Assembly (NCBI RefSeq): GCF_040907265.1
Contig: NZ_JBFOHP010000002.1
Coordinates: 434,001 to 498,000, forward strand
Direction of reading: 5' to 3'
Origin: Streptomyces sclerotialus
GTDB lineage: Bacteria > Actinomycetota > Actinomycetes > Streptomycetales > Streptomycetaceae
Length of the DNA: 64,000 bases
In this document: piece after piece, positions 1 through 64,000 of the stretch
How the letters are laid out: the number at the start of each line of letters is the position of its first letter
Position numbering within the stretch: position 1 is the first letter of the stretch
Translations under genes and position numbers: made by a program
Notes under the pieces: model-generated
Seen by the model: the letters and a program-made list of their open reading frames with translations, nothing else
What the model was told of the DNA's origin: nothing
Database searches by the model: none

Positions 1-393
1 GTTCCTGCCGAACTCGCGTGGTGTGGTGGCGACGGTCGGCGACTCCTGCCCCTCGTCGAACACTGCCTGTTCGGGCGGCCGGATGCGGATCACCGAGCGG
101 CGGTCGCCCCGGTTCCGCCGTGGCTTCCGGATGTCGCGCCAGCGACGGTAGGCACCCTTGTGGGGAGACTGCGCGCCATCGGTGTTGCCCAGGTAGACGA
201 CCACGGTGTCCCAGCGTCGCCGCGCCTGCACGCGCAGGTAGTAACGCGCCGCGTCAGCGCTGCTGAAGGCCGGCACCGCATGGTTCTCGATCCGGTGTGC
301 CCTGCCCAGTAATGCGTGCAGGACCACCGGGTACACGGCTTGCGGGGCCCCGATGCCGGCGCTGCACGAATCGCCGAGGACCAGGATTCTCAT
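1..393 (-). CDS. SGNH/GDSL-type hydrolase, truncated by the window edge
   Basis: Only the first 131 codons are visible; the gene continues past base 1. The protein opens MRILVLGDSCSAGIGAP, a beta strand running into a GDS-x-SAG block typical of SGNH/GDSL esterases, where the Ser is the nucleophile. Further on, VVVYLGNTDGAQS resembles the block III region (G-x-N-D) with Thr between Asn and Asp. It starts at ATG 393 behind AAGGAGGG, 12 nt after the MFS stop, so it is very probably translated from the same message. Its position as the last visible gene of the P450/pentapeptide operon suggests esterase or acyl-transfer tailoring of the product, which is inference. Family assignment is moderately sure because most of the domain is outside the window. 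Confidence 0.7.
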   Translation of the reverse strand, partial: MRILVLGDSCSAGIGAPQAVYPVVLHALLGRAHRIENHAVPAFSSADAARYYLRVQARRRWDTVVVYLGNTDGAQSPHKGAYRRWRDIRKPRRNRGDRRSVIRIRPPEQAVFDEGQESPTVATTPREFGRN

Positions 394-405
394 GGTGTCC
401 CTCCT

Positions 406-1653
406 TCACGGTTCGTGGCGCAGCGTCCTGACGGAGGACGCCGTCAGCGGGAGCAGAGCGAAGAACGCGTACAGAATGCCGCCCACCAGAGCGACGCGTG
501 AGGCGCCGAAGGCGTCCGCGAAGCGGGCGGCAGTGAGCTGCCCGGCGGGGATGGCGATGAACGAACCGAGATTGTCGTAGGAAGAGATCCTGGACAGCAT
601 GTGACGGGGCACGTGGTCCTGGAGGGAGGTCTCCCAGGCGATGCCGTACACGCCGGTCCCCAGCCCCGCGACAAACGTCGCAACAGCCAGCCAGTAGACG
701 TCCGCCCGCAGTCCCAGTGCCAGCAGCGGCAGGGCGGTCAGTGCGATGCAGAGCTGTCCCAGCGGCAGCAGGCGCCTGACGGTGACGCGGTACATCACCA
801 GCGCCATGAGCAGTACGCCCACCGACTTGACGCTGAGGACCAGGCCCCATGCGGCCTCCCCGATGCTTCCCTTGGCGATGAGGGGGCCGAGGACCGTCCA
901 GATGCCGACCTGGAGGTAGTTGGTGACACCGAAGGAGGCGACGATGGCCCACACCCAGGTCCGGGAGGTGAACTCGGTCCATCCCTCCCGGATGTCGGCC
1001 AGCGGACTCTTCTTGGGGGGCGGGGTTTTCGTGTCGAGGTGCAGTTGTGCCAGGCAGAAGGCGGCGACGAGGTAGGTGGCGGCGTCGGCGGCGATGGCCC
1101 AGCCGCCGCCGGCGGTGGCGACGAGTGTGCCACCCGCCGTGGGGCCGAGGATCTTCGCTGCGTTGCGAGCGGACCCCAACAGCGAGTTCGCCTTCTGCTT
1201 CTGGTTCTTCGCGACGATGTCCGGAACGATCCCCCGCAGTGCCGGGGTGGTGAAGGCCGTCATCGTGCCGTTCAGGAATTCCAGGACGACCAACGCGCCG
1301 AGGTGGTAGTTGCCTGTCAGCAGCATGGCGGCGACGGCTGCCTGGGTGAGCCCCGCACCGGTGTGGGACAGCAGCAGGACCCACTGCCGCGAGAACCGGT
1401 CGCCGATCACTCCTCCGGCCAGCGTGAAGAGGATGACGGGAACGGTCTGCGCGGTGAGTACCACGCCCATGTCCCCGGCGCTGCCGGAGGCGTTCAGTAC
1501 GGCGAAGGCCAGGGCGACCGGCGCCATCGCGCTGCCGAGCAGCGAGACGATGCGGCCGGTGAAGAACCATGCGAAGGCCCGGACGCGCAGCGGGCTTTCG
1601 GGGCCGGTGTCCGCCTGGTCGGCAGCGGCATCGGTCTCTTTTTCCAGGCTCAC
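406..1653 (-). CDS. MFS transporter, EntS/multidrug-exporter type
   Basis: This is a 415-residue integral membrane protein with about 12 hydrophobic segments, beginning after a polar N-terminal tail (MSLEKETDAAADQAD). The loop motif GGVIGDRFSRQWVLL after the second helix is the major facilitator signature, and the overall layout resembles EntS-like exporters that secrete siderophores or antibiotics. It lies between the methyltransferase and the SGNH hydrolase, all on the minus strand, with only 12 nt to the next gene. The natural inference is that it exports the small-molecule product of the operon and confers self-resistance. The substrate cannot be read from sequence. The 140-nt gap upstream could hold an internal promoter. 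Confidence 0.85.
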   Translation of the reverse strand: MSLEKETDAAADQADTGPESPLRVRAFAWFFTGRIVSLLGSAMAPVALAFAVLNASGSAGDMGVVLTAQTVPVILFTLAGGVIGDRFSRQWVLLLSHTGAGLTQAAVAAMLLTGNYHLGALVVLEFLNGTMTAFTTPALRGIVPDIVAKNQKQKANSLLGSARNAAKILGPTAGGTLVATAGGGWAIAADAATYLVAAFCLAQLHLDTKTPPPKKSPLADIREGWTEFTSRTWVWAIVASFGVTNYLQVGIWTVLGPLIAKGSIGEAAWGLVLSVKSVGVLLMALVMYRVTVRRLLPLGQLCIALTALPLLALGLRADVYWLAVATFVAGLGTGVYGIAWETSLQDHVPRHMLSRISSYDNLGSFIAIPAGQLTAARFADAFGASRVALVGGILYAFFALLPLTASSVRTLRHEP

Positions 1654-1793
1654 GTTTCCACCCTGATCGGAACGGTCCAGCTGTGCGGAGAAGAAAGACG
1701 GAGGTGAGAGGCGGGTACTACCGGGACGGCCCGCTCATGGGGCGTGGGGGCGTCTCGGTGACCGCGTGCGGAGGAGGATCGTGCGGGCTGCAC

Positions 1794-2534
1794 TCAGCCT
1801 TCCCATCGTAGGTACGTTGTCTTCGCCCTGCCGGGCAGCACGAATCTGACGGCGCCTCGGTCCAGCCCGAGGGAGTCCCGCAGCGCTGCGGTCTCACCGG
1901 GCCAGCCCTCGTGCGCGACCTCGTCGAAGGCGAGGATGCTCCCCTTCGTCAGGTAGGGCACCAGGGCGGTCAGGACCTCCTTGGTCGGCACGTAGAGGTC
2001 GAGGTCGAAGTAGGCCATGGCCACGACGGTGTGTTCGTGGGCCGCCAGGTACTCCTTGACCGTTGTGCTCGCGTCACCGCGGACCAGTCGTACGGGGCTC
2101 TTGCCCGACCCGTCGCCGTTCCGGGCTGCCAGTGCCGCTTGCAGGTGGTCGGGAAAGGACGGCGGGAGACCGAATTTCTCCGGCGTGCCGGCAGGGCCGC
2201 CTCCGTCGATGTCAACGGCGCCCTGGAAGCCCTCGAAGGTGTCGAAGCCGATGATCTCCCGGTGCACGTTGTGCGGCTCGTATATGTCCCGGAGCTCCGA
2301 GAGGAGCGCGAGGTGCCGTCCTTGGAGCACGCCGAACTCCATCATCGCGCCCGGTACCTCGTAGGCCATGCGGTACAAGGCGTCCATCGCCAGCACGTCG
2401 ACGAGGGGCCGTCGCCGCAGGTAGAGGGCCAGCGTGTCGACGAGGTCCGTGGCGTCGATCGGCGACTCCCGCAACAGGTTCGCCAGCGCATGTCGCACGC
2501 TCTGGTCATGGTCCATCGTCTTCTCCACCGACAC
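1794..2534 (-). CDS. TylF/MycF-family O-methyltransferase
   Basis: A class I SAM-dependent methyltransferase of the macrocin O-methyltransferase (TylF) family, 246 residues from GTG 2534. Visible marks are the SAM-binding segment MEFGVLQGRHLALL, then IIGFDTFEGF, and the acidic metal-binding stretch FDLDLYVPTKEVL, which in TylF/MycF holds the Mg2+ used for catalysis. I chose GTG 2534 (or GTG 2528) because GGGAGG lies just upstream. The ATG at 2606 overlaps the ATP-grasp stop by 11 nt but has no convincing ribosome-binding site. Members usually methylate sugar or amino-acid hydroxyls on natural products, so here it probably tailors the peptide or an appended group. The target is unknown. Confidence 0.85.
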   Translation of the reverse strand: MSVEKTMDHDQSVRHALANLLRESPIDATDLVDTLALYLRRRPLVDVLAMDALYRMAYEVPGAMMEFGVLQGRHLALLSELRDIYEPHNVHREIIGFDTFEGFQGAVDIDGGGPAGTPEKFGLPPSFPDHLQAALAARNGDGSGKSPVRLVRGDASTTVKEYLAAHEHTVVAMAYFDLDLYVPTKEVLTALVPYLTKGSILAFDEVAHEGWPGETAALRDSLGLDRGAVRFVLPGRAKTTYLRWEG

Positions 2535-2595
2535 GTGTCCTCCCTTGTTCCCGTCGTTTGCACCGGCGGGCACCGAAGCGGCTGCCCGGCCGGTC

Positions 2596-3840
2596 TCAGT
2601 GCGCATGGCCGCTCAGCGCCGCGGGCGCCGTACCGTGGATGTCAGCCACGACCGACACCGCCGCGTCCATCGCCTGCCGGCACTCGGCTTCCGACCGCCC
2701 CTCCACCGCCGCGAACGCCACGCTCGTCGACGTGGTCTCCGCCATGTCGCGCATGACGGCCCCGTAGGGCACGCGCATCATCACGGCCGTCACCCCCGGC
2801 ACTCCGGCCAGGTCCTCCGGGCGTACCCGGTTCACCCGCCCTGGGACGGTGGGCAGGTGGACGAAGCCATGCGTCACGCCGCGGGTCACAGGACCACGCG
2901 GGACCGGATCTCCGAGGACCGCCCGCGCACCAGCAGCCCACAGGTCGACGCCGATCGTGCGCTCCCCCATCAGACCGATCATGCCTCCTCCTGGCCGGCA
3001 GGCGAGTTCCCCGGCGATGAAGGCGGCCGGCCGGCCGAAAGCCTCGAAGTGGAACACGCCCCGTTCCACACCGAGAGCCCGCAGGACCCGCTTGGTGAAC
3101 GCGGCTGCCCCGGCGTACGTCACGGCATTGCCGGACGGCGCCAGCGCCAGCGACATGACCGGACGGCCCTGCTTGGTGCACAGCAGGGGCTCGAGGTAGC
3201 GGGAGACCATGAGGGCGGTCGGTTCGCCTCCTTCGACGACACCGTCGAAGTGCCACTCCGGCTCATCGACGTACTGTTCGAGGAGCACGCGGCCTCCACC
3301 GTCGATCGTGCCGGCGGCCTCCTGCAGTTCGGCGAGGTCATGGACCAGCCTTACGTGCTTGCTTCCACCGTCCGCCGGTGGTTTCACGACCACCGGGAAA
3401 CGCAGGCCCGCACGCAGCAGGCTCCGCCCCACCTCCGTACTGGAGCCGGCTCCGTCCGGCAGCACGCACCAGGGCGCCGTCGGCACCCCGGCAGCGGCCC
3501 ACCTCTCCTTCTGGACCGCCTTGTCCCGACAGGCCAGCGCCGTGTCCGGCGCGACGGCCCGGGCACCGATGAGCCGTCCCAGTACCGCCGCGGACACCAC
3601 GGCGGGCTCGCTCGCCGTCAGCACCGCTTCGACAGGGCGGCGGGGCGCGAGGTGGCGCAGTGCGGACCAGAGGGACTCCACCTTCGCATAGGAGTCGACC
3701 GCGCAGGTGCGGTCCACCATGGCCGCCACGTCGGAGACCCGGTCTCTGTGGCGCACTTCGTAGAGCAGTGTGACCTCGTGCCCGTCGGCGCGCAGCCCGC
3801 GCACCACTTCGGCCCGCGGGCCGACGAGTAGGACATGCAT
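2596..3840 (-). CDS. ATP-grasp carboxylate-amine ligase
   Basis: A 414-residue stand-alone ATP-grasp enzyme. The N-terminal Rossmann-like preATP-grasp fold (MHVLLVGPRAEVVRGL) is followed by the ATP-binding Lys region FPVVVKPPADGGSKHV, the segment VLLEQYVDEPEWHFDGVV, and the Mg2+-binding GELACRPGGGMIG. Such enzymes activate a carboxylate as an acyl phosphate and join it to an amine, as in BacD-type dipeptide ligases and peptide-tailoring ligases. ATG 3840 was chosen because the ligase fold begins exactly there; an open frame continues upstream but overlaps the membrane-protein gene. It sits 28 nt after that gene and runs into the methyltransferase. It likely adds an amino acid or amine to the pentapeptide-derived core, which is inference. 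Confidence 0.85.
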   Translation of the reverse strand: MHVLLVGPRAEVVRGLRADGHEVTLLYEVRHRDRVSDVAAMVDRTCAVDSYAKVESLWSALRHLAPRRPVEAVLTASEPAVVSAAVLGRLIGARAVAPDTALACRDKAVQKERWAAAGVPTAPWCVLPDGAGSSTEVGRSLLRAGLRFPVVVKPPADGGSKHVRLVHDLAELQEAAGTIDGGGRVLLEQYVDEPEWHFDGVVEGGEPTALMVSRYLEPLLCTKQGRPVMSLALAPSGNAVTYAGAAAFTKRVLRALGVERGVFHFEAFGRPAAFIAGELACRPGGGMIGLMGERTIGVDLWAAGARAVLGDPVPRGPVTRGVTHGFVHLPTVPGRVNRVRPEDLAGVPGVTAVMMRVPYGAVMRDMAETTSTSVAFAAVEGRSEAECRQAMDAAVSVVADIHGTAPAALSGHAH

Positions 3841-3868
3841 GACGCACCCGTGTTTCTTCGGCACCGGC

Positions 3869-5482
3869 TCAGTGGGGGCCGGCGATCGGGATCTCGAGGG
3901 CGAAGAGGAACTGATTGCGCAACCGCAGCCAGGTGCGCCGTTCGGACGAGTACAGCTCTTCGCGATACCACACGGCGACTTCCGACACGGGTCCCCTGTC
4001 CCTGCGGTACCGAGGCAGATCGCCCCAGTAGTAGAGGTGGCCACCGGGGGCCTTGAGCCGGCTGAGGAACCGCGGCAGCGGGCTCTTCGGGGCACCCGCG
4101 TTGAGGTTGGACAGCAGCCGCCTGAGGTACGTCGTGTGTCTTTCCGTGTACGGCCCGCTCCACTGCACGGTGCCGTGCCGGTGCTTGGCGTGCTCGATGT
4201 CGTCCTGGTGCGGACGAGCGCGCACCAGAAGATCGCGCAGCGCGGTGTCCTCCACGCCTCCGAGGGAGAACGTGACGAAGGGTTCGGGCACCAGGGGGTT
4301 CCCGAGAGCGCGGGCGTACTCACGGTCGTGCGGGCTGAAGAAGTCGTTGTGCAGTCCGTACTGCTTCCCGTCACGCGTCCGGACCGTCCACACCACCCGT
4401 GCCGTGAAGGGCGTGTCCCACCACCCCAGCCCGGTGGGCCGCCAGGCCCACCCCGCCAGCACCGCGGCCATGAGGGCGTTGCTGAACAGCCACGGCCACA
4501 GCCCGAAAGCCGTGGCATCGCCGGCTTCGCGTGACGTGCTGACCACCCCGGCGAGTACCATGCCCACGCCGATGTTCTCCCAGAAGAGCAGCCCCGATGT
4601 CAGCGCGACGACGCAGTTGAACACGACGGCACCGGCAACGGCGGCCACGAAACACCACTCGTCGGCGAAGGCGACCAGTCCGGCGAGCTCCAGCACCATG
4701 GTGCCGGCGTTGAGGAACGGGCTTGCCGGACGCAGGCCGTTGACCAGCGTTGCCGCCGTCCGCGCCGGGACGAAGCGCGCCCATCCCCATGAGTAGGAGG
4801 ACGCCACCAGCAGATCGGTGCGGTTCTCCAGCGTCCAGGACCACGGCCGACGGCCCAGCTTCGCCTTGCTCCGGGCGGCCACCACGTAGTGGGAAAGGTA
4901 AGCGGTCCCGAGCAGCACGACGAGTGCCGTGCTGCCTGACGCGGCAGACGTCAGTCCCAGGGCGTGCAGCACACCATCGGACAGGGACCAGCAGAACGCC
5001 ACCTTCACCAGCCGGATGCAGGCCTTGGAGTGATGCGTCCAGCCTCCCAACCGCCCGCACAGCACACCCAGCGCCGCCAGTGCCAGGGCCGGCAGGAGCA
5101 GCGCGGCCGCGCCGACGGCGAGTACGACGATCCGGTCGGCTCGCTGCCATCGCACGCTCAGCGCCGCGTCGTAGTCGAGCGTGAGGTACTTCCACCACAC
5201 CAGGAGCAGTGCGGCTTCGGGGACCAGTGCCATGGCACCGGGCGGAGTGGAACCCACCACCCCGTAGGCCGCGCCGGCCGCGAGGAGCGCGGCGCCGGCC
5301 GCGAGGGACGGTCCCGGCCGCGGAGCCCTCTCCGGGTAGGCGCCGTTGAGTGCGGTTTCCGGGTATCGGCCGCTGCCGAGCCGCTCGGCGCACCAGCGGA
5401 GCAGCGGCGACACCAGCCCGCGGTACGCCACTACGGCCAGCGCGATGTCGGCCGCGGTCGCGGCGTGAGCGGGCAGCGGCAT
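3869..5482 (-). CDS. Multi-pass membrane protein of unknown function, possibly HTTM-like
   Basis: A 537-residue protein I do not recognise with confidence. The first ~340 residues contain around eight hydrophobic helices (for example LLAAGAALLAAGAAYGVVG and AVGAAALLLPALALAALGVL). The motifs SHYVVAARSKAKLG and LENRTDLLVASSYSWGW between helices recall HTTM-domain proteins, the membrane relatives of vitamin-K-dependent gamma-carboxylase and SdpB; this resemblance is weak. The C-terminal ~200 residues are soluble and rich in Trp, Tyr, Arg and His (GGHLYYWGDLPRYRRDRG). It begins with ATG 5482 behind AAGGAG, 139 nt after the pentapeptide stop, and is followed by the ATP-grasp gene. Its place directly after the precursor suggests maturation, transport or immunity. 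Confidence 0.6.
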   Translation of the reverse strand: MPLPAHAATAADIALAVVAYRGLVSPLLRWCAERLGSGRYPETALNGAYPERAPRPGPSLAAGAALLAAGAAYGVVGSTPPGAMALVPEAALLLVWWKYLTLDYDAALSVRWQRADRIVVLAVGAAALLLPALALAALGVLCGRLGGWTHHSKACIRLVKVAFCWSLSDGVLHALGLTSAASGSTALVVLLGTAYLSHYVVAARSKAKLGRRPWSWTLENRTDLLVASSYSWGWARFVPARTAATLVNGLRPASPFLNAGTMVLELAGLVAFADEWCFVAAVAGAVVFNCVVALTSGLLFWENIGVGMVLAGVVSTSREAGDATAFGLWPWLFSNALMAAVLAGWAWRPTGLGWWDTPFTARVVWTVRTRDGKQYGLHNDFFSPHDREYARALGNPLVPEPFVTFSLGGVEDTALRDLLVRARPHQDDIEHAKHRHGTVQWSGPYTERHTTYLRRLLSNLNAGAPKSPLPRFLSRLKAPGGHLYYWGDLPRYRRDRGPVSEVAVWYREELYSSERRTWLRLRNQFLFALEIPIAGPH

Positions 5483-5565
5483 CTTGCTCCTTCAGCGTGT
5501 GTGACGACGGTTTCCTGGTTGCTCTTCGGGCCGCGGGACGGGCCCGGCCGGGATCGCCCGGTGGT

Positions 5566-5594
5566 GGGGCGGGCCCGGCAACGGAGCCCGCCCC
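5566..5594 (-). terminator. Stem-loop just after the pentapeptide gene (attenuator or mRNA-stabilising hairpin)
   Basis: Perfect 9-bp arms (GGGGCGGGC and GCCCGCCCC) flank an 11-nt loop, starting 27 nt after the pentapeptide stop on the transcribed strand. There is no U-tract, so a strong intrinsic terminator is unlikely. A partial terminator or 3'-stabilising structure that makes the precursor more abundant than the downstream enzymes is plausible. Confidence 0.4.
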
Positions 5595-5621
5595 CGGTTC
5601 CGGCATCTCTTCGGCCGGTGA

Positions 5622-5639
5622 TCAGTGGTCGTAGCTCAT
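5622..5639 (-). CDS. Five-codon precursor peptide gene MSYDH (putative biarylitide-type RiPP precursor)
   Basis: The complete reading is ATG AGC TAC GAC CAC TGA: Met-Ser-Tyr-Asp-His-stop. A perfect AAGGAGG ribosome-binding site lies 5 nt before the ATG. It sits on the same strand in the 288-nt gap between the P450 gene and the membrane-protein gene, where no longer coding frame explains that site. In established biarylitide clusters an 18-nt gene encodes MRYYH and a neighbouring P450 joins the ring of Tyr-3 to His-5. Here Tyr-3 and His-5 are kept while residues 2 and 4 are Ser and Asp. I infer a Tyr-His crosslinked tripeptide Y-D-H, further tailored by the operon. Gene order differs from biarylitide clusters, since the P450 comes first here. 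Too short for normal gene finders; conservation in relatives would settle it. Confidence 0.7.
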   Translation of the reverse strand: MSYDH

Positions 5640-5644
5640 GGTGG

Positions 5645-5651
5645 CCTCCTT
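5645..5651 (-). promoter_or_regulatory. Perfect ribosome-binding site of the MSYDH gene
   Basis: AAGGAGG on the minus strand, spaced 5 nt (CCACC) from the ATG at 5639. It is the strongest such site in this operon and has no other start codon to serve, which is the main reason for calling the five-codon gene. Confidence 0.7.
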
Positions 5652-5770
5652 CCTCGTCGGGTGACTCCGAGCCGCTCGGGGCAGGTAGGCCGGTCCCCGA
5701 GGTCCAGTGGTCTGCGCGGCTCGGTGGCGGCAGGGCCGGCGCAGTGGCACGCGTCGGCGGTACGTACGCG

Positions 5771-6970
5771 TTACCTGCGCCCGGCCGCGAGGGCTTCGGC
5801 TCCGGACTCGCTGCGGAACGTCACCGGGAGGGTGTCGATGGTCCTGACCGTCGCCGTCGGACGCCTCGTCGGCGTACCGGCGAGCGTGAGCGGTCGCGGT
5901 GCGTGCAGCAGACCGAGAACGAGTTCGCGGATGGCCGCCCGGCCGAAGAGTGCGCCGAGGCAGGCGTGCGGGCCCCAGCCGAAGCTCAAATGCTGGTTCG
6001 GCGCTCTGTCGAGGACGAGCCGGTCGGGGTGTGCGAACTGATCGGGGTCGCGGTTGGCTGCCGCGAGCAGCGTGAGGACGACCTCCCCGGGCTCGATCAC
6101 GGTGCCGCTGACGACCATGCGTTTCACGGCGACCCGGCTCGTCCCCTGGGCCGGCCCGTCGTAGCGGATCAGCTCGTCCACCGCGGTGGGCAACAGGGAC
6201 TCGTCGCGGTGCAGCGCCGCCAGAACCTCCGGGTGGCGGAGCAGGGTGAGGACGACGTTGCCGGCCGTGGCGAAGATCGTGCCGTAGCTGGCGTTGAACA
6301 TGACCCCCGTCGTGTTGCGGATGTAGTGCTCGGGGACACGTGCTCGTTCCGCATCCCGGCGCACGTCCGCCAGAACTCCGGGGCGTTCCTCCGCGCCGAG
6401 CCAGTTCTCGACCAGCCGGTTCAGCTGGTGACGCGCGCGGTCGCCCACCCCGGCGCGGTCGGGTACGAGTCCGGCGTCCATTCTCCGTGCAATACCGTCC
6501 GAGATTTCTGCGTACTCCGCACCGTTCGGCTCTTCCACGCCCAGCAGTTCGGCGGTTACTCGCAGCGCTACCGGCGCGGCGACATCGCGCATCCAGTCGA
6601 ACTGTTCCCGGTCTGCCAATCGGTTGAAAAGCGTATGGATATGACTGCGCGCCCGCCGGGCGATCTCGACCGGATTCTGCTGGCGAAAGGAGTTCATCAG
6701 CAGGCTGCGCAGCGGTTTTTGCGCCGGCGGATCAAGCGATTGGAGGCTCTGCCGGAACTCCGGCACCTCTTCACCGATCCGCCGCCGGTCGCGAGCGAAG
6801 TCCTCGTGATTCCGCAGCACGTCGCGGCAGTCCCGATACGTCAGGAGCACCCACGACCGCATGGTCTCATGCCAGAAGACCGGGGTCCGCGCCCGCAGTT
6901 CGGCATAGAGGGGGTACGGGTCGACCAAGGTCCGGAAGTCCAGTGGATCATAAAGATGCGTTAAGTCCAC
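5771..6970 (-). CDS. Cytochrome P450, putative peptide-crosslinking enzyme
   Basis: A bacterial class I P450 of 399 residues from GTG 6970. It shows the ExxR pair in DELIRYDGP and the haem-binding loop FGWGPHACLG, with the ligand Cys at about residue 337. The I-helix reads FNASYGTIFATAGN: the usual AGx(E/D)T is replaced by A-S-Y-G-T, so the conserved acid is missing but the Thr at ~231 remains. Loss of the acid is seen in several P450s that perform crosslinking or act on unusual substrates. GTG 6970 is preferred because GGAAGGGA sits 7 nt upstream; ATG 7003 and ATG 7042 are in frame but lack good sites. It is the first gene of the operon, 131 nt before MSYDH, and should need a ferredoxin and reductase encoded elsewhere. 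Confidence 0.9.
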   Translation of the reverse strand: MDLTHLYDPLDFRTLVDPYPLYAELRARTPVFWHETMRSWVLLTYRDCRDVLRNHEDFARDRRRIGEEVPEFRQSLQSLDPPAQKPLRSLLMNSFRQQNPVEIARRARSHIHTLFNRLADREQFDWMRDVAAPVALRVTAELLGVEEPNGAEYAEISDGIARRMDAGLVPDRAGVGDRARHQLNRLVENWLGAEERPGVLADVRRDAERARVPEHYIRNTTGVMFNASYGTIFATAGNVVLTLLRHPEVLAALHRDESLLPTAVDELIRYDGPAQGTSRVAVKRMVVSGTVIEPGEVVLTLLAAANRDPDQFAHPDRLVLDRAPNQHLSFGWGPHACLGALFGRAAIRELVLGLLHAPRPLTLAGTPTRRPTATVRTIDTLPVTFRSESGAEALAAGRR

Positions 6971-7361
6971 GCCTGGTCCCTTCCAGGCAGACGTGCCCGT
7001 CATGCCTGTGTGCGGAAGGCTCAATAGCCGCTGACTGCTCATCAGCAACGTCCGTGACGAAGCTACCGAGACCTCTCGCCAAGAGTCACTCGGTGAAGGG
7101 CAAAGGAATCTTTACACGTGTTTTGCAGGAGCCGTTTTCGCCAGGGCACCCGGCTCCTCGACGCACTGTGCCGATGGCACGACGAGGGCGTCCGATCAGC
7201 GAAAAAGAAGGGACGGGAAAAACCTACCGTTCGGTCAATCATCCTTTGCGTCTGGCCTCTGGAAGGAAGGATTCGGCAGGTCTGCCCTTGTCCCGCGGTG
7301 TGCCGCGCCCTAGGGTCCGGCGGCGGCGCGCGTCCCTTCTCACCCCTCGGAGGCGACCATC
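6971..7361. other. Divergent intergenic region between the P450 operon and pcp
   Basis: About 390 nt with lower GC than its surroundings and no convincing gene. It must carry the promoters of the P450 operon (leftward) and of pcp (rightward). A short inverted motif ACCG-TT-CGGT lies near 7227-7236. A 59-codon frame on the minus strand starting near 7242 has a ribosome-binding site touching its ATG and non-coding composition, so I do not call it. Confidence 0.5.
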
Positions 7362-8057
7362 ATTCGAGTCCTGCTCACTGCCGTGGAGCCGTTCGGCAGC
7401 GATGCCGTCAACGCGTCGTGGGAGGCCTGTCGGCTCGTGGCCGACGCCCCGCCGGCGGACCTGCACTTGGAGCTCGTCCAACTCCCCTGCGTCTTCGGAA
7501 AATCGCTGACGGTACTCCACGATGCGGTCAGCCGAACCGAGCCCGACCTGGTCGTGGTGACCGGCCAGGGAGCCAACCGCCCCGACATCACCGTCGAACA
7601 GGTCGCCATCAACCTCGACGACGCCGTGGCCCCGGACAACAAGGGCAACCAGCCGGTCGATGAGCCGGTCGTGGCGGGCGGCCCCGATGCCTACTTCTCC
7701 TCACTCCCGGTCAAGGCCTGTGTCGCGGCGATGCGGAAGGCCGGGATACCCGCTTCGGTCTCGCACACCGCCGGTACGTACGTCTGCAACCACATCGCCT
7801 ACGGGTTGGGCCACGTGATCGCCACCGAACGCCCTGAGATGCGTGGCGGCCTCGCTCATGTTCCCTACACTCCCGCCCAGGCCGCGTCCAGGGAGAGACG
7901 CCCGTCCCTGGCGAGCACAACGGCCGCCGAAGGACTGCGCGTTCTCCTGCGCACCGCGGCCGCCGCGGTGCAGGAACCGCGACGCCCCGACGCCGGGGCC
8001 GCTGCTCCGGCACGTCGCACGTGGCTGTCCCGGAAGCTGTCCGGTCCGTTGCGCTGA
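7362..8057 (+). CDS. pcp: Pyroglutamyl-peptidase I (pyrrolidone-carboxylate peptidase)
   Basis: A C15 cysteine peptidase that removes N-terminal pyroglutamate from peptides. All three catalytic residues can be placed: Glu in ITVEQVAINLDDA, Cys in GTYVCNHIAYG, and His in GGLAHVPYTPAQA. The pocket motif DNKGNQPVDEPV is also present. The family starts with a strand reading M-x-VLLTGFEPFG. Here that strand (RVLLTAVEPFG) is in frame before the first GTG at 7383, so a start at 7383 would delete it. Upstream, GGAGG at 7349-7353 is correctly spaced only for ATC 7359 or ATT 7362, implying a rare non-AUG start. The last ~50 residues are an Ala/Arg-rich extension. It diverges from the P450 operon; a role there is possible but unproven. 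Confidence 0.85.
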   Translation: MRVLLTAVEPFGSDAVNASWEACRLVADAPPADLHLELVQLPCVFGKSLTVLHDAVSRTEPDLVVVTGQGANRPDITVEQVAINLDDAVAPDNKGNQPVDEPVVAGGPDAYFSSLPVKACVAAMRKAGIPASVSHTAGTYVCNHIAYGLGHVIATERPEMRGGLAHVPYTPAQAASRERRPSLASTTAAEGLRVLLRTAAAAVQEPRRPDAGAAAPARRTWLSRKLSGPLR

Positions 8058-8134
8058 GCTCCACCGCACCTGCGGCGAGGCGCGGTGGTCCCACCCGTCA
8101 TTCGCCTCCTTCCCCCACGACACCGGGAGGCTCC

Positions 8135-9478
8135 GTGCTGCCCACGACCGTCCTGGCGGCCACCGACGCCAATCTTTCCTTCGCCCTGAAGGTCCTGCCC
8201 GCCCTTGTGGTGATCCTCGCGGCGTCCGCGCTGTGCGGGCAGCTCGCTCTGCTCATGCACCAGCCCAGGGTGCTGGGCGAGATGGTCGCCGGCGTTCTGC
8301 TGGGCCCGACAGCCTTCGGCGCGCTGTTCCCCGAGGCACAGCACGCGGTGTTTCCTCCCGAAGTGAAGCCCGTACTTTACGTGCTGAGCACCATCGGCCT
8401 CACTCTCTTCATGTTCCTGGTCGGCGCCGGGCTGGATCACGGCGGCGAGCGTGCGGACATCCGGAACGCCGCGGTGCTGGCGCTGTCCGGCGTCGTTCCG
8501 TCCCTGCTGCTCGGCGCGGGCGCGGGCTATCTGCTGCACGGCCGGCTCTCCCGTCCCGACGTAGGACCGTACGAGTTCGCCTTCTTCGTCGGGGGCGCGT
8601 TGTCGATCACCGCCTTCCCCATGCTCGCCCGCATCCTTTACGAGCAGCGGCTGGAGAACACCCGGATCGGACGGATGACACTGCTCGGTGCCTCCGTGGA
8701 CGACGCCGCCGCCTGGTGTTTCCTTGCTGTGCTGTCCGCCCTGCACGCCGGGGCCGGGGCCGGGCAGGCGCTGCGCACCATAGGGCTGACCCTGGCCTTC
8801 GCTCTGGTCATGCTCGGGGTCGTCTCCCGGCTGCTGCGACCCTTGGGCGCTCGCGTCCAGCGCTCCGGCCGGTTCGGCTTCAACCACCTGTACCTGGTCC
8901 TCTGCCTCGTTCTCCTGGCCGGGCTGTTCACCGATCACATCGGCATCTACTCCGTGTTCGGCGGTTTCGTCACCGGCCTGGCCATGCCCCGGGCGCCGGC
9001 GTTCCGGGCCGCGCTGCACGACCGGATGATGGACATCGTGTGCGTCCTCCTCCTGCCCGTCTTCTTCGCCTTCTCCGGACTCAACACACAGCTGAACGGC
9101 ATCACCGGCTGGGCCATGTTGCTGTCCTTCCTGCTGATCCTCGCCGCGGGATTCGTGGGCAAGTACGCCGGGTGCGCGGTGGCCATGCGTACCGCCGGGT
9201 TCTCCTGGCGGGCATCCTGGGCAGTGGGGGGCCTGATGAACGCCCGCGGCCTGATGATTCTGATCTTCATCAACATCGGTCTCGCGCAGGGCATGATCAC
9301 CCAGAAGGTCTTCTCGATGCTGGTACTTGTCGCGGTCCTCACGACTGCCGTCGCCGTGCCGCTGTACCGCTGGGCCCGACCCGAACCGTCCGACCTCTCA
9401 ACGCCGACCAAGACCGCGGCCGACCCTTCCACAGCGCCCGGCCCTTCCTCTCCCGAACCGGAGCCGACCCGCCCTTGA
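8135..9478 (+). CDS. CPA2-family cation:proton antiporter (KefB/NapA type)
   Basis: A 447-residue membrane protein with about 12-13 helices. LHQPRVLGEMVAGVLLGPTAFG is close to the first-helix signature (QPRVLGEI-AGILLGPS) of CPA2 sodium/potassium-proton exchangers, and GASVDDAAAWC carries the paired Asp residues expected in the ion-binding site of helix 5/6. There is no C-terminal TrkA-N domain; the tail is a disordered Pro/Ser-rich stretch. GTG 8135 is chosen because GGGAGG lies just upstream; an open frame extends back to 8021 without a site. It follows pcp by 77 nt on the same strand and may share its message. Antiporters of this type sit in several antibiotic clusters, so a link to the RiPP operon is possible but speculative. 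Confidence 0.85.
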   Translation: MLPTTVLAATDANLSFALKVLPALVVILAASALCGQLALLMHQPRVLGEMVAGVLLGPTAFGALFPEAQHAVFPPEVKPVLYVLSTIGLTLFMFLVGAGLDHGGERADIRNAAVLALSGVVPSLLLGAGAGYLLHGRLSRPDVGPYEFAFFVGGALSITAFPMLARILYEQRLENTRIGRMTLLGASVDDAAAWCFLAVLSALHAGAGAGQALRTIGLTLAFALVMLGVVSRLLRPLGARVQRSGRFGFNHLYLVLCLVLLAGLFTDHIGIYSVFGGFVTGLAMPRAPAFRAALHDRMMDIVCVLLLPVFFAFSGLNTQLNGITGWAMLLSFLLILAAGFVGKYAGCAVAMRTAGFSWRASWAVGGLMNARGLMILIFINIGLAQGMITQKVFSMLVLVAVLTTAVAVPLYRWARPEPSDLSTPTKTAADPSTAPGPSSPEPEPTRP

Positions 9479-9969
9479 CCCCCGTACGCAACAACCAGGA
9501 CGTCACCCAGTGTCAGTGGCGCGACCTACGCGGGCGCCCCTTGCCGGAGCGCCTTCCAGCATGCGCACCCCCGCCATTTTGCGTCACAGGGCCCCGACTG
9601 CCATGCATATTCGCCGGCCCGTGCCGGTCAGTGCAGTCATTCGCGGCCCCGGAGACCACGAATTCGAACCGAGCATCACCAAGCCGAGCAGGCCCGAGGG
9701 GCCGTCGCCCGGAGGGGCAGGCGGTACTGCGACATCAATGTACTCCGGCAGAAATAATTTGTTGCCGCACAGAATGACCGGCACATGAATCGGCAACTGA
9801 GCCGAGGAGACTACCCGACAGCGCGCCAGGCGCATTCGCCGCGATGTCCGCGGCCTCGGCTCTGCACAGGCATTGCCGCCGGCCGACGCACAGATGCCCG
9901 ATGCGACTGCCGCCACGAGCACACCGTCTTCGAAGTCCGACTTTTCGTTGTCTTCCCTTTTCGAGAATT
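9479..9969. other. Intergenic region between convergent genes, nothing found
   Basis: About 490 nt between the antiporter stop and the DUF1275 stop. Open frames on both strands have non-coding composition and no ribosome-binding sites. I saw no clear intrinsic terminator. Confidence 0.5.
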
Positions 9970-10683
9970 CTACGGGCTGTGGCGAACGGGCCACCGACGG
10001 CGTTGTCGGGTGACGTGCTGGCGGTGGCGGTAAAGCACATACCACCCGCCGAGCAGGGCGCAGCACATCGCCGGAATCCACAGTGCGTTCAGGGCGGCCG
10101 CGCTCGCCCCGTAGGCACCGGCAACACCGCCGCCCGCGAAAGTCACCAGGGTGGTGGCCAACAGCACGCCCTTCCATACCTGGCCGTTTCGGTAGCCGCG
10201 GCATCCGAGCAAGACCCCGAGATCAGTCAACGTTCCGGTCATGTGACTGGTGCGCAGCACCATGCCGCGGTAGTTGGAGAACATCCCGTTCTGCAACCCG
10301 CATGCGCCGGCAGCCAAGATCATCGCGTACGGCGTGTTCTCCTGTTCGGTGGCCACCAGCGGAGCTGCACCCAGCAGAGCGGCCTCCACCAGCAAGGACA
10401 CTCCGTAGCGGCGGCCGATCGTCTGAGTATGGGGACCGAGTAGGGCACCAGCCCCGATCGCACCGACGAAGAAGGCGACCAGGACCGTTGCCAGATTCGT
10501 CAGCCCGCTGAGATCACCGCCGGTCACGTCCATGCTGGCCTCGGACATCGATCCCGTCACGTGGCTGACCGGGATGATCAACGATGTGAGGAACACCGAG
10601 TTCACGAAGCCGGCGACCGCGGCCAATACTGCGGCGGCGATCACCACGAACCGTTTCAGTCGAGCATCCTCGGGTGTAGTCAT
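9970..10683 (-). CDS. YoaK/DUF1275-family membrane protein
   Basis: A 237-residue protein of about six to seven helices. GFVNSVFLTSLIIPVSHVTG and GLQNGMFSNYRGMVLRTSHM are the paired DUF1275 repeats, each with a Gly/Asn-rich turn and a conserved His-x-TG (SHVTG, SHMTG). The family (E. coli YoaK) has no settled biochemical function; it is assumed to be a small-molecule carrier. The ATG at 10683 is spaced 11 nt from GGGAG; the GTG at 10692 is too close to it. The gene stands alone, convergent with the antiporter gene and preceded by a long gene-poor stretch. Confidence 0.85.
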   Translation of the reverse strand: MTTPEDARLKRFVVIAAAVLAAVAGFVNSVFLTSLIIPVSHVTGSMSEASMDVTGGDLSGLTNLATVLVAFFVGAIGAGALLGPHTQTIGRRYGVSLLVEAALLGAAPLVATEQENTPYAMILAAGACGLQNGMFSNYRGMVLRTSHMTGTLTDLGVLLGCRGYRNGQVWKGVLLATTLVTFAGGGVAGAYGASAAALNALWIPAMCCALLGGWYVLYRHRQHVTRQRRRWPVRHSP

Positions 10684-11881
10684 GTAGCGCACGACTCCCT
10701 GTTGGCTTTCGGGGGCGGATCATCAACAGGGCGGCGGTGACCTGTGTACCCTCCCAGCCTTCCCGAACGAGGTGAAGAGCGGCTGAATAAGCCGTAGCAG
10801 GCTATTGAGCTCGTAAAACGATCGTAACCGGTGTTTCTCGGAGCGGCTCGTCTCCAGCAGCCGAGGCCGCAGACCGGGGTATGCAACTGCGCCACGGCCT
10901 CGTCGGCACACGAATCGCGAGAGGCCCGGTGACCGCTCCGCCGGGACCATATCCGCGTCATCGCCGATTGGGCGCGGGCGCCGGAGGCGGGACGGAGTCT
11001 GATGCGGCACATCGGGCAGCGCGGCAAGCCGCCGGAATCGCCGGTACGCGGTCCGCTCGATCGAAGTCACGTCCCTCCACACCTACCCGGAGAGGCCCAA
11101 GATCACAATTACCGACGCCGAGCCGAACGGGTGTCGCCAGGGCATGTCCCAGCCAGACGGAATCTGCGAGATCACGTCATGGCCCGTTCTCGGGTACGCG
11201 TCAAGGGGCTAAGAATTCGAAGCCCTGACGAGCATCCGGACCCACTCGGTACTGACTACGCCCCCGGCGAGGACACGAAAGGCGGCGCAGCCACACCATC
11301 CCGCCCGCCCTCCTGGGCGCCCCGCCCGACCGAGCCCCGGATTTCACGACCCAGTACGAATGACGCCGATGGCGAAAGATCGAGAAGATGGCCATCAATT
11401 CTAATCATTGCCTCCAATTCACTTCCCGTGAGGCAGGTGCGTAAATACAAAACAGCCCATAGAGAGGATAAGTAGGGATACGTCGACAATGTCGGGGATA
11501 GGGTGCCTGGCCTTCGACACTGCGCGGTGGGGAATCTGCTGCTGGCGCCCTTGGAACAGTCATGGGAGGAGTCGTCGGGGCGGTTTCGGAGACGGCCTCG
11601 CGGCTGCGTCGGCGGCGGCGGGCAAGCTGCTCGCCGAAACGCTGATCCGCTGGATACGGCATCGCCGGTACGCCGCGGCAGGCGCCCTCGTACTCGGTGA
11701 CGGCAACCTGGTGCACTCACCTTCTTCCTGTTCCGTGCGTTTCCCGCCCGGCTGGTCCCGTTGGCGGCACTGCTCCTCGCGGTGCAGCGAGTCCAGCAGC
11801 GCTGGTCGCCCTTGCCGCGCAGCAGCTCGTTGCCGGCGACGTGCTGACCACGGTCCCGAGGGACTGACCGAGGTGCACTGG
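10684..11881. other. Gene-poor stretch with possible gene remnants
   Basis: Roughly 1.2 kb of DNA with noticeably lower GC near 11350-11480 (several A/T-rich runs) than the neighbouring genes. No frame has both a start with a ribosome-binding site and a believable protein. Fragments between 11550 and 11870 on the plus strand look coding-like but switch frame, for example a segment ending in ALVALAAQQLVAGDVLTTVP near 11865. This would fit a decayed gene just upstream of the hypothetical gene at 11882, but I cannot name its family. Confidence 0.3.
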
Positions 11882-12556
11882 ATGTACTGGCTAGGGGCAT
11901 ACACCTTGCTGGCCCTCGGCAGCTACGCCGGGTTGCGCCGGCCCGACCGCGTTGCACGGATCAGGCAGCGGCTGCGTCCGGCCCGCTTCAGCGAAGCCCG
12001 GCTGCCGCTGGGCGCCTTCGTCGACTTCGGGCGGCGGTCGCTCACCGGGGTCAGCCCGGACGCCTACGAGGAGATCCACCGGTACGTCACGGCGCATCCC
12101 CGGGTCGCTACCCGGCTGAGGGCTGTGGTGGTGGCCGTGCGCCGGGCCGCTCCCTCGCCGTCCGGAGAGCCCGTGAACCGGACGGCTCTGGAGATCGCGC
12201 GGCAGGTCGGCCGGTTCCAGGCAGCCACGCTCGATCTCGGCGCCCCGGACCCGCCGCAACCCGCGGAAGTGCCGGAAGCGTCGCAGGGCTCGGAGGCGTC
12301 AGAAGCTTCGCAGGCGTCGGAGGCGTCGGAGGCGTCGGAGGCGTCGGAAGCCGAGAACGTTGCGGGGCAGCTGGAGGAGCTCGATGAGAGTCAGCAGCGC
12401 GCCGAAGAACGAGAGGCACAGGCCGACCGGTTCGCCGAACTCGCCTCTCTGGCAATCACGCGCACCTTCGACGTCCTCGACCTGGGAGACGACGGGGCCG
12501 TGCAGATCATCAAGGAGTACTTGGGCGGGCTGGTGGAGAACGGTCCGGTGAAGTAG
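11882..12556 (+). CDS. Hypothetical membrane-anchored protein with an (EAS)n repeat
   Basis: I do not recognise this 224-residue protein. It starts MYWLGAYTLLALGSYAGLR, a single N-terminal hydrophobic segment, followed by a basic region, then a low-complexity Ser/Glu/Ala stretch (SEASEASQASEASEASEA) encoded by 9-bp DNA repeats. It ends with a charged, probably coiled-coil tail (ESQQRAEEREAQADRFAELA). ATG 11882 has GAGG 8 nt upstream; GTG 11873 is an alternative. The steady coding bias supports a real gene. The signal-anchor plus coiled coil suggests a structural or scaffolding role at the membrane, which is only a guess. Confidence 0.55.
   Translation: MYWLGAYTLLALGSYAGLRRPDRVARIRQRLRPARFSEARLPLGAFVDFGRRSLTGVSPDAYEEIHRYVTAHPRVATRLRAVVVAVRRAAPSPSGEPVNRTALEIARQVGRFQAATLDLGAPDPPQPAEVPEASQGSEASEASQASEASEASEASEAENVAGQLEELDESQQRAEEREAQADRFAELASLAITRTFDVLDLGDDGAVQIIKEYLGGLVENGPVK
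12270..12352 (+). repeat. 9-bp tandem repeat (GCGTCGGAG units) inside the hypothetical gene
   Basis: About nine units, several of them identical and others with one or two changes, encoding Ala-Ser-Glu triplets in frame. A whole-codon unit means copy-number change would not shift the reading frame. Confidence 0.75.
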
Positions 12557-12643
12557 GTCTTCCTCCGGTGGGGCGAGCGGGTCGGCCAGACCCCACCCGA
12601 CGGTGGCAGGCTCGTCCGCATCGATGTCAGGAGCCTGGCCTCG

Positions 12644-12880
12644 GTGGCGTACGACAGGACACAGGGGGCGGTGGAACGTGCCGACGCCGACCTGCTCGCC
12701 TTCTGCGGCCGGTACGGCATCGGCATCGGCATCGGCATCCCTACCGAGGACCCCGCGATGACCCAGGTGATCGACCTCGCGAACGAGCACCGGCAGCTCC
12801 AGCGGGGGGGCCGCCCCTGCCCCGGGTGCGCCGACTCCGGGAACAGCGGGACCGATCCGGGCGGAGGAGGCCGGCGCTGA
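12644..12880 (+). CDS. Small hypothetical protein (doubtful)
   Basis: A 78-residue frame beginning at GTG with AGGAG about 10 nt upstream. The middle reads LLAFCGRYGIGIGIGIPTED, where the Gly-Ile run comes from four tandem GGCATC hexamers, followed by a helix-like MTQVIDLANEHRQLQ and a Gly/Cys-rich tail (CPGCADSGNSG). The same frame is open back to the stop of the preceding gene, so it may once have been joined to it. No family recognised. It is called only because the composition is more protein-like than the alternatives. Confidence 0.35.
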   Translation: MAYDRTQGAVERADADLLAFCGRYGIGIGIGIPTEDPAMTQVIDLANEHRQLQRGGRPCPGCADSGNSGTDPGGGGRR

Positions 12881-12898
12881 GCCACAGGGCAGGTGTTC

Positions 12899-12956
12899 CG
12901 GCATCGGTCGCGTCGGCCGCATCGGTCGCATCGGTCGCATCGGCCGCATCGGACGG
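12899..12956. repeat. 9-bp tandem repeat (CGGTCGCAT/CGGCCGCAT units)
   Basis: Six or seven near-identical 9-bp units lie between the small hypothetical gene and the rph stop. They do not form an obvious terminator hairpin. The unit size matches the repeats near 12.3, 15.75 and 17.6 kb, though the sequences differ. Confidence 0.7.
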
Positions 12957-12988
12957 GAGCCGCGGACGGGGCTCCTCGGTGTGGTCGG

Positions 12989-15607
12989 TCAAGGCAGGAT
13001 TTCGACGTATCCGTCGGTTCCGTGGACGCGGATTCGCTGTCCGTCCCGGATCAGCCGGGTGGCCTGCTCCACGCCCACGACGGCCGGCAAACCGTACTCC
13101 CGGGCGATCACTGCGCCATGGGTCATCAGGCCGCCCACCTCCGTGACCAGGCCCGCGATTCCGACGAACAGCGGCGACCAGCTGGGGTCCGTGTAGGACG
13201 TGACCAGGATGTCGCCCGCTTCGAGTTCGGCGTCCGCCATGTCAAGGATGACGCGGGCCCTTCCCTCGATGGTCCCGGCGGAAACCGGCAGGCCGACCAG
13301 GGCACCGTCCGGCACGTCGTCGCGCCGGTACGCCCCGGTGACGGCCTCGCCGTCCGATGTGAGCACCCGCGGCGGTGTGAGCGACTGGTACGACCGGAAC
13401 GCTTCCTTGCGCTGCTGGATGAGCCGGCCATCCACCCGGTGCGAGCGCACGACGTCGTGGAACTCCTGGAACGTGAGGTAGAAGACGTCCTCCTGCTCAG
13501 GAAGCACGCCTGCCCGCACGAGGCGCTCGGCCTCCGCCAGCAAGGCCTGCTTGTAGACGAAGTAGCGGCTGACGATGGCGTACTTCGGGTACTCCCGGTA
13601 CCCGATGAAGGTGCGGACCCGGTCGATCATCCGCTTGGTCTCGTCGGCCTTCCGGTCCCCGTCCGGCAGGGCCCGCAGGCGTGACAGCACGTCCTGTTCC
13701 TTCTTCAGTGCCTCCTGCCGTCCTCGCTCGAAGCGCCGCTCGGCGGCGCCCGGCTCGAAGTTTTTGACGTTGTCGAGGATCACGGGCACGAGCGTGGCGG
13801 GGCGCTCGCGCCAACGCGGCCTCGTGATGTCGATCTCGGCGACGCAGCGCATGCCGTACCGGTCGAGGTAGGACTCGATGGCGTCGCGCGCTTCGGTACC
13901 GCCCGTAAGCTTCGTCAGCTCGTCCAGGAAGTCGTCGTCCTCGACGCCGACACCCTGGAGGAAGGCCACCACCTCCGGATGCGGGCGGATCGCGTCCGCG
14001 ACGTCGAGCAGCGCCAGTCCCATCTCCGAGGTGACGTTGCCGGGAGCGGACAGTGTGAGCGTGTCAGCCGCGTTCTTCTCGCCCAGCCACTCGTACAGCT
14101 TGTCGTTGAGCCACCACGTGGCCTCCATCCCCGCCATGATCGCCTGCATGCTCAGCGGATCGCTGAGGACTCGCTTGTGCTCCTCGAAGGCCTCCAGCAG
14201 GAAGTCGAACAGCGCCGGTCCGGTCTTCGCGGCGATGTCGCGCTCCAGGGCGGCGATGGACGCCTGGCTGCGTTCGATCAGCTCGGTGACGATGGCCGGA
14301 TCGGTCTCGATCGGGGCGGACGCGCCGCCGGCCGGTGGCCCGCCGGCCGGTGGGCCACCGGGACTCGCGTCCGGGAGCGACGGGATGAAACCGTCGCGGT
14401 CGAGGACGGTCTCCAGCGCGTCCCTGACCAGCGGATCGCCTCTTCCCATGACGTCCAGGAGGGCGGCGCGGCTCGCGGGCGGGCCCAGGCGCCGGGTGAC
14501 GTCGACGAACAGCCTCCCGCCGGCCTCGTGCATCGGCACCATGGCCGTCAGCTGCCACATCGAGAGCCCCAGGGGCTTCATGGCGTCGGTCATCATCTGC
14601 TGATGACCGACGGAGACGTAGACGTGATTCTCCTGGTCACCGGTCTCGGGGACAGGGAACAGCGTCGTGATCGGCCGGCTCTGAACGATCCGGAAGCCGT
14701 CATCGGTCAGGCACCATTCGATGTCCTGCGGGCGGCCGAAGTGCGCTTCGATCCGCCGCCCGAGCCGTACGAGCTCCACGGCCTGCGCGTCCGTCAGCGC
14801 CGGCTGCTCCTGCCGCTGCGCGTCGACCGCCACTTCCTGCGTACCGCCGGCCGGCAGGGCATGCACGGCGCGCTGTTTGGCGGCGATCGTCTTGGCGACG
14901 ACTTCGCCGTCCCGCACCGTGAAGACGTCCGGGTTCACCAGGCCGGACACCAGGGCCTCGCCGAGGCCGAAACCGGCGTCCACGGTGGCGGCCTTCCGGT
15001 TGCCCGTGACGGGGTCGGCCGTGAACAGGATGCCGGCCGCCTGCGGGAAGACCATCTGCTGCACGACCACGGCCATGTGGACCGTACGGTGGTCGATGCC
15101 GTTCCGCCGGCGGTAGGTCACGGCCCGCTCGGTGAACAGCGAGGCCCAGCACCGGCTGACGTGCTGGAGGATCGCCGCCGGGCCCATGACGTTGAGGTAT
15201 GTGTCCTGCTGGCCGGCGAAGGAGGCCGTCGGCAGGTCCTCCGCCGTCGCGCTGGACCGGACGGCGTAGGCGGCTTGCGCACCGAGCCGGGCGAGCGCGC
15301 GAGTGATCGCCGCCGCGAGATCGTCCGGGATGGCAGTTTCTTCGACGGTCCGGCGAATCTGCGCGCTGAGCGTGCGGATTCCCTCCCGGTCGTCCGGGTG
15401 CAAGCGCGACAGCTGGTCGAGCCGCTCATCGATCGACGGCGCCTCCGCCATGATCCGCCGGAAGGCGTCCGTGGTCACGCAGAAGCCACCCGGTACGCGG
15501 ATGCCTTCGATCCGCGACAGCTCGCCCAGGTGCGCGCCCTTACCGCCAACGGCCGCGACCTGCGTCTCGTCAACCTCTTGGAGGTCCCACACGTACTGCT
15601 CGTTCAT
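12989..15607 (-). CDS. rph: Rifampin phosphotransferase (PEP-synthase-like)
   Basis: An 872-residue enzyme that inactivates rifamycins by transferring the beta-phosphate of ATP to the ansa-bridge hydroxyl. Order of domains: ATP-binding (about 1-320, with VGGKGAHLGEL and AYAVRSSATAEDLP), rifampin-binding (about 330-755), and the swivelling His domain (about 770-872). The catalytic His in GGLMTHGAVIAREYG falls at residue 830, close to His825 of the Listeria enzyme. It starts at ATG 15607 with GGAGG 7 nt upstream; the open frame extending to 15886 is leader sequence made of repeats. A Pro/Gly-rich 15-bp duplication (PAGGPPAGG) sits in the middle domain near 14325-14355. A rifamycin-associated element lies upstream, so induction by rifamycins is expected. 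Confidence 0.92.
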   Translation of the reverse strand: MNEQYVWDLQEVDETQVAAVGGKGAHLGELSRIEGIRVPGGFCVTTDAFRRIMAEAPSIDERLDQLSRLHPDDREGIRTLSAQIRRTVEETAIPDDLAAAITRALARLGAQAAYAVRSSATAEDLPTASFAGQQDTYLNVMGPAAILQHVSRCWASLFTERAVTYRRRNGIDHRTVHMAVVVQQMVFPQAAGILFTADPVTGNRKAATVDAGFGLGEALVSGLVNPDVFTVRDGEVVAKTIAAKQRAVHALPAGGTQEVAVDAQRQEQPALTDAQAVELVRLGRRIEAHFGRPQDIEWCLTDDGFRIVQSRPITTLFPVPETGDQENHVYVSVGHQQMMTDAMKPLGLSMWQLTAMVPMHEAGGRLFVDVTRRLGPPASRAALLDVMGRGDPLVRDALETVLDRDGFIPSLPDASPGGPPAGGPPAGGASAPIETDPAIVTELIERSQASIAALERDIAAKTGPALFDFLLEAFEEHKRVLSDPLSMQAIMAGMEATWWLNDKLYEWLGEKNAADTLTLSAPGNVTSEMGLALLDVADAIRPHPEVVAFLQGVGVEDDDFLDELTKLTGGTEARDAIESYLDRYGMRCVAEIDITRPRWRERPATLVPVILDNVKNFEPGAAERRFERGRQEALKKEQDVLSRLRALPDGDRKADETKRMIDRVRTFIGYREYPKYAIVSRYFVYKQALLAEAERLVRAGVLPEQEDVFYLTFQEFHDVVRSHRVDGRLIQQRKEAFRSYQSLTPPRVLTSDGEAVTGAYRRDDVPDGALVGLPVSAGTIEGRARVILDMADAELEAGDILVTSYTDPSWSPLFVGIAGLVTEVGGLMTHGAVIAREYGLPAVVGVEQATRLIRDGQRIRVHGTDGYVEILP

Positions 15608-15723
15608 CGCGGTACCTCCGAAGCAGTCGTGTCCCGTTGCATTCTCTGCATTGCACCGGCCGGTCGGATCACCGGCGCCTCCAGCCCGGTCTCTGCCGAA
15701 CCTTTCGCCGGCCGTGTCCCCGT

Positions 15724-15823
15724 CGCCCTCATCGCCTTCATCGCTCTCAACGCCCTCAACGCCCTCAACGCCCTCAACGCCCTCGATCCTCATCGCCTTC
15801 ATCCCTCTCATCGCCCTCAACGC
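15724..15823. repeat. 9-bp tandem repeats (CGCCCTCAA units) in the rph leader
   Basis: About ten units of 9 bp, four to five of them nearly identical and the rest diverged (CGCCTTCAT, CGCTCTCAA). They lie in the probable 5' leader of rph. On the minus strand they read GAGGGCGTT, an array of weak ribosome-binding-site look-alikes. Confidence 0.75.
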
Positions 15824-15946
15824 CGGTTGCCTTCCCCCTGACGAGTCGGCCGACCGCTCCGCCCAGCCGGGCGGCGCGCGCACCACGCACGTCGTGCTCC
15901 GTTTCCGCAGGTAGTGGGCTCGGCCGATGATTCTGCGGCAAGACCC

Positions 15947-15965
15947 GGGCCTTGCCGCAAGCCCC
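15947..15965 (-). promoter_or_regulatory. Rifamycin-associated element (RAE) upstream of rph
   Basis: On the minus strand the 19 bases read GGGGCTTGCGGCAAGGCCC, matching from memory the conserved RAE found upstream of rph, helR and other rifamycin-response genes in actinomycetes. A second copy of the GCGGCAAG core lies in inverse orientation at about 15934-15942, making a longer imperfect palindrome. It is about 340 nt from the rph start codon. Confidence 0.8.
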
Positions 15966-15988
15966 CCAGTGCGCTATAAGTTAAGAGT

Positions 15989-16012
15989 GGCAAGGAGAGG
16001 AATCTCCTTGCC
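15989..16012 (-). terminator. Hairpin downstream of the MocR-type regulator gene
   Basis: Perfect 10-bp arms (GGCAAGGAGA / TCTCCTTGCC) around a GGAA loop, about 100 nt after the regulator stop on the transcribed strand. There is only a weak T-rich tail, so efficiency is uncertain. It would separate the regulator transcript from rph. Confidence 0.6.
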
Positions 16013-16111
16013 TTTGTCATGTGTCGTCCGCGCAGCCACTCGATCCGACCGCTCCGACCGCACTGCGAGGAGCCGACGGCTGGCGGTGAGCCAGCTCTCC
16101 CTGACGCCCTG

Positions 16112-17653
16112 TCAGGCGATCCAGTGCGGCCGTCGTATGGCCGAGGAGGACGGGAGGCCTGCGGTGCGGGCGGTGGCTATGCGGTGTACGGCTTCGCGCA
16201 GGGTGTCCGGTGGTGTGGTGTACGGGATGCGGAGGCGGTGTTCGAAGATGCCGGGGTCGGTGGCGAAGTAGGCGCCGCTCTCGATGCGTACGCCGTGTTC
16301 CAGGGCCCGCTCGGCGAGTGCCGAGGCGATGGGCTCGCCCAGGTCCACCCAGAGCGACAGGCCGCCCGGCGGCAGTTCCCAGGCCCACTGCGGGAGGTGT
16401 TCGGTCAGCGCGGCGGCCAGTGCCGCCCGCTGGCCGCGCAGTTGCTCCAGGCGGGCGGGAAGGAGGCCGCGGGGCCGGGTGAGCAGGTGCAGGGCGAGGA
16501 GCTGGTCCAGGACCGAGCCGCCCATGTCGGTGGCGACCCGCTGACCGGCGAGTTCGGTGACGAGGCGTGCGGGGGCGCGCAGCCAGCCGATGCGCAGCCC
16601 GGCCCAGTGGGTCTTGCTCATCGAGCCGATGGTGACGAGCCGGCCGGTCGCGCCCGGCGCGGCGTGGGAGGCGAAGGGAGGGGGCGCGGGCACGTCGAGG
16701 GCGAGGTCGGCCAGCGTCTCGTCGATGACCAGCCAGGTGCCGGAGCGCTCCGCCGCCCGCAGGGTACGGACGCGTTCGCGCTCGGGCATGAGGCAGCCGG
16801 TCGGGTTGTGGAAGTCGGGTATCAGGTAAGCCAGTTGGGGAACCGTCTGGCGCAGGGTCGATTCGATGATCTCGATGTCCCAGCCGGTGTCGGTGACGGG
16901 GACCGACACCGTGCGGAGCCGGGCGCGGCGCATCGCGTCCAGGGCGTTCGGGTAGGACGGATTCTCGACCAGGACGCGGTCGCCGGGGCCGCACAGCAGC
17001 CCCAGGACGAGGGTCAGGGCGTGCTGGGCGCCGGCGGTCACCAGGATCTGTTCCGGTCGGGTGGGCAGGCCGCGGCGGGTGAAGCGCTCGGCGATGGCGG
17101 CGCGCAGTTCCGGCAGGCCGTAGGGGTGGTAGCCGGGTGTGTGCACGTGCTCGGCCAGTTGCGGGGACACCTCGGCCAGGGCGTCGGCGAGCGTCCGCTC
17201 CGGAAGGGCGGGCGCGGCCCTGGCCAGGTCGATCGCGGTTTCGCTTGCCCCGAGCAGGCGCTTGACACCGCTGGGCGTACGGCCTTCCGGCAGCGTCGTC
17301 CAGGTACCGGAACCCTGGCGGCTGCGGGCGTAGCCGCCCTCGCGCAGCAGGTCGTACACGGCGGTGACGGTGGCCCGGCTGATGTTCAGCGCCGCGGCCA
17401 GCTCCCGTTCGGCGGGGAGCCTGACGTGCAGGGCGACGCGTCCGTCCAGGATCAGGGCGCCGATCGCCTGGGCGAGGTGGCGGTAGGCGGGTCGCATGCC
17501 CGTCGGGTCGGGCAGCATCGCGGCGAGCTGCCGGCTGCCCAGGACGCGGTCCGTACGGCTCGCGTGGCCCGCACGACCCGCATGGCCCGTACGACCCGCA
17601 GGACCCGCATCGCCCGTACGGCCCGCGGACGGCGACGGGTTCGCCTGAGCCAT
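16112..17653 (-). CDS. MocR-type GntR/aminotransferase transcriptional regulator (YczR-like)
   Basis: A 513-residue fusion of a winged-helix GntR domain (about 50-120: LPAERELAAALNISRATVTAVYDLLREGGY) and a fold-type I aminotransferase domain (about 150-510). The PLP-binding Lys lies in TIGSMSKTHWAGLRIGWL. MocR proteins sense PLP or amino-acid derivatives. The gene is divergent from yczE, and YczR-YczE coupling is an established MocR subgroup, so it most likely controls that membrane protein. Start ATG 17653 has GGAG 7 nt upstream. The first ~35 residues are a Gly/Ala/Arg repeat (GPAGRTGHAGRAGHASR) encoded by 9-bp DNA repeats and are unlikely to be folded. Confidence 0.9.
   Translation of the reverse strand: MAQANPSPSAGRTGDAGPAGRTGHAGRAGHASRTDRVLGSRQLAAMLPDPTGMRPAYRHLAQAIGALILDGRVALHVRLPAERELAAALNISRATVTAVYDLLREGGYARSRQGSGTWTTLPEGRTPSGVKRLLGASETAIDLARAAPALPERTLADALAEVSPQLAEHVHTPGYHPYGLPELRAAIAERFTRRGLPTRPEQILVTAGAQHALTLVLGLLCGPGDRVLVENPSYPNALDAMRRARLRTVSVPVTDTGWDIEIIESTLRQTVPQLAYLIPDFHNPTGCLMPERERVRTLRAAERSGTWLVIDETLADLALDVPAPPPFASHAAPGATGRLVTIGSMSKTHWAGLRIGWLRAPARLVTELAGQRVATDMGGSVLDQLLALHLLTRPRGLLPARLEQLRGQRAALAAALTEHLPQWAWELPPGGLSLWVDLGEPIASALAERALEHGVRIESGAYFATDPGIFEHRLRIPYTTPPDTLREAVHRIATARTAGLPSSSAIRRPHWIA
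17558..17636. repeat. 9-bp imperfect tandem repeat at the MocR N-terminus
   Basis: Eight or so units of the type G-Y-A-x-G-R-CCC, in frame, encode the Gly/Ala/Arg-rich N-terminal tail of the regulator. Variation in copy number would lengthen or shorten the tail ahead of the DNA-binding domain. Confidence 0.65.
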
Positions 17654-17667
17654 ACCATTCTCCTCGG

Positions 17668-17691
17668 ATTGGCCATGTCAACTGGGCCAAT
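17668..17691. promoter_or_regulatory. Candidate YczR operator (inverted repeat ATTGGCC-N10-GGCCAAT)
   Basis: Perfect 7-bp arms separated by 10 bp, 15 nt upstream of the MocR start and within the promoter region shared with yczE. It is the only strong dyad in the gap, so it is the natural candidate for autoregulation. Four 7-bp GCACGAC direct repeats follow near 17735-17763. Confidence 0.5.
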
Positions 17692-17782
17692 CACTGTACA
17701 GAGTTGCCTCCGAAGCCGGCCACGAAGGCCCGGCGCACGACGCACGACGCACGACGCACGAACGTATTGCGAGGCAGCAGGC

Positions 17783-18520
17783 ATGGGACGGCAACGGCAA
17801 ACCGGCATGGGGCGGCAACGACGACAGCGGGGACTGCCCGCGCTCACCTACTGCCCGCTCCGTGAGCGTCCCGTGCGCCGCCTGCCCCAGCTGTTCGCCG
17901 GGCTCGCGCTGTACGGGTTCAGCCTCTCGGTCATGGTCCGGGCGTCGTTGGGCGTCAACCCCTGGAGCGTGCTGTACGAGGGGCTGGCGGAGCACACCTC
18001 ACTGAGCTTCGGGACGATCAGCGCCGTGGTGGGTGCTCTCGTGCTCGTGCTGTGGATTCCACTCAGGCAGCGGCCGACGTTCGGCACGTTCGCCAACGTC
18101 GTGGTCCTGGCGTGCGCTTCCGATGCCGGGCTCCGGCTGCTCCCCGAGGACCTCGGGCTGCCGGCCCGGATCGGGCTGCTCCTCGGTGGCATCCTCCTCA
18201 ACGGGCTCGCCGTCGCGGTGTATGTCGGGGCGCGCTTCGGGCCCGGGCCGCGGGACGGGCTGATGACCGGTACGGCCGCCGTCACCGGGCGGTCCCTCCG
18301 GCAGGTCCGCACCCTGATGGAGATCACCGTGCTCGTGGCCGGCGCGCTGCTCGGCGGGACCGTGGGGGCCGGAACGGTGCTGTACGCGCTCGCGGTCGGC
18401 CCGGTCACCCAGTACTGCCTGCCGTGGTTCGCCTACCGGAGCACGGTCACACCGTCCGTACGGTCACCCCTGCGGCGGCCAGTGCGTCCGTCTCCTCTTC
18501 CGGCGCGGTCCCGTCGGTGA
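17783..18520 (+). CDS. yczE: YczE/YitT-family integral membrane protein
   Basis: A 245-residue protein with five or six helices. LPQLFAGLALYGFSLSVMVRASLGVNPWSVLYEGL and GPGPRDGLMTGTA are the typical YczE motifs, the latter shared with YitT proteins. Its function is not established; partner MocR regulators suggest transport of an amine or amino-acid-like compound. The start at ATG 17783 has GAGG 8 nt upstream. Its 3' end overlaps the convergent DeoR gene by 74 nt, and the overlapping tail (SPLRRPVRPSPLPARSRR) is Arg/Pro-rich, as expected for a read-out across the other gene. Confidence 0.85.
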   Translation: MGRQRQTGMGRQRRQRGLPALTYCPLRERPVRRLPQLFAGLALYGFSLSVMVRASLGVNPWSVLYEGLAEHTSLSFGTISAVVGALVLVLWIPLRQRPTFGTFANVVVLACASDAGLRLLPEDLGLPARIGLLLGGILLNGLAVAVYVGARFGPGPRDGLMTGTAAVTGRSLRQVRTLMEITVLVAGALLGGTVGAGTVLYALAVGPVTQYCLPWFAYRSTVTPSVRSPLRRPVRPSPLPARSRR

Positions 18521-19229
18521 CGACGGCGTGCAGGGCGGCGGCGGGGGCGACGAGGGCGAGGGCCGTGCGGGAGAACTTCTCCGCCTCGGCGACGACGATG
18601 ACACGGCGGGACGACGCGATCGCGGCACGTTTGACGGCGGCGTCGTCGAGGTCGTAGGCGGTCAGACCGTCCGTCGCGTTCAGTCCGCAGCAGCCGATGA
18701 CCGCCGTGTCGAAGCGGAGGGCGGCGAGCGACGCCTCGGTCAGCGGGCCGGTCAGCGCCAGCTCGCCCGGCCGGGGACGGCCGCCGGGGACGAGCAGGGT
18801 CAGCTGTGCCGCCCCGGTCAGTGCGGTCACCGCGTGCAGGGACAGCGGCATCACGGTCAGCCGTCGCGGTTCCAGGGCTCGGGCCACCTCCAGGCAGGTC
18901 GTCCCGCTGTCGAGGACGACGGACTCCCCGTCGGCGATCAGGCCTGCGACCTCGGCGGCGATACGCCGCTTCGCGCTGATGCCCTCCTGCGCCCGCAGTG
19001 CGAACGGCGGCTCCTCACCGCGCAGCAGCAGGCTGCGCGCCCCGCCGCGATAACGCTCCAGGACGCCCTGGCCGGCCAGCACCTCCAGGTCACGGCGGAT
19101 GGTCATCTCCGAAGCGCCGGTCAGGCCGGCCAGCTCCGCGACGCCGATCCGCCCCGCCTCGCGTACGGCCTCGGTGATCCGCCTCAGCCGGTCTGTACTC
19201 GCTGTTGTCGCCACCCCCAGATAGAACAT
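18447..19229 (-). CDS. DeoR-family transcriptional regulator
   Basis: A 260-residue repressor. The N-terminal helix-turn-helix (RIGVAELAGLTGASEMTIRRDLEVL, then QGVLERYRGGA) is the DeoR signature, followed by the sugar-phosphate-isomerase-like effector domain (VVLDSGTTCLEVARAL, DTAVIGCCGLNATDGLTAYD). Such regulators respond to sugar phosphates. ATG 19229 has a weak ribosome-binding site and GTG 19214 would give 255 residues; both keep the domain whole. It diverges from an MFS gene with a 57-nt gap that holds a perfect dyad, so it probably represses that gene and itself. The convergent yczE overlaps its 3' end. Confidence 0.9.
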   Translation of the reverse strand: MFYLGVATTASTDRLRRITEAVREAGRIGVAELAGLTGASEMTIRRDLEVLAGQGVLERYRGGARSLLLRGEEPPFALRAQEGISAKRRIAAEVAGLIADGESVVLDSGTTCLEVARALEPRRLTVMPLSLHAVTALTGAAQLTLLVPGGRPRPGELALTGPLTEASLAALRFDTAVIGCCGLNATDGLTAYDLDDAAVKRAAIASSRRVIVVAEAEKFSRTALALVAPAAALHAVVTDGTAPEEETDALAAAGVTVRTV

Positions 19230-19254
19230 CCAAGCTGTGCGAAAATCAAGCTTA

Positions 19255-19273
19255 CGAACACCGAAAATGTTCG
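19255..19273. promoter_or_regulatory. Candidate DeoR operator CGAACA-N7-TGTTCG
   Basis: A perfect 6-bp inverted repeat in the divergent gap, ending 13 nt before the MFS start codon. Similar TGTTCG elements are common targets of DeoR repressors. Its location allows control of both genes. Confidence 0.55.
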
Positions 19274-19286
19274 ATAGCTTCGCGGC

Positions 19287-20630
19287 ATGGAGAGATCTCT
19301 GCGGTACGGCCGAGTGGCCACCTTCGCCTACTTCGCCCTGAACGGCTTCGTCCTGGGCATGTGGGTCGTCCACATCCCCACCGTCGAGCAGCAGACCGGA
19401 ACCACGCATGCCGTGCTGGGCTGGCTCCTGCTGCTGCTCGGCCTCGGCGCCTTCACGGGAATGCAGATCACGGGGCCGCTCACGGACCGCCTCGGCGCAC
19501 GCACCGTCGTACCGCTCAGCGCCGCCCTGTGCAGCGCGGCCGTCGTCCTGCCGGGCCTCGCGGCGAACGCCTGGACACTGGCCGCCGCGCTGCTGCTGCT
19601 CGGGTTCGGCAACGGCTGTCTCGACGTGAGCATGAACGCCCATGCCGTGCAGGTCGAGCGGGGTTACGGCCGTCCCGTCATGTCCGCCTTCCACGCCACC
19701 TTCTCCCTCGGCGGCGTCCTCGCGGCACTGATCGGTGCCCGCACGCTCAGCTGGGGCTGGAGTCCCGCCGTCACCCTCGGCGCGGTGGCCGTCTTCGGCC
19801 TCGTCGTGGCGGCGGCCGCCGCCGGCGGTCTGCTGCGGTCCGCGCGGACCGCATCGACCACACGGACCGCCGCCGAGGCGAACCCGGCCGGGACGGCGAC
19901 CGGTACGGGTACGGAGCTCCAGGCGACCGGTACGGGTACGGAGCTCCAGGCGACCGGTACGGGTACGGAGCTCCAGGCGGCGGGCACGGGCACGGAGACC
20001 GGGACGGCGGCGGCGCGCCGGACTCGGACTCCTCGGCGCATCTGGTTCCTGGCCGTGCTCGCGTTCATGCTGATGCTCTGCGAAGGGGTGGCCAACGACT
20101 GGAGCGTGCTCCATCTCCGGGACGTGCTGGACGCCCCGGCCGCCACCGCGGCCTTCGCGTACGGGGCTTTCTCCACCGCCATGACCGTCGGGCGGCTGCT
20201 CGCCGACCGGGTGTCGGGCCGGTTCGGGGCGGTGGCCGTCCTCCGCTACGGCGCCGCCGTGGGCGCGCTCGGCATGGCCGTCGCGGCACTCTCGCCGTGG
20301 GTGCCGCTCGCGCTGGTGGGCTGGGCCGTGTTCGGCGCGGGGCTTTCCGGGTGCATCCCCCAGCTGTTCAGCGCGGCGGGCCACGCCGACCAGGACGCGG
20401 CCGGTGTCAACGTCTCGCGCGTCGCCGGGCTCGGCTACCTCGGCATGCTCGCCGGGCCTGCGGTCATCGGGCCGCTGACCCACCTCGCCCCGCTCAACAT
20501 CACGTTCTTCCTGCCCGTGGTCCTGTGCGCGGTCGCCGCCTGCACGGCGGCCGTACTGCGGACCACGCCGAATCCCGCCGCCGTACCGCTGCCCGCCGCC
20601 GAGCAGGCGCTCGACGGCGGGCAGCGGTAG
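19287..20630 (+). CDS. MFS transporter (YbjJ-like)
   Basis: A 447-residue carrier with 12 predicted helices. GPLTDRLGARTVVPL after helix 2 is the MFS loop motif, and GNGCLDVSMNAHAVQVE resembles the YbjJ/fucose-permease-like branch. Between helices 6 and 7 is a cytoplasmic loop with three exact copies of ATGTGTELQ, encoded by a 27-bp tandem repeat. Divergent from the DeoR gene, which suggests carriage of a sugar or sugar derivative; substrate unknown. No clear ribosome-binding site precedes ATG 19287 beyond a weak GCGGC stretch. Confidence 0.88.
   Translation: MERSLRYGRVATFAYFALNGFVLGMWVVHIPTVEQQTGTTHAVLGWLLLLLGLGAFTGMQITGPLTDRLGARTVVPLSAALCSAAVVLPGLAANAWTLAAALLLLGFGNGCLDVSMNAHAVQVERGYGRPVMSAFHATFSLGGVLAALIGARTLSWGWSPAVTLGAVAVFGLVVAAAAAGGLLRSARTASTTRTAAEANPAGTATGTGTELQATGTGTELQATGTGTELQAAGTGTETGTAAARRTRTPRRIWFLAVLAFMLMLCEGVANDWSVLHLRDVLDAPAATAAFAYGAFSTAMTVGRLLADRVSGRFGAVAVLRYGAAVGALGMAVAALSPWVPLALVGWAVFGAGLSGCIPQLFSAAGHADQDAAGVNVSRVAGLGYLGMLAGPAVIGPLTHLAPLNITFFLPVVLCAVAACTAAVLRTTPNPAAVPLPAAEQALDGGQR
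19910..19991 (+). repeat. 27-bp tandem repeat, three copies
   Basis: Units beginning GCGACCGGTACGGGTACGG recur three times almost without change and run in frame, adding nine residues per unit to the central loop of the MFS protein. The near identity of copies suggests recent expansion. Confidence 0.85.
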
Positions 20631-20673
20631 CGGGAGCAGCGGTAGCGGGAGCAGCGAGGCCGGGCGGGCCGGG

Positions 20674-21942
20674 TCAGCCGGCCTGCTTCTCGTAGCCCAC
20701 GAGGCGGACGCAGACGGCCAGGCCCTCGATCGCCTGCTCCAGCTCCGCGAGGCCCGGGTAGCTGGGGGCGATCCGGATGACCGCGTCACGCGGGTCGTCG
20801 CCGTACGGGTGCGTGGCGCCGGCGGGGGTCAGCACGATGCCCGCCTCGGCGGCGCGGCGTACGACCTCCTTGGCGCAGCCGTCCGGTACCTCCAGGGTCA
20901 CGAAGTAGCCGCCCTTGGGTGAGGTCCAGGTGGCGAGCCCGGTGCCGCCCAGCTCGGCGTCGAGGATCCGCGCGACCGTCTCGAACTTGGGCCGGAGCAG
21001 GGCGCGCTGGCGCTCCATGTGGGCCCGCACCCCGTCGGCGTCCCGCAGGAACAGGACGTGCCGCAGCTGATTGATCTTGTCGGGGCCGATCGACCGCTTG
21101 GCGTTGTGGGCGAGGAGCCAGCGCACGTTCTCCGGCGACGAGCCGAAGAAGGCGACCCCCGCACCCGCCGCGGTGATCTTCGAGGTGGAGCCGAAGACGA
21201 AAGCGCGGTCCGGGTTGCCGGCCTCGGCGCAGGCGGCGAGCAGGTCGGCGATCTCGACGGGCTCGTCCGTGAGGTGGTGGACGGCGTAGGCGTTGTCCCA
21301 GAAGATCCGGAAATCGGGTGCGGCGGTGGGCATCGAGGCGAGCCGCGCCACGGTGGCGTCGCTGTAGCAGACCCCGTCCGGGTTGCTGTACTTCGGCACG
21401 CACCAGATGCCCTTGACCGCCGGGTCCTCGGCGGCAAGCCGCGCCACGACGTCCATGTCCGGGCCCTCGGGGGTCATCGGCACCGGGATCATGTCGATGC
21501 CGAACCGCTCGCAGAGGCCGAAGTGCCGGTCGTAGCCGGGCACCGGGCACAGGAACGCGATGCGCTCCTGGTCCACCCAGCGCGACTCGGCGCCGGGGAC
21601 CTTGCCCAGCAGTGCGTGCACCAGGCAGTCGTGCATCAGCTCAAGGCTGGAGTTGCCGAGTGCGAGCAGCTGCGCGGCCGGCACCTGGAGCACCTCGGCG
21701 AAGATTTCCCGCAGCTCGGGCAGGCCCTGGAGGCCGCCGTAGTTGCGTACGTCCGTGCCGTCGGCCGCGGTGCGCCGCCCGCCGGGCAGGCTCAGCAGGT
21801 CGTCGGAGAGGTCGAGCTGCTCCGGCGCGGGCTTGCCCCGGGTGAGGTCGAGCGAGAGCCCGCGTCCGGCGAGGTCCTGGTAGTCCTGCCGGGCCTGCTC
21901 AAGAAGCCCGGTCAGGGCGTCGGGGTTCAGCTCGGTGGTCAT
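20674..21942 (-). CDS. PLP-dependent aminotransferase, actinobacterial aspartate aminotransferase type
   Basis: A 422-residue fold-type I transaminase. GNSSLELMHDCLVHALLG is the cofactor-phosphate region, IWCVPKYSNPDGVCYS contains the Asn-Pro-x-Gly loop, and FVFGSTSKITAAGAG contains the Schiff-base Lys. The order and spacing match the MocR-like/actinobacterial aspartate aminotransferase group (as in Corynebacterium AspT) rather than AspC. It should interconvert aspartate and oxaloacetate with glutamate as partner. Start ATG 21942 has GGAGAGGA upstream. It stands alone on the minus strand; the sequence after its stop (20630-20672) contains a duplicated 15-bp AGCGGTAGCGGGAGC unit. Confidence 0.88.
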   Translation of the reverse strand: MTTELNPDALTGLLEQARQDYQDLAGRGLSLDLTRGKPAPEQLDLSDDLLSLPGGRRTAADGTDVRNYGGLQGLPELREIFAEVLQVPAAQLLALGNSSLELMHDCLVHALLGKVPGAESRWVDQERIAFLCPVPGYDRHFGLCERFGIDMIPVPMTPEGPDMDVVARLAAEDPAVKGIWCVPKYSNPDGVCYSDATVARLASMPTAAPDFRIFWDNAYAVHHLTDEPVEIADLLAACAEAGNPDRAFVFGSTSKITAAGAGVAFFGSSPENVRWLLAHNAKRSIGPDKINQLRHVLFLRDADGVRAHMERQRALLRPKFETVARILDAELGGTGLATWTSPKGGYFVTLEVPDGCAKEVVRRAAEAGIVLTPAGATHPYGDDPRDAVIRIAPSYPGLAELEQAIEGLAVCVRLVGYEKQAG

Positions 21943-22083
21943 GCGTTGTCCTCTCCTGCGGGTATTGCTCACTGCCGCGGCCCTCACGGGCGGCGGCGCT
22001 GAGAATACTTACCCGAGTACGCATGCGCATGCGGATAAGCAAGGGGATGAAGTGCCGGGCCGCTCCGCTCGCGCGGTGCGGGG

Positions 22084-22725
22084 TCAGGGCAGCAGGCGCT
22101 GCTCCTTGGCGACCGCAACGGCGCCGGAGCGGGTGTCGACGCCGAGTTTGTCGTAGATACGGCCCAGGTGGGTCTTCACGGTGGCCTCGCTGATGAACAG
22201 GGCGCGGGCGATGTCGCGATTGCCCAGGCCCCGGGCGAGCTGGCCGAGGATGTCCAGCTCCCGGGCGGTGAGGGAAGGGCGCGGGCTGCGCATCCGGGCC
22301 ATGACCCGCCCGGCGACCGGCGGCGACAGCGCGGTGCGGCCCTGCGCGGCGGAGTGGATGGCCGCGAACAGTTCCTCGGGCCGCTCGGCCTTGAGCAGAT
22401 AACCGGTGGCGCCCGCCTCGATGGCGCGGGTGATGTCGGCGTCGGTGTCGTAGGTGGTGAGGACGAGTACGTACGGGGCACCGTCCCGGAGAGCCGTGCT
22501 GCGGCGGGTGGCCTCGACTCCGTCGATGCCGGGCCCGAGCTGCAGGTCCATGAGGACCACGTCCGGTACGAGCTGCGCGGCCAGCGCCACCGCCTCCTCA
22601 CCACTGCCGGCCTCGCCGACGACCTCGATGTCCGGCGCGCTGCCCAGCAGGGCGAGCAGTCCGGCCCGTACGACCGCGTGGTCGTCGCAGATCAGCAGCC
22701 GTACGGGACGGGGTGGGGTGCTCAC
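22084..22725 (-). CDS. NarL/LuxR-family response regulator
   Basis: A 213-residue two-component regulator: receiver domain (about 8-125; LLICDDHAVVRAG, phospho-acceptor Asp in DVVLMDLQLGPGIDG, Thr in VLVLTTYDT, Lys in GYLLKAERPEEL) and a C-terminal LuxR helix-turn-helix (SLTARELDILGQLARGLGNRDIARALFISEATVKTHLG). It starts at GTG 22725, overlapping the stop of the histidine-kinase C-terminal frame by 4 nt (GTGA), so the two are coupled. The partner kinase appears frameshifted, which would leave this regulator without its normal input unless another kinase phosphorylates it. Confidence 0.92.
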   Translation of the reverse strand: MSTPPRPVRLLICDDHAVVRAGLLALLGSAPDIEVVGEAGSGEEAVALAAQLVPDVVLMDLQLGPGIDGVEATRRSTALRDGAPYVLVLTTYDTDADITRAIEAGATGYLLKAERPEELFAAIHSAAQGRTALSPPVAGRVMARMRSPRPSLTARELDILGQLARGLGNRDIARALFISEATVKTHLGRIYDKLGVDTRSGAVAVAKEQRLLP

Positions 22726-23628
22726 GGGTGCTCCGAAGGGTTCGGTGGGACGGGACCGGGGCCAGGACCAGGACCGGCGCTCACCGGGCCCAGGGGGATC
22801 GAGGCGGAGAGCACGGTGCCCTCGCCCGGGGCCGACTCGACGGTCAGGGCACCACCGGCCTGGCGGAGCCGGGCGCGGATGGCGGGCAGGCCATCCGCGC
22901 AGGTCCGGGCGGCCGGGGGTGGTAACGGGGGCAGTAACGGGGGCGGTACCGATGTCGGGGACGAAGCCGCGGCCGTCGTCCGCGATGTCCAGGACGATCT
23001 GGTCGTCCAGGGAGGTCAGGGTGAGGGTGGCGGTCGTCGCGTGGGCGTGTTCGCGTACGTTGGCCAGGGCACCCTGGGCGATGCGCAGCAGTGTGGCCTC
23101 GATCCGGTCGGGCAGTGCGGCCGGTGTGCCCTCGATGTGGCAGCGCACGGTCAGCGTGTCCGTACTCTCCCGTACGGCGAGCGTGCGCAGCGCCTCGGTG
23201 AAGGAGCCGCCCTCGGCCAGGTCGGCCGGTGTGAGGTCGTGGACGAAGCGCCGTGCCTCGGCGAGGTTGCGCTCGGCCACCGCGGCGGCCGCGTGGACGT
23301 GGCCGCGGGCCCGGTCCGGTGCCGTGTGCCAGATCCGGTCGGCGGCCTGCAGGAGCATGCGCTGGCCGGACAGCCCCTGGGCGAGCGTGTCGTGGATCTC
23401 CATGGCGAGCCGCTCACGCTCGGTGAGCGTGCCTTCACGGCGTTCGGTGGCGGCGAGGTCGCGGCGCGTGCGGACGAGGTCGTCGATCAGGGCGCGCTGG
23501 CGCGCTGACTGCCGCTGCATGTGGAGGAAGACAGCGGTGGCGACCGCGGCCACGGCCCAGCAGGACAGCGCGCCCAGGCACATGGGGCGCACATCGCGGT
23601 GGAGGTACCTGCTCCACCGCGAGACCAC
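22722..23628 (-). pseudogene. Sensor histidine kinase, frameshifted near its ATP-binding domain
   Basis: The first part from GTG 23628 (or ATG 23583) has one membrane helix (CWAVAAVATAVFLHMQ), the HisKA_3 H-box RERLAMEIHDTLAQGLSG, an N-box (LRIAQGALANVREHAHA) and the G1 box DIADDGRGF. After PVTAPVTTP near 22920 the frame turns to nonsense and reads straight into the response regulator. The proper G2 region (DGLPAIRARLRQAGG, SAPGEGTVLSASIPL) is in the next frame and ends at the GTGA overlap. One extra base among three G5/C5 runs (22915-22943) inside a 12-bp duplication explains it. This may be a real mutation, phase variation or a sequencing error. The short N-terminus, lacking the usual extra helices, is a second oddity. 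Confidence 0.75.
22922..22945. repeat. 12-bp tandem duplication at the kinase frameshift
   Basis: GTAACGGGGGCA followed directly by GTAACGGGGGCG on the plus strand, next to a third G5 run. Such runs are prone to slippage, and the kinase frame breaks here. Confidence 0.7.
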
Positions 23629-23666
23629 CTACCGGAGCGCGGTGGCACGGGCCTGCACCCAGTTGG

Positions 23667-24953
23667 TCACCGCATGGCGTCCCGGTGCTGCCAGGGGCGG
23701 ACCAGGGCGACCAGGCAGAGGGCCGCCGCGGCGAGGGATATGAGCATGATGAGGGCCATCGGGGCCGAGCTCCCTTCGCCGAAGGCGCCCACCAGGGGGG
23801 AGGCTGCCGCGCCGAAGAGGAACTGGAGGCCGCCGAGGAGGGCCGAGGCCGCACCGGGCGCTGCGCGGCCCAGGGTCTGGCCGAGGCTCATCGTCGCGGG
23901 GAAGGTCATGCCGACGCCGCCCAGGGTGAGGAACAGGCAGATCCAGGTGCCGGCCAGGGTGCCGCCGACCGTGGGCAGCAGCAGGACCTGCGCCAGTGCG
24001 CCCAGTACCGAGAGGCAGACTCCGGCGGTCAGCAGTGTGTTCAGGGGGATGTGGCGGCGTGCGAGCCTGCCGAAGACCGCCCCGGCGATGAGCATGGCGA
24101 TCGCGTTGCACGCGAAGATCAGCGAGTAGACCGTGGCGGAGACGCCGTAGAGGTTCTCGAAGACGAAGCTCGATCCGCTGATGTAGGCGAAGAGGGCTGC
24201 CGCACTGAAGCCGAGGACGAGTACGTACCCCATGAAGGCACGGTTGCCCATCAGGGTGCCCATCGCGCGGAAGGTGCCGCCGATGCCGCCGCTGTGGCGG
24301 CGCTCGGGCGGCAGCGACTCCGGGACCTTGGCCAGCACCGAGAGCAGCAGTACCGCGCCGATGACGGCCAGGACGACGAAGACGGCGCGCCAGGTGGCGA
24401 CCGAGAGGATGACGCCGCCGACGACGGGCGCCGCGACCGGTGCGACACCGAGGATCTGTGACAGCAGCGCGAAGTAGCGCGGGATGTCCGGACCGTGGAA
24501 GCGGTCGGTGATCACCGCGCGGGCCAGGACCATGCCCGCGGCTCCGCAGACGCCCTGAAGGAACCGGGCGGCGGTCAGCACCTCGACGTTCGGGGCGACG
24601 GCGCAGGCCAGGGACAGCACGGTGAAGCCGACGCCGCCCCAGATCAGCAGTCCGCGCCGGCCCAGGCCGTCGCTGACCGGCCCCACCAGCACCTGTCCGA
24701 CGACGAGACCGGCCAGGAAGGTGGTCATGGTGAGCTGGACGGCGGAGCTGCTCGCGTGCAGGGATTCGCCCATGGAGGGGAAGCCCGGCACGTACATGTC
24801 CGTGGCGAGCGGGGCGATGCCGGTGAGCGCGCCGAGGACCGCGATCAGGGCGCCCGCACGCTTGCGCGGCTGCGTCGCGGCGGCGGCCGGGGCCGCGTCG
24901 GCGGTGCGCGGGGCCTCTTCGGCGGTACTGTGAGTATGAGGCGGAGATACCAT
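23667..24953 (-). CDS. Bcr/CflA-family drug-resistance MFS transporter
   Basis: A 428-residue exporter with 12 predicted helices after a ~30-residue polar tail. ATDMYVPGFPSMGESLHASSS is the classic Bcr/CflA start of helix 1, and LVGPVSDGLGRRGLLIWG is the MFS loop motif. Family members expel bicyclomycin, chloramphenicol, florfenicol or sulphonamides by proton antiport. It diverges from a MarR-type gene, and three 17-bp direct repeats lie between them, so drug-induced derepression is likely. The ATG at 24953 has GGGAA-like sequence upstream only; no better start is in frame. Confidence 0.9.
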   Translation of the reverse strand: MVSPPHTHSTAEEAPRTADAAPAAAATQPRKRAGALIAVLGALTGIAPLATDMYVPGFPSMGESLHASSSAVQLTMTTFLAGLVVGQVLVGPVSDGLGRRGLLIWGGVGFTVLSLACAVAPNVEVLTAARFLQGVCGAAGMVLARAVITDRFHGPDIPRYFALLSQILGVAPVAAPVVGGVILSVATWRAVFVVLAVIGAVLLLSVLAKVPESLPPERRHSGGIGGTFRAMGTLMGNRAFMGYVLVLGFSAAALFAYISGSSFVFENLYGVSATVYSLIFACNAIAMLIAGAVFGRLARRHIPLNTLLTAGVCLSVLGALAQVLLLPTVGGTLAGTWICLFLTLGGVGMTFPATMSLGQTLGRAAPGAASALLGGLQFLFGAAASPLVGAFGEGSSAPMALIMLISLAAAALCLVALVRPWQHRDAMR

Positions 24954-24972
24954 TCGGGAAAGGTAACCAATA

Positions 24973-25023
24973 GTTCACTGGTTTACAAAGTTCACTGGTT
25001 GACAAAGCTCACCGGTTCACGAA
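24973..25023. promoter_or_regulatory. Triple 17-bp direct repeat, candidate MarR operator
   Basis: Three consecutive 17-bp units: GTTCACTGGTTTACAAA, GTTCACTGGTTGACAAA and GCTCACCGGTTCACGAA. Preceding AACCAATAG makes a partial dyad with the first unit's TGGTT. The array fills the 79-nt gap between the exporter and marR-type starts, and its last unit abuts the ribosome-binding site. Confidence 0.7.
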
Positions 25024-25032
25024 GGAGCGTCC

Positions 25033-25572
25033 GTGCTGCCCCTCCCCCCGTCCGTCATCCGCGAGCAGTGGGCCGCCCACAACCCCGGTCTGGACACCTC
25101 GCCCATGGAGGTGGTGGCGCTGGCCAAACGCATCATCGCCCTGTTCGACCAGGCGGTCGAGCCGCTCTACGACGGCGCGCCGCTCACCGCGCCCGAGCTG
25201 GACGTGCTGGTCCCGCTGCGGTACGCGGACGAACCCGCCATCGCCCGCCGACTCGCCGAGAACATGGGCGTCTCCCGGGCCGGCATGAGCAAGGCACTGG
25301 CCAAGCTGGAGAAGCGCGGCTTCATCGAGCGCGCGCCCAACCCCGCCGACCGCCGGGCCGCACTCGTCACCGTCACCCCCGCCGGCAAGGAAGCCATCGA
25401 CGCCCTCTTCCCGCGCCAGCTCGCCGTCGAGGCCGAACTCCTCGCCGAGCTGGGCGACGACCGGGCCCGGATCGTGGACGCGCTGGCCCGGCTCGCCGAG
25501 GTCATGGAGCGCCGGGTGGCCGAAGGCCCGCTCGCCGGCGTGGGCAGCACCCGCACCGCACCGCCCGCCTGA
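25033..25572 (+). CDS. MarR-family transcriptional regulator
   Basis: A 179-residue winged-helix protein. The recognition region reads EPAIARRLAENMGVSRAGMSKALAKLEKRGFIERAPNPADRRAALVTVTPAG, including the wing motif D-R-R. Flanking helices form the usual MarR dimer. It begins at GTG 25033 with AAGGAG 5 nt upstream. MarR proteins repress efflux genes and release DNA on binding phenolic or drug ligands; here the divergent Bcr/CflA exporter is the obvious target. Confidence 0.9.
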   Translation: MLPLPPSVIREQWAAHNPGLDTSPMEVVALAKRIIALFDQAVEPLYDGAPLTAPELDVLVPLRYADEPAIARRLAENMGVSRAGMSKALAKLEKRGFIERAPNPADRRAALVTVTPAGKEAIDALFPRQLAVEAELLAELGDDRARIVDALARLAEVMERRVAEGPLAGVGSTRTAPPA

Positions 25573-25608
25573 CCCGCTCCGCTCCCCCGCCCCACTAGCC
25601 TCGGCCCC

Positions 25609-26358
25609 ATGCGGTACGGCGTCGAGGCAGCGGAGCCAGGCGGGCGGCGGGTCGGGGTGGTGGCCTCGTTCGACTTCACCCGGCGGGCGGAGCTGTCGCG
25701 GTGGGTGCCGCCGGAGGTGACGTGCGCGCTGGCCTTCACCCGGCGGGTGGCGTACGAGGACAACTGGCAGCTGGTCTCCCGGCTCAGCCGGCCCGGGGTG
25801 CTCACGGAGCCGCTGGGGGAGTTGCGGCGGACGGCCGGCGGCTTGCCGGAGGCCGTGGCGTACCTCTGCACTGCGTGCAGTTTCGCCGATGGCGTGGACG
25901 GCGAGGCCGCGCTGCGGGAGGAGATGGCGGCACAGGGGGTGCGGCAGGCCCTGACGACCAGTGGCGCCGTCACCGCGGCCCTGCGGGCCGTCGGTGCCCG
26001 CCGGGTCGCGGTGGTCCATCCGTACCAGGCGCCCGTGGACCGGTACTTGGCCGGCTACCTGGAGGCGACCGGGTTCGAGGTGGCCGGCCGCACCGCACTG
26101 GGGCTGGATGCGGTCGACGACGTGTACGGCGTGCGCACCGGGCAGGTCGGGGACGCCGTCGCCGCAGGTGACCGGCCGGGAGCCGACGCGGTGTTCATCA
26201 GCTGCACCGCCCTGCCGACGTACGACGTCATCCCCGCTCTTGAGGACCGCCTCGGCAAGCCCGTCATCAGCGCCAACCAGGCCACGGTCTGGGCGCTGTT
26301 GCGCGCCGTCGGGTCGCGTGCGCGCGGCAGCGGACAGCGCCTCCTGGAGCATTGTTGA
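25609..26358 (+). CDS. Maleate isomerase / arylmalonate decarboxylase-type Asp/Glu racemase superfamily protein
   Basis: A 249-residue protein with the two half-domains of the Asp/Glu racemase superfamily. The two catalytic positions carry Cys: Cys87/Cys90 in YLCTACSFADG and Cys199 in FISCTALPTYDVIPALE. This two-Cys pattern fits maleate cis-trans isomerase, which converts maleate to fumarate in nicotinate-type degradation, better than arylmalonate decarboxylase, which lacks one Cys. The N-terminus GGRRVGVVASFDFTRRAELSRWVPPE is typical of the maleate isomerase group. It follows the MarR gene by 36 nt and may be co-transcribed. No degradation genes surround it, so the substrate is open. Confidence 0.75.
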   Translation: MRYGVEAAEPGGRRVGVVASFDFTRRAELSRWVPPEVTCALAFTRRVAYEDNWQLVSRLSRPGVLTEPLGELRRTAGGLPEAVAYLCTACSFADGVDGEAALREEMAAQGVRQALTTSGAVTAALRAVGARRVAVVHPYQAPVDRYLAGYLEATGFEVAGRTALGLDAVDDVYGVRTGQVGDAVAAGDRPGADAVFISCTALPTYDVIPALEDRLGKPVISANQATVWALLRAVGSRARGSGQRLLEHC

Positions 26359-26364
26359 GAACTT

Positions 26365-26390
26365 TTGTTTTGTTCATTGACATATATCAA
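26365..26390. promoter_or_regulatory. AT-rich dyads upstream of the GH2 gene
   Basis: TTGACATATATCAA (26377-26390) is palindromic in 12 of 14 positions and sits in a short AT-rich island rare in this genome. A second dyad GAAC-N9-GTTC overlaps at about 26359-26375. They probably mark the promoter/operator of the GH2 gene 66 nt downstream. Confidence 0.4.
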
Positions 26391-26455
26391 CAGGAGTCGA
26401 CAGACTCAGCGCGTTCAGCTGCCTCGTCACCCTCACGGCATACCGGAAGGCACAC

Positions 26456-29400
26456 ATGGCCATCTCACGACGCGTGGTTCTGGGCACAGCCGGCGCCTCC
26501 CTCGGCGGAGTCCTCGGTGCGCAACTGGCAGTGGGCTCCCCGGTGTCGGCTGCCGGGCGGGCGAAGCCCGCTGCGGATGCGGCACCGACCGCACGGCGGG
26601 CGAACGACCTCTGCCGCGGATGGCGGTTCGCCCTCGTCAACACCACGGGTGAGGACGCGCCCCGGCCCGCCGACGACGACCCGGCCTGGCGCGAGGTGGA
26701 CGTGCCGCACGACTGGAGCATCGGCCTGGACCCCGTCAAGGACGACCGCACGACGGCGGGCAGCGGCTATCTCCCCGGCGGTCTCGGCTGGTACACCAAG
26801 ACCTTCACACTGCCCGCGAAGACCGCGGGCAAGCGGATTTCCGTCGAGTTCGACGGCGTCTACATGGACGCGCAGGTGCACTTCAACGGGCAGCTGGTCG
26901 CCACCCACCCGTACGGCTACACCGGCTTCGCCGTGGACCTCACCGGCCTGGCGCACACCGACGGCCGGACCGGCAACACCCTGTCGGTCCGGGCCCGCAA
27001 CCAGGTGCCCAGCAGTCGTTGGTACTCCGGCAGCGGCATCCACCGGGACGTACGGCTCGTGGTCACCGACCCCGTGCACATCGTCCGGCACGGGGTCACG
27101 GTCACCACGCCCGGACTGGCGCGGGCCGTCGCGGCCGGGCGGGCCGCGGTCCGCGTCGCGGTGACCGCCGTGAGCGAGGAGCACACGTCCGTACGGGCCC
27201 AGGTGACGGCGACGGTGCGGGACGCGGCCGGCCGGCAGGTCGCCTCGGAGTCCGCCTCCGTCACGCTGGGCGGTGACCCGTCGACGACGCCGCTGGACCT
27301 GCGCATCGACAAGCCCCGCCTCTGGTCGGTGCGGCGCCCGTACCTCTACACCGTCGACACCCGCGTCACCGTGCGCGGCCGGACCGTCGACGAGACGAGC
27401 ACGCCCTTCGGCCTGCGGTGGGCCACCTTCGACCCCCGGCACGGCTTCTCGCTCAACGGCGAACGGATGAAGCTGCAGGGCGTCAACCTCCACCACGACC
27501 TCGGTGCGCTGGGTGCCGCCTTCCATCCCGACGCGGCCCGGCGGCAGCTGGAGATCATGCGGGAGATGGGCGTCAACGCCCTGCGGACCTCGCACAATCC
27601 GCCGGCTCCCCAGGTGGTCGAGCTCTGCGCGGAGTTGGGCATTCTGTTGCAGGTCGAGGCGTTCGACTGCTGGCGCACGCCGAAGAACCGGTACGACTAC
27701 GGCCGGTTCTTCGACGAGCACAGCGAAGCCGACATCAAGGAGATGGTGCACGCGGCGAAGAACTCGCCCGCCGTGGTGATGTGGTCGATCGGCAACGAGA
27801 TCCCGGACAGCACCAGCGAGGCCGGGGTGGCGATGGCGGAGCGGCTGATCGCGGCCGTGAAGTCGGTCGACACGACCCGGGCGGTGGTGATCGGCTCGGA
27901 CAAGTACCGCAGTGTGCCGAAGGACGGTTCACCGCAGGACCGTATCCTCCGCATGCTCGACGGCGTGGGGCTCAACTACAACACCGCAGCCTCCGTCGAC
28001 GCGCTGCACGAGAAGTACCCGGACACGTTCTTCTTCGAGTCCGAGAGCTCGTCGAGCACCTCGACCCGTGGGGTGTACGAGAGTCCCGGGCAGCTCAACA
28101 CGGGCGAGAACTACACGCCCGGGCGGCGCGGCGCCTCGTCGTACGACAACAACCTGGAGTCGTGGACGATGAGCGGCGAGTACGCCCTGAAGAAGGACCG
28201 TGACCGGGAGTTCTTCGGCGGCCAGTTCCTCTGGACCGGCATCGACTACCTCGGTGAGCCGACACCGTACGACGACGTCTTCCCGGTGAAGTCCTCGTTC
28301 TTCGGCGCCGTCGACACCACCGGCTTCCCCAAGGACCAGTTCTCGCTCTTCCGCAGTCAGTGGAGCGAGACGCCGATGGTGCATCTGCTGCCCATGGACT
28401 GGACCGGGCACCGCGCCAAGGACGAGGTGACGGTGTGGGCTTACACCAACGCCGACAGCGTGGAGCTCTTCCTCAACGGCCGGTCGGTCGGGGTGCGCCG
28501 CTTCGACCGCAAGAAGACGGCGTACGGCCGGGAGTACCTGGAGACCACCGAGGCCACCGGGGACGACAAGACCGTCACCTCGGGCCCGTACCCGGGCAGT
28601 TACACCAGCCCCAACGGCAGCGCGGGCCGGCTCCACCTCACCTGGCAGGTGCCCTTCGAGCCGGGCAAGCTCGTGGCGGTGGCGCGGCGGAACGGACGCG
28701 AGGTCGCCCGCGACACACTGCGCACGGCAGGCGAGGCAGCGGCGGTGCGGCTGACCCCGGACCGGAAGGAAGTGGCCGGGGACGGCCTCGTCTTCGTCAC
28801 CGCCGAGGTCACCGACTCCCGGGGCGTCGTCGTGCCCGACGCGGACCACGCCCTCACCTTCCAGGTGACCGGCGGGCATCTGGCCGGCGCCGACAACGGG
28901 CAGCAGGAGAGCGCCGAGAACTACCGCTCCCCCGTCCGGTCCGCCTTCCACGGCAAGGCCCTCGCGATCGTACGGCCGGCCGAGGGGGCCGGGGCGGTCA
29001 CGGTCACGGCGCGGGCGAAGGGCCTGCACTCGGCATCGGCCCGGATCGCTGTCACGGGGCACGGGCAGGGCGTTTCTGCGAGTGCCGCGGCTCCCCCGGC
29101 GGCGACGGACACCGGCGTGCGCGAGGCCGCCTCCGGCGGACCGACAGCGGACGCGAGCTTCTCCGGCGCGCCGGACACCGTGCCGGCCGCGATGCTGGAC
29201 GGCGACCCGGCCACCGGCTGGTCCAACCACTACCGCATGGCGGCGACGGGCCTGCTGCCCGCCGTCAGCGCGGCCCGCGCCGCCGACTGGGTGGCGGTCG
29301 CCTGGTCACGCCGGCGTGAGGTCTCCGGTCTCGACGTGTCGTTCACGACGGATGACGCCACGTACGCGCTCCCGGCCTCACTCACCGTCAGCTACTGGGA

Positions 29401-29584
29401 AGGCAGGGAGTACGTGCCGGCGGACCGGGTCCGCATCGACTGGGCGGAGGCCTCGGAGACCCCCACCCGGGTCACGTTCGACGCCGTCCGCACCACCCGG
29501 ATCAGGCTCGACCTGGCGAGCCGCCACCCCGGCAAGGAGAACGGGTTCCTCCGTATCGTCGGTCTCAGCGCCGACGGGTCCTAG
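26456..29584 (+). CDS. Secreted glycoside hydrolase family 2 enzyme (beta-galactosidase type)
   Basis: A 1042-residue exported enzyme. A twin-arginine signal (SRRVVLGTAGASLGG, cleavage near residue 32) precedes the GH2 sugar-binding domain (about 45-225), the Ig-like domain (about 230-330) and the TIM barrel (about 335-640). The acid/base Glu448 is in MWSIGNEIPDS and the likely nucleophile Glu528 in FFFESESSSS. Then come further beta domains (about 650-880) and a C-terminal F5/8-like or carbohydrate-binding beta-sandwich (about 905-1042). GGAAGG lies 5 nt before ATG 26456. Substrate may be a beta-galactoside or related plant oligosaccharide; GH2 also includes glucuronidases and mannosidases. 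It ends 20 nt inside the convergent LysR gene. Confidence 0.9.
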   Translation: MAISRRVVLGTAGASLGGVLGAQLAVGSPVSAAGRAKPAADAAPTARRANDLCRGWRFALVNTTGEDAPRPADDDPAWREVDVPHDWSIGLDPVKDDRTTAGSGYLPGGLGWYTKTFTLPAKTAGKRISVEFDGVYMDAQVHFNGQLVATHPYGYTGFAVDLTGLAHTDGRTGNTLSVRARNQVPSSRWYSGSGIHRDVRLVVTDPVHIVRHGVTVTTPGLARAVAAGRAAVRVAVTAVSEEHTSVRAQVTATVRDAAGRQVASESASVTLGGDPSTTPLDLRIDKPRLWSVRRPYLYTVDTRVTVRGRTVDETSTPFGLRWATFDPRHGFSLNGERMKLQGVNLHHDLGALGAAFHPDAARRQLEIMREMGVNALRTSHNPPAPQVVELCAELGILLQVEAFDCWRTPKNRYDYGRFFDEHSEADIKEMVHAAKNSPAVVMWSIGNEIPDSTSEAGVAMAERLIAAVKSVDTTRAVVIGSDKYRSVPKDGSPQDRILRMLDGVGLNYNTAASVDALHEKYPDTFFFESESSSSTSTRGVYESPGQLNTGENYTPGRRGASSYDNNLESWTMSGEYALKKDRDREFFGGQFLWTGIDYLGEPTPYDDVFPVKSSFFGAVDTTGFPKDQFSLFRSQWSETPMVHLLPMDWTGHRAKDEVTVWAYTNADSVELFLNGRSVGVRRFDRKKTAYGREYLETTEATGDDKTVTSGPYPGSYTSPNGSAGRLHLTWQVPFEPGKLVAVARRNGREVARDTLRTAGEAAAVRLTPDRKEVAGDGLVFVTAEVTDSRGVVVPDADHALTFQVTGGHLAGADNGQQESAENYRSPVRSAFHGKALAIVRPAEGAGAVTVTARAKGLHSASARIAVTGHGQGVSASAAAPPAATDTGVREAASGGPTADASFSGAPDTVPAAMLDGDPATGWSNHYRMAATGLLPAVSAARAADWVAVAWSRRREVSGLDVSFTTDDATYALPASLTVSYWEGREYVPADRVRIDWAEASETPTRVTFDAVRTTRIRLDLASRHPGKENGFLRIVGLSADGS

Positions 29585-30461
29585 CCGGCCCCGGCCGCCG
29601 CCGGGGCGCCGCCTCCCGGTAGAGGTCCGCCAGCAGCGCGACGGCGGCGTGCGTCGCGGGGTGGGGGTCGTGACGCCGCCAGATGAGGTGGACCGTGACC
29701 GGCGGGGCGTGGCGCAGTGGGCGGAAGACGATGCCGTCGCGGCGGTACTGGCTCGCGGTGCTCTCGGGGGTGATCCCGATGCCGCGGCCCGCGGCGATCG
29801 CCGCGAGCCAGTCGTCGACGTCCCGGGTGTGTTCGATGACGGGCCGGCCGCCTTCCGGCCACAGCTCGGCGGTGGTGGTGCCGGTGCGCCGGTCGGCGAG
29901 CACGGTGCGGGTGGCGGCGTCGGCCAGCGGGACGGAGCGGCGCCCGGCCCACGGGTCGTCCGCCGCCAGCGCGCAGTACCGCCGTTCCTGGCCGACGGCG
30001 GCGGAGGCGAAGCGCTCGCCGTCGAACGGTCTGCGGACGACGGCGAGGTCGCACAGGCCCTCGGCCAGGCCGCCGGTGGCGGAGTTCGTGCGCACCAGGT
30101 GCAGCTCGACGTCGGGCCGGAGGGCTGCCCAGCGGCGCTGGTACGCGGCGGTGTGGCGGCCCATGGCCGACCAGGCGTGGCCGATGCGCAGCCGGGTGTG
30201 GCCGGTGGTCGCCTCGCGTATGAGGTTGTCGGCGTCGGAGAGCAGCTGCCGTGCGCGGGCCAGCACCTGGACGCCCGCGGTGGTGGGGGTGACGTTCCGG
30301 CTGGTGCGGTGGAGCAGCTGCACCCCGAGGACGCCTTCGAGCGCACCGAGCGTGCGGGATACGGCGGCCTGCGAGACCCCGAGCTCGATGGCGGCGTCGG
30401 TGAAGCTCCCGGCGTCGACGATGGCCACGAGGCACCGCAGATGACGCAGTTCCATATCCAT
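29565..30461 (-). CDS. LysR-family transcriptional regulator
   Basis: A 298-residue LysR protein: helix-turn-helix at about 3-60 (LRCLVAIVDAGSFTDAAIELGVSQAAVSRTLGALEGVLGVQLLHRTSR) and the two-lobed effector domain from about 90. It starts at ATG 30461 (GGAG only 2 nt away) or ATG 30455 (GGAG 8 nt away, better). It diverges from an EamA exporter with a T-N11-A dyad in between, the standard LysR arrangement for control of the neighbour. The final ~15 residues are Arg/Pro-rich and overlap the end of the convergent GH2 gene. Confidence 0.9.
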   Translation of the reverse strand: MDMELRHLRCLVAIVDAGSFTDAAIELGVSQAAVSRTLGALEGVLGVQLLHRTSRNVTPTTAGVQVLARARQLLSDADNLIREATTGHTRLRIGHAWSAMGRHTAAYQRRWAALRPDVELHLVRTNSATGGLAEGLCDLAVVRRPFDGERFASAAVGQERRYCALAADDPWAGRRSVPLADAATRTVLADRRTGTTTAELWPEGGRPVIEHTRDVDDWLAAIAAGRGIGITPESTASQYRRDGIVFRPLRHAPPVTVHLIWRRHDPHPATHAAVALLADLYREAAPRRRPGPARTRRR

Positions 30462-30485
30462 GACTCCAGCGTATAGATACGTTCT

Positions 30486-30506
30486 CGCATGCATTTTGCG
30501 TATGCG
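30486..30506. promoter_or_regulatory. LysR box CGCAT-N11-ATGCG
   Basis: A perfect 5-bp inverted repeat that satisfies the T-N11-A rule (T30490, A30502). It lies between the LysR and EamA genes. Because it covers the ATG at 30489, that codon is unlikely to be the EamA start, which supports a start further downstream. Confidence 0.65.
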
Positions 30507-30530
30507 GGCGAGCGGCGGATGCTGCCGTGC

Positions 30531-31514
30531 ATGACGCGTGAGCACTGTGGAGGGGACTCTTTCCGGCCGGCCGCCGGGAAGCGGGCGGCTGTGACTCCCG
30601 GGTCGGGCCGGCCGGCGGGGACGGCGCTGATGGCCGGCAGCGGGCTGGCCAACCAGGTCGGTGCCGCGACCGCCGCGCTGGCGTTCCCCGTCATCGGGCC
30701 GGCGGGTGTGGTGGCGGTACGGCAGTGGGTGGCGGGTGCGGTGCTGCTGGTGGTGGGCCGGCCGAGGGTGCGGGCCTTCACCTGGCGGCAGTGGTGGCCG
30801 GTGCTCTGTCTGGCGGCGGCGTTCGCCACCATGAACCTGTCCCTCTACACCGCGATCGACCGGATCGGGCTGGGCCTGGCGGTGACGCTGGAGTTCTGCG
30901 GCCCGCTCGCGGTGGCGCTGGCCGCGTCCCGCCGGCTGACCGACGGACTGTGCGCGCTGGTCGCGGGGGCCGCCGTGGTGGCGCTGACCCGCCCCCAGCC
31001 GAGTACGGACTACGCGGGAATCGGGCTCGGCCTGCTCGCGGCCGCGTGCTGGGCCGCCTACATCCTCCTCAACCGGACGGTCGGCGCCCGTCTGCCGGGC
31101 ACCGAGGGGTCGGCGGCGGCAGCCGGGATATCCGCCGTGCTGTACGTGCCGGTCGGGATCGCCGTACTGGCGCACCGGCCGCCCACGGTGAGCGCGGTGG
31201 CGTACGCGGCGGCGGCCGGCGTGCTGTCCTCGGCGGTGCCCATGCTGGCCGACCTGCTGTCGCTGCGCCGGGTCTCGGCCCGCTTCTTCGGCATCTTCAT
31301 GAGCGTCAATCCGGTGCTGGCCGCGCTGGTGGGCTGGGTGATGCTGGGCCAGGCACTGCACTGGCTCGAATGGCTGGCGATCGGGGCGATCGTGACCGCG
31401 AACGGCGTCAGCGTGCTGACCTCTGCCGCGCGCCCGGCCCGGGCCGAGAAGAACCCCGTCGCGGAGGCCGTGACACACGCGGGCACCGGCCCCCTTACGC
31501 AGCGGAGCCGGTGA
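30531..31514 (+). CDS. EamA/DMT-superfamily exporter (RhtA-like)
   Basis: A ten-helix drug/metabolite transporter. AAAFATMNLSLYTAIDRIGLGLAVTLEFCGPLAVAL and YAGIGLGLLAAACWAAYILLNR are the paired EamA repeat features, and the protein resembles RhtA/YedA-type amino-acid exporters. In-frame ATG codons occur at 30489, 30519 and 30531; the first overlaps the LysR box, so 30531 (327 residues) is used, and GTG 30591 is also possible. It ends 28 nt before the stop of the convergent Dap operon. Export of amino-acid-like compounds would fit proximity to diaminopropionate genes, but its control by LysR suggests independence. Confidence 0.8.
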   Translation: MTREHCGGDSFRPAAGKRAAVTPGSGRPAGTALMAGSGLANQVGAATAALAFPVIGPAGVVAVRQWVAGAVLLVVGRPRVRAFTWRQWWPVLCLAAAFATMNLSLYTAIDRIGLGLAVTLEFCGPLAVALAASRRLTDGLCALVAGAAVVALTRPQPSTDYAGIGLGLLAAACWAAYILLNRTVGARLPGTEGSAAAAGISAVLYVPVGIAVLAHRPPTVSAVAYAAAAGVLSSAVPMLADLLSLRRVSARFFGIFMSVNPVLAALVGWVMLGQALHWLEWLAIGAIVTANGVSVLTSAARPARAEKNPVAEAVTHAGTGPLTQRSR

Positions 31515-31542
31515 CCGTGGTGGACATCTGGTGGCGCGGGTG

Positions 31543-32529
31543 TCAGGCCGAGCGCGAGCCGGCCGTCAGCGCGTCGTGGTCGAGGATCTCCTCTCCGTAC
31601 AGGTCCTGCGCCCAGTTGGACTGGTAGATGGTGTCGAGGTAGCGCTCACCGAGGTCAGGGGCGATCGCCACCGCGGTCAGGTCACGGTCCTCGTGTCGGG
31701 CCAGCCATTCCGTCGCGCCGCTGACCACCGTGCCGGTGGAGCCGCCGAACAGGAAACCGCTGCGGGCCAGGCGGTGGCAGGCGCGGACGGTGTCCGCCTC
31801 CTCCACCTGGATCACCTCGTCCACGTAGGACTCGTCCAGCAGTGCCGGGCGGACGCTGGTGCCCAGGCCCGGGATCATCCGGCGGCCGGGCGGGCCGCCG
31901 AAGGTGACCGAGCCGACGCTGTCGACGGCCACCACCCGCACCCTGCGGCGCCACTCCCAGAAGTAGCGCGCGCAGCCCATCAGCGTGCCGGTGGTGCCGG
32001 CGCCGACGAACAGCACGTCCAGGTCGGGGAACTGGCGGGCGATGGCGGGTGCGGTGGTGCGGTAGTGCGCCTTCCAGTTGTCCGGGTTGGCGTGCTGGTT
32101 CAGCCACACGTACCGGTCGTCGGACGCGCACAGCTGCCGGACGTAGTCCAGCCGGGCACCCAGGTACCCGTTCTCGGGGTCCGGTTCGGTGACGATGTGC
32201 ACCTCACTGCCCAGCGCCTCCATCATGCGCCGGGTGGAGAGGTTGCACCGCGGATCGGTCACGCACAGGAACCGGTAGCCCTTGCTCGCCGCGATCATGC
32301 TCAGCGCCACGCCCAGGTTCCCGGACGAGGACTCGATGATGACCGACCCGGGCAGCAGGACCCCCCTGCGCTCGGCGGCCGCGACCATCTCGGCGGCGGC
32401 CTTCAGCTTGATCGAACCGGCGAAGTTGAAGCCCTCGCACTTCAGGAACAGTGGCTGTCCGAACGACGAGCGCAGATCGACGTAGAGCTCTTCCTCATTG
32501 AACTCCAGGGGAACGGATATGACTGGCAC
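31543..32529 (-). CDS. sbnA: SbnA-type PLP-dependent 2,3-diaminopropionate synthase
   Basis: A 328-residue relative of cysteine synthase. The Schiff-base Lys is in FNFAGSIKLKAA, the substrate loop in IIESSSGNLGVALS, and the phosphate-binding Gly loop in FVGAGTTGTLMG. SbnA of staphyloferrin B synthesis condenses O-phospho-L-serine with glutamate to give ACEGA, which SbnB oxidises to L-Dap. The pairing with an SbnB gene just upstream makes this function very likely. GTG 32529 has GAGGGGG 5 nt upstream. Last gene of the operon. Confidence 0.9.
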   Translation of the reverse strand: MPVISVPLEFNEEELYVDLRSSFGQPLFLKCEGFNFAGSIKLKAAAEMVAAAERRGVLLPGSVIIESSSGNLGVALSMIAASKGYRFLCVTDPRCNLSTRRMMEALGSEVHIVTEPDPENGYLGARLDYVRQLCASDDRYVWLNQHANPDNWKAHYRTTAPAIARQFPDLDVLFVGAGTTGTLMGCARYFWEWRRRVRVVAVDSVGSVTFGGPPGRRMIPGLGTSVRPALLDESYVDEVIQVEEADTVRACHRLARSGFLFGGSTGTVVSGATEWLARHEDRDLTAVAIAPDLGERYLDTIYQSNWAQDLYGEEILDHDALTAGSRSA

Positions 32530-32581
32530 GATGACCCCCTCATTTGATGACCCCCCATGTGCGGCCGCAGGTTCCGGCCGC

Positions 32582-33652
32582 TCATCCGTACCGGCGTAAC
32601 TCGTGGAAGAAGCCGTCGATGACGTGCAGCTCCCCCGAGCGGACCACTTCGTCGTAGACGTACTTGCCGACCGCCAGGTCCAGGACCCCCAGTCCGAACG
32701 GCGAGAAGACCAGCGGGCGGCCCGCCGGTGGCCGCGCCTTCCCCGTCATCACCTCGGCCAGCGTGCCGTGCAGGAAGTTCCTGTTGCCGGAGAGCTGTTC
32801 GGCCAGGTGCGGTGAGGTGTCGGCCTTCAGGCAGTGTTCGACGTCGTCGACGATGTTGGACGAGGCGAGCACGATCTGCGGCGCGAGGTCGCGCAGCGAG
32901 ACGTGCAGCACCAGTGGATGGTGTGCGAACCACGACACGTCGCTGACGTGCGGCCGGCCGGCGACGGTGGCGAAGATGACCAGGTCGCTCAGGCGGATCA
33001 GCTGCTCGGCGCTGTCGTGGATGGTGATCCGGCCGGTGGTGCCGGACTGTTCCAGATACGTACGGAAGCCCGCCGCGCTGTCGGCGGACACGTCGTGCAC
33101 GCCGATCTCCTCGAACTCCCAGCCGGTGGCGGCCAGGAAGGTGTGGATGTAGCGGGCGATCAGGCCCGTGCCGAAGAACCCGACGCGTACCGGACGCGGC
33201 CGGCCGCGGCTGAGCCAGTCGGCCGCCGACGCCGCCGAGGCGGCCGTCCGGGTGGCGGAGATGATCGAGCTCTCCAGACAGGCGAAGGGATAGCCGGTGT
33301 CGTGGTCGTTGAGGATGAGGACCGCCGAGGCCCGCGGGATGCCGGCCGCCACGTTCTCGGGGAAGCTGGATATCCACTTCAGGCCGTCCACCCGCGCCGG
33401 GCCGCCCACCGAGGCCGGCAGGGCGATGATCCGGGAGGACGGGCGGTCCGGGAACCGCAGGAAGTACGACGGCGGGTTGACCGTTTCGCCGGCGTCGTGC
33501 AGCCGGTAGGTGGCCTCCACCAGGTCGACGATCTGCCGCTCGCGTCCCTGCAGGGCGCGCTGGACCTGGGAACCGGAGATCACCGAGAACGGCGGCACCC
33601 CCGAGGGGCCCTCTCCGGTGGAGCGGGCGGCGGCGGAGTCGGTGGTCGTCAT
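32582..33652 (-). CDS. sbnB: SbnB-type N-[(2S)-2-amino-2-carboxyethyl]-glutamate dehydrogenase
   Basis: A 356-residue member of the ornithine cyclodeaminase/mu-crystallin family. The NAD site VRVGFFGTGLIARYIHTFL and the substrate region NPPSYFLRFPDRPSSRIIALPA, then VDGLKWISSFPENVAAGIPRA, match SbnB, which splits ACEGA oxidatively into L-2,3-diaminopropionate and 2-oxoglutarate. Its ATG overlaps the dioxygenase stop by 4 nt (ATGA) and sbnA follows after 52 nt. Together these provide the monomer for the NRPS upstream. Confidence 0.9.
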   Translation of the reverse strand: MTTTDSAAARSTGEGPSGVPPFSVISGSQVQRALQGRERQIVDLVEATYRLHDAGETVNPPSYFLRFPDRPSSRIIALPASVGGPARVDGLKWISSFPENVAAGIPRASAVLILNDHDTGYPFACLESSIISATRTAASAASAADWLSRGRPRPVRVGFFGTGLIARYIHTFLAATGWEFEEIGVHDVSADSAAGFRTYLEQSGTTGRITIHDSAEQLIRLSDLVIFATVAGRPHVSDVSWFAHHPLVLHVSLRDLAPQIVLASSNIVDDVEHCLKADTSPHLAEQLSGNRNFLHGTLAEVMTGKARPPAGRPLVFSPFGLGVLDLAVGKYVYDEVVRSGELHVIDGFFHELRRYG

Positions 33653-34650
33653 CGAGCCGTCACCTCGACCGTGGGCGAGCAGTCGGCCAGCCGCACACCG
33701 TCGGCCATCGCCACCAGCACCTCACGCGGCCCCTCGAAGGGCTCCCTGCTGTGCGCGGTACGGACGTTGTCCACGAGCAGCAGATCGCCGGCCTGCCACG
33801 GCTCCCGGACGGTGTGCTCCTCGTAGATCGTGGTGAGCAGGTCCACGATGTCCTTCCCGATCGGCTCCCCGTTGCCGAAACGGGTGTTGAACGGCAGCCC
33901 GTCCGCGCCGTACTCGTCCACCATGAATTCGTGCACGTCCGGATCCATCGTCCATTCGTTCAGGAAGGCGATCTGGTTGAACCAGCAGCGCTTGCCGGTG
34001 ACCGGGTGGTGCACCACGGCGCTGCGGCGCTGGCGGGTGCGGAGTCCGCCGTCCTTCTGCCACTCGAAGGCGATCGCGTTGGCCTGGCAGTACTCCTCGA
34101 CCTCCTTGGGGTTCTCGGTACCGAAGGCCTCCGCCCAGGACGCGCCGATGTCCTCGTTGTAACTGCGGGTGAGCAGCCAGCCCTCCTTCTGGAACCGCTT
34201 GACCAGCTTCCGGGGCAGCGCGTCGAGCACGGTGGGCGCGTCGGCCACGGCGGTGGCCCCGCCCTCGGCGGGCGCGGTCAGGCAGGCGAACATCATCAGG
34301 CCAGGGAAGGTGAGGGTGTAACTCAGCTCGTGGTGCATGCACATCTGCTGGTTCGGCGGCCACTTGGTCGAGGAGTACACCCCGTCGGCGTAGGTCCGCC
34401 GCGGCGCGAAGGCCTCCTTCTCGCTCAGCAATTCATCGGCCAGCCGGTGGAAGACGGCTCCGGCCCCTGAGGCGTCCCGTAAGCCCAGGCCGCGGACGAG
34501 CAGCGAGCCGTGTTCGGCAACGGCGGCGCGCAGCGCATCGCGGTGCTCGGCCACCCAGCTCGTCGCGTCACCTGCGGTCTCGGCCCGCAGCATCGGGGGC
34601 CTGCCTGGCTGCCGCTCCACATCGAGCAGGGACGCCGGGAATGACGACAT
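33649..34650 (-). CDS. TauD/SyrP-type Fe(II)/2-oxoglutarate dioxygenase
   Basis: A 333-residue non-haem iron oxygenase. The iron site appears as His-x-Glu within QQMCMHHELSYTLTFPG, with the distal His in LLVDNVRTAHSREPFEGPRE and the 2-oxoglutarate Arg in FEGPREVLVAM. A Glu instead of the usual Asp is also seen in clavaminate synthase and SyrP-like hydroxylases of PCP-bound amino acids. AAAGGAAG precedes ATG 34650. It lies between the NRPS and sbnB with tight spacing, so hydroxylation of Dap, free or PCP-bound, is the simplest inference. Desaturation or halogenation-like chemistry cannot be excluded, although the Glu argues against a halogenase. Confidence 0.85.
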   Translation of the reverse strand: MSSFPASLLDVERQPGRPPMLRAETAGDATSWVAEHRDALRAAVAEHGSLLVRGLGLRDASGAGAVFHRLADELLSEKEAFAPRRTYADGVYSSTKWPPNQQMCMHHELSYTLTFPGLMMFACLTAPAEGGATAVADAPTVLDALPRKLVKRFQKEGWLLTRSYNEDIGASWAEAFGTENPKEVEEYCQANAIAFEWQKDGGLRTRQRRSAVVHHPVTGKRCWFNQIAFLNEWTMDPDVHEFMVDEYGADGLPFNTRFGNGEPIGKDIVDLLTTIYEEHTVREPWQAGDLLLVDNVRTAHSREPFEGPREVLVAMADGVRLADCSPTVEVTAR

Positions 34651-34677
34651 TTCTGATCTTCCTTTCGTTACCGGTTC

Positions 34678-37600
34678 TCAAGAAGAAGCCAGCAGAGCGG
34701 CGGCGGCCTGCACGGCCTCTGCCGCCTGGTCAGGGCGGGTGCGCAGGAAGTAATGACCGCCTTCGGTCAGTTCGTGCAGCTGGACGTCGTCGGCCAGCAG
34801 CTGCCAGTCGCGGTACCGGTCCCCGGCGTCGGCCGTGACCGGGTCGTCGGCGGCCGCGACCACGGTGACCGGGGCGGCCAGCTTCTCCGTGGGCGGCGCC
34901 GCCAGCAGGTCGGCGAAGTACTGATGGGCCGCGAGGCAGTCGTGCCGGTAGGCCGCGCCGACGTGTTCGGCGCGCTGGGCGTCCAGCTCCTCCAGTTCGG
35001 TGTATCCGCCCTCCGCGCCGAGCCGCGCGGCGATCTGTGCGTTGTCGCGCGCGGACAGTTCGGCCATGGCGGCCTGCCGGTCCGCGGCGTCGCCGGGCAG
35101 CTGCGCGGCGAGGAAGAGCCGCTGTACCGTCACTCCGCGCCGCTCCAGCCGCCGGGCCGTCTCGGTGGCGAAGGCGGTGCCCGAGGAGTGGCCCCACAAC
35201 AGGACGTCGTTCAGGCCACGCCGGACGATCTCGGTGACGACCTGCTCGGCCACCTCCGCCAGCGGCGCGAACGGCTCGCTGTGGGCGGTCAGGTCGTGGC
35301 CGGGCAGTTCCACGGCGTACACCGCGCGCCCGCTGCCGCGCAGGGCGCGGGCCAGGGGCTGGAAGTTCACCGCGTTGCCGCCGGCGTACGGGAAGCAGAC
35401 CAGCGCCCCGGTCGTTCCGCCCCCCGGCTCCGCCAGGGCGTGCAGCAGTCCGTCGCGGCGTACGGACCGGCCGTCGACCACGTCGGCCAGGTCGGCCAGG
35501 ACGGGGTGCCGGGTGACGTCCTTCAGGGAGACGGCGCGCTTGAGGGTGACGGCCAGCTTCACCGCCGACAGGCTGGTGCCGCCCCGGTCGAAGAAGTGGT
35601 CCTGGCGGCCGATCCGTTCCTGCGGGATGCCCAGGACGGCCGACCAGGCGGCGGCCAGCCGCCGTTCGGTCGCGGTGCGCGGCGCGTGGTACTCCTCCTC
35701 GGCCTCGCCCAGCCGGCCGGCCAGCGCGGTCAGCGCCTTCCGGTCGATCTTGCTGTTGGCGGTCAGCGGCAGGCTCTCCAGCCAGTGGAAGGCGGCGGGC
35801 ACCATGTAGCCGGGCAGCGACTCCCCCAGCCCCCTGCGCAACGCCGTGACCGGCAGCTCGCGCCCGGCGTAGAACGCCACCAGGTGCTTGCTGCGGTCGG
35901 CGCGCTCGGCGACGACCACGGCACCGTCCCGTACGCCGGCCATCCGCAGCAGCGCATTCTCGATCTCCCCGATCTCGATCCGGAAGCCGCGGATCTTGAC
36001 CTGGGTGTCCCGGCGGCCGAGGAACTCCAGCTTGCCCTCGGCCTGCCACCGGCCCTGGTCACCGCTCCGGTAGAGGCGTTCACCGGCACGGTGCGGGTCG
36101 GGCAGGAACGCCTGCCGGGTCCGCTCCGGGTCGTTGATGTAGCCGCGGCCGACGCAGACGCCGGAGAAGACGATCTCGCCGGGGGCACCGAGCGGCACCG
36201 GCGCGAGGTGTTCGTCGACGACGTACACGCGCACGTTGCGCACGGCCGGGCCGAGCGGCACCCGGTCGCCCTCGGGCGGCCGGACCATCACCTCGTGGTT
36301 GGTGTCGTCCGAGGTCTCGGTGAGACCGTAGGCGTTGACCAGCTTGATCCCGGGCTGGGCCGCGAACCACCGCTGGGCCAGCTCCTTCTTCAGCGCCTCG
36401 CCGGTGACCGACACGCACCGCAGGTCCGGCAGGTCGCGGGGCGCCGCCTCCAGTGCCGACAACACGACTTCGAGGTAGGACGGGACGACCTGGAGCACAC
36501 CCACCCGGCCGTCGACGACGGTGTCGACGAACCGCTGGACGTCCAGCACCGCGTCCTGCCCGATCAGCAGCGTCCGGCCGCCGACCAGCAGCGCGGAGAC
36601 CAGCTGCCACAGCGAGATGTCGAAGCACTGGGGAGCGGTCTGGGCGACCACCTGCCCCTCGCCGACACCCAGGTCCTCGATCTTGGCGTACAGGTGGTTG
36701 AGCATGCCGGCGTGCTCGCACATCGCGCCCTTGGGCTCGCCGGTGGAGCCGGAGGTGAAGTAGATGTACGCGAGCTGGTCCGGCGCGACGGGGATGCCGA
36801 GGTCGTCCTCGGCGTGCCCCTCCTCGTACGCGGCGTCGATGAAGAGCTTGTGGGCGCCGGGCACGGTGGTCAGGGCCTCGTCGAGGGTGCCGGTGCTGCC
36901 GGGCTCGGTCAGTACGAAGGCGCACTCGGCGCGGCTGAGCGTGGTGGCGATGCGGTCGGCCGGGAAGTGCGGCTCGACGGGCAGGTAGACGCCACCGGCC
37001 TTGAAGACGGCCAGGACGGCCGCCATCCAGTCCAGGTTGCGTTCGGTCACCACCGCGACGACGCCTTCTCGGCGCAGCCCGCGGGTCAGCAGGGCGCGCC
37101 CCAGCTGGTTGGCGCGGGCGTTGAGTTCGCGGTACGTCCACTGCCGGGTGCCCTGCACGGCGGCGACGGCGTCCGGGTGGGCGCGTACCCGCTGCTCGAA
37201 CAGTTCGTGGAAGCGGACGTCCGGCAGTGCGCGCCGCGGTCCGGCGAGCCCTTCGAGCTGGAAGCGGAGCTCGTCGGCGGAGAGCAGGCTCTGCCGTGCG
37301 TGCTCGGCGTCGGGTCCCGCGGCCAGCAGTGCGAGCGCGCGGCGGTGGTAGCCGGCGACGCGGGCCGCGCACTCCTCGTCCATCGCCTCGGTGCGGTACC
37401 GCAGCCGCAGTACCAGTTCCTCGTCCCGGGCTTCGATGCCCGCCCACAGCACGGTGTTCCCGGACGGCTCACCGTCGCCGCCGGTCGGGTCCCACACCGT
37501 CTCGTGCTCAGGACCCGCCACGTCCAGTTCCTGCCGCAGTTCCTCGACGGGGAACTCACGGTGCGTCAGGACGGACGCGGCCACGCGGTCGGTCTCCTCG

Positions 37601-37929
37601 ACCACCGCACGCCAGGTGCCGGCGTCGGTCGTCAGCGGGCAGGGCAGCGGCCGGCCGCCCCGGACGGTGACCAGGCCGGTCACCACTTCCCGTTCGCCCG
37701 CCAGGGCCGCGAGGACCTTGGCGTGCGCGGCCAGCAGCAGGGAGTCGAACGGCACCGCCAGCTCCTCCGCCAGCCGGCGCAACGCCGTCACCACCTCGGC
37801 CGGCACGCTCGCCACCTGCTCCGCGACGCCCGGCACCGGCTGCCGGGTCCACCGCGGGAGCGCGGTGACGCCGCCTCCCACGAGCGCCCCCCGCCAGAAG
37901 TCCCGACCGGTCTCGGCTGGCTTTCCCAT
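34678..37929 (-). CDS. Single-module NRPS: partial C lobe - adenylation - PCP - thioesterase
   Basis: A 1083-residue synthetase. Residues ~1-230 resemble only the C-terminal lobe of a condensation domain, with no HHxxxDG motif. The adenylation domain (~245-735) has IYFTSGSTGEPKG, NAYGLTETSDD, YRSGDQGRW and SKIDRKAL. My manual ten-residue specificity code is D-I-W-Q-S-T-A-D-D-K; the two pocket Asp residues would suit a cationic side chain such as Dap. The PCP (~750-820) has its Ser in DRGGTSLSAV. The thioesterase (~840-1080) has GHSSG and resembles type II/GrsT enzymes. ATG 37929 follows GGAGGGGGAAG. Likely role: load Dap and hand it to the membrane polymerase encoded upstream. Handling of the acyl chain by the thioesterase is unclear. 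Confidence 0.9.
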   Translation of the reverse strand: MGKPAETGRDFWRGALVGGGVTALPRWTRQPVPGVAEQVASVPAEVVTALRRLAEELAVPFDSLLLAAHAKVLAALAGEREVVTGLVTVRGGRPLPCPLTTDAGTWRAVVEETDRVAASVLTHREFPVEELRQELDVAGPEHETVWDPTGGDGEPSGNTVLWAGIEARDEELVLRLRYRTEAMDEECAARVAGYHRRALALLAAGPDAEHARQSLLSADELRFQLEGLAGPRRALPDVRFHELFEQRVRAHPDAVAAVQGTRQWTYRELNARANQLGRALLTRGLRREGVVAVVTERNLDWMAAVLAVFKAGGVYLPVEPHFPADRIATTLSRAECAFVLTEPGSTGTLDEALTTVPGAHKLFIDAAYEEGHAEDDLGIPVAPDQLAYIYFTSGSTGEPKGAMCEHAGMLNHLYAKIEDLGVGEGQVVAQTAPQCFDISLWQLVSALLVGGRTLLIGQDAVLDVQRFVDTVVDGRVGVLQVVPSYLEVVLSALEAAPRDLPDLRCVSVTGEALKKELAQRWFAAQPGIKLVNAYGLTETSDDTNHEVMVRPPEGDRVPLGPAVRNVRVYVVDEHLAPVPLGAPGEIVFSGVCVGRGYINDPERTRQAFLPDPHRAGERLYRSGDQGRWQAEGKLEFLGRRDTQVKIRGFRIEIGEIENALLRMAGVRDGAVVVAERADRSKHLVAFYAGRELPVTALRRGLGESLPGYMVPAAFHWLESLPLTANSKIDRKALTALAGRLGEAEEEYHAPRTATERRLAAAWSAVLGIPQERIGRQDHFFDRGGTSLSAVKLAVTLKRAVSLKDVTRHPVLADLADVVDGRSVRRDGLLHALAEPGGGTTGALVCFPYAGGNAVNFQPLARALRGSGRAVYAVELPGHDLTAHSEPFAPLAEVAEQVVTEIVRRGLNDVLLWGHSSGTAFATETARRLERRGVTVQRLFLAAQLPGDAADRQAAMAELSARDNAQIAARLGAEGGYTELEELDAQRAEHVGAAYRHDCLAAHQYFADLLAAPPTEKLAAPVTVVAAADDPVTADAGDRYRDWQLLADDVQLHELTEGGHYFLRTRPDQAAEAVQAAAALLASS

Positions 37930-38167
37930 GGATCTTCCCCCTCCGTTCACCGTTGCCACGGTGCCGCGCGCCGCTGTCCAGCGCGGCGCGGTAGGTGTTC
38001 CTGCTGTTCTGACCGATGTCCTGGCCGGCCTGATGACCGGCCCTGTCGCCGGGTCCTCGGACTCGCCGGCAGCGGCGGCCCCGCCGCCCTCTCCGCGCCA
38101 AGGGGCCGCGTTCCGGTCCCGGTTGCGGTGTGCTGTGCGTCGTCCGGCATGCCGCATGGCTCCTGCG

Positions 38168-40675
38168 TCACGCACTCCCCTGGTGCACGGGGTGCGTCTC
38201 GGTTGCCGGGTTTCCCGCCCATCGGGCCCGCTGCGGGATCTCCTCCCCCTTCATGAGGAAGGAGTCGGCGGCGAGCACCGCGCCGTCACCCATGGTCACG
38301 CCGTAGTGGACCAGGGCTCCGACGCCCAGCGTGCAGCCGTTGCCGATGGTGCTGTGGTCGGATTTGAAGGTGCCGTCCTCCTGCGAGTGGCACTGGATCT
38401 TGCTTCCCATGTTGAGCGTGGCGTCGTCCCCGACGGCCGTGAGCGTCCGCTCGGTGATGTAGCAGCCGTCGTCGAAGACCCGGCGGCCGAGCCGGACGCC
38501 CAGCATCCGCCACAGCAGATTCTTGAACGGGGTGCCGTTGAACGCGTTGAAGTGGGTGTCGGGCACCTTCCACAGGCGCTCGTGCCACCAGAAGTACTGC
38601 TCGTAGATGGAGCACAGCTGCGGCCGCAGCGGGCGGAACCGCAGGATGACCCGCTCCACCATGCTGAAGTAGACGGCGGTGAAGGCGATGCTGAGCGCCA
38701 TGTAGGCCGCGATCAGCAACTGCTCGACCACGCCGTACAGTTCGATGGCCGCGACGGCCAGCACGGTGAGCACGAAGACGTGCACCCACCGCAGGAACAG
38801 GAAGAGGGCCATCGTGACGGTGTTGTGCCGGTTCTTCGCCGCGAGGCGCCGGCGGAACTCGTCGCCCGTGCGGAAGTGGTCGAAGCGGATGTCCCGCTCC
38901 ACGGAGCGGGGGATCTCGAAGCTCGGCGAGCCGAGCAGCCCCACGCCCTCCCGGACCTCGCCGTCCAGCGGCACCATCACCTTCGTCGCGAGCAGGCAGT
39001 TCTCTCCCGTCCTGCCGCCCGCGGGGTAGGCGATGAAGTTGCCGAGGAAGTTGTGCGCGCCGATCGACGCCCGGGACACGCGGAAGGAGCTGCTGGAGAA
39101 GTCCGCGTTGATGATCGACAGTCCGTCGGCGACCATCGTGCCGCTGCCGATGGTGGCGAGGAACGGCGTCTCGTGTGCCACGTCCGTGCCGAAGTTGGAC
39201 CCGGTCTGCTCGATCCGGGACATGTCGTACCCGAGGTAGCGCAGGTAGTGGACGATGTAGGAGCTGTCGCCGAAGAGCCACTTGAAGAACTTGTTGTTGG
39301 TCATCCGTGCGATGGCCCGGTGCACCGAGTAGTGGAAGCCGTACAGCGGATACACCTTGTCCGGCTTGACCAGCAGGTTCAGCAGGCGCGGCACGGTGAA
39401 CAGCCAGACCATGCCCAGCAGGGTGAAGCCGAAGAACACCACCAGGGAGATGACCAGCGCGTCGAGGTAGAGCGCCGCGGAGGTGAGCCCTTCGGTGCCC
39501 GGCCCCAGCCACCTGCCGAGCGCGGGGACCTCCGTCAGCAGGAGGTACATGACACCGACCCCGAGCGGCACGTAGACGACGCACACCTGCACCAGCGTGA
39601 GGAAGCCGTAGCCGAAGCGGCGCAGGGTGCCGCAGCCGGCCGGCGCGACGCGTACGTAGTCCACGTCCGTCCGCTGTGCGGGCGACCCGTGCCAGTGCTG
39701 CCCGGCCGGTACGGCCTCGCCGCTCTGCAGCGCCGAGGCGTGGCCCAGCTGGGCGCCGTCGCCCAGCGACGTCTTGATGTCCAGTACGCTGCGCTCGCCG
39801 ATGTAGACGTCCCGGCCGAGGGTGACGGGGCCGGTCTGGATCCGCCCGGCGTGCGCCCGGTAGCAGAGGAAGTACGCGTCCTTGCGGATCACCGTGCCGG
39901 CGCCGATGGTGAGCAGGTCGGTGCAGACCGGAACGGCGGGCGAGAGGATCGTGACGTTCCTGCCGATGCGCGCACCGAGGGCCCGGAGGTACAGCACGTA
40001 CAGCGGATTGCCGATGAAGAACCGCATCGGGTTCGCGTGGATCAGTACCCGGACGGTCCAGAAACGCAGATAAGCCAGGCTCCACACCGGGAATTCGCAG
40101 GTCTGCCAGCGGCCGACGAGAATCCATTTGGCCGCCACCGGAAAGAGGCACATGCCGAGGAAGCCGGCAGTGCCGAAAAGGGCCGACCGCAGGTAGATGT
40201 CGCCGAGGCCGGAGCCGGCGGAGACCCAGGTGAAGCCGCGGACCGTGACCAGTCCGGCGAGATAGGAGTACGCAAGGAAGATCAGCAGTTGCGCGGTTCC
40301 GCAGAGTACGTACCGCCGCGTGCTGCCGGCGGGCGCCGGCTCCTCGGGGACGACCGGTACCGGTACGGCCGGGACGGCCGGCAGGGCCGTGGCCAGGCTG
40401 CGGATGGTCGGGTGCCGGTAGATGTCCTTCATGGAGACCGAGGGCAGGTCGTCATGCTTCCGCACCCGCGCGCAGAACTGGGCCATGAGCAAGGAGTTGG
40501 CGCCGAGGTCATCGAAGAAGTGACTGTCGACCGACACACGTTCGGCCTTGACCACACCGGCCAGCAGCTCGGCGAACTTCCGCTCGGTACGGGTCGATGG
40601 TGCGGTGTCCCCATTGTGAATAGTTGAAGATTCAACCAGATCCGCTGTCGAGAACTCGACAGGTTTTCCCACCAC
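38168..40675 (-). CDS. PCP-fused membrane protein with poly-lysine-synthetase (Pls)-like C-terminal domains
   Basis: An 835-residue protein without an adenylation domain. A carrier domain (~30-110) has Ser61 in DDLGANSLLMAQ. Then several membrane helices (VLCGTAQLLIFLAYSYLAG, FLTLVQVCVVYVPLGVGVMYLL, LVISLVVFFGFTLLGMVW, LFLFLRWVHVFVLTVLAVAA) surround three soluble segments with hexapeptide beta-helix repeats (IGAGTVIRKDAYF, IGERSVLDIKTSLGDGAQLG, IGNGCTLGVGALVHYGVTMG). This is the tail architecture of epsilon-poly-L-lysine and poly-Dap synthetases, where tandem domains join the amino acids. Start GTG 40675 has AAGGAG 5 nt upstream; the frame stays open further 5' without a site. It is the first gene of the operon, 238 nt before the NRPS. 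Polymerisation at the membrane is inferred. Confidence 0.85.
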   Translation of the reverse strand: MVGKPVEFSTADLVESSTIHNGDTAPSTRTERKFAELLAGVVKAERVSVDSHFFDDLGANSLLMAQFCARVRKHDDLPSVSMKDIYRHPTIRSLATALPAVPAVPVPVVPEEPAPAGSTRRYVLCGTAQLLIFLAYSYLAGLVTVRGFTWVSAGSGLGDIYLRSALFGTAGFLGMCLFPVAAKWILVGRWQTCEFPVWSLAYLRFWTVRVLIHANPMRFFIGNPLYVLYLRALGARIGRNVTILSPAVPVCTDLLTIGAGTVIRKDAYFLCYRAHAGRIQTGPVTLGRDVYIGERSVLDIKTSLGDGAQLGHASALQSGEAVPAGQHWHGSPAQRTDVDYVRVAPAGCGTLRRFGYGFLTLVQVCVVYVPLGVGVMYLLLTEVPALGRWLGPGTEGLTSAALYLDALVISLVVFFGFTLLGMVWLFTVPRLLNLLVKPDKVYPLYGFHYSVHRAIARMTNNKFFKWLFGDSSYIVHYLRYLGYDMSRIEQTGSNFGTDVAHETPFLATIGSGTMVADGLSIINADFSSSSFRVSRASIGAHNFLGNFIAYPAGGRTGENCLLATKVMVPLDGEVREGVGLLGSPSFEIPRSVERDIRFDHFRTGDEFRRRLAAKNRHNTVTMALFLFLRWVHVFVLTVLAVAAIELYGVVEQLLIAAYMALSIAFTAVYFSMVERVILRFRPLRPQLCSIYEQYFWWHERLWKVPDTHFNAFNGTPFKNLLWRMLGVRLGRRVFDDGCYITERTLTAVGDDATLNMGSKIQCHSQEDGTFKSDHSTIGNGCTLGVGALVHYGVTMGDGAVLAADSFLMKGEEIPQRARWAGNPATETHPVHQGSA

Positions 40676-41667
40676 GTGAGCTCCTTGTAAGTCAATGTCG
40701 ATGGCCGTGCGCGAATTCAATGCATTCGTTCTGCGTGGTGGGGGGACTGGCGCGACGCCCTCGGCAGCCGCCTCCCGGGGCAGGGCAGGGCGGCGTCCCG
40801 AGGCACGAGAAGAAAGGGCTCACTACAGGCACGCGCAATACGGCCCGCCACGAGGGCAGGCTCGGCCCACGGCCCGGTGTGCTCGCGGTGATCGCTCTCG
40901 CCGTCGTCCTCGGCGTGGCCCGGGTCCTCTGTGGGGTGACCCGGTTCCTCGGTGCGGTGGTTCAGGGCCGGAGCGCTGTCGGGCCCCTGTGGCGCTTCCG
41001 GGTCGGCCGCCCGGCCGGTGAACCCGGCCCTGAGCGCTGCCCGGTCGAGGTATCCGCACGTCCTGAGGGATCTGCTGCGCGCCGGGGCGGGTACGCGGGC
41101 ACACCGGCCCGCCGCGCCCGTACGCCCGGAGAGCACGGAGGTACAGGTCCGTCGGTACTGGACACGGTTCGGCGGCGCGATCACCGTGCACGCCCCCGCG
41201 GCGCGCACGGCCGGGGCCGGCCGTCGTTGCGATGTGCGGTCCAGGAACTCCCCCCGTTCCCTGTGTGCGCCCGGGCCCCCCGACCCTGACGCTTCCCCCC
41301 TACCGACCAGCTTGTCGTAACCCTGCATCGACGTCATGAGCACGGCTCCCCCTCGAGACGCGCATAGGTGGTGACAGCAGGTTAAGCACGCCCCGACCCG
41401 GGAACCATCCGGCGGCCGAACTCGGCGAGAAGCGGTTCACCCACAGGTGTTCGTGCAGGTAGCACGACGGAACAACGGAACCGGGCGGCCTCATGCGCCA
41501 CGGTCAGAAAGGGGCGGGCGCGCGCTCCAGGAGCACGCGCCCGCGTGCGCCGCCCGCTGTCAACCCCGGAGTGCGCCCCACCGCCCACCGCCGGAAGTGC
41601 CGCGAGGGGCGACAGGCGCTCACCGTTGCTGAAGGCCTCTGGCCGGCGCCGTCGGACGGTGTGTGAT
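40676..41667. other. Long intergenic region, no confident gene
   Basis: About 1 kb that should contain the promoter of the Dap/NRPS operon. Two features deserve mention. On the plus strand near 40877-40955 a frame reads VLAVIALAVVLGVARVLCG, a membrane-helix-like stretch without a good start. On the minus strand an ATG at 41337 follows GAGGGGGAG and reads MTSMQGYDKLVG before turning into low-quality sequence. Both could be remnants. I see no MbtH-type gene here. Confidence 0.4.
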
Positions 41668-42693
41668 TTAGCCGACTCCCACTTCCGGGGAACCGAGCCA
41701 GTCGAGGAGTATCCGGTTCACCTCGGCGGGACGCTCCTGCTGGATCCAGTGCCCGCAGCCCTCCAGGAGCCGGCAGGAGACCAGGCCAGGAAGGGTCTTG
41801 GGGAACGCCTCGATGGCCGCGCTCAGCCAGCCGGCCGAAGCGTCCAGGGCGCCGCCGAGGAAGAGCGACGGCTGGGTGACGGGCGCGCCGTCCCACGGGG
41901 CGAGGTCCGCCCAGTCCCGGTCGGCGTTGCGGTAACGGTTGAGCGCGCCGGTCAGCCCCGTCCGCTCGAACTCCCCCGCGTAGTGGTCGAGAACGGCTTC
42001 GGTGAGCCAGGCCGGCAGGGCGCCGGTGGGAAAGCGGTCGCGCATCCGCGCGCCTCGGGGCACGAAGAAGAGACCGGGCTCCTCGGCCGGCGGCATGGTG
42101 TCGGCCGAGAGCCCGGCGTAGAAACCCGCCAGCCAGCCGCGGACATCGGGTTCGATCTCGGCTTCCGCCCGGCCGGGCTCCTGGAAGTAGCTGACGTAGA
42201 ACTCCTCGTCGCCGCCGATCCGGGAGAACACCTCGGAGGGCCGGGGCCCGCCCCGCGGCGCGTACGGAACACTCAACAGCCCCACCGCCGATACGAGTTC
42301 GGGCCTCAGCAGTGCGGTGTTGGCGGCGATGGGAGAGCCCCAGTCGTGCCCCACGACGACCGCGCTCCCGGCGCCCAGGGCCTCGATGACGGCGGCGTTG
42401 TCCGCCACGTGCTCCAGCATCCGGTACGCGTCCACCGCACCGGGTGCGGAGGAGCGGCCGTACCCACGGACGTCGATGGCCACCGCCCGGTAGCCCGCGG
42501 CGGCCACGGCCGGGAGCTGGTGCCGCCAGGAGTACCAGGACTCGGGGAAACCGTGGAGGAAGAGGACCAGCGGACCGGTCCCCTGCTCGACGAGGTGGAT
42601 ACGGCCACCGGGCGTGCGCACCGAGCGGTGCCGTGGTTCCGGCACGGGGGTCTCCGGAACGGAACGGCTCGGTACGGGAGAGGGCTGCGGCAT
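41668..42693 (-). CDS. Alpha/beta-hydrolase, epoxide hydrolase type
   Basis: A 341-residue soluble hydrolase. HGFPESWYSWRHQLPAVAAAG is the oxyanion-hole region with HGxP, the nucleophile is Asp117 in VVGHDWGSPIAA, and the catalytic His is in LLEGCGHWIQQERP. Asp rather than Ser as nucleophile together with HGFPESW points to epoxide hydrolase (trans-hydration of epoxides to diols), although haloalkane dehalogenases share the fold. GAGGAGG lies 5 nt before ATG 42693. The gene is alone on its strand. A link to the Dap operon to its left is possible but nothing in the sequence requires it. Confidence 0.88.
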   Translation of the reverse strand: MPQPSPVPSRSVPETPVPEPRHRSVRTPGGRIHLVEQGTGPLVLFLHGFPESWYSWRHQLPAVAAAGYRAVAIDVRGYGRSSAPGAVDAYRMLEHVADNAAVIEALGAGSAVVVGHDWGSPIAANTALLRPELVSAVGLLSVPYAPRGGPRPSEVFSRIGGDEEFYVSYFQEPGRAEAEIEPDVRGWLAGFYAGLSADTMPPAEEPGLFFVPRGARMRDRFPTGALPAWLTEAVLDHYAGEFERTGLTGALNRYRNADRDWADLAPWDGAPVTQPSLFLGGALDASAGWLSAAIEAFPKTLPGLVSCRLLEGCGHWIQQERPAEVNRILLDWLGSPEVGVG

Positions 42694-43441
42694 GTTTCCT
42701 CCTCTGGGGGCAGGTCGCGGGCCGGTCTCTCATGATCCTCTGCGTGCCGCCCGGCGGTCGCGACGTTTCTTGCCGATCCGGCAACCCGGCGCCCCGCGGC
42801 CGGGCCCCGCGGACCGCCGCGCCCGGCGCCCGGTGCCCGGTTTTGGCCGTCTTCCGCACGGGCGCCGTCCCGTGCTCCTGCCCGGTCCTTCCGTGGCCAC
42901 TGCAGGCATTCCTCGTCGTGAGCACGGGAATGTACTGCGCGCCGGGACCTGCCGCCGGACGGTACTCGGCCGGATCAGGCCGCACAGCGGCTGTTACCAG
43001 CCGTTCCGTGCGCGCTCGCGAGGTGGGGACCGGCTGCGCCCGGTGCCGCCCGGCCGGGCGGACCGGCTGTTGGAGTCCGGTGGGGGCAGATGCGGCGGGC
43101 ATGCGCGGTGAGGCGTGTTCGGCACTCCTCGGAGGGCGCATCCGGCCGTTCCCCGCATGGCCGGGTCTGCGCGAGGCCGCCCATTCCGGCCCCGGTCGCG
43201 CTGGCCGGATCGGCTCAGCGGTGCCGCGGGGCGCGGGCGGGCCGCCGCCGTGCGACCTCCGGCGGCGACGCGCCCCCGGCGGCCCGGCTGCGGGCTCCCG
43301 GTGTCTGGAACGTGTCCCGACGGGGCATGCATCGTTGGCCTGGTACGGGTGGTGGCCCTCAGGGGACCGGATTCCGCTCCCGGCGGCCGCCGGTCGTCCA
43401 CCATCGCTGAGGCAGGCGGACCGGCTACACAGGAGGGACCT
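42694..43441. other. Divergent intergenic region with a TTGCCG-ATC-CGGCAA dyad
   Basis: About 750 nt between the epoxide hydrolase and the TPR protein. A 15-bp palindrome with 6-bp perfect arms lies at 42770-42784, about 77 nt upstream of the hydrolase start, and could be an operator for an unlinked regulator. The rest is GC-rich without a believable gene. Confidence 0.4.
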
Positions 43442-44839
43442 ATGACAGCGGACCGGCACGGGCACCGGATGAGTCACACCGGCGCCGATGCCCTCGTCCA
43501 CTACGAACGGGCCCTGGACCACCTGGTGTTCTTCCGCCCCGAGGTGGCCGACTCGGCCCGCGCGGCGCTCGATGCGGCACCGCGCTCGGTGATGGCGCAG
43601 GTGCTGGCCGCGTACCTCGGCGTGCTGGGCACCGAGGAGAAGGACGCGGCGACGGCCCGCGACACCTTCCTCCGCTTCCGCGCCGGCCTGGACGAGGAAG
43701 GCCTCACGCCCCGGGAGCGGATGCACCTCGCCGCCGCCGAGGCCTGGCTCGGCGGCGAGATCCACCGCGCCGGGCGCCTGCTCGGCGACCTCACCGTCGC
43801 CCATCCCCGCGATGTGCTGGCGCTCTTCGCCGGGCACCAGCACGACTTCCTCACCGGGGACGCCCAGCGCCTGCGCGACCGCATCGGCGGGGCGCTGGGC
43901 GCCTGGGAGCCGGACGACCCGCACCGCGGACCGCTGCTGGGCATGTACGCCTTCGGCCTGGAGGAGTCGGGCCACTACGAGCGCGCGGAGGAGGCGGGTC
44001 TCGAAGCCCTCGCACAACACCCGCGCGACGTCTGGGCGATCCACGGCGTGGTGCACACGTACGAGATGCGGGGCCGCTTCACCGACGGCATCCGTTTCCT
44101 CGACGCCCGCACCGACGACTGGTCGGACGGCACCCTGCTCACCGTGCACAACTGGTGGCACTACGCCCTCTACACGCTGGAGCTGGGCGACGCGGCACGG
44201 GTGCTGAAGATCTACGACGCGGCGCTGCACCACGAGGAATCGGCGGGCGTCGCGATGGAACTGCTGGACGCCGCCGCCCTGTTGTGGCGGCTCTATCTGG
44301 CCGGCGAGGACCAGGGCGGGCGGTGGGCGCGGCTCGCCGACGCCTGGGAGCGCCGCGACGACGGCGCGCACTACGCCTTCAACGACGCGCACGCGGTGAT
44401 GGCCTTCGTCGGAGCGGGCCGCATCGCACTGGCCGAGCGGCTGGTGGCGGACCGGCAGCGCTGGCTGGTGGGGGCGGCGCCGACGCTGTCCAACCGTGCG
44501 ATGACCGCCGACATCGGGCTACCGGTGTGCCGGGCGCTGATCGCCTACGGACGCCAGGAGTACGGCCGCGCCACCGACCTGCTGCTGCCGGTCCGGCACC
44601 GGCTGCACGAGTTCGGCGGCAGCCACGCCCAGCGGGACGCCGTCCAGCGCACCCTGGTCGAGGCCGCCCTGCGGGCAGGCCGGACGGACCTGGCGCGCAC
44701 GCTGCTCAGCGAGCGCATCCAGCTGCGCCCGGTGTGCCCGTACAACTGGTCGGCGCAGGCCCGGCTGGAGGAGCAGCTCGGTGATCCGGTACGGGCCGCC
44801 GCCGCACGCGAAAAGGCCGCGGCGCAGGCCGCGTCGTGA
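43442..44839 (+). CDS. Tetratricopeptide-repeat protein, TTC38-like
   Basis: A 465-residue, mostly helical cytoplasmic protein without signal or membrane segments. MGLMAFGLEESGHYERAEEAGLEAL-like TPR pairs occur through the middle, and VWAIHGVVHTYEMRGRFTDGIRFL followed by LTVHNWWHYALYTLELGD are the conserved motifs of the TTC38 family, including the His-rich HNWWHYALY. The biochemical role of the family is unknown; some bacterial members sit near biosynthetic genes. ATG 43442 has GGAGGG 5 nt upstream. It stands alone, with long gaps on both sides. Confidence 0.85.
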   Translation: MTADRHGHRMSHTGADALVHYERALDHLVFFRPEVADSARAALDAAPRSVMAQVLAAYLGVLGTEEKDAATARDTFLRFRAGLDEEGLTPRERMHLAAAEAWLGGEIHRAGRLLGDLTVAHPRDVLALFAGHQHDFLTGDAQRLRDRIGGALGAWEPDDPHRGPLLGMYAFGLEESGHYERAEEAGLEALAQHPRDVWAIHGVVHTYEMRGRFTDGIRFLDARTDDWSDGTLLTVHNWWHYALYTLELGDAARVLKIYDAALHHEESAGVAMELLDAAALLWRLYLAGEDQGGRWARLADAWERRDDGAHYAFNDAHAVMAFVGAGRIALAERLVADRQRWLVGAAPTLSNRAMTADIGLPVCRALIAYGRQEYGRATDLLLPVRHRLHEFGGSHAQRDAVQRTLVEAALRAGRTDLARTLLSERIQLRPVCPYNWSAQARLEEQLGDPVRAAAAREKAAAQAAS

Positions 44840-45600
44840 AGGGCCGCCGACGGTGAAGGTTCCGGCCAGCGGCACGCTCCCGGCGGCCGTGTCCGCTTCC
44901 CAGGCCGGGCCACGGCCCGGACCACAGGTCAGCGCAGCGGAGCCGGCCTCCGCCGTGCGCGGCTGAGGGGGCGGCGGGGACGGACGTGACTCGGGGGCCC
45001 GCCGGCCACCCCGGAACACATATTTCCGCGCGTCTCATTACTGATCCTGAGACCCCGGCCGGCCCTTGCCTATTCCGGACAACCTGCTGAATTCATCGCC
45101 CTGGAGCCGCTGACCGCGAAAACGCTTGTCATGCCCCGGCTCCCGGCCCGGCGCCGTGGTGTGCGCCCGGCTCACTTACCGGAGTTCCCGACTGCCGTTT
45201 TCCCGCTCTGAGCAGCGCTTTTCCGCAGGATATCGACGCCTTCCGGCCCGTAGCGGAGCCGGACATACGGAATTCAGGGCTCACGGCAATTTCCTGCCCC
45301 AACAGTAAGTCGGCTTCTGTACTGTCCGTCCCGATGAGTGCAGAGTGCGACACAGCACTCACACCGTCACGCAGTCGCACGAGGGCCGTCCGGCGGAGGA
45401 TGCATAGATGCTGATCAGGCAGGGGGGCCTGACGCACCCGGTAGTTATCACCCCGTCCGAGTTCGCCGTGGCGCGGGCCTGTCCCGCGCGGCATCGCTCC
45501 GACGCCGGTGAACTCGGACCGGTTCCCTCCGGCCCTCAATCTTTCCGTCATCGCTTTCGGCGTCGCGCCCAGCACGCACATCCATCAGGAGGACAGCACC
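44840..45600. other. Intergenic region upstream of the exopolysaccharide operon
   Basis: About 760 nt, with a lower-GC section at 45000-45330. It must hold the promoter of the downstream operon. A GAGTGC-N13-GCACTC dyad lies at 45336-45360. No gene or recognisable riboswitch was found. Confidence 0.4.
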
Positions 45601-46497
45601 ATGGCACGGATTTTCATCATGGGTTCCGGTGTCGTCGGCACAGCCACCGGTAAGGGCTTTTTACACGCCGGACACGAGGTGACCTTCATCGACATCTCGC
45701 ACCAGCGGCTCGAATACCTGCGCTCGCAGGGTCTGGATGCGCGTGACGTGCTCGATCTGCGTAATGAACCGGACGCATTCATTTTCCTCACGCTGCCCAC
45801 GCCCAACGTCGGGCACCGCTACGACCTGACCGCTTTCGAGGACGGTACCGCGTCGGTGGGCGCGGCCCTGGCCGACGCCACCGCCGACCACACCGTGGTC
45901 GTCCGGTCCACCGTGCCGCCGGGCACCACCGAGGGTCTGGTGCAGACGCTGCTGGAGAAGCACTCGGGGAAGACCGTCGGCGAGGGCTTCTCGCTGGCCG
46001 GCAACCCCGAGTTCCTGCGCGCCGCCACCGCGCTGGAGGACTTCCGGCACCCCTGGATGACCGTGATCGCCTCCCGCAGCCAGCGGACCGTGGAGCGGCT
46101 GACCGCGCTGCTGGCGCCGTTCGGCGGGGAGCTGCGTACCTTCTCCAACCCGGCAGCGGCCGAGCTGGTGAAGTGCGCGCACAACATCTACAACGCCACG
46201 AAGATCAGCTTCTGGAACGAGATGTGGCTGGTCAGCCAGACCCTCGGCATTGACCTGGACCCCGTCGCGCAGACCGTCGCGCGTTCCGCCGAGGGTTCCT
46301 ACAACCCGCTGTACGGCATCCGGGGCGGCGCGCCGTACGGCGGTGTGTGCCTGCCCAAGGACACCCAGGGCTTCCTGGGGCTCGCCGAGTCCCTGAACCT
46401 GGACATGCCGCTGCTCAAGGCCGTCGTACAGGTCAATGACACGCTGATCGAACGGGCCGACCGCGAAGCGGACGAACTGGCCGCCGAACTCGCCTGA
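45601..46497 (+). CDS. UDP-glucose/GDP-mannose dehydrogenase family protein, short form
   Basis: Such enzymes oxidise a sugar nucleotide twice to a uronic acid (UDP-glucuronate or GDP-mannuronate). The NAD fold begins RIFIMGSGVVGTATGKGF, and the catalytic Cys250 is in GGVCLPKDTQGF. At 298 residues it is about a third shorter than AlgD or UGDH (roughly 390-440): the C-terminal sugar-nucleotide-binding domain is absent, and translation of the region after the stop shows no continuation. ATG 45601 follows AGGAGG. First gene of the operon; it should supply a uronic-acid donor to the next gene's glycosyltransferase. Whether the short form is active alone is uncertain. Confidence 0.85.
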   Translation: MARIFIMGSGVVGTATGKGFLHAGHEVTFIDISHQRLEYLRSQGLDARDVLDLRNEPDAFIFLTLPTPNVGHRYDLTAFEDGTASVGAALADATADHTVVVRSTVPPGTTEGLVQTLLEKHSGKTVGEGFSLAGNPEFLRAATALEDFRHPWMTVIASRSQRTVERLTALLAPFGGELRTFSNPAAAELVKCAHNIYNATKISFWNEMWLVSQTLGIDLDPVAQTVARSAEGSYNPLYGIRGGAPYGGVCLPKDTQGFLGLAESLNLDMPLLKAVVQVNDTLIERADREADELAAELA

Positions 46498-46572
46498 CCG
46501 CGCGGACACCCCCTCCGAGCCCCCACTCCCCCCTTGCCCGGCCTCGGCACACCCGTGAACGAGAACGGAACC

Positions 46573-47805
46573 ATGAGTGCCCTACTAGACACCACGCTCT
46601 ATGACTTCCGGTACTACCTGGTCTATCTGCCCCTGGGCATCCTGGGACTGGTGCGCTGGAGCTGCTGGCTCGTGCGCCGCGCGCCGGCGGCGCTGTACCG
46701 CCCGGTGCGGAACGACTTCCGGCTGCCCCTGAGCATCGTCGTCCCGGTGTACCAGGAAGATCCCGAGATCTTCGCGCACGCGATCGAGTCCTGGCTGGCC
46801 AACGACGTCGAGGAGATCGTCCTCGTCATCGACGTCACCGACCACGCGTGCCAGGAGGTCGCGGCCCGCTATCCCGTGACCGTCGTCATCACCGACGTGC
46901 CCGGCAAGCGTGACGCGCTGCGGCGCGGCTGGGAGGCGTGCAAGACCGACCTGGTCGCACTGGTGGACTCCGACACCATCTGGGCGGAGGACGTGGCGGC
47001 CGAGGTGTGCAAGCCGTTCGCCGACCCGGAGGTCGGCGGTGTCGGCACCCGGCAGAACGTCTACAACCCGCGGGGCTTCCTGCAGCGGGTGAACGACATG
47101 TACCTGGACTACCGGTACTTCGACGAGAACGCGGCGCAGACCGCGGTGGGCCGGGCCGTCTCGTGCCTGTCCGGCCGGACGGCGGTCTACCGGCGGGAAC
47201 TGCTGCTGGAGATATCGGACGAGTTCATGCAGGAGACGTTCATGGGCGTGCCCTGCATGTCCGGTGACGACAAGCGGCTGACCACACTGGTCCTGGCGCG
47301 CGGCCACCGTACGTACATGCAGCGTTCGGCCCGGGTGTGGTCGACCTTCCCGGGCACCTGGCGGATCTTCATGAAGCAGCGGCTGCGCTGGTCCCGCAAC
47401 ACGTGGAGATCAGATCTCAGAGCGCTGTCGTCCCGCTGGATCCGGCGCCACCCGTTCCTGGCCTTCACCATGGCCGACAAGGCGGTGAGCAGCTTCACCC
47501 TGCTGGTCGCACCGTTCTTCATGACGTACGCGATCATCCGGCAGGACTGGTTCTTCGTGGCGTGCCTGGCCGCCTGGTGGTGGATCAGCCGGGCCATGAA
47601 GATGCTCCCGCACCTGGTCCGCAAGCCGTCCTCGTTCTTCCTCGTGCCCGGCTTCGTACTGGTGTCGTTCGTGATGGCCGGCGTGAAGATCTGCGCTCTG
47701 CTGACGATCCGCAGGCAGCGCTGGCTGACCCGGCAGGTGTCCGTCGTCAACGGTGTCGCGGTGCGGACCTCGCCGCAGGCCGCCGGTTCGGAGGCAGGAG
47801 CATGA
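46573..47805 (+). CDS. Processive family 2 glycosyltransferase (Alg8/hyaluronan-synthase-like)
   Basis: A 410-residue membrane glycosyltransferase. One N-terminal helix (YYLVYLPLGILGLVRWSCWLV), then the GT-A domain with SIVVPVYQEDPEIFA, the DxD motif in ALVDSDTIWAEDV, GDDKRLTTLVLARG, and the processivity motif Q-R-L-R-W (KQRLRWSRNTWRSDL), followed by three or four C-terminal helices. This is the layout of hyaluronan synthase, cellulose synthase and Alg8, which polymerise and translocate a polysaccharide. ATG 46573 is used; GTG 46555 is an alternative. It overlaps the next gene by 4 nt (ATGA). Donor sugar probably comes from the upstream dehydrogenase. Confidence 0.9.
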   Translation: MSALLDTTLYDFRYYLVYLPLGILGLVRWSCWLVRRAPAALYRPVRNDFRLPLSIVVPVYQEDPEIFAHAIESWLANDVEEIVLVIDVTDHACQEVAARYPVTVVITDVPGKRDALRRGWEACKTDLVALVDSDTIWAEDVAAEVCKPFADPEVGGVGTRQNVYNPRGFLQRVNDMYLDYRYFDENAAQTAVGRAVSCLSGRTAVYRRELLLEISDEFMQETFMGVPCMSGDDKRLTTLVLARGHRTYMQRSARVWSTFPGTWRIFMKQRLRWSRNTWRSDLRALSSRWIRRHPFLAFTMADKAVSSFTLLVAPFFMTYAIIRQDWFFVACLAAWWWISRAMKMLPHLVRKPSSFFLVPGFVLVSFVMAGVKICALLTIRRQRWLTRQVSVVNGVAVRTSPQAAGSEAGA

Positions 47806-49610
47806 AAACCGCATACCGCTTCGGGGCGGCCGCGGCCGCCCTCTCGGCCGTCCTGGCGCTCGGCATCGAGTCCGCGCCGCCCGCGGCGGCCGTCGGCGCT
47901 CCGGAGGACGTGGCCGCCTGGGAACGCACCGGGCGGCCCGACCGGCTGATGGTGCTGCGGCCGCGCAGCGTGAGCCTGCTGAGCGGCGGCACGCTGGTAC
48001 GCCGGCTGTACCCGGGGACGCCGTCCGTGTCGCTGGGCTGGCTGGCCGCCAACGCGGGCCGGGAGTGGATCTCCCACGAGTCCGGCACGCCGTCCACGGT
48101 GCGGGTCCGTACGGCGATCCTGCTCGCCCCCGACACCATCCTGCGCATCGACGACCAGACCAAGAAGGTGCTGCTGGACGCCGGCCGCGATGCCAGGTCG
48201 GGGACGTGGATCAGCGGCAGCCGGGCCTCGCTCGACGTCGACAGCACCACACTGGCGTCGGTCACTCCGGACGGCTCCAGCCCCGCGCCCGCCGACGCGC
48301 CGGGGCGGCCGTACGTGTCGATGGGCGCGGGCGGCCGGATGGACTTCCGCAACGCCACCGTCAGCGGGCTCGGCCGTGTCGGCGACACCACCACCGCCGA
48401 TCAGTCGGGGGTCACCTGGGCCCGGGACAGCACCGGTTCGGCCACCGGCTCGACGTTCGAGGGGAACTACACCGGGCTGCGGCTGGCCGGTTCCAAGGAC
48501 GTGACGCTGAAGAACGTCACGGCGTCGGGAGCCACCGAGGACGGCATCGTGCTGAAGGGGGACCGCGGCACCCGGGCGACCGGGCTGGCCGCCGACTCCA
48601 ACGGCCGTACCGGCATCGCCCTCGGCGGTACCGACGGCCGCACGCTGGCCGGCCTGACCACGCGCGACAACGACGGCGCCGGGATCAAGGCCACCCTCCA
48701 GCGGGGCCTTACGCTGAACTCGCCCAACTCCCACTTCGACCAGGGCGGCGGCATCGACCTCACCTCCTGCCGGGAGTGCGTCGTACGGAAGGCCACGGTG
48801 GAGAGCTCGTCCCGTGCCGCGGTACGCGTCTCCGGCGGGGACAGCACGGTCTCCGTCGAGGACGCCGAGCTGACCGGGCACAACGGGAGCGAGCCCGGCA
48901 TCCTGCTGGGCGAGGGCATCAAGGGCGCCACGGTCTCCGGCGGCACGGTCGGCGGCTTCGACCGCGGTATCGGCATCACCGGCTCGGGCGTCCGCATCGA
49001 GGACACCGCGCTGACCGGCAACCGCACCGGCATCACCATCGGCGGCGACGCGGAACGGGTCGCGCTGCGTGACGTCCAGGTGGACGGCGGCGAGACCGGC
49101 GTCCTGGCCTCCGCCACGACCCGCCGCATCACGCTCTCCGACGTCCGGGTCACCGAGGCCAGCCGCAAGGGGCTGGCCTCCAGCTCGCCCGGACTGCGGG
49201 TCACCGGCGGCGAGCTGTCCGGCGGGACGACCGCCGTCGACCTCGGCGCCCCGGCCCGCCTGGAGGACGTGGCGATCGGCAGTACGCACCGCGGCATGCA
49301 CCTGGCGCAGAAGGTCCGCGCCTCCGGCAAGTCCCTGGACGTGCTGGCCGAGCGGCAGGGCGTCGTCGCGGACGCCGGGTCCCGGCTGGACCTCACCGAT
49401 TCCCGCGTCCGGGCCCCCGTCGCGCTCGACGGGGAGGGCGAGGTCAAGCGGCACGGCAAGACGGAGATCACGCTGCCGCCGTTCCCCTGGCTGGGCTTCG
49501 CCGCGCTGGTGGCCCTCGCCCTGGCCGTCGTCCTGCAGACCCTCCATCACGTCCGGCACCGCGGCACCCCACGGCCCAAGGTCGCCGGGCACGTCGAGAA
49601 CACGGCCTGA
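47802..49610 (+). CDS. Membrane-anchored right-handed beta-helix protein
   Basis: A 602-residue extracytoplasmic protein: signal peptide (AAAALSAVLALGIESAPPAAA), a mixed N-terminal region (~40-160), about 15 right-handed beta-helix coils (~165-520; for example GLRLAGSKDVTLKNVTASGATEDGIVLKG), and a C-terminal membrane helix (PWLGFAALVALALAVVL) with a basic cytoplasmic tail. PbH1-type coils occur in polysaccharide epimerases, lyases and AlgK/AlgX-like partners. It lacks the DPHD epimerase motif of the following gene, so it may bind or guide the nascent polymer. Translationally coupled to the glycosyltransferase. Confidence 0.8.
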   Translation: MKTAYRFGAAAAALSAVLALGIESAPPAAAVGAPEDVAAWERTGRPDRLMVLRPRSVSLLSGGTLVRRLYPGTPSVSLGWLAANAGREWISHESGTPSTVRVRTAILLAPDTILRIDDQTKKVLLDAGRDARSGTWISGSRASLDVDSTTLASVTPDGSSPAPADAPGRPYVSMGAGGRMDFRNATVSGLGRVGDTTTADQSGVTWARDSTGSATGSTFEGNYTGLRLAGSKDVTLKNVTASGATEDGIVLKGDRGTRATGLAADSNGRTGIALGGTDGRTLAGLTTRDNDGAGIKATLQRGLTLNSPNSHFDQGGGIDLTSCRECVVRKATVESSSRAAVRVSGGDSTVSVEDAELTGHNGSEPGILLGEGIKGATVSGGTVGGFDRGIGITGSGVRIEDTALTGNRTGITIGGDAERVALRDVQVDGGETGVLASATTRRITLSDVRVTEASRKGLASSSPGLRVTGGELSGGTTAVDLGAPARLEDVAIGSTHRGMHLAQKVRASGKSLDVLAERQGVVADAGSRLDLTDSRVRAPVALDGEGEVKRHGKTEITLPPFPWLGFAALVALALAVVLQTLHHVRHRGTPRPKVAGHVENTA

Positions 49611-49682
49611 CGCCCTGTCAGCCGTATCGCTGATGCCGGCCGCCGCCCCTCGAGGACGGCGGCCGGAGAAGGAGTGCACACC

Positions 49683-51440
49683 ATGACCCACCGTTCCACC
49701 GGAGCCGGCCCCCGGCCCGAGTCCCCGGCCGGCACCGAACCGGTCTCGCCCGGCGGGCGCGCGTTACGCGGCCCCGCCAGAACCCTGCGTGCCGGCACCG
49801 TCCTGCTGTCGGCGGGAGCGCTGGTCACCGGCCTGACCGGCGTGTTCGCCCCGCCCGCACAGGCCGCTGCGTGCAGCGGACAGGTGCGGTACGCGTCCAG
49901 CACCAACACGCTCTACCTGACGTCGGGCACGGCGACACTGCCCGACATCGCCCGGCTCTGCGCCAGCGCACCACTGTACGAGGTCGACGGCTCGCCCGGC
50001 ACCTGGCAGCTGGACGCCAACCTGGTCGTCCAGAACGGTGCCACCCTGAACGTGCACGGCAGCGACGCGGGCGGTGCCGTGGACACCCTGCGGCTCAACA
50101 GCCCGGCGAGCAACAAGCCCACCGAGGTCGTCTCCGTCACCGCGCAGTACGGCAAGATCGACATCGACGCCGTGGACGTCACGTCCTGGGACGCGGAGAA
50201 GAACGGCCCGGACACCGACACCTCGGCCGGTGCCGGGGAGCGCGGCCGGGCCTTCATCCGGGTGCTGTCCTTCCTCGACGCCGACGGCACGCCCCGCCAG
50301 TCCACGATGAACATCTACAACAGCGACATCGGCTACCTCGGCTACTACGCGGCCGAGAGCTACGGCGTGGCGTACAAGGCCCGCGGCTGCGACATCAACC
50401 ACCAGGACGTCTGCGACAAGCTGGACGTGCTCGGCGACCAGATCGGCAGCCGCTTCCACCACAACTACATGGGCACCTACACCTTCGGTGCCTACGGGAT
50501 GACGTTCGACCGCAACGAGTACGACAACAACATCACGTACGGGCTCGACCCGCACGACGACTCCGACCACCTGACGATCACCAACAACCACGCGCACCAC
50601 AACGGCAACCACGGGATCATCTGCTCCCAGCGGTGCGACAACCTGGAGATCGTCGGGAACGAGAGCGACCACAACGGCATCCCGCCGTACACGCCGCCGG
50701 GCGACGACGACCCGTCGGACAACCAGGTGCACGGCATCATGCTGCACCGCGGCGTCACCGACAGCGTCGTACGGAACAACAACGTGCACGACCAGCCCAA
50801 CGGCGCGGGCATCGCGGTCTTCGACAGCAGTGACGACGTCATCGAGAACAACACCGTCACGGGTGCGAAGTACGGGCTGCGCTACAGCGTCGGTTCCCAG
50901 GACATCACCACACGGAACAACACCGTCACCGACAGCGGGCTGTACGCCGTCTTCACGTACCAGGGCTCGGACAAGCCCGCGTACACCAACGACACCGGCC
51001 GGCCCGCCCGGCTGGAGTTCACCGGCAACACCTTCGACGGTTCCGGGAGCAACGCCGCCAAGCTGAACCAGAGCGACGACCTGACCTTCCGGCAGAACAC
51101 CTTCACGGGCACCTTCGAGTCCGGCGTGCTCACCCAGTCGACCGCCGGGACGGTCTTCGAGAAGAACACCGCGCCGGCCGGACTGACGCACTCCGTCAAG
51201 AGTGACGCCGGCACCTCCGGGACGATCACCTTCCGCGACCAGAATCCCGTCAAGGTGCAGCTGGATGCGGCCAGTTCAGCGACGTTCACGGCGACTGGCC
51301 TGAAAGCGGGCGCTTCGTACAAGCTCGTCGCCGACGGACGTACTGTGGCCACCGGCAAGGCGGACGCCGAGGGCAGTGTGACCCTGCGCGCCAGGCCGAC
51401 CAGCACCGCGGCGATGACGTACAGCATCAGCGCCGCCTGA
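49683..51440 (+). CDS. Secreted mannuronan C5-epimerase-like beta-helix enzyme (AlgG-like)
   Basis: A 585-residue exported protein with a long polar N-terminus, signal segment LSAGALVTGLTGVFAPPAQAA, and a parallel beta-helix (~130-480). The loop TYGLDPHDDSDHLTITNNHAHHNGNHGIICSQRC contains D289-P-H-D292, the catalytic DPHD motif of AlgG-type mannuronan C5-epimerases, together with the conserved NGNHGII stretch. These enzymes turn mannuronate into guluronate residues within the finished polymer. A ~90-residue beta-domain (~490-585) follows. ATG 49683 has GGAG 8 nt upstream. With the dehydrogenase, GT2 and lyase it points to a polyuronate such as alginate; glucuronan epimerisation is an alternative. 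Confidence 0.85.
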   Translation: MTHRSTGAGPRPESPAGTEPVSPGGRALRGPARTLRAGTVLLSAGALVTGLTGVFAPPAQAAACSGQVRYASSTNTLYLTSGTATLPDIARLCASAPLYEVDGSPGTWQLDANLVVQNGATLNVHGSDAGGAVDTLRLNSPASNKPTEVVSVTAQYGKIDIDAVDVTSWDAEKNGPDTDTSAGAGERGRAFIRVLSFLDADGTPRQSTMNIYNSDIGYLGYYAAESYGVAYKARGCDINHQDVCDKLDVLGDQIGSRFHHNYMGTYTFGAYGMTFDRNEYDNNITYGLDPHDDSDHLTITNNHAHHNGNHGIICSQRCDNLEIVGNESDHNGIPPYTPPGDDDPSDNQVHGIMLHRGVTDSVVRNNNVHDQPNGAGIAVFDSSDDVIENNTVTGAKYGLRYSVGSQDITTRNNTVTDSGLYAVFTYQGSDKPAYTNDTGRPARLEFTGNTFDGSGSNAAKLNQSDDLTFRQNTFTGTFESGVLTQSTAGTVFEKNTAPAGLTHSVKSDAGTSGTITFRDQNPVKVQLDAASSATFTATGLKAGASYKLVADGRTVATGKADAEGSVTLRARPTSTAAMTYSISAA

Positions 51441-51512
51441 CCCAGGCCGCCCCGCCGCTGGCCTCGCGGCGGGGCGGCTGACGCGCCCGGGCGCGGAGAG
51501 GAGCAACGGCTC

Positions 51513-52385
51513 ATGGACCGGAGGAAGTTCATCGCCGCGGGAGCGGCCACCACCCTCGCCGCCCTCCTCGCCTCGTGCTCCGGATCGGACGAGCACCCAC
51601 CGCCCCCGCGCGACACGGACGAGCCCTCCTCCCCCGGCTCGACCCTGGACTGGGACACCGCCGCCGTGGCCCGCTTCTTCGGCTCCCGGCTGCGGCCGCG
51701 CGAGGAAGGCTCCTTCGGGCTGGACCGGACCGTGCTGCGGCACCACCCGGAGTACGGGCCCGTGCTGCGGGTGCGCTACCCGGCCCGGTCGGCCAGCCCC
51801 ACCGTCGCCCGCCGCTACGGCCGCCCGGAAGGCGGCGCGCAGCTGTACCTGCCGCTGCGCTCGGGCCCGACCGACTCCCTCCACCTGCGGTACTACCTGC
51901 GCTTCCCGAAGGGCTTCGACTTCGTCAAGGGCGGCAAGCTGCCGGGCCTGTACGGCGGCACGGTGACCGGCGGCCGGCGCATCCCGGACGGCGAGAACGG
52001 CCTGTCCACCCGGTACATGTGGCGCAGCAAGGGCCGGGGTGAGGTCTACGCGTACCTGCCCACCTCCGTGGAGCACGGCACCTCGCTCGGGCGCGGCAAG
52101 TGGAAGTGGCCGACCGGCCGCTGGGTCTGTGTGGAGCAGTCCGTACGGCTCAACACACCGGGCGAGGACAACGGTTCGGTCGAGGTGTTCCTCGACGGCC
52201 GGCGGGTGCTGCGCGAGGACGAGCTGGAGTTCCGCACCTCGAAGAAGCTGAAGATCGAGGGCGTGTTCTTCTCCACCTTCTTCGGCGGCTCCGACCCGAG
52301 CTGGGCGACGCCGCAGGCCGACTACGCGGACTTCGCGGCGTTCGCGGTCTCGCACCGGCGCATCGGGCCCGTCCGGCACGACTGA
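51513..52385 (+). CDS. Lipoprotein polysaccharide lyase, PL14 (alginate-lyase) type
   Basis: A 290-residue lipoprotein: RRKF followed by TTLAALLASCSGS gives both a twin-arginine-like start and a lipobox (L-A-S-C). The mature part is a beta jelly roll with LHLRYYLRFPKGFDFVKGGKLPGLYGG, GLSTRYMWRSKGRGEVYAYLP and KIEGVFFSTFFGGSDPSWATP, the conserved blocks of PL14-like lyases that cleave alginate or glucuronan by beta-elimination. It would trim or release the polymer made by the operon, a role like that of AlgL in Pseudomonas. Last gene of the operon, followed by the convergent LacI gene after 29 nt. Confidence 0.82.
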   Translation: MDRRKFIAAGAATTLAALLASCSGSDEHPPPPRDTDEPSSPGSTLDWDTAAVARFFGSRLRPREEGSFGLDRTVLRHHPEYGPVLRVRYPARSASPTVARRYGRPEGGAQLYLPLRSGPTDSLHLRYYLRFPKGFDFVKGGKLPGLYGGTVTGGRRIPDGENGLSTRYMWRSKGRGEVYAYLPTSVEHGTSLGRGKWKWPTGRWVCVEQSVRLNTPGEDNGSVEVFLDGRRVLREDELEFRTSKKLKIEGVFFSTFFGGSDPSWATPQADYADFAAFAVSHRRIGPVRHD

Positions 52386-52414
52386 GCACCGGCCCCCGCG
52401 CCGCCTGTCCGCGG

Positions 52415-53431
52415 TCAGGAGGACTCGCGCACGACCAGCTCCGTGGGCAGGGTGATCTGCTGCCGGGGCGTGTCCGGGCCGGCGATCTCGCGCAGCAGGA
52501 TGCGGGCGATCGTCCTGCCCAGCTCCTCGACGGGCTGGCGCACGGTCGTCAGCGGCGGGCTGGTGTGCCGGGCGATGAAGGAGTCGTCGAAGCCGACGAC
52601 CGCCACGTCGTCCGGCACCCGCCGCCCGTGCGCCCGCAGCTCGGCCAGCGCGCCCACCGCCATCACGTCCGAGGCCACGAAGAGGGCGTCCAGGTCCGGG
52701 ATCCGCTCCAGGAGCGTCCGTACGGCGGTCCGTCCGCCCTCCTCGGTGAAGTCCGACCGCGCCACCAGTCGCTCGTCGGGCCGCGCTCCGGCCTCGCGCA
52801 GGGCCTCCTGCCAGCCCTGGAGCCGGCCGCGGCCGACGTCCATGTCCATCGGTCCGGTCACCGTCGCGATGGTGGTGCGGCCCCGCTCCAGCAGGTGCCG
52901 TACGGCCGCGCGGGCGCCGCCCACGTTGTCGGCGTGGGCGTGGCTGAGCGACTCCTCGGGCGAGCGGCGGCCCGCGAGCACGGTGGGCAGGCCCATGCCC
53001 TCCAGCAGCGCGGGCAGCGGGTCGTCCTCGTGCACCGAGGCCACCAGCACGCCGTCCACCCGCCGCTCGGCGACGGATTCGGTGAGCCGGTCGCGTTCGC
53101 CCTGGTCGCGGACGAGGATCAGCTGGAGCTGGGTACGGGTGTCGGCGAGGCCGGTGCTGACGCCGCGGATGACGGCGGCGAAGTACGGTTCGGCGCCCAG
53201 CCGGGACTCCGACTCCGGGATCACCAGGGCGATGGAGTTGGTCCTGCTGGTGACCAGGCCGCGGGCCACCGAGTTCGGTACGTACTTCAGCTCGGCGATG
53301 GCGGCCAGGACGGCGGCCCTGGCCTCGTCGCTGACGAGCGTCGAACCGTTGATGACGCGCGAGACCGTGGTGCGGCCGACTCCGGCACGCGCCGCCACGG
53401 TTTTTATGGTCGGCCGCTGTCCGCCCGCCAT
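52415..53431 (-). CDS. LacI-family repressor (CebR-like)
   Basis: A 338-residue regulator: HTH at ~6-30 (TIKTVAARAGVGRTTVSRVINGS) with hinge YVPNSVARGLVTSRTNSIALVIPE, then the periplasmic-binding-protein-like sugar domain. The start at ATG 53431 has GGAGG 4 nt upstream; a longer frame to 53470 only adds Gly-rich residues. It diverges from an ABC-importer operon for beta-glucosides. CebR of Streptomyces represses cellobiose uptake genes in the same arrangement, and two matching palindromes lie in the shared gap, so control of that operon is very likely. Confidence 0.9.
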   Translation of the reverse strand: MAGGQRPTIKTVAARAGVGRTTVSRVINGSTLVSDEARAAVLAAIAELKYVPNSVARGLVTSRTNSIALVIPESESRLGAEPYFAAVIRGVSTGLADTRTQLQLILVRDQGERDRLTESVAERRVDGVLVASVHEDDPLPALLEGMGLPTVLAGRRSPEESLSHAHADNVGGARAAVRHLLERGRTTIATVTGPMDMDVGRGRLQGWQEALREAGARPDERLVARSDFTEEGGRTAVRTLLERIPDLDALFVASDVMAVGALAELRAHGRRVPDDVAVVGFDDSFIARHTSPPLTTVRQPVEELGRTIARILLREIAGPDTPRQQITLPTELVVRESS

Positions 53432-53558
53432 CCCGCCTCCCCCGTCGTTGCCCGTCCCCTCGCCCGTCACCAGCGCATTGTGCCAGACCTTCGGGGTGTC
53501 CCGGACGACTTCCGGCGCTTGGCTAGCGGAGGGCCAACTGCCTTATGTGTTCAAGTCA

Positions 53559-53587
53559 TTGACACGGGGCCCGACTGCGGCCACTCT
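53559..53587 (+). promoter_or_regulatory. Candidate sigma-70-type promoter of the ABC importer operon
   Basis: TTGACA at 53559-53564 and CACTCT at 53582-53587 with 17 bp between. Transcription would begin near 53594, just before the first operator. Confidence 0.5.
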
Positions 53588-53600
53588 TCCGGAACACCGA

Positions 53601-53614
53601 TGGGCACGTTCCCA
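53601..53614. promoter_or_regulatory. LacI operator 1, TGGGCACGTTCCCA
   Basis: Matches TGGGNACGTNCCCA, close to the CebR box TGGGAGCGCTCCCA. It lies just downstream of the predicted transcription start. Confidence 0.65.
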
Positions 53615-53632
53615 GCGGCGGGCTGCCGCGAA

Positions 53633-53646
53633 TGGGAACGTACCCA
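53633..53646. promoter_or_regulatory. LacI operator 2, TGGGAACGTACCCA
   Basis: Same consensus as the first copy and 32 bp from it, three helical turns, so two repressor dimers could sit on one face of the DNA. It is 28 nt upstream of the binding-protein start. Confidence 0.65.
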
Positions 53647-53673
53647 CTTCGTCCTGAACCCGGGAGGGGAACG

Positions 53674-54987
53674 ATGGTGAGCGTTCGGAAAACGATGACA
53701 AGGAGATCCCTGGCCGCGGTCGCGGCCGTGGCCGCGCTGGGCCTGGTCGCGGCCTGCGGCGGCAGCGACGCCGGGAACACCGGCGGTGGCGTCAAGGACG
53801 GCAAGGTCACCATCACCATGGGCCTGTACGGCGTCATGGGCTTCAAGGAGACCGGGCTGCTGGAGAAGTACGAGAAGGAGCACCCGAACGTCACCATCAA
53901 GGCGGAGGTAGCCGGTGACGAGCAGACGTACTACACCGCCCTGCAGACCCACCTCACCGCGGGCAGCGGCCTCAAGGACATCCAGGGCATCGAAGTCCTG
54001 CGTGCCAAGGAGATCGTGGACACCCGGGCCGACAAGTTCGCCGACCTCTCCAAGGTAGCCGGAACCGGACATTTCCTGCCGTGGAAGCAGAACCAGGTGA
54101 CCGCGGCGGACAAGAAGGTCATCGGCCTGGGCACCGACATCGGCCCGATGGCGGTCTGTTACCGCAAGGACATGTTCGCCAAGGCCGGGCTGCCCACCGA
54201 CCGCGAGAAGGTCGCCGAGCTCTGGGCGGGCGACTGGTCGAAGTACGTCGATGTGGGCCGGAAGTTCAAGTCCGGCTTCAAGGGCGACCGCGTGGCTTTC
54301 ACGGACAGCGCGAGCGGTCTGTTCAACGCCATGATCTACGGCAGCTCCCAGCAGTTCTACGACACCGAGGGCAAGCTGATCTACAAGGACAACCCGGTCG
54401 TCACGGATGCCTGGAAGCTGGCTTCCGACGCCGGTTCCTCCGGGCTGACCGCCAAGCTCCGGCAGTTCCAGCCGGGCTGGGACCCGGGCCTGGCCAACAG
54501 CACCTTCGCCACGACGGTGTGCCCGGCGTGGATGCTGGCCCACATCAGTGAGAAGGCGGGACCGCAGAACAAGGGCAAGTGGGACGTGGCCAAGGCGCCC
54601 AAGGGGGCCAACTGGGGCGGCTCCTTCCTCGGCGTCATGGAGCAGAGCCCGGTCAAGGAGGAGGCGAAGAAGCTGGTCGCCTGGCTCACGGCCCCGGAGC
54701 AGCAGGCGTACATCTTCGAGAAGCTCGGCAACTTCCCGTCCTCGGAGAAGGCGCTGAAGGCGCCCGAGGTGGCCGACGCGAAGTCGGAGTACTTCAGCGG
54801 CGCACCCATCGGTGAGATCTTCGGCGACGCCGCCCTGGAGATCCCCGACAAGCAGGTGCTGGGCCGCAAGGACGGCACGATCAAGGACATCTTCTCGCAG
54901 GGCCTGTCGCTCATCGAGGCCCAGGGCAAGAGCCCGGACGCGGCCTGGAAGGACACCGAAGAGCGCATCAAGAAGGCCACCGGCTGA
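53674..54987 (+). CDS. ABC-transporter sugar-binding lipoprotein (CebE-like)
   Basis: A 437-residue extracellular solute-binding protein of family 1. Signal peptide with lipobox LVAACGG, then KVTITMGLYGVMGFKETGLLEKYEKEHPNV and the ligand-binding lobes ending with NFPSSEKALKAPEV. The downstream permeases and beta-glucosidase, plus the CebR-like regulator, suggest cellobiose or other beta-gluco-oligosaccharides as ligand. No ATPase is encoded in the operon; in Streptomyces the shared MsiK ATPase usually energises such importers. ATG 53674 follows GGGAGGGG. Confidence 0.9.
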   Translation: MVSVRKTMTRRSLAAVAAVAALGLVAACGGSDAGNTGGGVKDGKVTITMGLYGVMGFKETGLLEKYEKEHPNVTIKAEVAGDEQTYYTALQTHLTAGSGLKDIQGIEVLRAKEIVDTRADKFADLSKVAGTGHFLPWKQNQVTAADKKVIGLGTDIGPMAVCYRKDMFAKAGLPTDREKVAELWAGDWSKYVDVGRKFKSGFKGDRVAFTDSASGLFNAMIYGSSQQFYDTEGKLIYKDNPVVTDAWKLASDAGSSGLTAKLRQFQPGWDPGLANSTFATTVCPAWMLAHISEKAGPQNKGKWDVAKAPKGANWGGSFLGVMEQSPVKEEAKKLVAWLTAPEQQAYIFEKLGNFPSSEKALKAPEVADAKSEYFSGAPIGEIFGDAALEIPDKQVLGRKDGTIKDIFSQGLSLIEAQGKSPDAAWKDTEERIKKATG

Positions 54988-55019
54988 CCGCCGGCCCCGA
55001 CCGAGACAGGAGGATCCCG

Positions 55020-55985
55020 GTGGCCCTGCAGACCTTCCGGCGGCGTACGTTCTGGCACCGGCTGGACGTACGCGGCGCTCCCTACGCGTTCGTCGCCCCG
55101 TTCTTCGTCGTCTTCGCCGCCTTCAGCTTCTATCCCCTGCTCTACACCGCGTGGATCTCGCTGCACCGGGTGGAGCTGTCCTCCATGGACCTCATGGAGT
55201 GGGTGGGGTTCGACAACTACGTGGCGCTGTGGGAGGACGAGCGCTTCTGGAACGCGCTCGCCAACACCTTCACGCTCGGCGTGGTCTCCACCGTCCCGCA
55301 GCTGCTGATGGCGCTGGGGCTGGCGCACCTGCTGCACTACCGGCTGCGCGGCTCGGTGTTCTTCCGGGTCGCGGCGCTGACGCCGTACGCGACGTCGGTG
55401 GGCGCCGCCGCGCTGGTCTTCACCATGCTCTTCGAGCGCGACTTCGGCATGATCAACTGGCTGCTGGGGCTGGTCGGTCTGGACCCGGTCAACTGGGAGA
55501 ACGACAAGTGGGCGGCCCAGCTCGCCATCTCCTCGATCGTCATCTGGCGCTGGACGGGCTACAACGCGCTGCTGTACCTGGCGGCGATGCAGGCCGTGCC
55601 GGCGGAACGGTACGAGGCCGCCGCGCTCGACGGCGCCTCGCGCTGGCAGCAGTTCCGCATGGTCACGATCCCCGGCATCCGGTCCACCGTCGTCTTCACC
55701 ATCGTGCTGTCCACGATCGGCGCGACGCAGCTCTTCGGTGAGCCGCTGATCTTCGGCCAGGGCCCGAACGGCATCACGGGCGGCGCCGACAACCAGTACC
55801 AGACCCTGGGCCTGCTGCTGTACGAGGAGGGCTGGAAGAACTACCAGATGGGGCGTGCCGCGACCGTCGCCTGGGCGATGTTCCTGCTGCTGGTCCTCGT
55901 CTTCGTCGTCCAGCGCGCCGTCCGGCGCCTCGCCTCACGCCCGGCCGGTGCCCGGCCCGTCCTGTCCAGGAGCGGCCAGTCATGA
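55020..55985 (+). CDS. ABC sugar-transporter permease 1 (CebF-like)
   Basis: A 321-residue MalF-type permease with six helices. YEAAALDGASRWQQFRMVTIPGIRSTVVF is the EAA loop (EAA-x3-G) that docks the ATPase. GTG 55020 has GGAGG 6 nt upstream, 32 nt after the binding-protein stop, and the gene overlaps the next one by 4 nt (ATGA). Confidence 0.92.
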   Translation: MALQTFRRRTFWHRLDVRGAPYAFVAPFFVVFAAFSFYPLLYTAWISLHRVELSSMDLMEWVGFDNYVALWEDERFWNALANTFTLGVVSTVPQLLMALGLAHLLHYRLRGSVFFRVAALTPYATSVGAAALVFTMLFERDFGMINWLLGLVGLDPVNWENDKWAAQLAISSIVIWRWTGYNALLYLAAMQAVPAERYEAAALDGASRWQQFRMVTIPGIRSTVVFTIVLSTIGATQLFGEPLIFGQGPNGITGGADNQYQTLGLLLYEEGWKNYQMGRAATVAWAMFLLLVLVFVVQRAVRRLASRPAGARPVLSRSGQS

Positions 55986-56911
55986 CCACCGACTCTCTCC
56001 AGGCCCCGGCGGCGGGGCGAGGCCCTGCCGCGCCCGCCGACCGTGCCCGTCCTCCTGTCCGCCGCCGGCGGTTCCTGCGGCCCGGTGCCGGCCGCCAGCA
56101 CCACGCCGGGCCCGTCGCCTACGCCCTGCTGATCATCGCTACCCTCGCGTCGCTGTTCCCGCTGTACTGGACGATGGTGGCGGCCTCCAGCGACAACACC
56201 CGGGTCTCCCAGACCCCGCCGCCGTTCCTGCCGGGCCCGCACCTCTTCGAGAACCTGGGCAAGGCCTGGAACGACGCGGCGCTGGGCAAGGCCATGACGA
56301 ACAGCCTGATCGTGGCGGGCGTCATCGCGCTGTCGACGGTGCTGTTCGCGACCCTCGCGGGCTTCGCCTTCGCCAAGCTCCGCTTCCGGGGGCGCAACAT
56401 CCTGCTCATGCTGGTCATCGGCACGATGATGGTGCCGCCGCAGCTGGGCGTCGTACCGCTGTTCATGATGATGAGCGACCTGGGCTGGGGCCAGCAGCTG
56501 CCGGCGGTCATCTTCCCCACCCTGGTCAGCGCGGTCGGCGTGTTCTTCATGCGGCAGTACCTGGCCGAGGCGCTGCCCGACGAGCTGGTCGAGGCCGGCC
56601 GGGTGGACGGCGCGCACTCGCTCCGCATCTTCTGGAGCATCGTGCTGCCGGTCGCCCGGCCCGCCATGGCCGTGCTGTTCATGATCACGTTCGTGCACGC
56701 GTGGAACGACTTCTTCTGGCCGTTCATCGCGCTGGACATGACCAATCCGACGGTCCCGGTCGCCCTGACCCAGCTGAGCGCGGGCTACGTCCGCGACCAG
56801 TCACTGATCATGGCGGGCGCGCTGCTCGGGACGCTGCCGCTGCTGGCGATGTTCATCGTGTTCGGCCGCCAGATCGTCGGCGGCATCATGCAGGGCGCGG
56901 TGAAGGGATGA
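55982..56911 (+). CDS. ABC sugar-transporter permease 2 (CebG-like)
   Basis: A 309-residue MalG-type permease with six helices after a Pro/Arg-rich cytoplasmic tail. The EAA loop reads [29 protein letters not shown]. It is translationally coupled to the first permease and would form the membrane pore with it. Confidence 0.92.
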
Positions 56912-57002
56912 CCGCCGGCCCGCTGCCCGTTTCCCGCGATTCCCCCGCTTCCGAGCTTCCTGCGTCTCCCCCTCTTCCGACTCCGTTCCGGAAAGGACTC
57001 CT

Positions 57003-58466
57003 TTGACTACCGCATCACACACCGTGGCCACCGCTCCTCAGCCCGCCGCCGTCCGCACGTTCCCGCCCGGCTTCCTCTGGGGCACGGCCACCGCCGCTTA
57101 CCAGATCGAGGGCGCTGCCGCCGTGGACGGCCGGACGCCCTCCATCTGGGACACCTTCGCGCGCACGCCGGGCAAGGTGCGCAACGGCGACACCGGCGAC
57201 ATCGCCACGGACCACTACCACCGCTGGCGCGAGGACGTCGCCCTCATGGCCGACCTGGGCGTGGGCGCGTACCGCTTCTCGCTGTCCTGGTCCCGCGTCC
57301 AGCCCACCGGGCGCGGCCCCGCGGTGCAGAAGGGCCTGGACTTCTACCGCCGGCTGACCGACGGGCTGCTGGAGAAGGGCATCCAGCCGGTGGTCACGCT
57401 GTACCACTGGGACCTGCCGCAGGAGCTGGAGGACGCGGGCGGCTGGCCGGAGCGGGCCACCGCCGACCGGTTCGCGGAGTACGCGGCGCTGGCCGTCGAG
57501 GCGCTGGGCGACCGGGTCCGTACATGGACCACGCTGAACGAGCCGTGGTGCAGCGCCTTCCTCGGCCACGCCTCCGGGGTGCACGCGCCAGGCCGTACCG
57601 AGCCGGTGGCCGCGCTGCGTGCCGCGCACCACCTCAACCTCGCGCACGGCAAGGCCGTCCAGGCGCTGCGCGCGGGGCTGCCCGACGAGGCCGACATCTC
57701 GATCACGCTCAACCTCCACCATGTGCGCGCACGCACCGGCAACCCGCAGGACACGGACGCGGCGCGGCGGATCGACGCCCTGGCCAACCGGGTGTTCACC
57801 GGCCCGCTGCTGACCGGCGCCTACCCCGCCGACCTGCTGGCCGACACGGCCCGGCTGACCGACTGGTCCTTCGTGCGGGACGGCGACACCGCGACGATCC
57901 ACCAGCCGCTGGACTTCCTGGGCGTCAACTACTACACGCCGACCCTGGTGTCGGCGGCGGGCGACGAGGAGCCCGGCCACTCGTTCGACGGTCACGGCGA
58001 GAGCGGGCACAGCCCGTGGCCCGGCGCCGACGAGGTGGTCTTCCACCGGCCGCCGGGGCGGACGACGGCGATGGGGTGGGCCGTGGATCCGAGCGGCCTG
58101 TACGACCTGCTGCTGCGGGTGAAGGCGGACGTGCCGGACCTGCCGCTGATGATCACCGAGAACGGCGTGGCGTGCGACGACTACGTCGACCCGAGCGGCG
58201 CGGTGCACGACCCGGACCGGATCGCGTATCTGCACGGACACCTGGCGGCGGTGCACCGCGCGATCGAGGCCGGCGTCGACGTCCGCGGCTACTTCCTGTG
58301 GTCGCTGCTGGACAACTTCGAGTGGGGGTACGGCTACAGCAAGCGTTTCGGCGCGGTGTACGTGGACTACCCGACCGGGCGGCGCATCCCGAAGGCGAGC
58401 GCCCGGTGGTACGCGGAAGTGGCCCGCGCGAACGCGCTCCCGGAAGGAGGCGAGGAGGAGGCGTGA
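57003..58466 (+). CDS. Family 1 beta-glucosidase (BglC-like)
   Basis: A 487-residue cytoplasmic enzyme that splits imported cellobiose or beta-glucosides into glucose. [16 protein letters not shown] is the GH1 N-terminal signature, acid/base Glu180 is in [15 protein letters not shown], and nucleophile Glu386 in [13 protein letters not shown]-terminal [22 protein letters not shown] closes the sugar pocket. The start codon is TTG 57003, spaced from AAAGGA; no ATG or GTG fits better. No signal peptide, consistent with intracellular action after ABC import. The cytoplasmic glucosidase often also tunes CebR by removing its inducer. Confidence 0.93.
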
Positions 58467-58508
58467 CGGGAGGTCCGGCACCCGGCGGCCCGGATACGGG
58501 CGCAGCGC

Positions 58509-58775
58509 TCACGTCAGGAGGGCGAGCAGGTGGGCGCAGGCGGCGGCTTCGCCTGCGTGCCGTGCGATGACCTCGTACCTGCCGCGTTCGTAAGCCCCGG
58601 TCTCCCACGCCCCGTCCGCCGTCCTGCGCAGGTACAGGAAGTCGGGGGGCGTGGGGGCCGGCTCGTGGACGCCCTCGATGCGGTAGTGGCCGTCCGCCAC
58701 CCCGGCCGCGCGCAGTGCGGACCGCAGTTCCTGCCGGTCGATGGCGTCCTCCTCCGTGCGGTCCGCTCCGGTCAC
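58509..58775 (-). CDS. Small protein coupled to the TNT toxin gene, putative immunity protein
   Basis: An 88-residue soluble protein, acidic at the start (VTGADRTEEDAIDRQELRSAL) and without signal peptide or membrane helix. Its GTG overlaps the stop of the TNT-domain gene by 4 nt (GTGA), so the two are made together. In Mycobacterium tuberculosis a cytosolic immunity factor (IFT) neutralises the TNT NAD+ glycohydrolase and is encoded right after it. The same arrangement suggests the same role here. I did not recognise direct sequence similarity to IFT. Confidence 0.75.
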   Translation of the reverse strand: MTGADRTEEDAIDRQELRSALRAAGVADGHYRIEGVHEPAPTPPDFLYLRRTADGAWETGAYERGRYEVIARHAGEAAACAHLLALLT

Positions 58776-59455
58776 GCGTCGGCGCGCGCCAGGTACTTGT
58801 GGTCCACCAGCCACTTCACATTGAGCCGTTGGCCCGCGCCGGGGTCGAGGAAGACCGCGTCCAGCTTGATCTGCTGACCGCCGCCGGGCTGCTCGAACCA
58901 GGGGGCTATGCTGCCCTGCCACACCCAGAACGGCTTGATCACCTTGTACGTGTGGTAGTCGCACGGCGCCGCCGGCTCGCGGGTGTTGAGGTTCTGCGGG
59001 GGCAGCGCACGCTCGGCGTACCGGTCGCCGGCCGGCGCGAGGTACCCGCCGAACTCGGAGCCGAAGCGGTCCAGCCGCTGGCCGGTGCGCAGCTTCGTGG
59101 GCTCCTTGTCGACCTCGCCGTTGACCTCGGCGAACCCGTCGTTGGGCGGGTACTTCCAGCTGCCCGAGTCCGCAGGGCCCTCCCAGTACTTCTTGAGGAA
59201 GGCGCCGGGCGACAGGGAGCCCGTCCGCTGGTATCCCTTCAGCAGCGGGCCCACCGGTGCCAGCTGCTTGTTCGGCAGCCACTTGGGGCCGAGCCGCGCG
59301 TCACCCTGGAACTTCCCGGTGCAGGGCTGAGGACGGGCGGTGGCAGCGGCCGCCGGGCGCTCCTCCTGCTGCTGCGGAGCGGCGCTCGCGGCAGGGGCCG
59401 CCGCCAGCCCGGCGGCGAGACCGAGCGCGGCGAGCACGGTACGAAGGCGGTTCAC
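58772..59455 (-). CDS. Secreted TNT-domain NAD(P)+ glycohydrolase
   Basis: A 227-residue exported protein: signal peptide (VLAALGLAAGLAAAPAASAA), short linker, then a TNT domain from ~90. FLKKYWEGPADSGSWKYPPNDGF, GQRLDRFGSEFGGYLAPAGDRYAERALPP and IAPWFEQPGGGQQI carry the Arg, Tyr and Gln counterparts expected from tuberculosis necrotizing toxin, which degrades NAD+ in target cells. The domain is essentially the whole mature protein, so this is a free secreted toxin or enzyme rather than the tail of a large effector. GTG 59455 has GAGGAG upstream. The coupled downstream gene may protect the producer. Confidence 0.88.
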   Translation of the reverse strand: MNRLRTVLAALGLAAGLAAAPAASAAPQQQEERPAAAATARPQPCTGKFQGDARLGPKWLPNKQLAPVGPLLKGYQRTGSLSPGAFLKKYWEGPADSGSWKYPPNDGFAEVNGEVDKEPTKLRTGQRLDRFGSEFGGYLAPAGDRYAERALPPQNLNTREPAAPCDYHTYKVIKPFWVWQGSIAPWFEQPGGGQQIKLDAVFLDPGAGQRLNVKWLVDHKYLARADA

Positions 59456-59739
59456 TCAGGGTTCTCCTCGTGCGGGCCGGTGCGTGCCGAGGGCGTGCCG
59501 CACCGGCGGCACGCGTGGTCGCACGCTGCCGCGACGCTGCTGGTACGCCATCGGCTCTGGGCGGTCCGCACGGTAATCGGTCGATCACACCGGGCGGTAG
59601 GAGGCTACGCCGCTTTCCGGCCACACCGCCGTCGAGGAGCAGGCGTGCGGCAGGGGGCCGCCGTCCGGTCGGCCCCCTGCCACAGGGTGTTCTTCACTTC
59701 GTACGGGCGTTCCGCGCACCGGCCGGCGCCGGAGGCCGG

Positions 59740-60129
59740 TCAGAGGCCCAGCAGCCCCAGGCCCAGGAGTCCCTTGCCCTCCTTGCCGCCGAGAAGGCCG
59801 CCGGTGCCCTTCTCGGGTGTCTCGCCCTTGGTCGCGTCTTGCTGCGGCGGCTCGTTCTGTCCGGCGTCCGGCTGATTACCCGGCGTGGTGACGCCCGGCT
59901 GGAGGCCCGGCGTCGTATTCTGCTGCTCGCCCGGGGTGACTCCCTGCGGCTCGGGCTGCGGGTCGCCCGGGACGCTCGCCGGGCCGTTGACGGGGTCCTC
60001 GTCGCCGGGGTCGGCCGCCTGCGCCGCTCCGGCAGCGGCTGCCGGAGCGTAGGCGGCGGCCACCGGGGCGCCGAGGAGGATGATCATGGAGGCGGCGGCT
60101 GCCGCACCTGCCGCGAGTCGGGTACGCAC
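59740..60129 (-). CDS. Small secreted low-complexity protein
   Basis: A 129-residue protein with a clear signal peptide (AAAAASMIILLGAPVAAAYA) and a mature part rich in Pro, Gly, Gln and Asp, with repeated GVTPGEQQ/GVTTPGNQ units, ending in GLLGGKEGKGLLGLGLLGL. It has no Cys and no chaplin or rodlin motif. The hydrophobic Gly/Leu tail may associate with the envelope. GTG 60129 follows GGGAGAG. No family recognised; the coding bias and signal peptide make it believable. Confidence 0.6.
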   Translation of the reverse strand: MRTRLAAGAAAAASMIILLGAPVAAAYAPAAAAGAAQAADPGDEDPVNGPASVPGDPQPEPQGVTPGEQQNTTPGLQPGVTTPGNQPDAGQNEPPQQDATKGETPEKGTGGLLGGKEGKGLLGLGLLGL

Positions 60130-60408
60130 GGTGCTCTCTCCCTCGCATCATGGATGTGACGTGACCGTCCTTCCGCGTGTCGGCGCGTGACTAACGGAGC
60201 TTCACCCGACTACCGGGGGACAGATCACTGGATCGCACGGTGCCCGAGGTGGCCGCGGTCGTTGGGCCGTACGGGTGCGTGAGGTGGCTCACGGGAAAGC
60301 GGGGGCGTTGCGTGTGCGGGGCTGGGTACGAGCCCCGAGATCGCCGAGCGGGATACCGGTATGAAAGGGTGGAAACTCGGCGAAAAGCAACGTGAGAAAG
60401 GAGCCGCC

Positions 60409-60486
60409 ATGTCGTCCAAGCGCCGCCGCAAGAAGAAGGCACGTCGCAAGAACGGTGCCAACCACGGCAGCCGCCCCCAGTCCTGA
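60409..60486 (+). CDS. Ribosomal protein bL37 (25 residues)
   Basis: Reads MSSKRRRKKKARRKNGANHG plus RPQS. The Arg/Lys-rich stretch followed by K-N-x-A-N-H-G-x-R-P is the signature of bL37, a tiny large-subunit protein found in actinobacterial ribosomes by cryo-EM. AAAGGAG precedes the ATG by 6 nt and a strong hairpin follows the stop. It stands alone, as this gene usually does, and is short enough to be missed by standard gene finding. Confidence 0.85.
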   Translation: MSSKRRRKKKARRKNGANHGSRPQS

Positions 60487-60507
60487 AGGGCCGGGACGGC
60501 TACAGGA

Positions 60508-60535
60508 AGGCCGGCGGGCCATGTCCCGCCGGCCT
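60508..60535. terminator. Intrinsic-type hairpin after bL37
   Basis: Perfect 11-bp arms (AGGCCGGCGGG / CCCGCCGGCCT) around a 6-nt loop, 22 nt after the bL37 stop and 18 nt before the convergent DUF3224 stop. It probably serves both genes. Confidence 0.75.
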
Positions 60536-60552
60536 CCTGCTTTCCACAGCCG

Positions 60553-60960
60553 TCAGTCCAGCTCGTAGTCGAAGGTGTACGCGACGGCCGGTTCGCCCTG
60601 CACGGCGGTGAAGGCGCCGGTCCCCCGCAGCCCGGTCAGCTCGCCGGTGGCGGCGTCCGGAACGACCTCGAAGGTGCAGTGCACCGTCCCGTCGGCGCCG
60701 AACGTGCCGCGCTCCTCGACGACGAAGGTGCCCGCACGCCCGTCAAGGCTGCCGGCCAGTACCTCCATACCGGTGAACGTACCGGTCTTCTCCGTCCCGT
60801 AGACGATGGTGTACTCGCAGGTCGTCCCGGCCGCCTCGATACCGCCGGAGAAGGCGTTGGTGACCGAGGCGTGCGCGAGCTTCGGATACGTCCCGCCCGG
60901 GCTGACGGTGCGCTCCTTCCAGTCGGCGTAGGTGAAGTGGCCGGAAGTCTGTGCGGGCAT
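60553..60960 (-). CDS. DUF3224 domain protein
   Basis: A 135-residue soluble beta-barrel protein. SGHFTYADWKERTVSP, YTIVYGTEKTGTFTGMEVLAGSLDGRAGTFVVEERG and ELTGLRGTGAFTA are typical of DUF3224, a family related in fold to allene oxide cyclase-like barrels with no assigned reaction. ATG 60960 has AAAGGGCGG upstream. It diverges from a WYL regulator, and a perfect palindrome between them suggests co-regulation. Confidence 0.88.
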   Translation of the reverse strand: MPAQTSGHFTYADWKERTVSPGGTYPKLAHASVTNAFSGGIEAAGTTCEYTIVYGTEKTGTFTGMEVLAGSLDGRAGTFVVEERGTFGADGTVHCTFEVVPDAATGELTGLRGTGAFTAVQGEPAVAYTFDYELD

Positions 60961-61021
60961 GTCCGCCCTTTCGCTCGGTCGCGCGGCTCGTTCCGCGCGG
61001 CGTGCGATCAGCCTGGCGGCC

Positions 61022-61046
61022 GTACCTGACACCTTCTGTCAGGTAC
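61022..61046. promoter_or_regulatory. Perfect 10-bp-arm palindrome, candidate WYL-regulator operator
   Basis: GTACCTGACA and TGTCAGGTAC around CCTTC. It lies 17 nt upstream of the WYL regulator start and 61 nt upstream of the DUF3224 start, placed to control both. Confidence 0.7.
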
Positions 61047-61063
61047 GGCACGACAATGGGGCC

Positions 61064-62035
61064 ATGCGTGCCGACCGGCTTCTCTCCCTGCTCCTGCTGC
61101 TCCAGAACCGCGGGCGGATGACGGCGCCCGACCTCGCCGCTGAGCTGGAGGTCTCCGTCCGGACGGTCTACCGCGACATCGAGGCGCTCAGCGCGTCGGG
61201 CGTCCCGGTGCTCGCCGACCGCGGCCCGGCCGGCGGCTACCGCCTGATGGACGGGTACCGCACGCGGCTGACCGGGCTCACCGATGCCGAGGCCGACTCG
61301 CTCTTCCTCGCCGGGGCGCCCGGACCGGCGCGTGAACTGGGTTTCGGCGCGGTCCTCGGCACCGCCCAGCTGAAGGTGGCGGCGGCGCTGCCGACCGGGC
61401 TGGCGGACCGCGCCCGGCGCATCCAGGAGCGCTTCCACCTCGACGCACCGGCCTGGTTCCGGGACGCCGACCCCGTACCGCATCTGGCCGTCGTCGCCCG
61501 GGCGGTGTGGGAACAGCGGGCGCTGCACGTGCACTACCGGCGGTGGAAGGGCGAGGGGCGCCGGGTGCTGCACCCGCTCGGACTCGTACTCAAAGGCGGT
61601 ATCTGGTACTTGGTGGCGCTGGCCGGCGGAACGCCGCGCACGTACCGCATTTCGCGCCTGCGGACGGTGGCGGCCACCGGGGAGTCCTTCGAGCGGCCCG
61701 CCGGATTCGACCTGGCCGCCTACTGGGAGGAGTCCTCCCGCCGGCTGGAGACGGCGCTGTACCAGGACACCGCCCTGCTGCGGATCTCCCCGCGCGCCCA
61801 GCGGATGCTGCCCATGCAGTTCGGCGCGGCGGGCACCCGCGCGCTGGAAACGGCGGGGCCGCCCGACGACGAGGGGTGGGTGGAGGTGGAGATGGCGGTC
61901 GAGACGCAGGCCGTCGCGGTCGCCGACCTGCTCCGGCTCGGCACGGAGGCGGAGGTGCTCGGTCCGCCAGGACTGCGCGCCGCCTTCGCCCGGACCGTCA
62001 CCGAACTGGCGCGGCGTTACGCGGCCGAATCCTGA
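61064..62035 (+). CDS. WYL-domain transcriptional regulator (YafY/HTH_11 type)
   Basis: A 323-residue regulator: N-terminal HTH_11 (RLLSLLLLLQNRGRMTAPDLAAELEVSVRTVYRDIEAL) and a WYL sensor domain (~140-220; HVHYRRWKGEGRRVLHPLGLVLKGGIWYLVAL), then a WCX C-terminal extension. WYL proteins bind nucleotides or other small ligands and often repress neighbouring genes. The ribosome-binding site before ATG 61064 is weak (GGGG). Likely target is the divergent DUF3224 gene through the palindrome between them. Confidence 0.9.
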   Translation: MRADRLLSLLLLLQNRGRMTAPDLAAELEVSVRTVYRDIEALSASGVPVLADRGPAGGYRLMDGYRTRLTGLTDAEADSLFLAGAPGPARELGFGAVLGTAQLKVAAALPTGLADRARRIQERFHLDAPAWFRDADPVPHLAVVARAVWEQRALHVHYRRWKGEGRRVLHPLGLVLKGGIWYLVALAGGTPRTYRISRLRTVAATGESFERPAGFDLAAYWEESSRRLETALYQDTALLRISPRAQRMLPMQFGAAGTRALETAGPPDDEGWVEVEMAVETQAVAVADLLRLGTEAEVLGPPGLRAAFARTVTELARRYAAES

Positions 62036-62061
62036 CTCCGGCGCTGCGGGCGGCGGCGTGT

Positions 62062-62631
62062 TCAGCCGGCCGGGCTCGTGGCGTCCTCGATGAGGCGGTG
62101 CGCCGCGGCGTCGATACGGGCGGTGTCGCCGGTGACCAGGCGGTCCTGGCACAGTCCGCGCAGCCCCGAGACGAGGAGCGTCGCCCGGACCCTGGCGTCC
62201 TGCTCGCCGTACCCGAGGCGTACGTACGCGGCGGCGATCGGGCCGACCATGACCTCGACCGCGTCGGCGGCCAGCGCTCCGTACGGCTCCGGCTGCGTGG
62301 TGGACAGGCTGAGCAGCTGGAGCAGCATGCGGACCAGGCCGCGCTGCCTGCCGACCGTGATCGCTTCCCACAGTGCGCGGGCGGCGTCGTGCAGGCCTGC
62401 CGCGTCGTGGACGGTGCCGAACATCGCTTCGGCGTCCGGCCGGCTGGCCGCCAGGGCCTGCGCCAGGAGGTTCTCGCGGCTGCCGAAGTAGTAGAGCAGC
62501 ATGCGTTTGCTGGTGCCCACCGCCTCGGCCAGCGGGCTCAGGGAGAGGCCCGCCAGCCCGTGGTGTTCGAGGTGGCGCACCACCTTCTCCAGCAGTTCGG
62601 TCCGTTTCCCGGGATCAGTCGCACGAGGCAC
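62062..62631 (-). CDS. TetR-family repressor
   Basis: A 189-residue protein with an N-terminal helix-turn-helix (KVVRHLEHHGLAGLSLSPLAEAVGTSKRMLLYYFGSRENLL) and a helical ligand domain. GTG 62631 directly follows AAGGG with almost no spacing, and a palindrome lies only 9 nt upstream, so the message may be leaderless or nearly so. Two near-identical palindromes separate it from the FAD monooxygenase, which it presumably represses. Confidence 0.88.
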   Translation of the reverse strand: MPRATDPGKRTELLEKVVRHLEHHGLAGLSLSPLAEAVGTSKRMLLYYFGSRENLLAQALAASRPDAEAMFGTVHDAAGLHDAARALWEAITVGRQRGLVRMLLQLLSLSTTQPEPYGALAADAVEVMVGPIAAAYVRLGYGEQDARVRATLLVSGLRGLCQDRLVTGDTARIDAAAHRLIEDATSPAG

Positions 62632-62639
62632 CCCTTGAC

Positions 62640-62655
62640 TGTACCGACCGGTACA
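62640..62655. promoter_or_regulatory. TetR operator 1, TGTACCGACCGGTACA
   Basis: Arms TGTACCG/CGGTACA are perfect; only the central dinucleotide breaks symmetry. It is next to the TetR start codon. Confidence 0.75.
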
Positions 62656-62680
62656 CCTAAGGTCCAACACCATCCGTTGA

Positions 62681-62696
62681 TGTACCGATCGGTACA
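62681..62696. promoter_or_regulatory. TetR operator 2, TGTACCGATCGGTACA
   Basis: A perfect 16-bp palindrome, 41 bp from the first copy and 28 nt upstream of the monooxygenase start. Confidence 0.8.
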
Positions 62697-62724
62697 TCAA
62701 AAAGGCGAGACGAGGAGGCAGGGC

Positions 62725-63942
62725 ATGGGCGCAAGTGGCCCGAACATCGCGATCGTGGGTGCCGGAATCGGCGGACTCACCCTGGCCCTCGCCCTGCGGG
62801 CCCGCGGCATCGACGCCGAAATTCACGAGCAGGCACCGGAGTTGCGCGAGGTGGGCGCCGCGGTCGCGCTCTCGGCCAACGCCACCCGGCTGCTCGCGCG
62901 GCTCGGCCTGGACGAGGAGCTGACGGCAGCGGGCGCCGAGCCGACCGAACTGGTCCACCGGCACGGGAAGGACGGCCGCCGCATCGCCGCGCACCCGGTC
63001 GGCGCCGCGTACCGCGAGCGGTTCGGCGGCCCCTACCTGGGCGTGCACCGCGCGGCGTTCCAGCGCATCCTCGCCGACGCCTGGGGCAGCGAGCGGCTGC
63101 ACCTCGGTACGGCGGTCAGCGACGTGCGCGAGGACACCACGAACGGCGACGGCGTCCGCCTGGACTTCGCCGACGGCCGCAGCACGCGGGCCGACCTGGT
63201 CGTCGGCGCGGACGGCGTGCACTCCGCCGTGCGGCGCCGGGTCACGGACGAGGACGTCACCGCGTACTCCGGTACCAGCGGTTTCCGCGGCCTCGTACCG
63301 GCCGCGGCGATGCCCTCGCTGCCGGACCCGGGGGCCATCCAGTTCTGGATGGGGCCCGGCGCGCACGTGCTGCACTACCCCATCGACAGCGCCGGCACGG
63401 TCAACTTCCTTGCAGTGGTGGAAGGGCCGGCCCGGTGGACCGAGGACACGTGGCGCGCCGAGGCGGCTCCCGGGGAGCTGTTGTCCGCGTTCGACGGCTG
63501 GCACCCCGCGATCACCGAGATGCTGGCGGCCGCGCCGCAGAGCGCACGGTGGGGACTGTTCGGCCAGACGCCCCTGCGGCGCTGGAGCCGCGGGCGGGCG
63601 GTGCTCCTCGGGGACGCGGCGCACGCGATGCTGCCGCACCACGGGCAGGGCGCCAATCAGACCATCGAGGACGCCGTGACGCTCGCGGACTGCCTGGCCG
63701 ACGCGCGGACGGCCGGCGGACCCGGCGCGTACGGTGCGGCCCTGCGGCGGTACGAACGGCTCCGCCGGGTACGCACCCGCCAGGTGCAGCGCAGTTCCTG
63801 GGTCACCTCCGGCCTCCTGCACCTGCCCGACGGGCCGGACGCCGAGCGGCGGGACCGGAAGCTGGCGACGGTCCCTGCGGACTTCGGGTGGATCCACGCG
63901 CACGACGTACAGCGGCCGGCGGCGGACGGCACCGCCGCCTGA
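62725..63942 (+). CDS. FAD-dependent monooxygenase (salicylate-hydroxylase/PHBH type)
   Basis: A 405-residue class A flavin monooxygenase. IAIVGAGIGGLTLALALRARG binds the ADP part of FAD, DLVVGADGVHSAVRRRV is the DG motif, and GRAVLLGDAAHAMLPHHGQGANQTIEDA is the GD motif near the flavin ribityl chain. Such enzymes hydroxylate aromatic compounds with NAD(P)H and O2, and some (TetX-like) inactivate antibiotics. TetR control with two operators suggests induction by its substrate or a related drug. ATG 62725 has GGAGG 6 nt upstream. Confidence 0.9.
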   Translation: MGASGPNIAIVGAGIGGLTLALALRARGIDAEIHEQAPELREVGAAVALSANATRLLARLGLDEELTAAGAEPTELVHRHGKDGRRIAAHPVGAAYRERFGGPYLGVHRAAFQRILADAWGSERLHLGTAVSDVREDTTNGDGVRLDFADGRSTRADLVVGADGVHSAVRRRVTDEDVTAYSGTSGFRGLVPAAAMPSLPDPGAIQFWMGPGAHVLHYPIDSAGTVNFLAVVEGPARWTEDTWRAEAAPGELLSAFDGWHPAITEMLAAAPQSARWGLFGQTPLRRWSRGRAVLLGDAAHAMLPHHGQGANQTIEDAVTLADCLADARTAGGPGAYGAALRRYERLRRVRTRQVQRSSWVTSGLLHLPDGPDAERRDRKLATVPADFGWIHAHDVQRPAADGTAA

Positions 63943-63976
63943 CGCATCGTCAGGGATCACATACACACAGCGGCGG

Positions 63977-64000
63977 TGCCGCACCCGTGCCGGTGCGGCA
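63977..64000 (+). terminator. Hairpin after the monooxygenase gene
   Basis: Perfect 8-bp arms TGCCGCAC / GTGCGGCA with an 8-nt loop, 35 nt after the stop. The window ends at the last base of the stem, so any T-tract cannot be seen. Confidence 0.5.

Follow-up and report, generated by a model that had tools for sequence, protein, structure and literature searches.

The window, by which we mean the whole 64,000-nt stretch of Streptomyces sclerotialus DNA that was analysed, carries an 18-nt gene for the pentapeptide MSYDH behind a cytochrome P450 gene, within a run of minus-strand genes (Table 1). The P450 stop codon ends at 5771, which leaves 131 nt to the short gene on the same strand; here the sequence agrees with the earlier note, which had described the frame, the AAGGAGG motif before it and this spacing. 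The ORF list of the window holds no minus-strand ORF of at least 100 aa over this spot, and the two plus-strand ORFs that cover it (4964..6964 and 5625..6041) run antisense to the P450 and its operon. The encoded peptide has five residues, aromatic side chains at positions 3 and 5 and its own Shine-Dalgarno sequence, as expected of a biarylitide precursor such as MRYYH, and its fourth residue is the aspartate that characterises the Asp-4/Pgm1-ligase clusters discussed below.

Table 1. Features of the MSYDH locus (positions in the window)
Feature	Position	Strand	Remarks
Hydrolase-like protein, start	1..393	-	GDS motif by eye; continues left beyond the window; 51% identical protein in the L010 cluster
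MFS exporter	406..1653	-	Proposed to export the product
TylF-like methyltransferase	1794..2606	-	Pfam matches under curated cut-offs; 72% identical copy in the L014 cluster
ATP-grasp ligase	2596..3840	-	Best match of known structure: L-amino acid ligase 4wd3, E 3e-18
Membrane protein, no family assigned	3869..5482	-	In many, not all, clusters of the window's branch
G+C-rich hairpin, one bulge, no T-run	5566..5594	-	3' of the MSYDH stop codon; folding z -2.67
Precursor gene, 18 nt, peptide MSYDH	5639..5622	-	ATG-AGC-TAC-GAC-CAC-TGA; conserved at P450 relatives
Shine-Dalgarno AAGGAGG	5645..5651	-	5 nt before the MSYDH ATG
Cytochrome P450, biarylitide group	5771..6967	-	GTG start inferred by eye from upstream GGAAGGGA; mechanical ORF to 7048
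Pyroglutamyl peptidase I	7383..8057	+	Divergent from P450; also in L009 and L010 clusters, in part in L099
Sodium/proton antiporter	8021..9478	+	Homologues in L009, L014 and L062 clusters; cluster membership uncertain

The folding of the hairpin behind the MSYDH stop codon is equalled by 4 of 200 shuffled sequences. A strong hairpin follows the precursor in all 10 folded loci of the window's P450 branch (defined by the tree below), and a perfect stem of at least 10 within 60 nt after the stop occurs in 7 of 10 branch loci versus 5 of 18 other loci; such a hairpin is therefore common in the branch, not universal after such genes. The window's own perfect-stem score over these 60 nt is low (3) because the bulge interrupts its stem, and this count tells in part against the hairpin. 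Neither consensus promoters nor T-run terminators were found between 5400 and 7400, and the hairpin may serve as a transcript end or a partial stop.

The membrane protein encoded next on the minus strand could be placed in no family: 46 of its homologues gave only single-member stray matches when compared with Pfam up to E = 1 (best E 0.022), and the PDB offered nothing better than E 0.15. Homologues (103 at E 1e-3 among 8000 scored candidates) include many Streptomyces proteins of 38 to 43% identity, so the family extends beyond these clusters; within the stretches examined, the query had no match in L015, L064, L065, L099 and L106, and at E 1e-60 it matched 0 of 195 genomes of the phylum of locus L019, in a search run without a positive control and hence uninformative. 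To the left of the window (L105:14374-18018, minus strand) lie genes for a carbamoyltransferase and a flavoprotein, 73% and 68% identical, respectively, to those of the L009 cluster, and these genes suggest that the cluster reaches past the window's left edge. The rest of the hydrolase-like protein, the carbamoyltransferase and the flavoprotein are each present in one or more relatives' clusters.

Occurrence of the pentapeptide gene across genomes

A P450-based search of GTDB genomes returned 23 loci, and each of the 10 strongest P450 relatives (L009 to L018) has a short precursor within its cluster. MSYDH itself recurs in L009, L010 and L015, and the other precursors are MTYDH (L013), MDYSH (L014), MRYDH (L016), MRYLH (L017), MRYEY (L018), MMYNH (L011) and MIYNH (L012). 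In eight of these ten the precursor stands beside the P450 or no more than 1.7 kb from it; MMYNH (L100:14464, plus strand) and MIYNH (L101:10014, minus strand) lie 7.6 and 9 kb away, between a phosphotransferase gene and genes for an ATP-grasp enzyme and a membrane protein. Adjacency of precursor and P450 is thus not required, since the precursors of L011 to L013 lie away from the P450 end. The remaining 13 loci, whose P450s match at E 9e-27 and weaker, showed no M-x-Y-x-H frame with a Shine-Dalgarno sequence. As a separate observation, a regulator-like gene beside the P450 in S. chattanoogensis (L100) and S. violascens (L101) encodes a protein that starts MSYDSG (L011:9284-10285, plus strand), a likeness to MSYDH that is probably due to chance.

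Within the genus, 39 of 392 genomes match the P450 at E 1e-60, in 43 places, from which 30 loci were scanned and the other 13 left out. Among the 29 new loci, 27 have, within about 4 kb, a frame of five to eight residues that is aromatic at 3 and 5 and preceded by a loose Shine-Dalgarno sequence (two of the 29 also show a second frame, probably by chance), and one more (L063) yielded its short frame in a longer stretch. No short precursor was found in the 4-kb stretch of L050, whose P450 has RufO's Asp169. Some of these loci are repeats: L032/L061 come from the L009 genome, L034/L063 from the L013 genome, and L066 from the plasmid that also holds L107. Outside the genus, one of 396 genomes of the phylum matched the P450 at E 1e-90, the sole match being the window's own genome; the window's P450 branch is therefore rare.

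A frame of only six codons could arise by chance in an intergenic gap, and counting cannot by itself dispose of that explanation. For the pattern ATGNNNTAYNNNCAYTRR the expected count in the window is 0.01, and 1 of 100 shuffles had one; the TRR of the pattern also admits TGG, but the window match ends in a true stop. In the window's own genome (8.28 Mb), which has 29 P450 matches at E 0.001, the MSYDH site is the sole ATG-started M-x-Y-x-H match, and the reversed pattern occurs 3 times. The genomes of ten relatives hold 14 pattern matches versus 33 for the reversed pattern. Since reversed patterns are about as frequent as forward ones, the case rests on place and conservation and not on count alone. 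Once five of the 14 matches, from four genomes, are dropped because they end in TGG and not in a stop, the nine true matches are spread singly over nine genomes and always sit at the P450 locus; the tenth genome (L018) has MRYEY in place of M-x-Y-x-H.

The reverse search of the 392 genomes points the same way. Exact MSYDH with an AGY serine codon occurs four times, each time adjoining this P450, and the reversed-pattern control had no match in these genomes. Sites of the form M-x-Y-(D/N)-H led by a Shine-Dalgarno sequence number 12, in 12 genomes (reversed control, 1), and 11 of them are at such a P450, 10 adjoining it and one (G312) 1.7 kb away; the remaining site, in G292, is not at a P450, and its locus holds masked letters. 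At one of the four exact MSYDH sites (G117; L099:9665-10224, plus strand) the P450 is a remnant, with about 186 residues matched in two pieces, and the MSYDH gene after it is intact.

The form of the gene is conserved as well. An SD-like run precedes the precursor in 11 of 11 aligned loci, and seven loci with the P450 first leave 47 to 145 nt between it and the precursor. The tyrosine codon is TAC or once TAT and the stop TGA or TAA; for serine, the window's branch uses AGC and its sister branch TCG or TCC, so that the peptide is kept while the codons change. A case from another phylum lies on an A+T-rich plasmid of Bacillus arachidis (NZ_CP127373.1), where MNYNH, with the Shine-Dalgarno sequence AAAGGAGG before it and, by eye, a hairpin behind it, stands 69 nt after a P450 that is 53% identical to the window's and reads, by eye, NASFGS in its I-helix (L106:11210-11227, plus strand). 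Two ATP-grasp genes and a cysteine-synthase-like gene lie near MNYNH, and the plasmid is typed as mobilizable. The window's branch is seen in Streptomyces, Streptacidiphilus, Actinokineospora and on this Bacillus plasmid.

Precursor and P450 are thus kept together across genomes, and the check that the earlier note had proposed, whether related genomes conserve an M-x-Y-x-H frame led by a ribosome-binding site, came out positive. We reject a chance frame on place and conservation, and regard it as next to impossible: an MSYDH-type gene, kept in frame and led by a Shine-Dalgarno sequence, recurs at such P450s across families and on the Bacillus plasmid, which in effect refutes it even though the reversed control patterns are about equally frequent genome-wide. 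MSYDH is almost certainly a real precursor of the neighbouring P450 and, judged by its sequence and surroundings, is a biarylitide-type RiPP precursor.

The P450 and its likely reaction

The best solved relatives of the window's P450 are 22YX, P450Blt (8U2M and mutants), 9M47, RufO (8SPP, 9DUJ, 9EBY) and 9JVJ/9JV0 (E 3e-78 to 3e-62), with the next solved P450 beyond the P450Blt/RufO group at 4e-41; the structure codes 8U2M, 8SPP and 9DUJ are named for P450Blt and RufO in the accessible text of PMC12186263. A tree built from 40 P450 rows, P450Blt and 22YX among them as references, with several long end branches flagged and a midpoint root for drawing only, assigns the window to an 11-row branch (support 100/99). 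Its sister, a branch of 10 rows (100/97), joins it at 99/96; the MRYAY enzymes with MRYEY follow, and the P450Blt, MKYWH, MRYVH and MRYLH rows lie with 22YX on the other side. The window's enzyme thus groups with characterised biarylitide P450s both by its solved relatives and in the tree, which bears out the assignment of the earlier note. Among the MRYAY-type clusters, L068, L071 and L077 have two adjacent P450 genes.

Within this group the active site differs from branch to branch. In a sequence alignment, at positions 230, 234, 238 and 239 (P450Blt numbering), P450Blt has the crosslinker set Arg, His, Glu and Ser, whereas the window's P450 has Gly, Asn, Gly and Thr; all 11 rows of its branch have Gly, Ser or Ala at 230, Asn at 234, Gly at 238 (Ser in L035 and L036) and Thr at 239. 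In the sister branch these positions read Arg, Gln, Ser and Thr, in the MRYAY enzymes Arg, Leu, Ser and Thr. Residue 234 tracks the peptide, being His with MRYLH, MKYWH and MRYVH, Leu where peptide residue 5 is Tyr, and Asn or Gln where peptide residue 4 is Asp, Asn or Ser. The accessible text of PMC10929621 calls P450Blt positions 231, 234 and 238 key to specificity, and that of PMC12186263 has Arg188 and Arg231 of RufO binding the peptide amides and C terminus; by our alignment, RufO Arg231 corresponds to P450Blt 230. Because 230, 234 and 238 are replaced in 11 of 11 branch rows, peptide binding and possibly the product differ. In L035 and L036 (both at 2791, minus strand) the precursor has seven residues, MRYDHCL, and the P450s have neither Arg188 nor Arg230; the loss of Arg188 would suit a peptide extended past His-5.

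What the P450 does to MSYDH can be narrowed from these data. The likeliest product, in our view a probable one, would be a Tyr-His crosslink. MSYDH could instead be the substrate of another reaction, namely a Tyr-Asp or Tyr-backbone bond or a hydroxylation, as the rebuilt specificity and peptide-binding positions and the Asp, Asn or Ser at position 4 of the branch members seen might imply. We consider this unlikely, although well above negligible, in view of three points: (i) His-5 is kept in every member seen, the Bacillus plasmid included; (ii) the sister branch shares M-x-Y-D-H despite a different I-helix; and (iii) P450BytO of myxarylin accepts Asp at position 4, according to the available text of PMC12951456.

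A RufO-like pathway, with nitration of Tyr-3 by the P450 and the peptide as only a carrier from which nitrotyrosine is released, must also be weighed. RufO (rufomycin; nitration of MRYLH) is among the close solved relatives and, like the window's enzyme, acts on a pentapeptide. Unlike in RufO, however, Asp169 is Ala and Val240 is Thr in the aligned window P450; the rows with Asp169 (22YX, L050 and L051) sit on the tree's other side, RufO itself not being a row, and an NO synthase domain was not found in the window's own genome by a search that was positive in 2 of 14 known genomes as a control. With no NO synthase match in that genome and Asp169 absent, we judge nitration highly improbable.

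The Tyr-His crosslink remains our preferred reaction, and a pathway around it can be proposed. MSYDH would be the ribosomal precursor, with a ribosome-binding site of its own for translation; the adjacent P450 would oxidise Tyr-3 over its haem and most likely join it to His-5, giving a Tyr-Asp-His ring; Met-Ser would then be removed, probably by a host peptidase. The L-amino-acid-ligase-like ATP-grasp enzyme may extend or cap the tripeptide, neighbouring enzymes possibly methylate and carbamoylate it, and the MFS protein would export the product. In what order tailoring proceeds, and what each enzyme contributes to it, we infer from gene content only.

Relation to known pentapeptide clusters

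Gene content also bears on the final compound. In the stretches examined, the window's ATP-grasp query matches all members of its branch except L099 and L106, in L014 in pieces; L106 has its own two annotated ATP-grasp genes, unmatched by this query. Pgm1 divides the branch: it is matched in L011, L012, L013, L015, L064 and L065 and, in the stretches examined, not in the window, L009, L010, L014, L062, L099 or L106, and neither the Pgm1 nor the amidinotransferase query matched within the window or within 20 kb beyond its left edge (E 1e-6). Lack of Pgm1 is therefore a trait of part of the branch only. Clusters of the sister branch carry Pgm1, an aspartyl hydroxylase, an enzyme annotated as glycine amidinotransferase and a phosphotransferase. 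In nine of its loci (L066, L067, L069, L070 and L072 to L076), MSYDH or MGYDH stands before the P450 and the Pgm1-type gene set follows; these loci show a further ATP-grasp ligase, unmatched in L076.

The L-amino-acid-ligase-like ATP-grasp gene in most clusters of the branch, the carbamoyltransferase and flavoprotein next to the window, and Pgm1 and the annotated amidinotransferase in the sister branch raise the alternative that the peptide is a building block of a larger, ATP-grasp-assembled product and not a free tripeptide. This reading overlaps with the one we prefer, and we hold it to be quite possible, if somewhat below an even chance. Going further, we tentatively put forward, as a rather doubtful extension, a separate branch of pentapeptide RiPPs in which the peptide-holding residues of the P450 are rebuilt around a peptide with Asp, Asn or Ser at position 4; the modified Tyr-x-His would be a ribosomal building block that amino-acid ligases, and not an NRPS, extend into a larger compound, possibly with a crosslink or oxidation new to the biarylitides.

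The MSYDH cluster is not a new class; it is a variant within the biarylitides. The earlier note had called MSYDH a new minimal RiPP precursor, of which the minimal precursor stands and the novelty as a class does not, since the accessible text of PMC13417212 (July 2026) counts 277 biarylitide clusters, 47 of them with a Pgm1 ligase and Asp at position 4. MSYDH as a peptide was not found in the main text of that paper, and the full-text literature returned unrelated uses of the string only. Compared to the biarylitides of BytA/BytO and of P450Blt with MRYLH, the window shares the 18-nt adjoining SD-led gene, the five residues with aromatics at 3 and 5 and the P450 group, and differs in residue 2 (Ser, not Arg or Lys), in residue 4 (Asp), in P450 positions 230, 234, 238 and 239 and in its many possible tailoring genes. 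With the Asp-4/Pgm1 clusters, as far as the text of PMC13417212 describes them, it has in common Asp-4 and an ATP-grasp ligase in the cluster; yet its ATP-grasp enzyme is of another family, it has a membrane protein, the P450-first order and an Asn-Ala instead of a Gln-Gly I-helix, and neither it nor the 20 kb on its left has a match to Pgm1, which some members of its branch do have.

The P450-first order, which the earlier note took to be non-standard, proved to have precedent: MKYWH follows the P450, overlapping its stop, in all three loci read out of the seven with MKYWH. These MKYWH biarylitides (AchB type in the available text of PMC13417212) share with the window a precursor gene directly after the P450 in three loci, and differ in residue 4 and in P450 branch. 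According to the same accessible text, the cluster finder used there covers a 3-kb radius around the P450, and the precursor of another clade lies about 1400 bp downstream; precursors 7.6 to 9 kb away, as in L011 and L012, fall beyond that radius, so such clusters may be under-counted.

Taken together, the window's locus belongs to a well-delimited branch, open to experiment, among the smallest peptide genes known, and the altered P450 active site of this branch makes its chemistry worth testing. In eight of the sister branch's 10 P450 rows the encoded peptide is likewise MSYDH, so that one and the same peptide is paired with two I-helices, Asn-Ala-Ser-x-Gly-Thr in the window's branch and Gln-Gly-Gly-x-Ser-Thr in the sister branch. 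Comparing both P450 branches on MSYDH would show which residues set the reaction.
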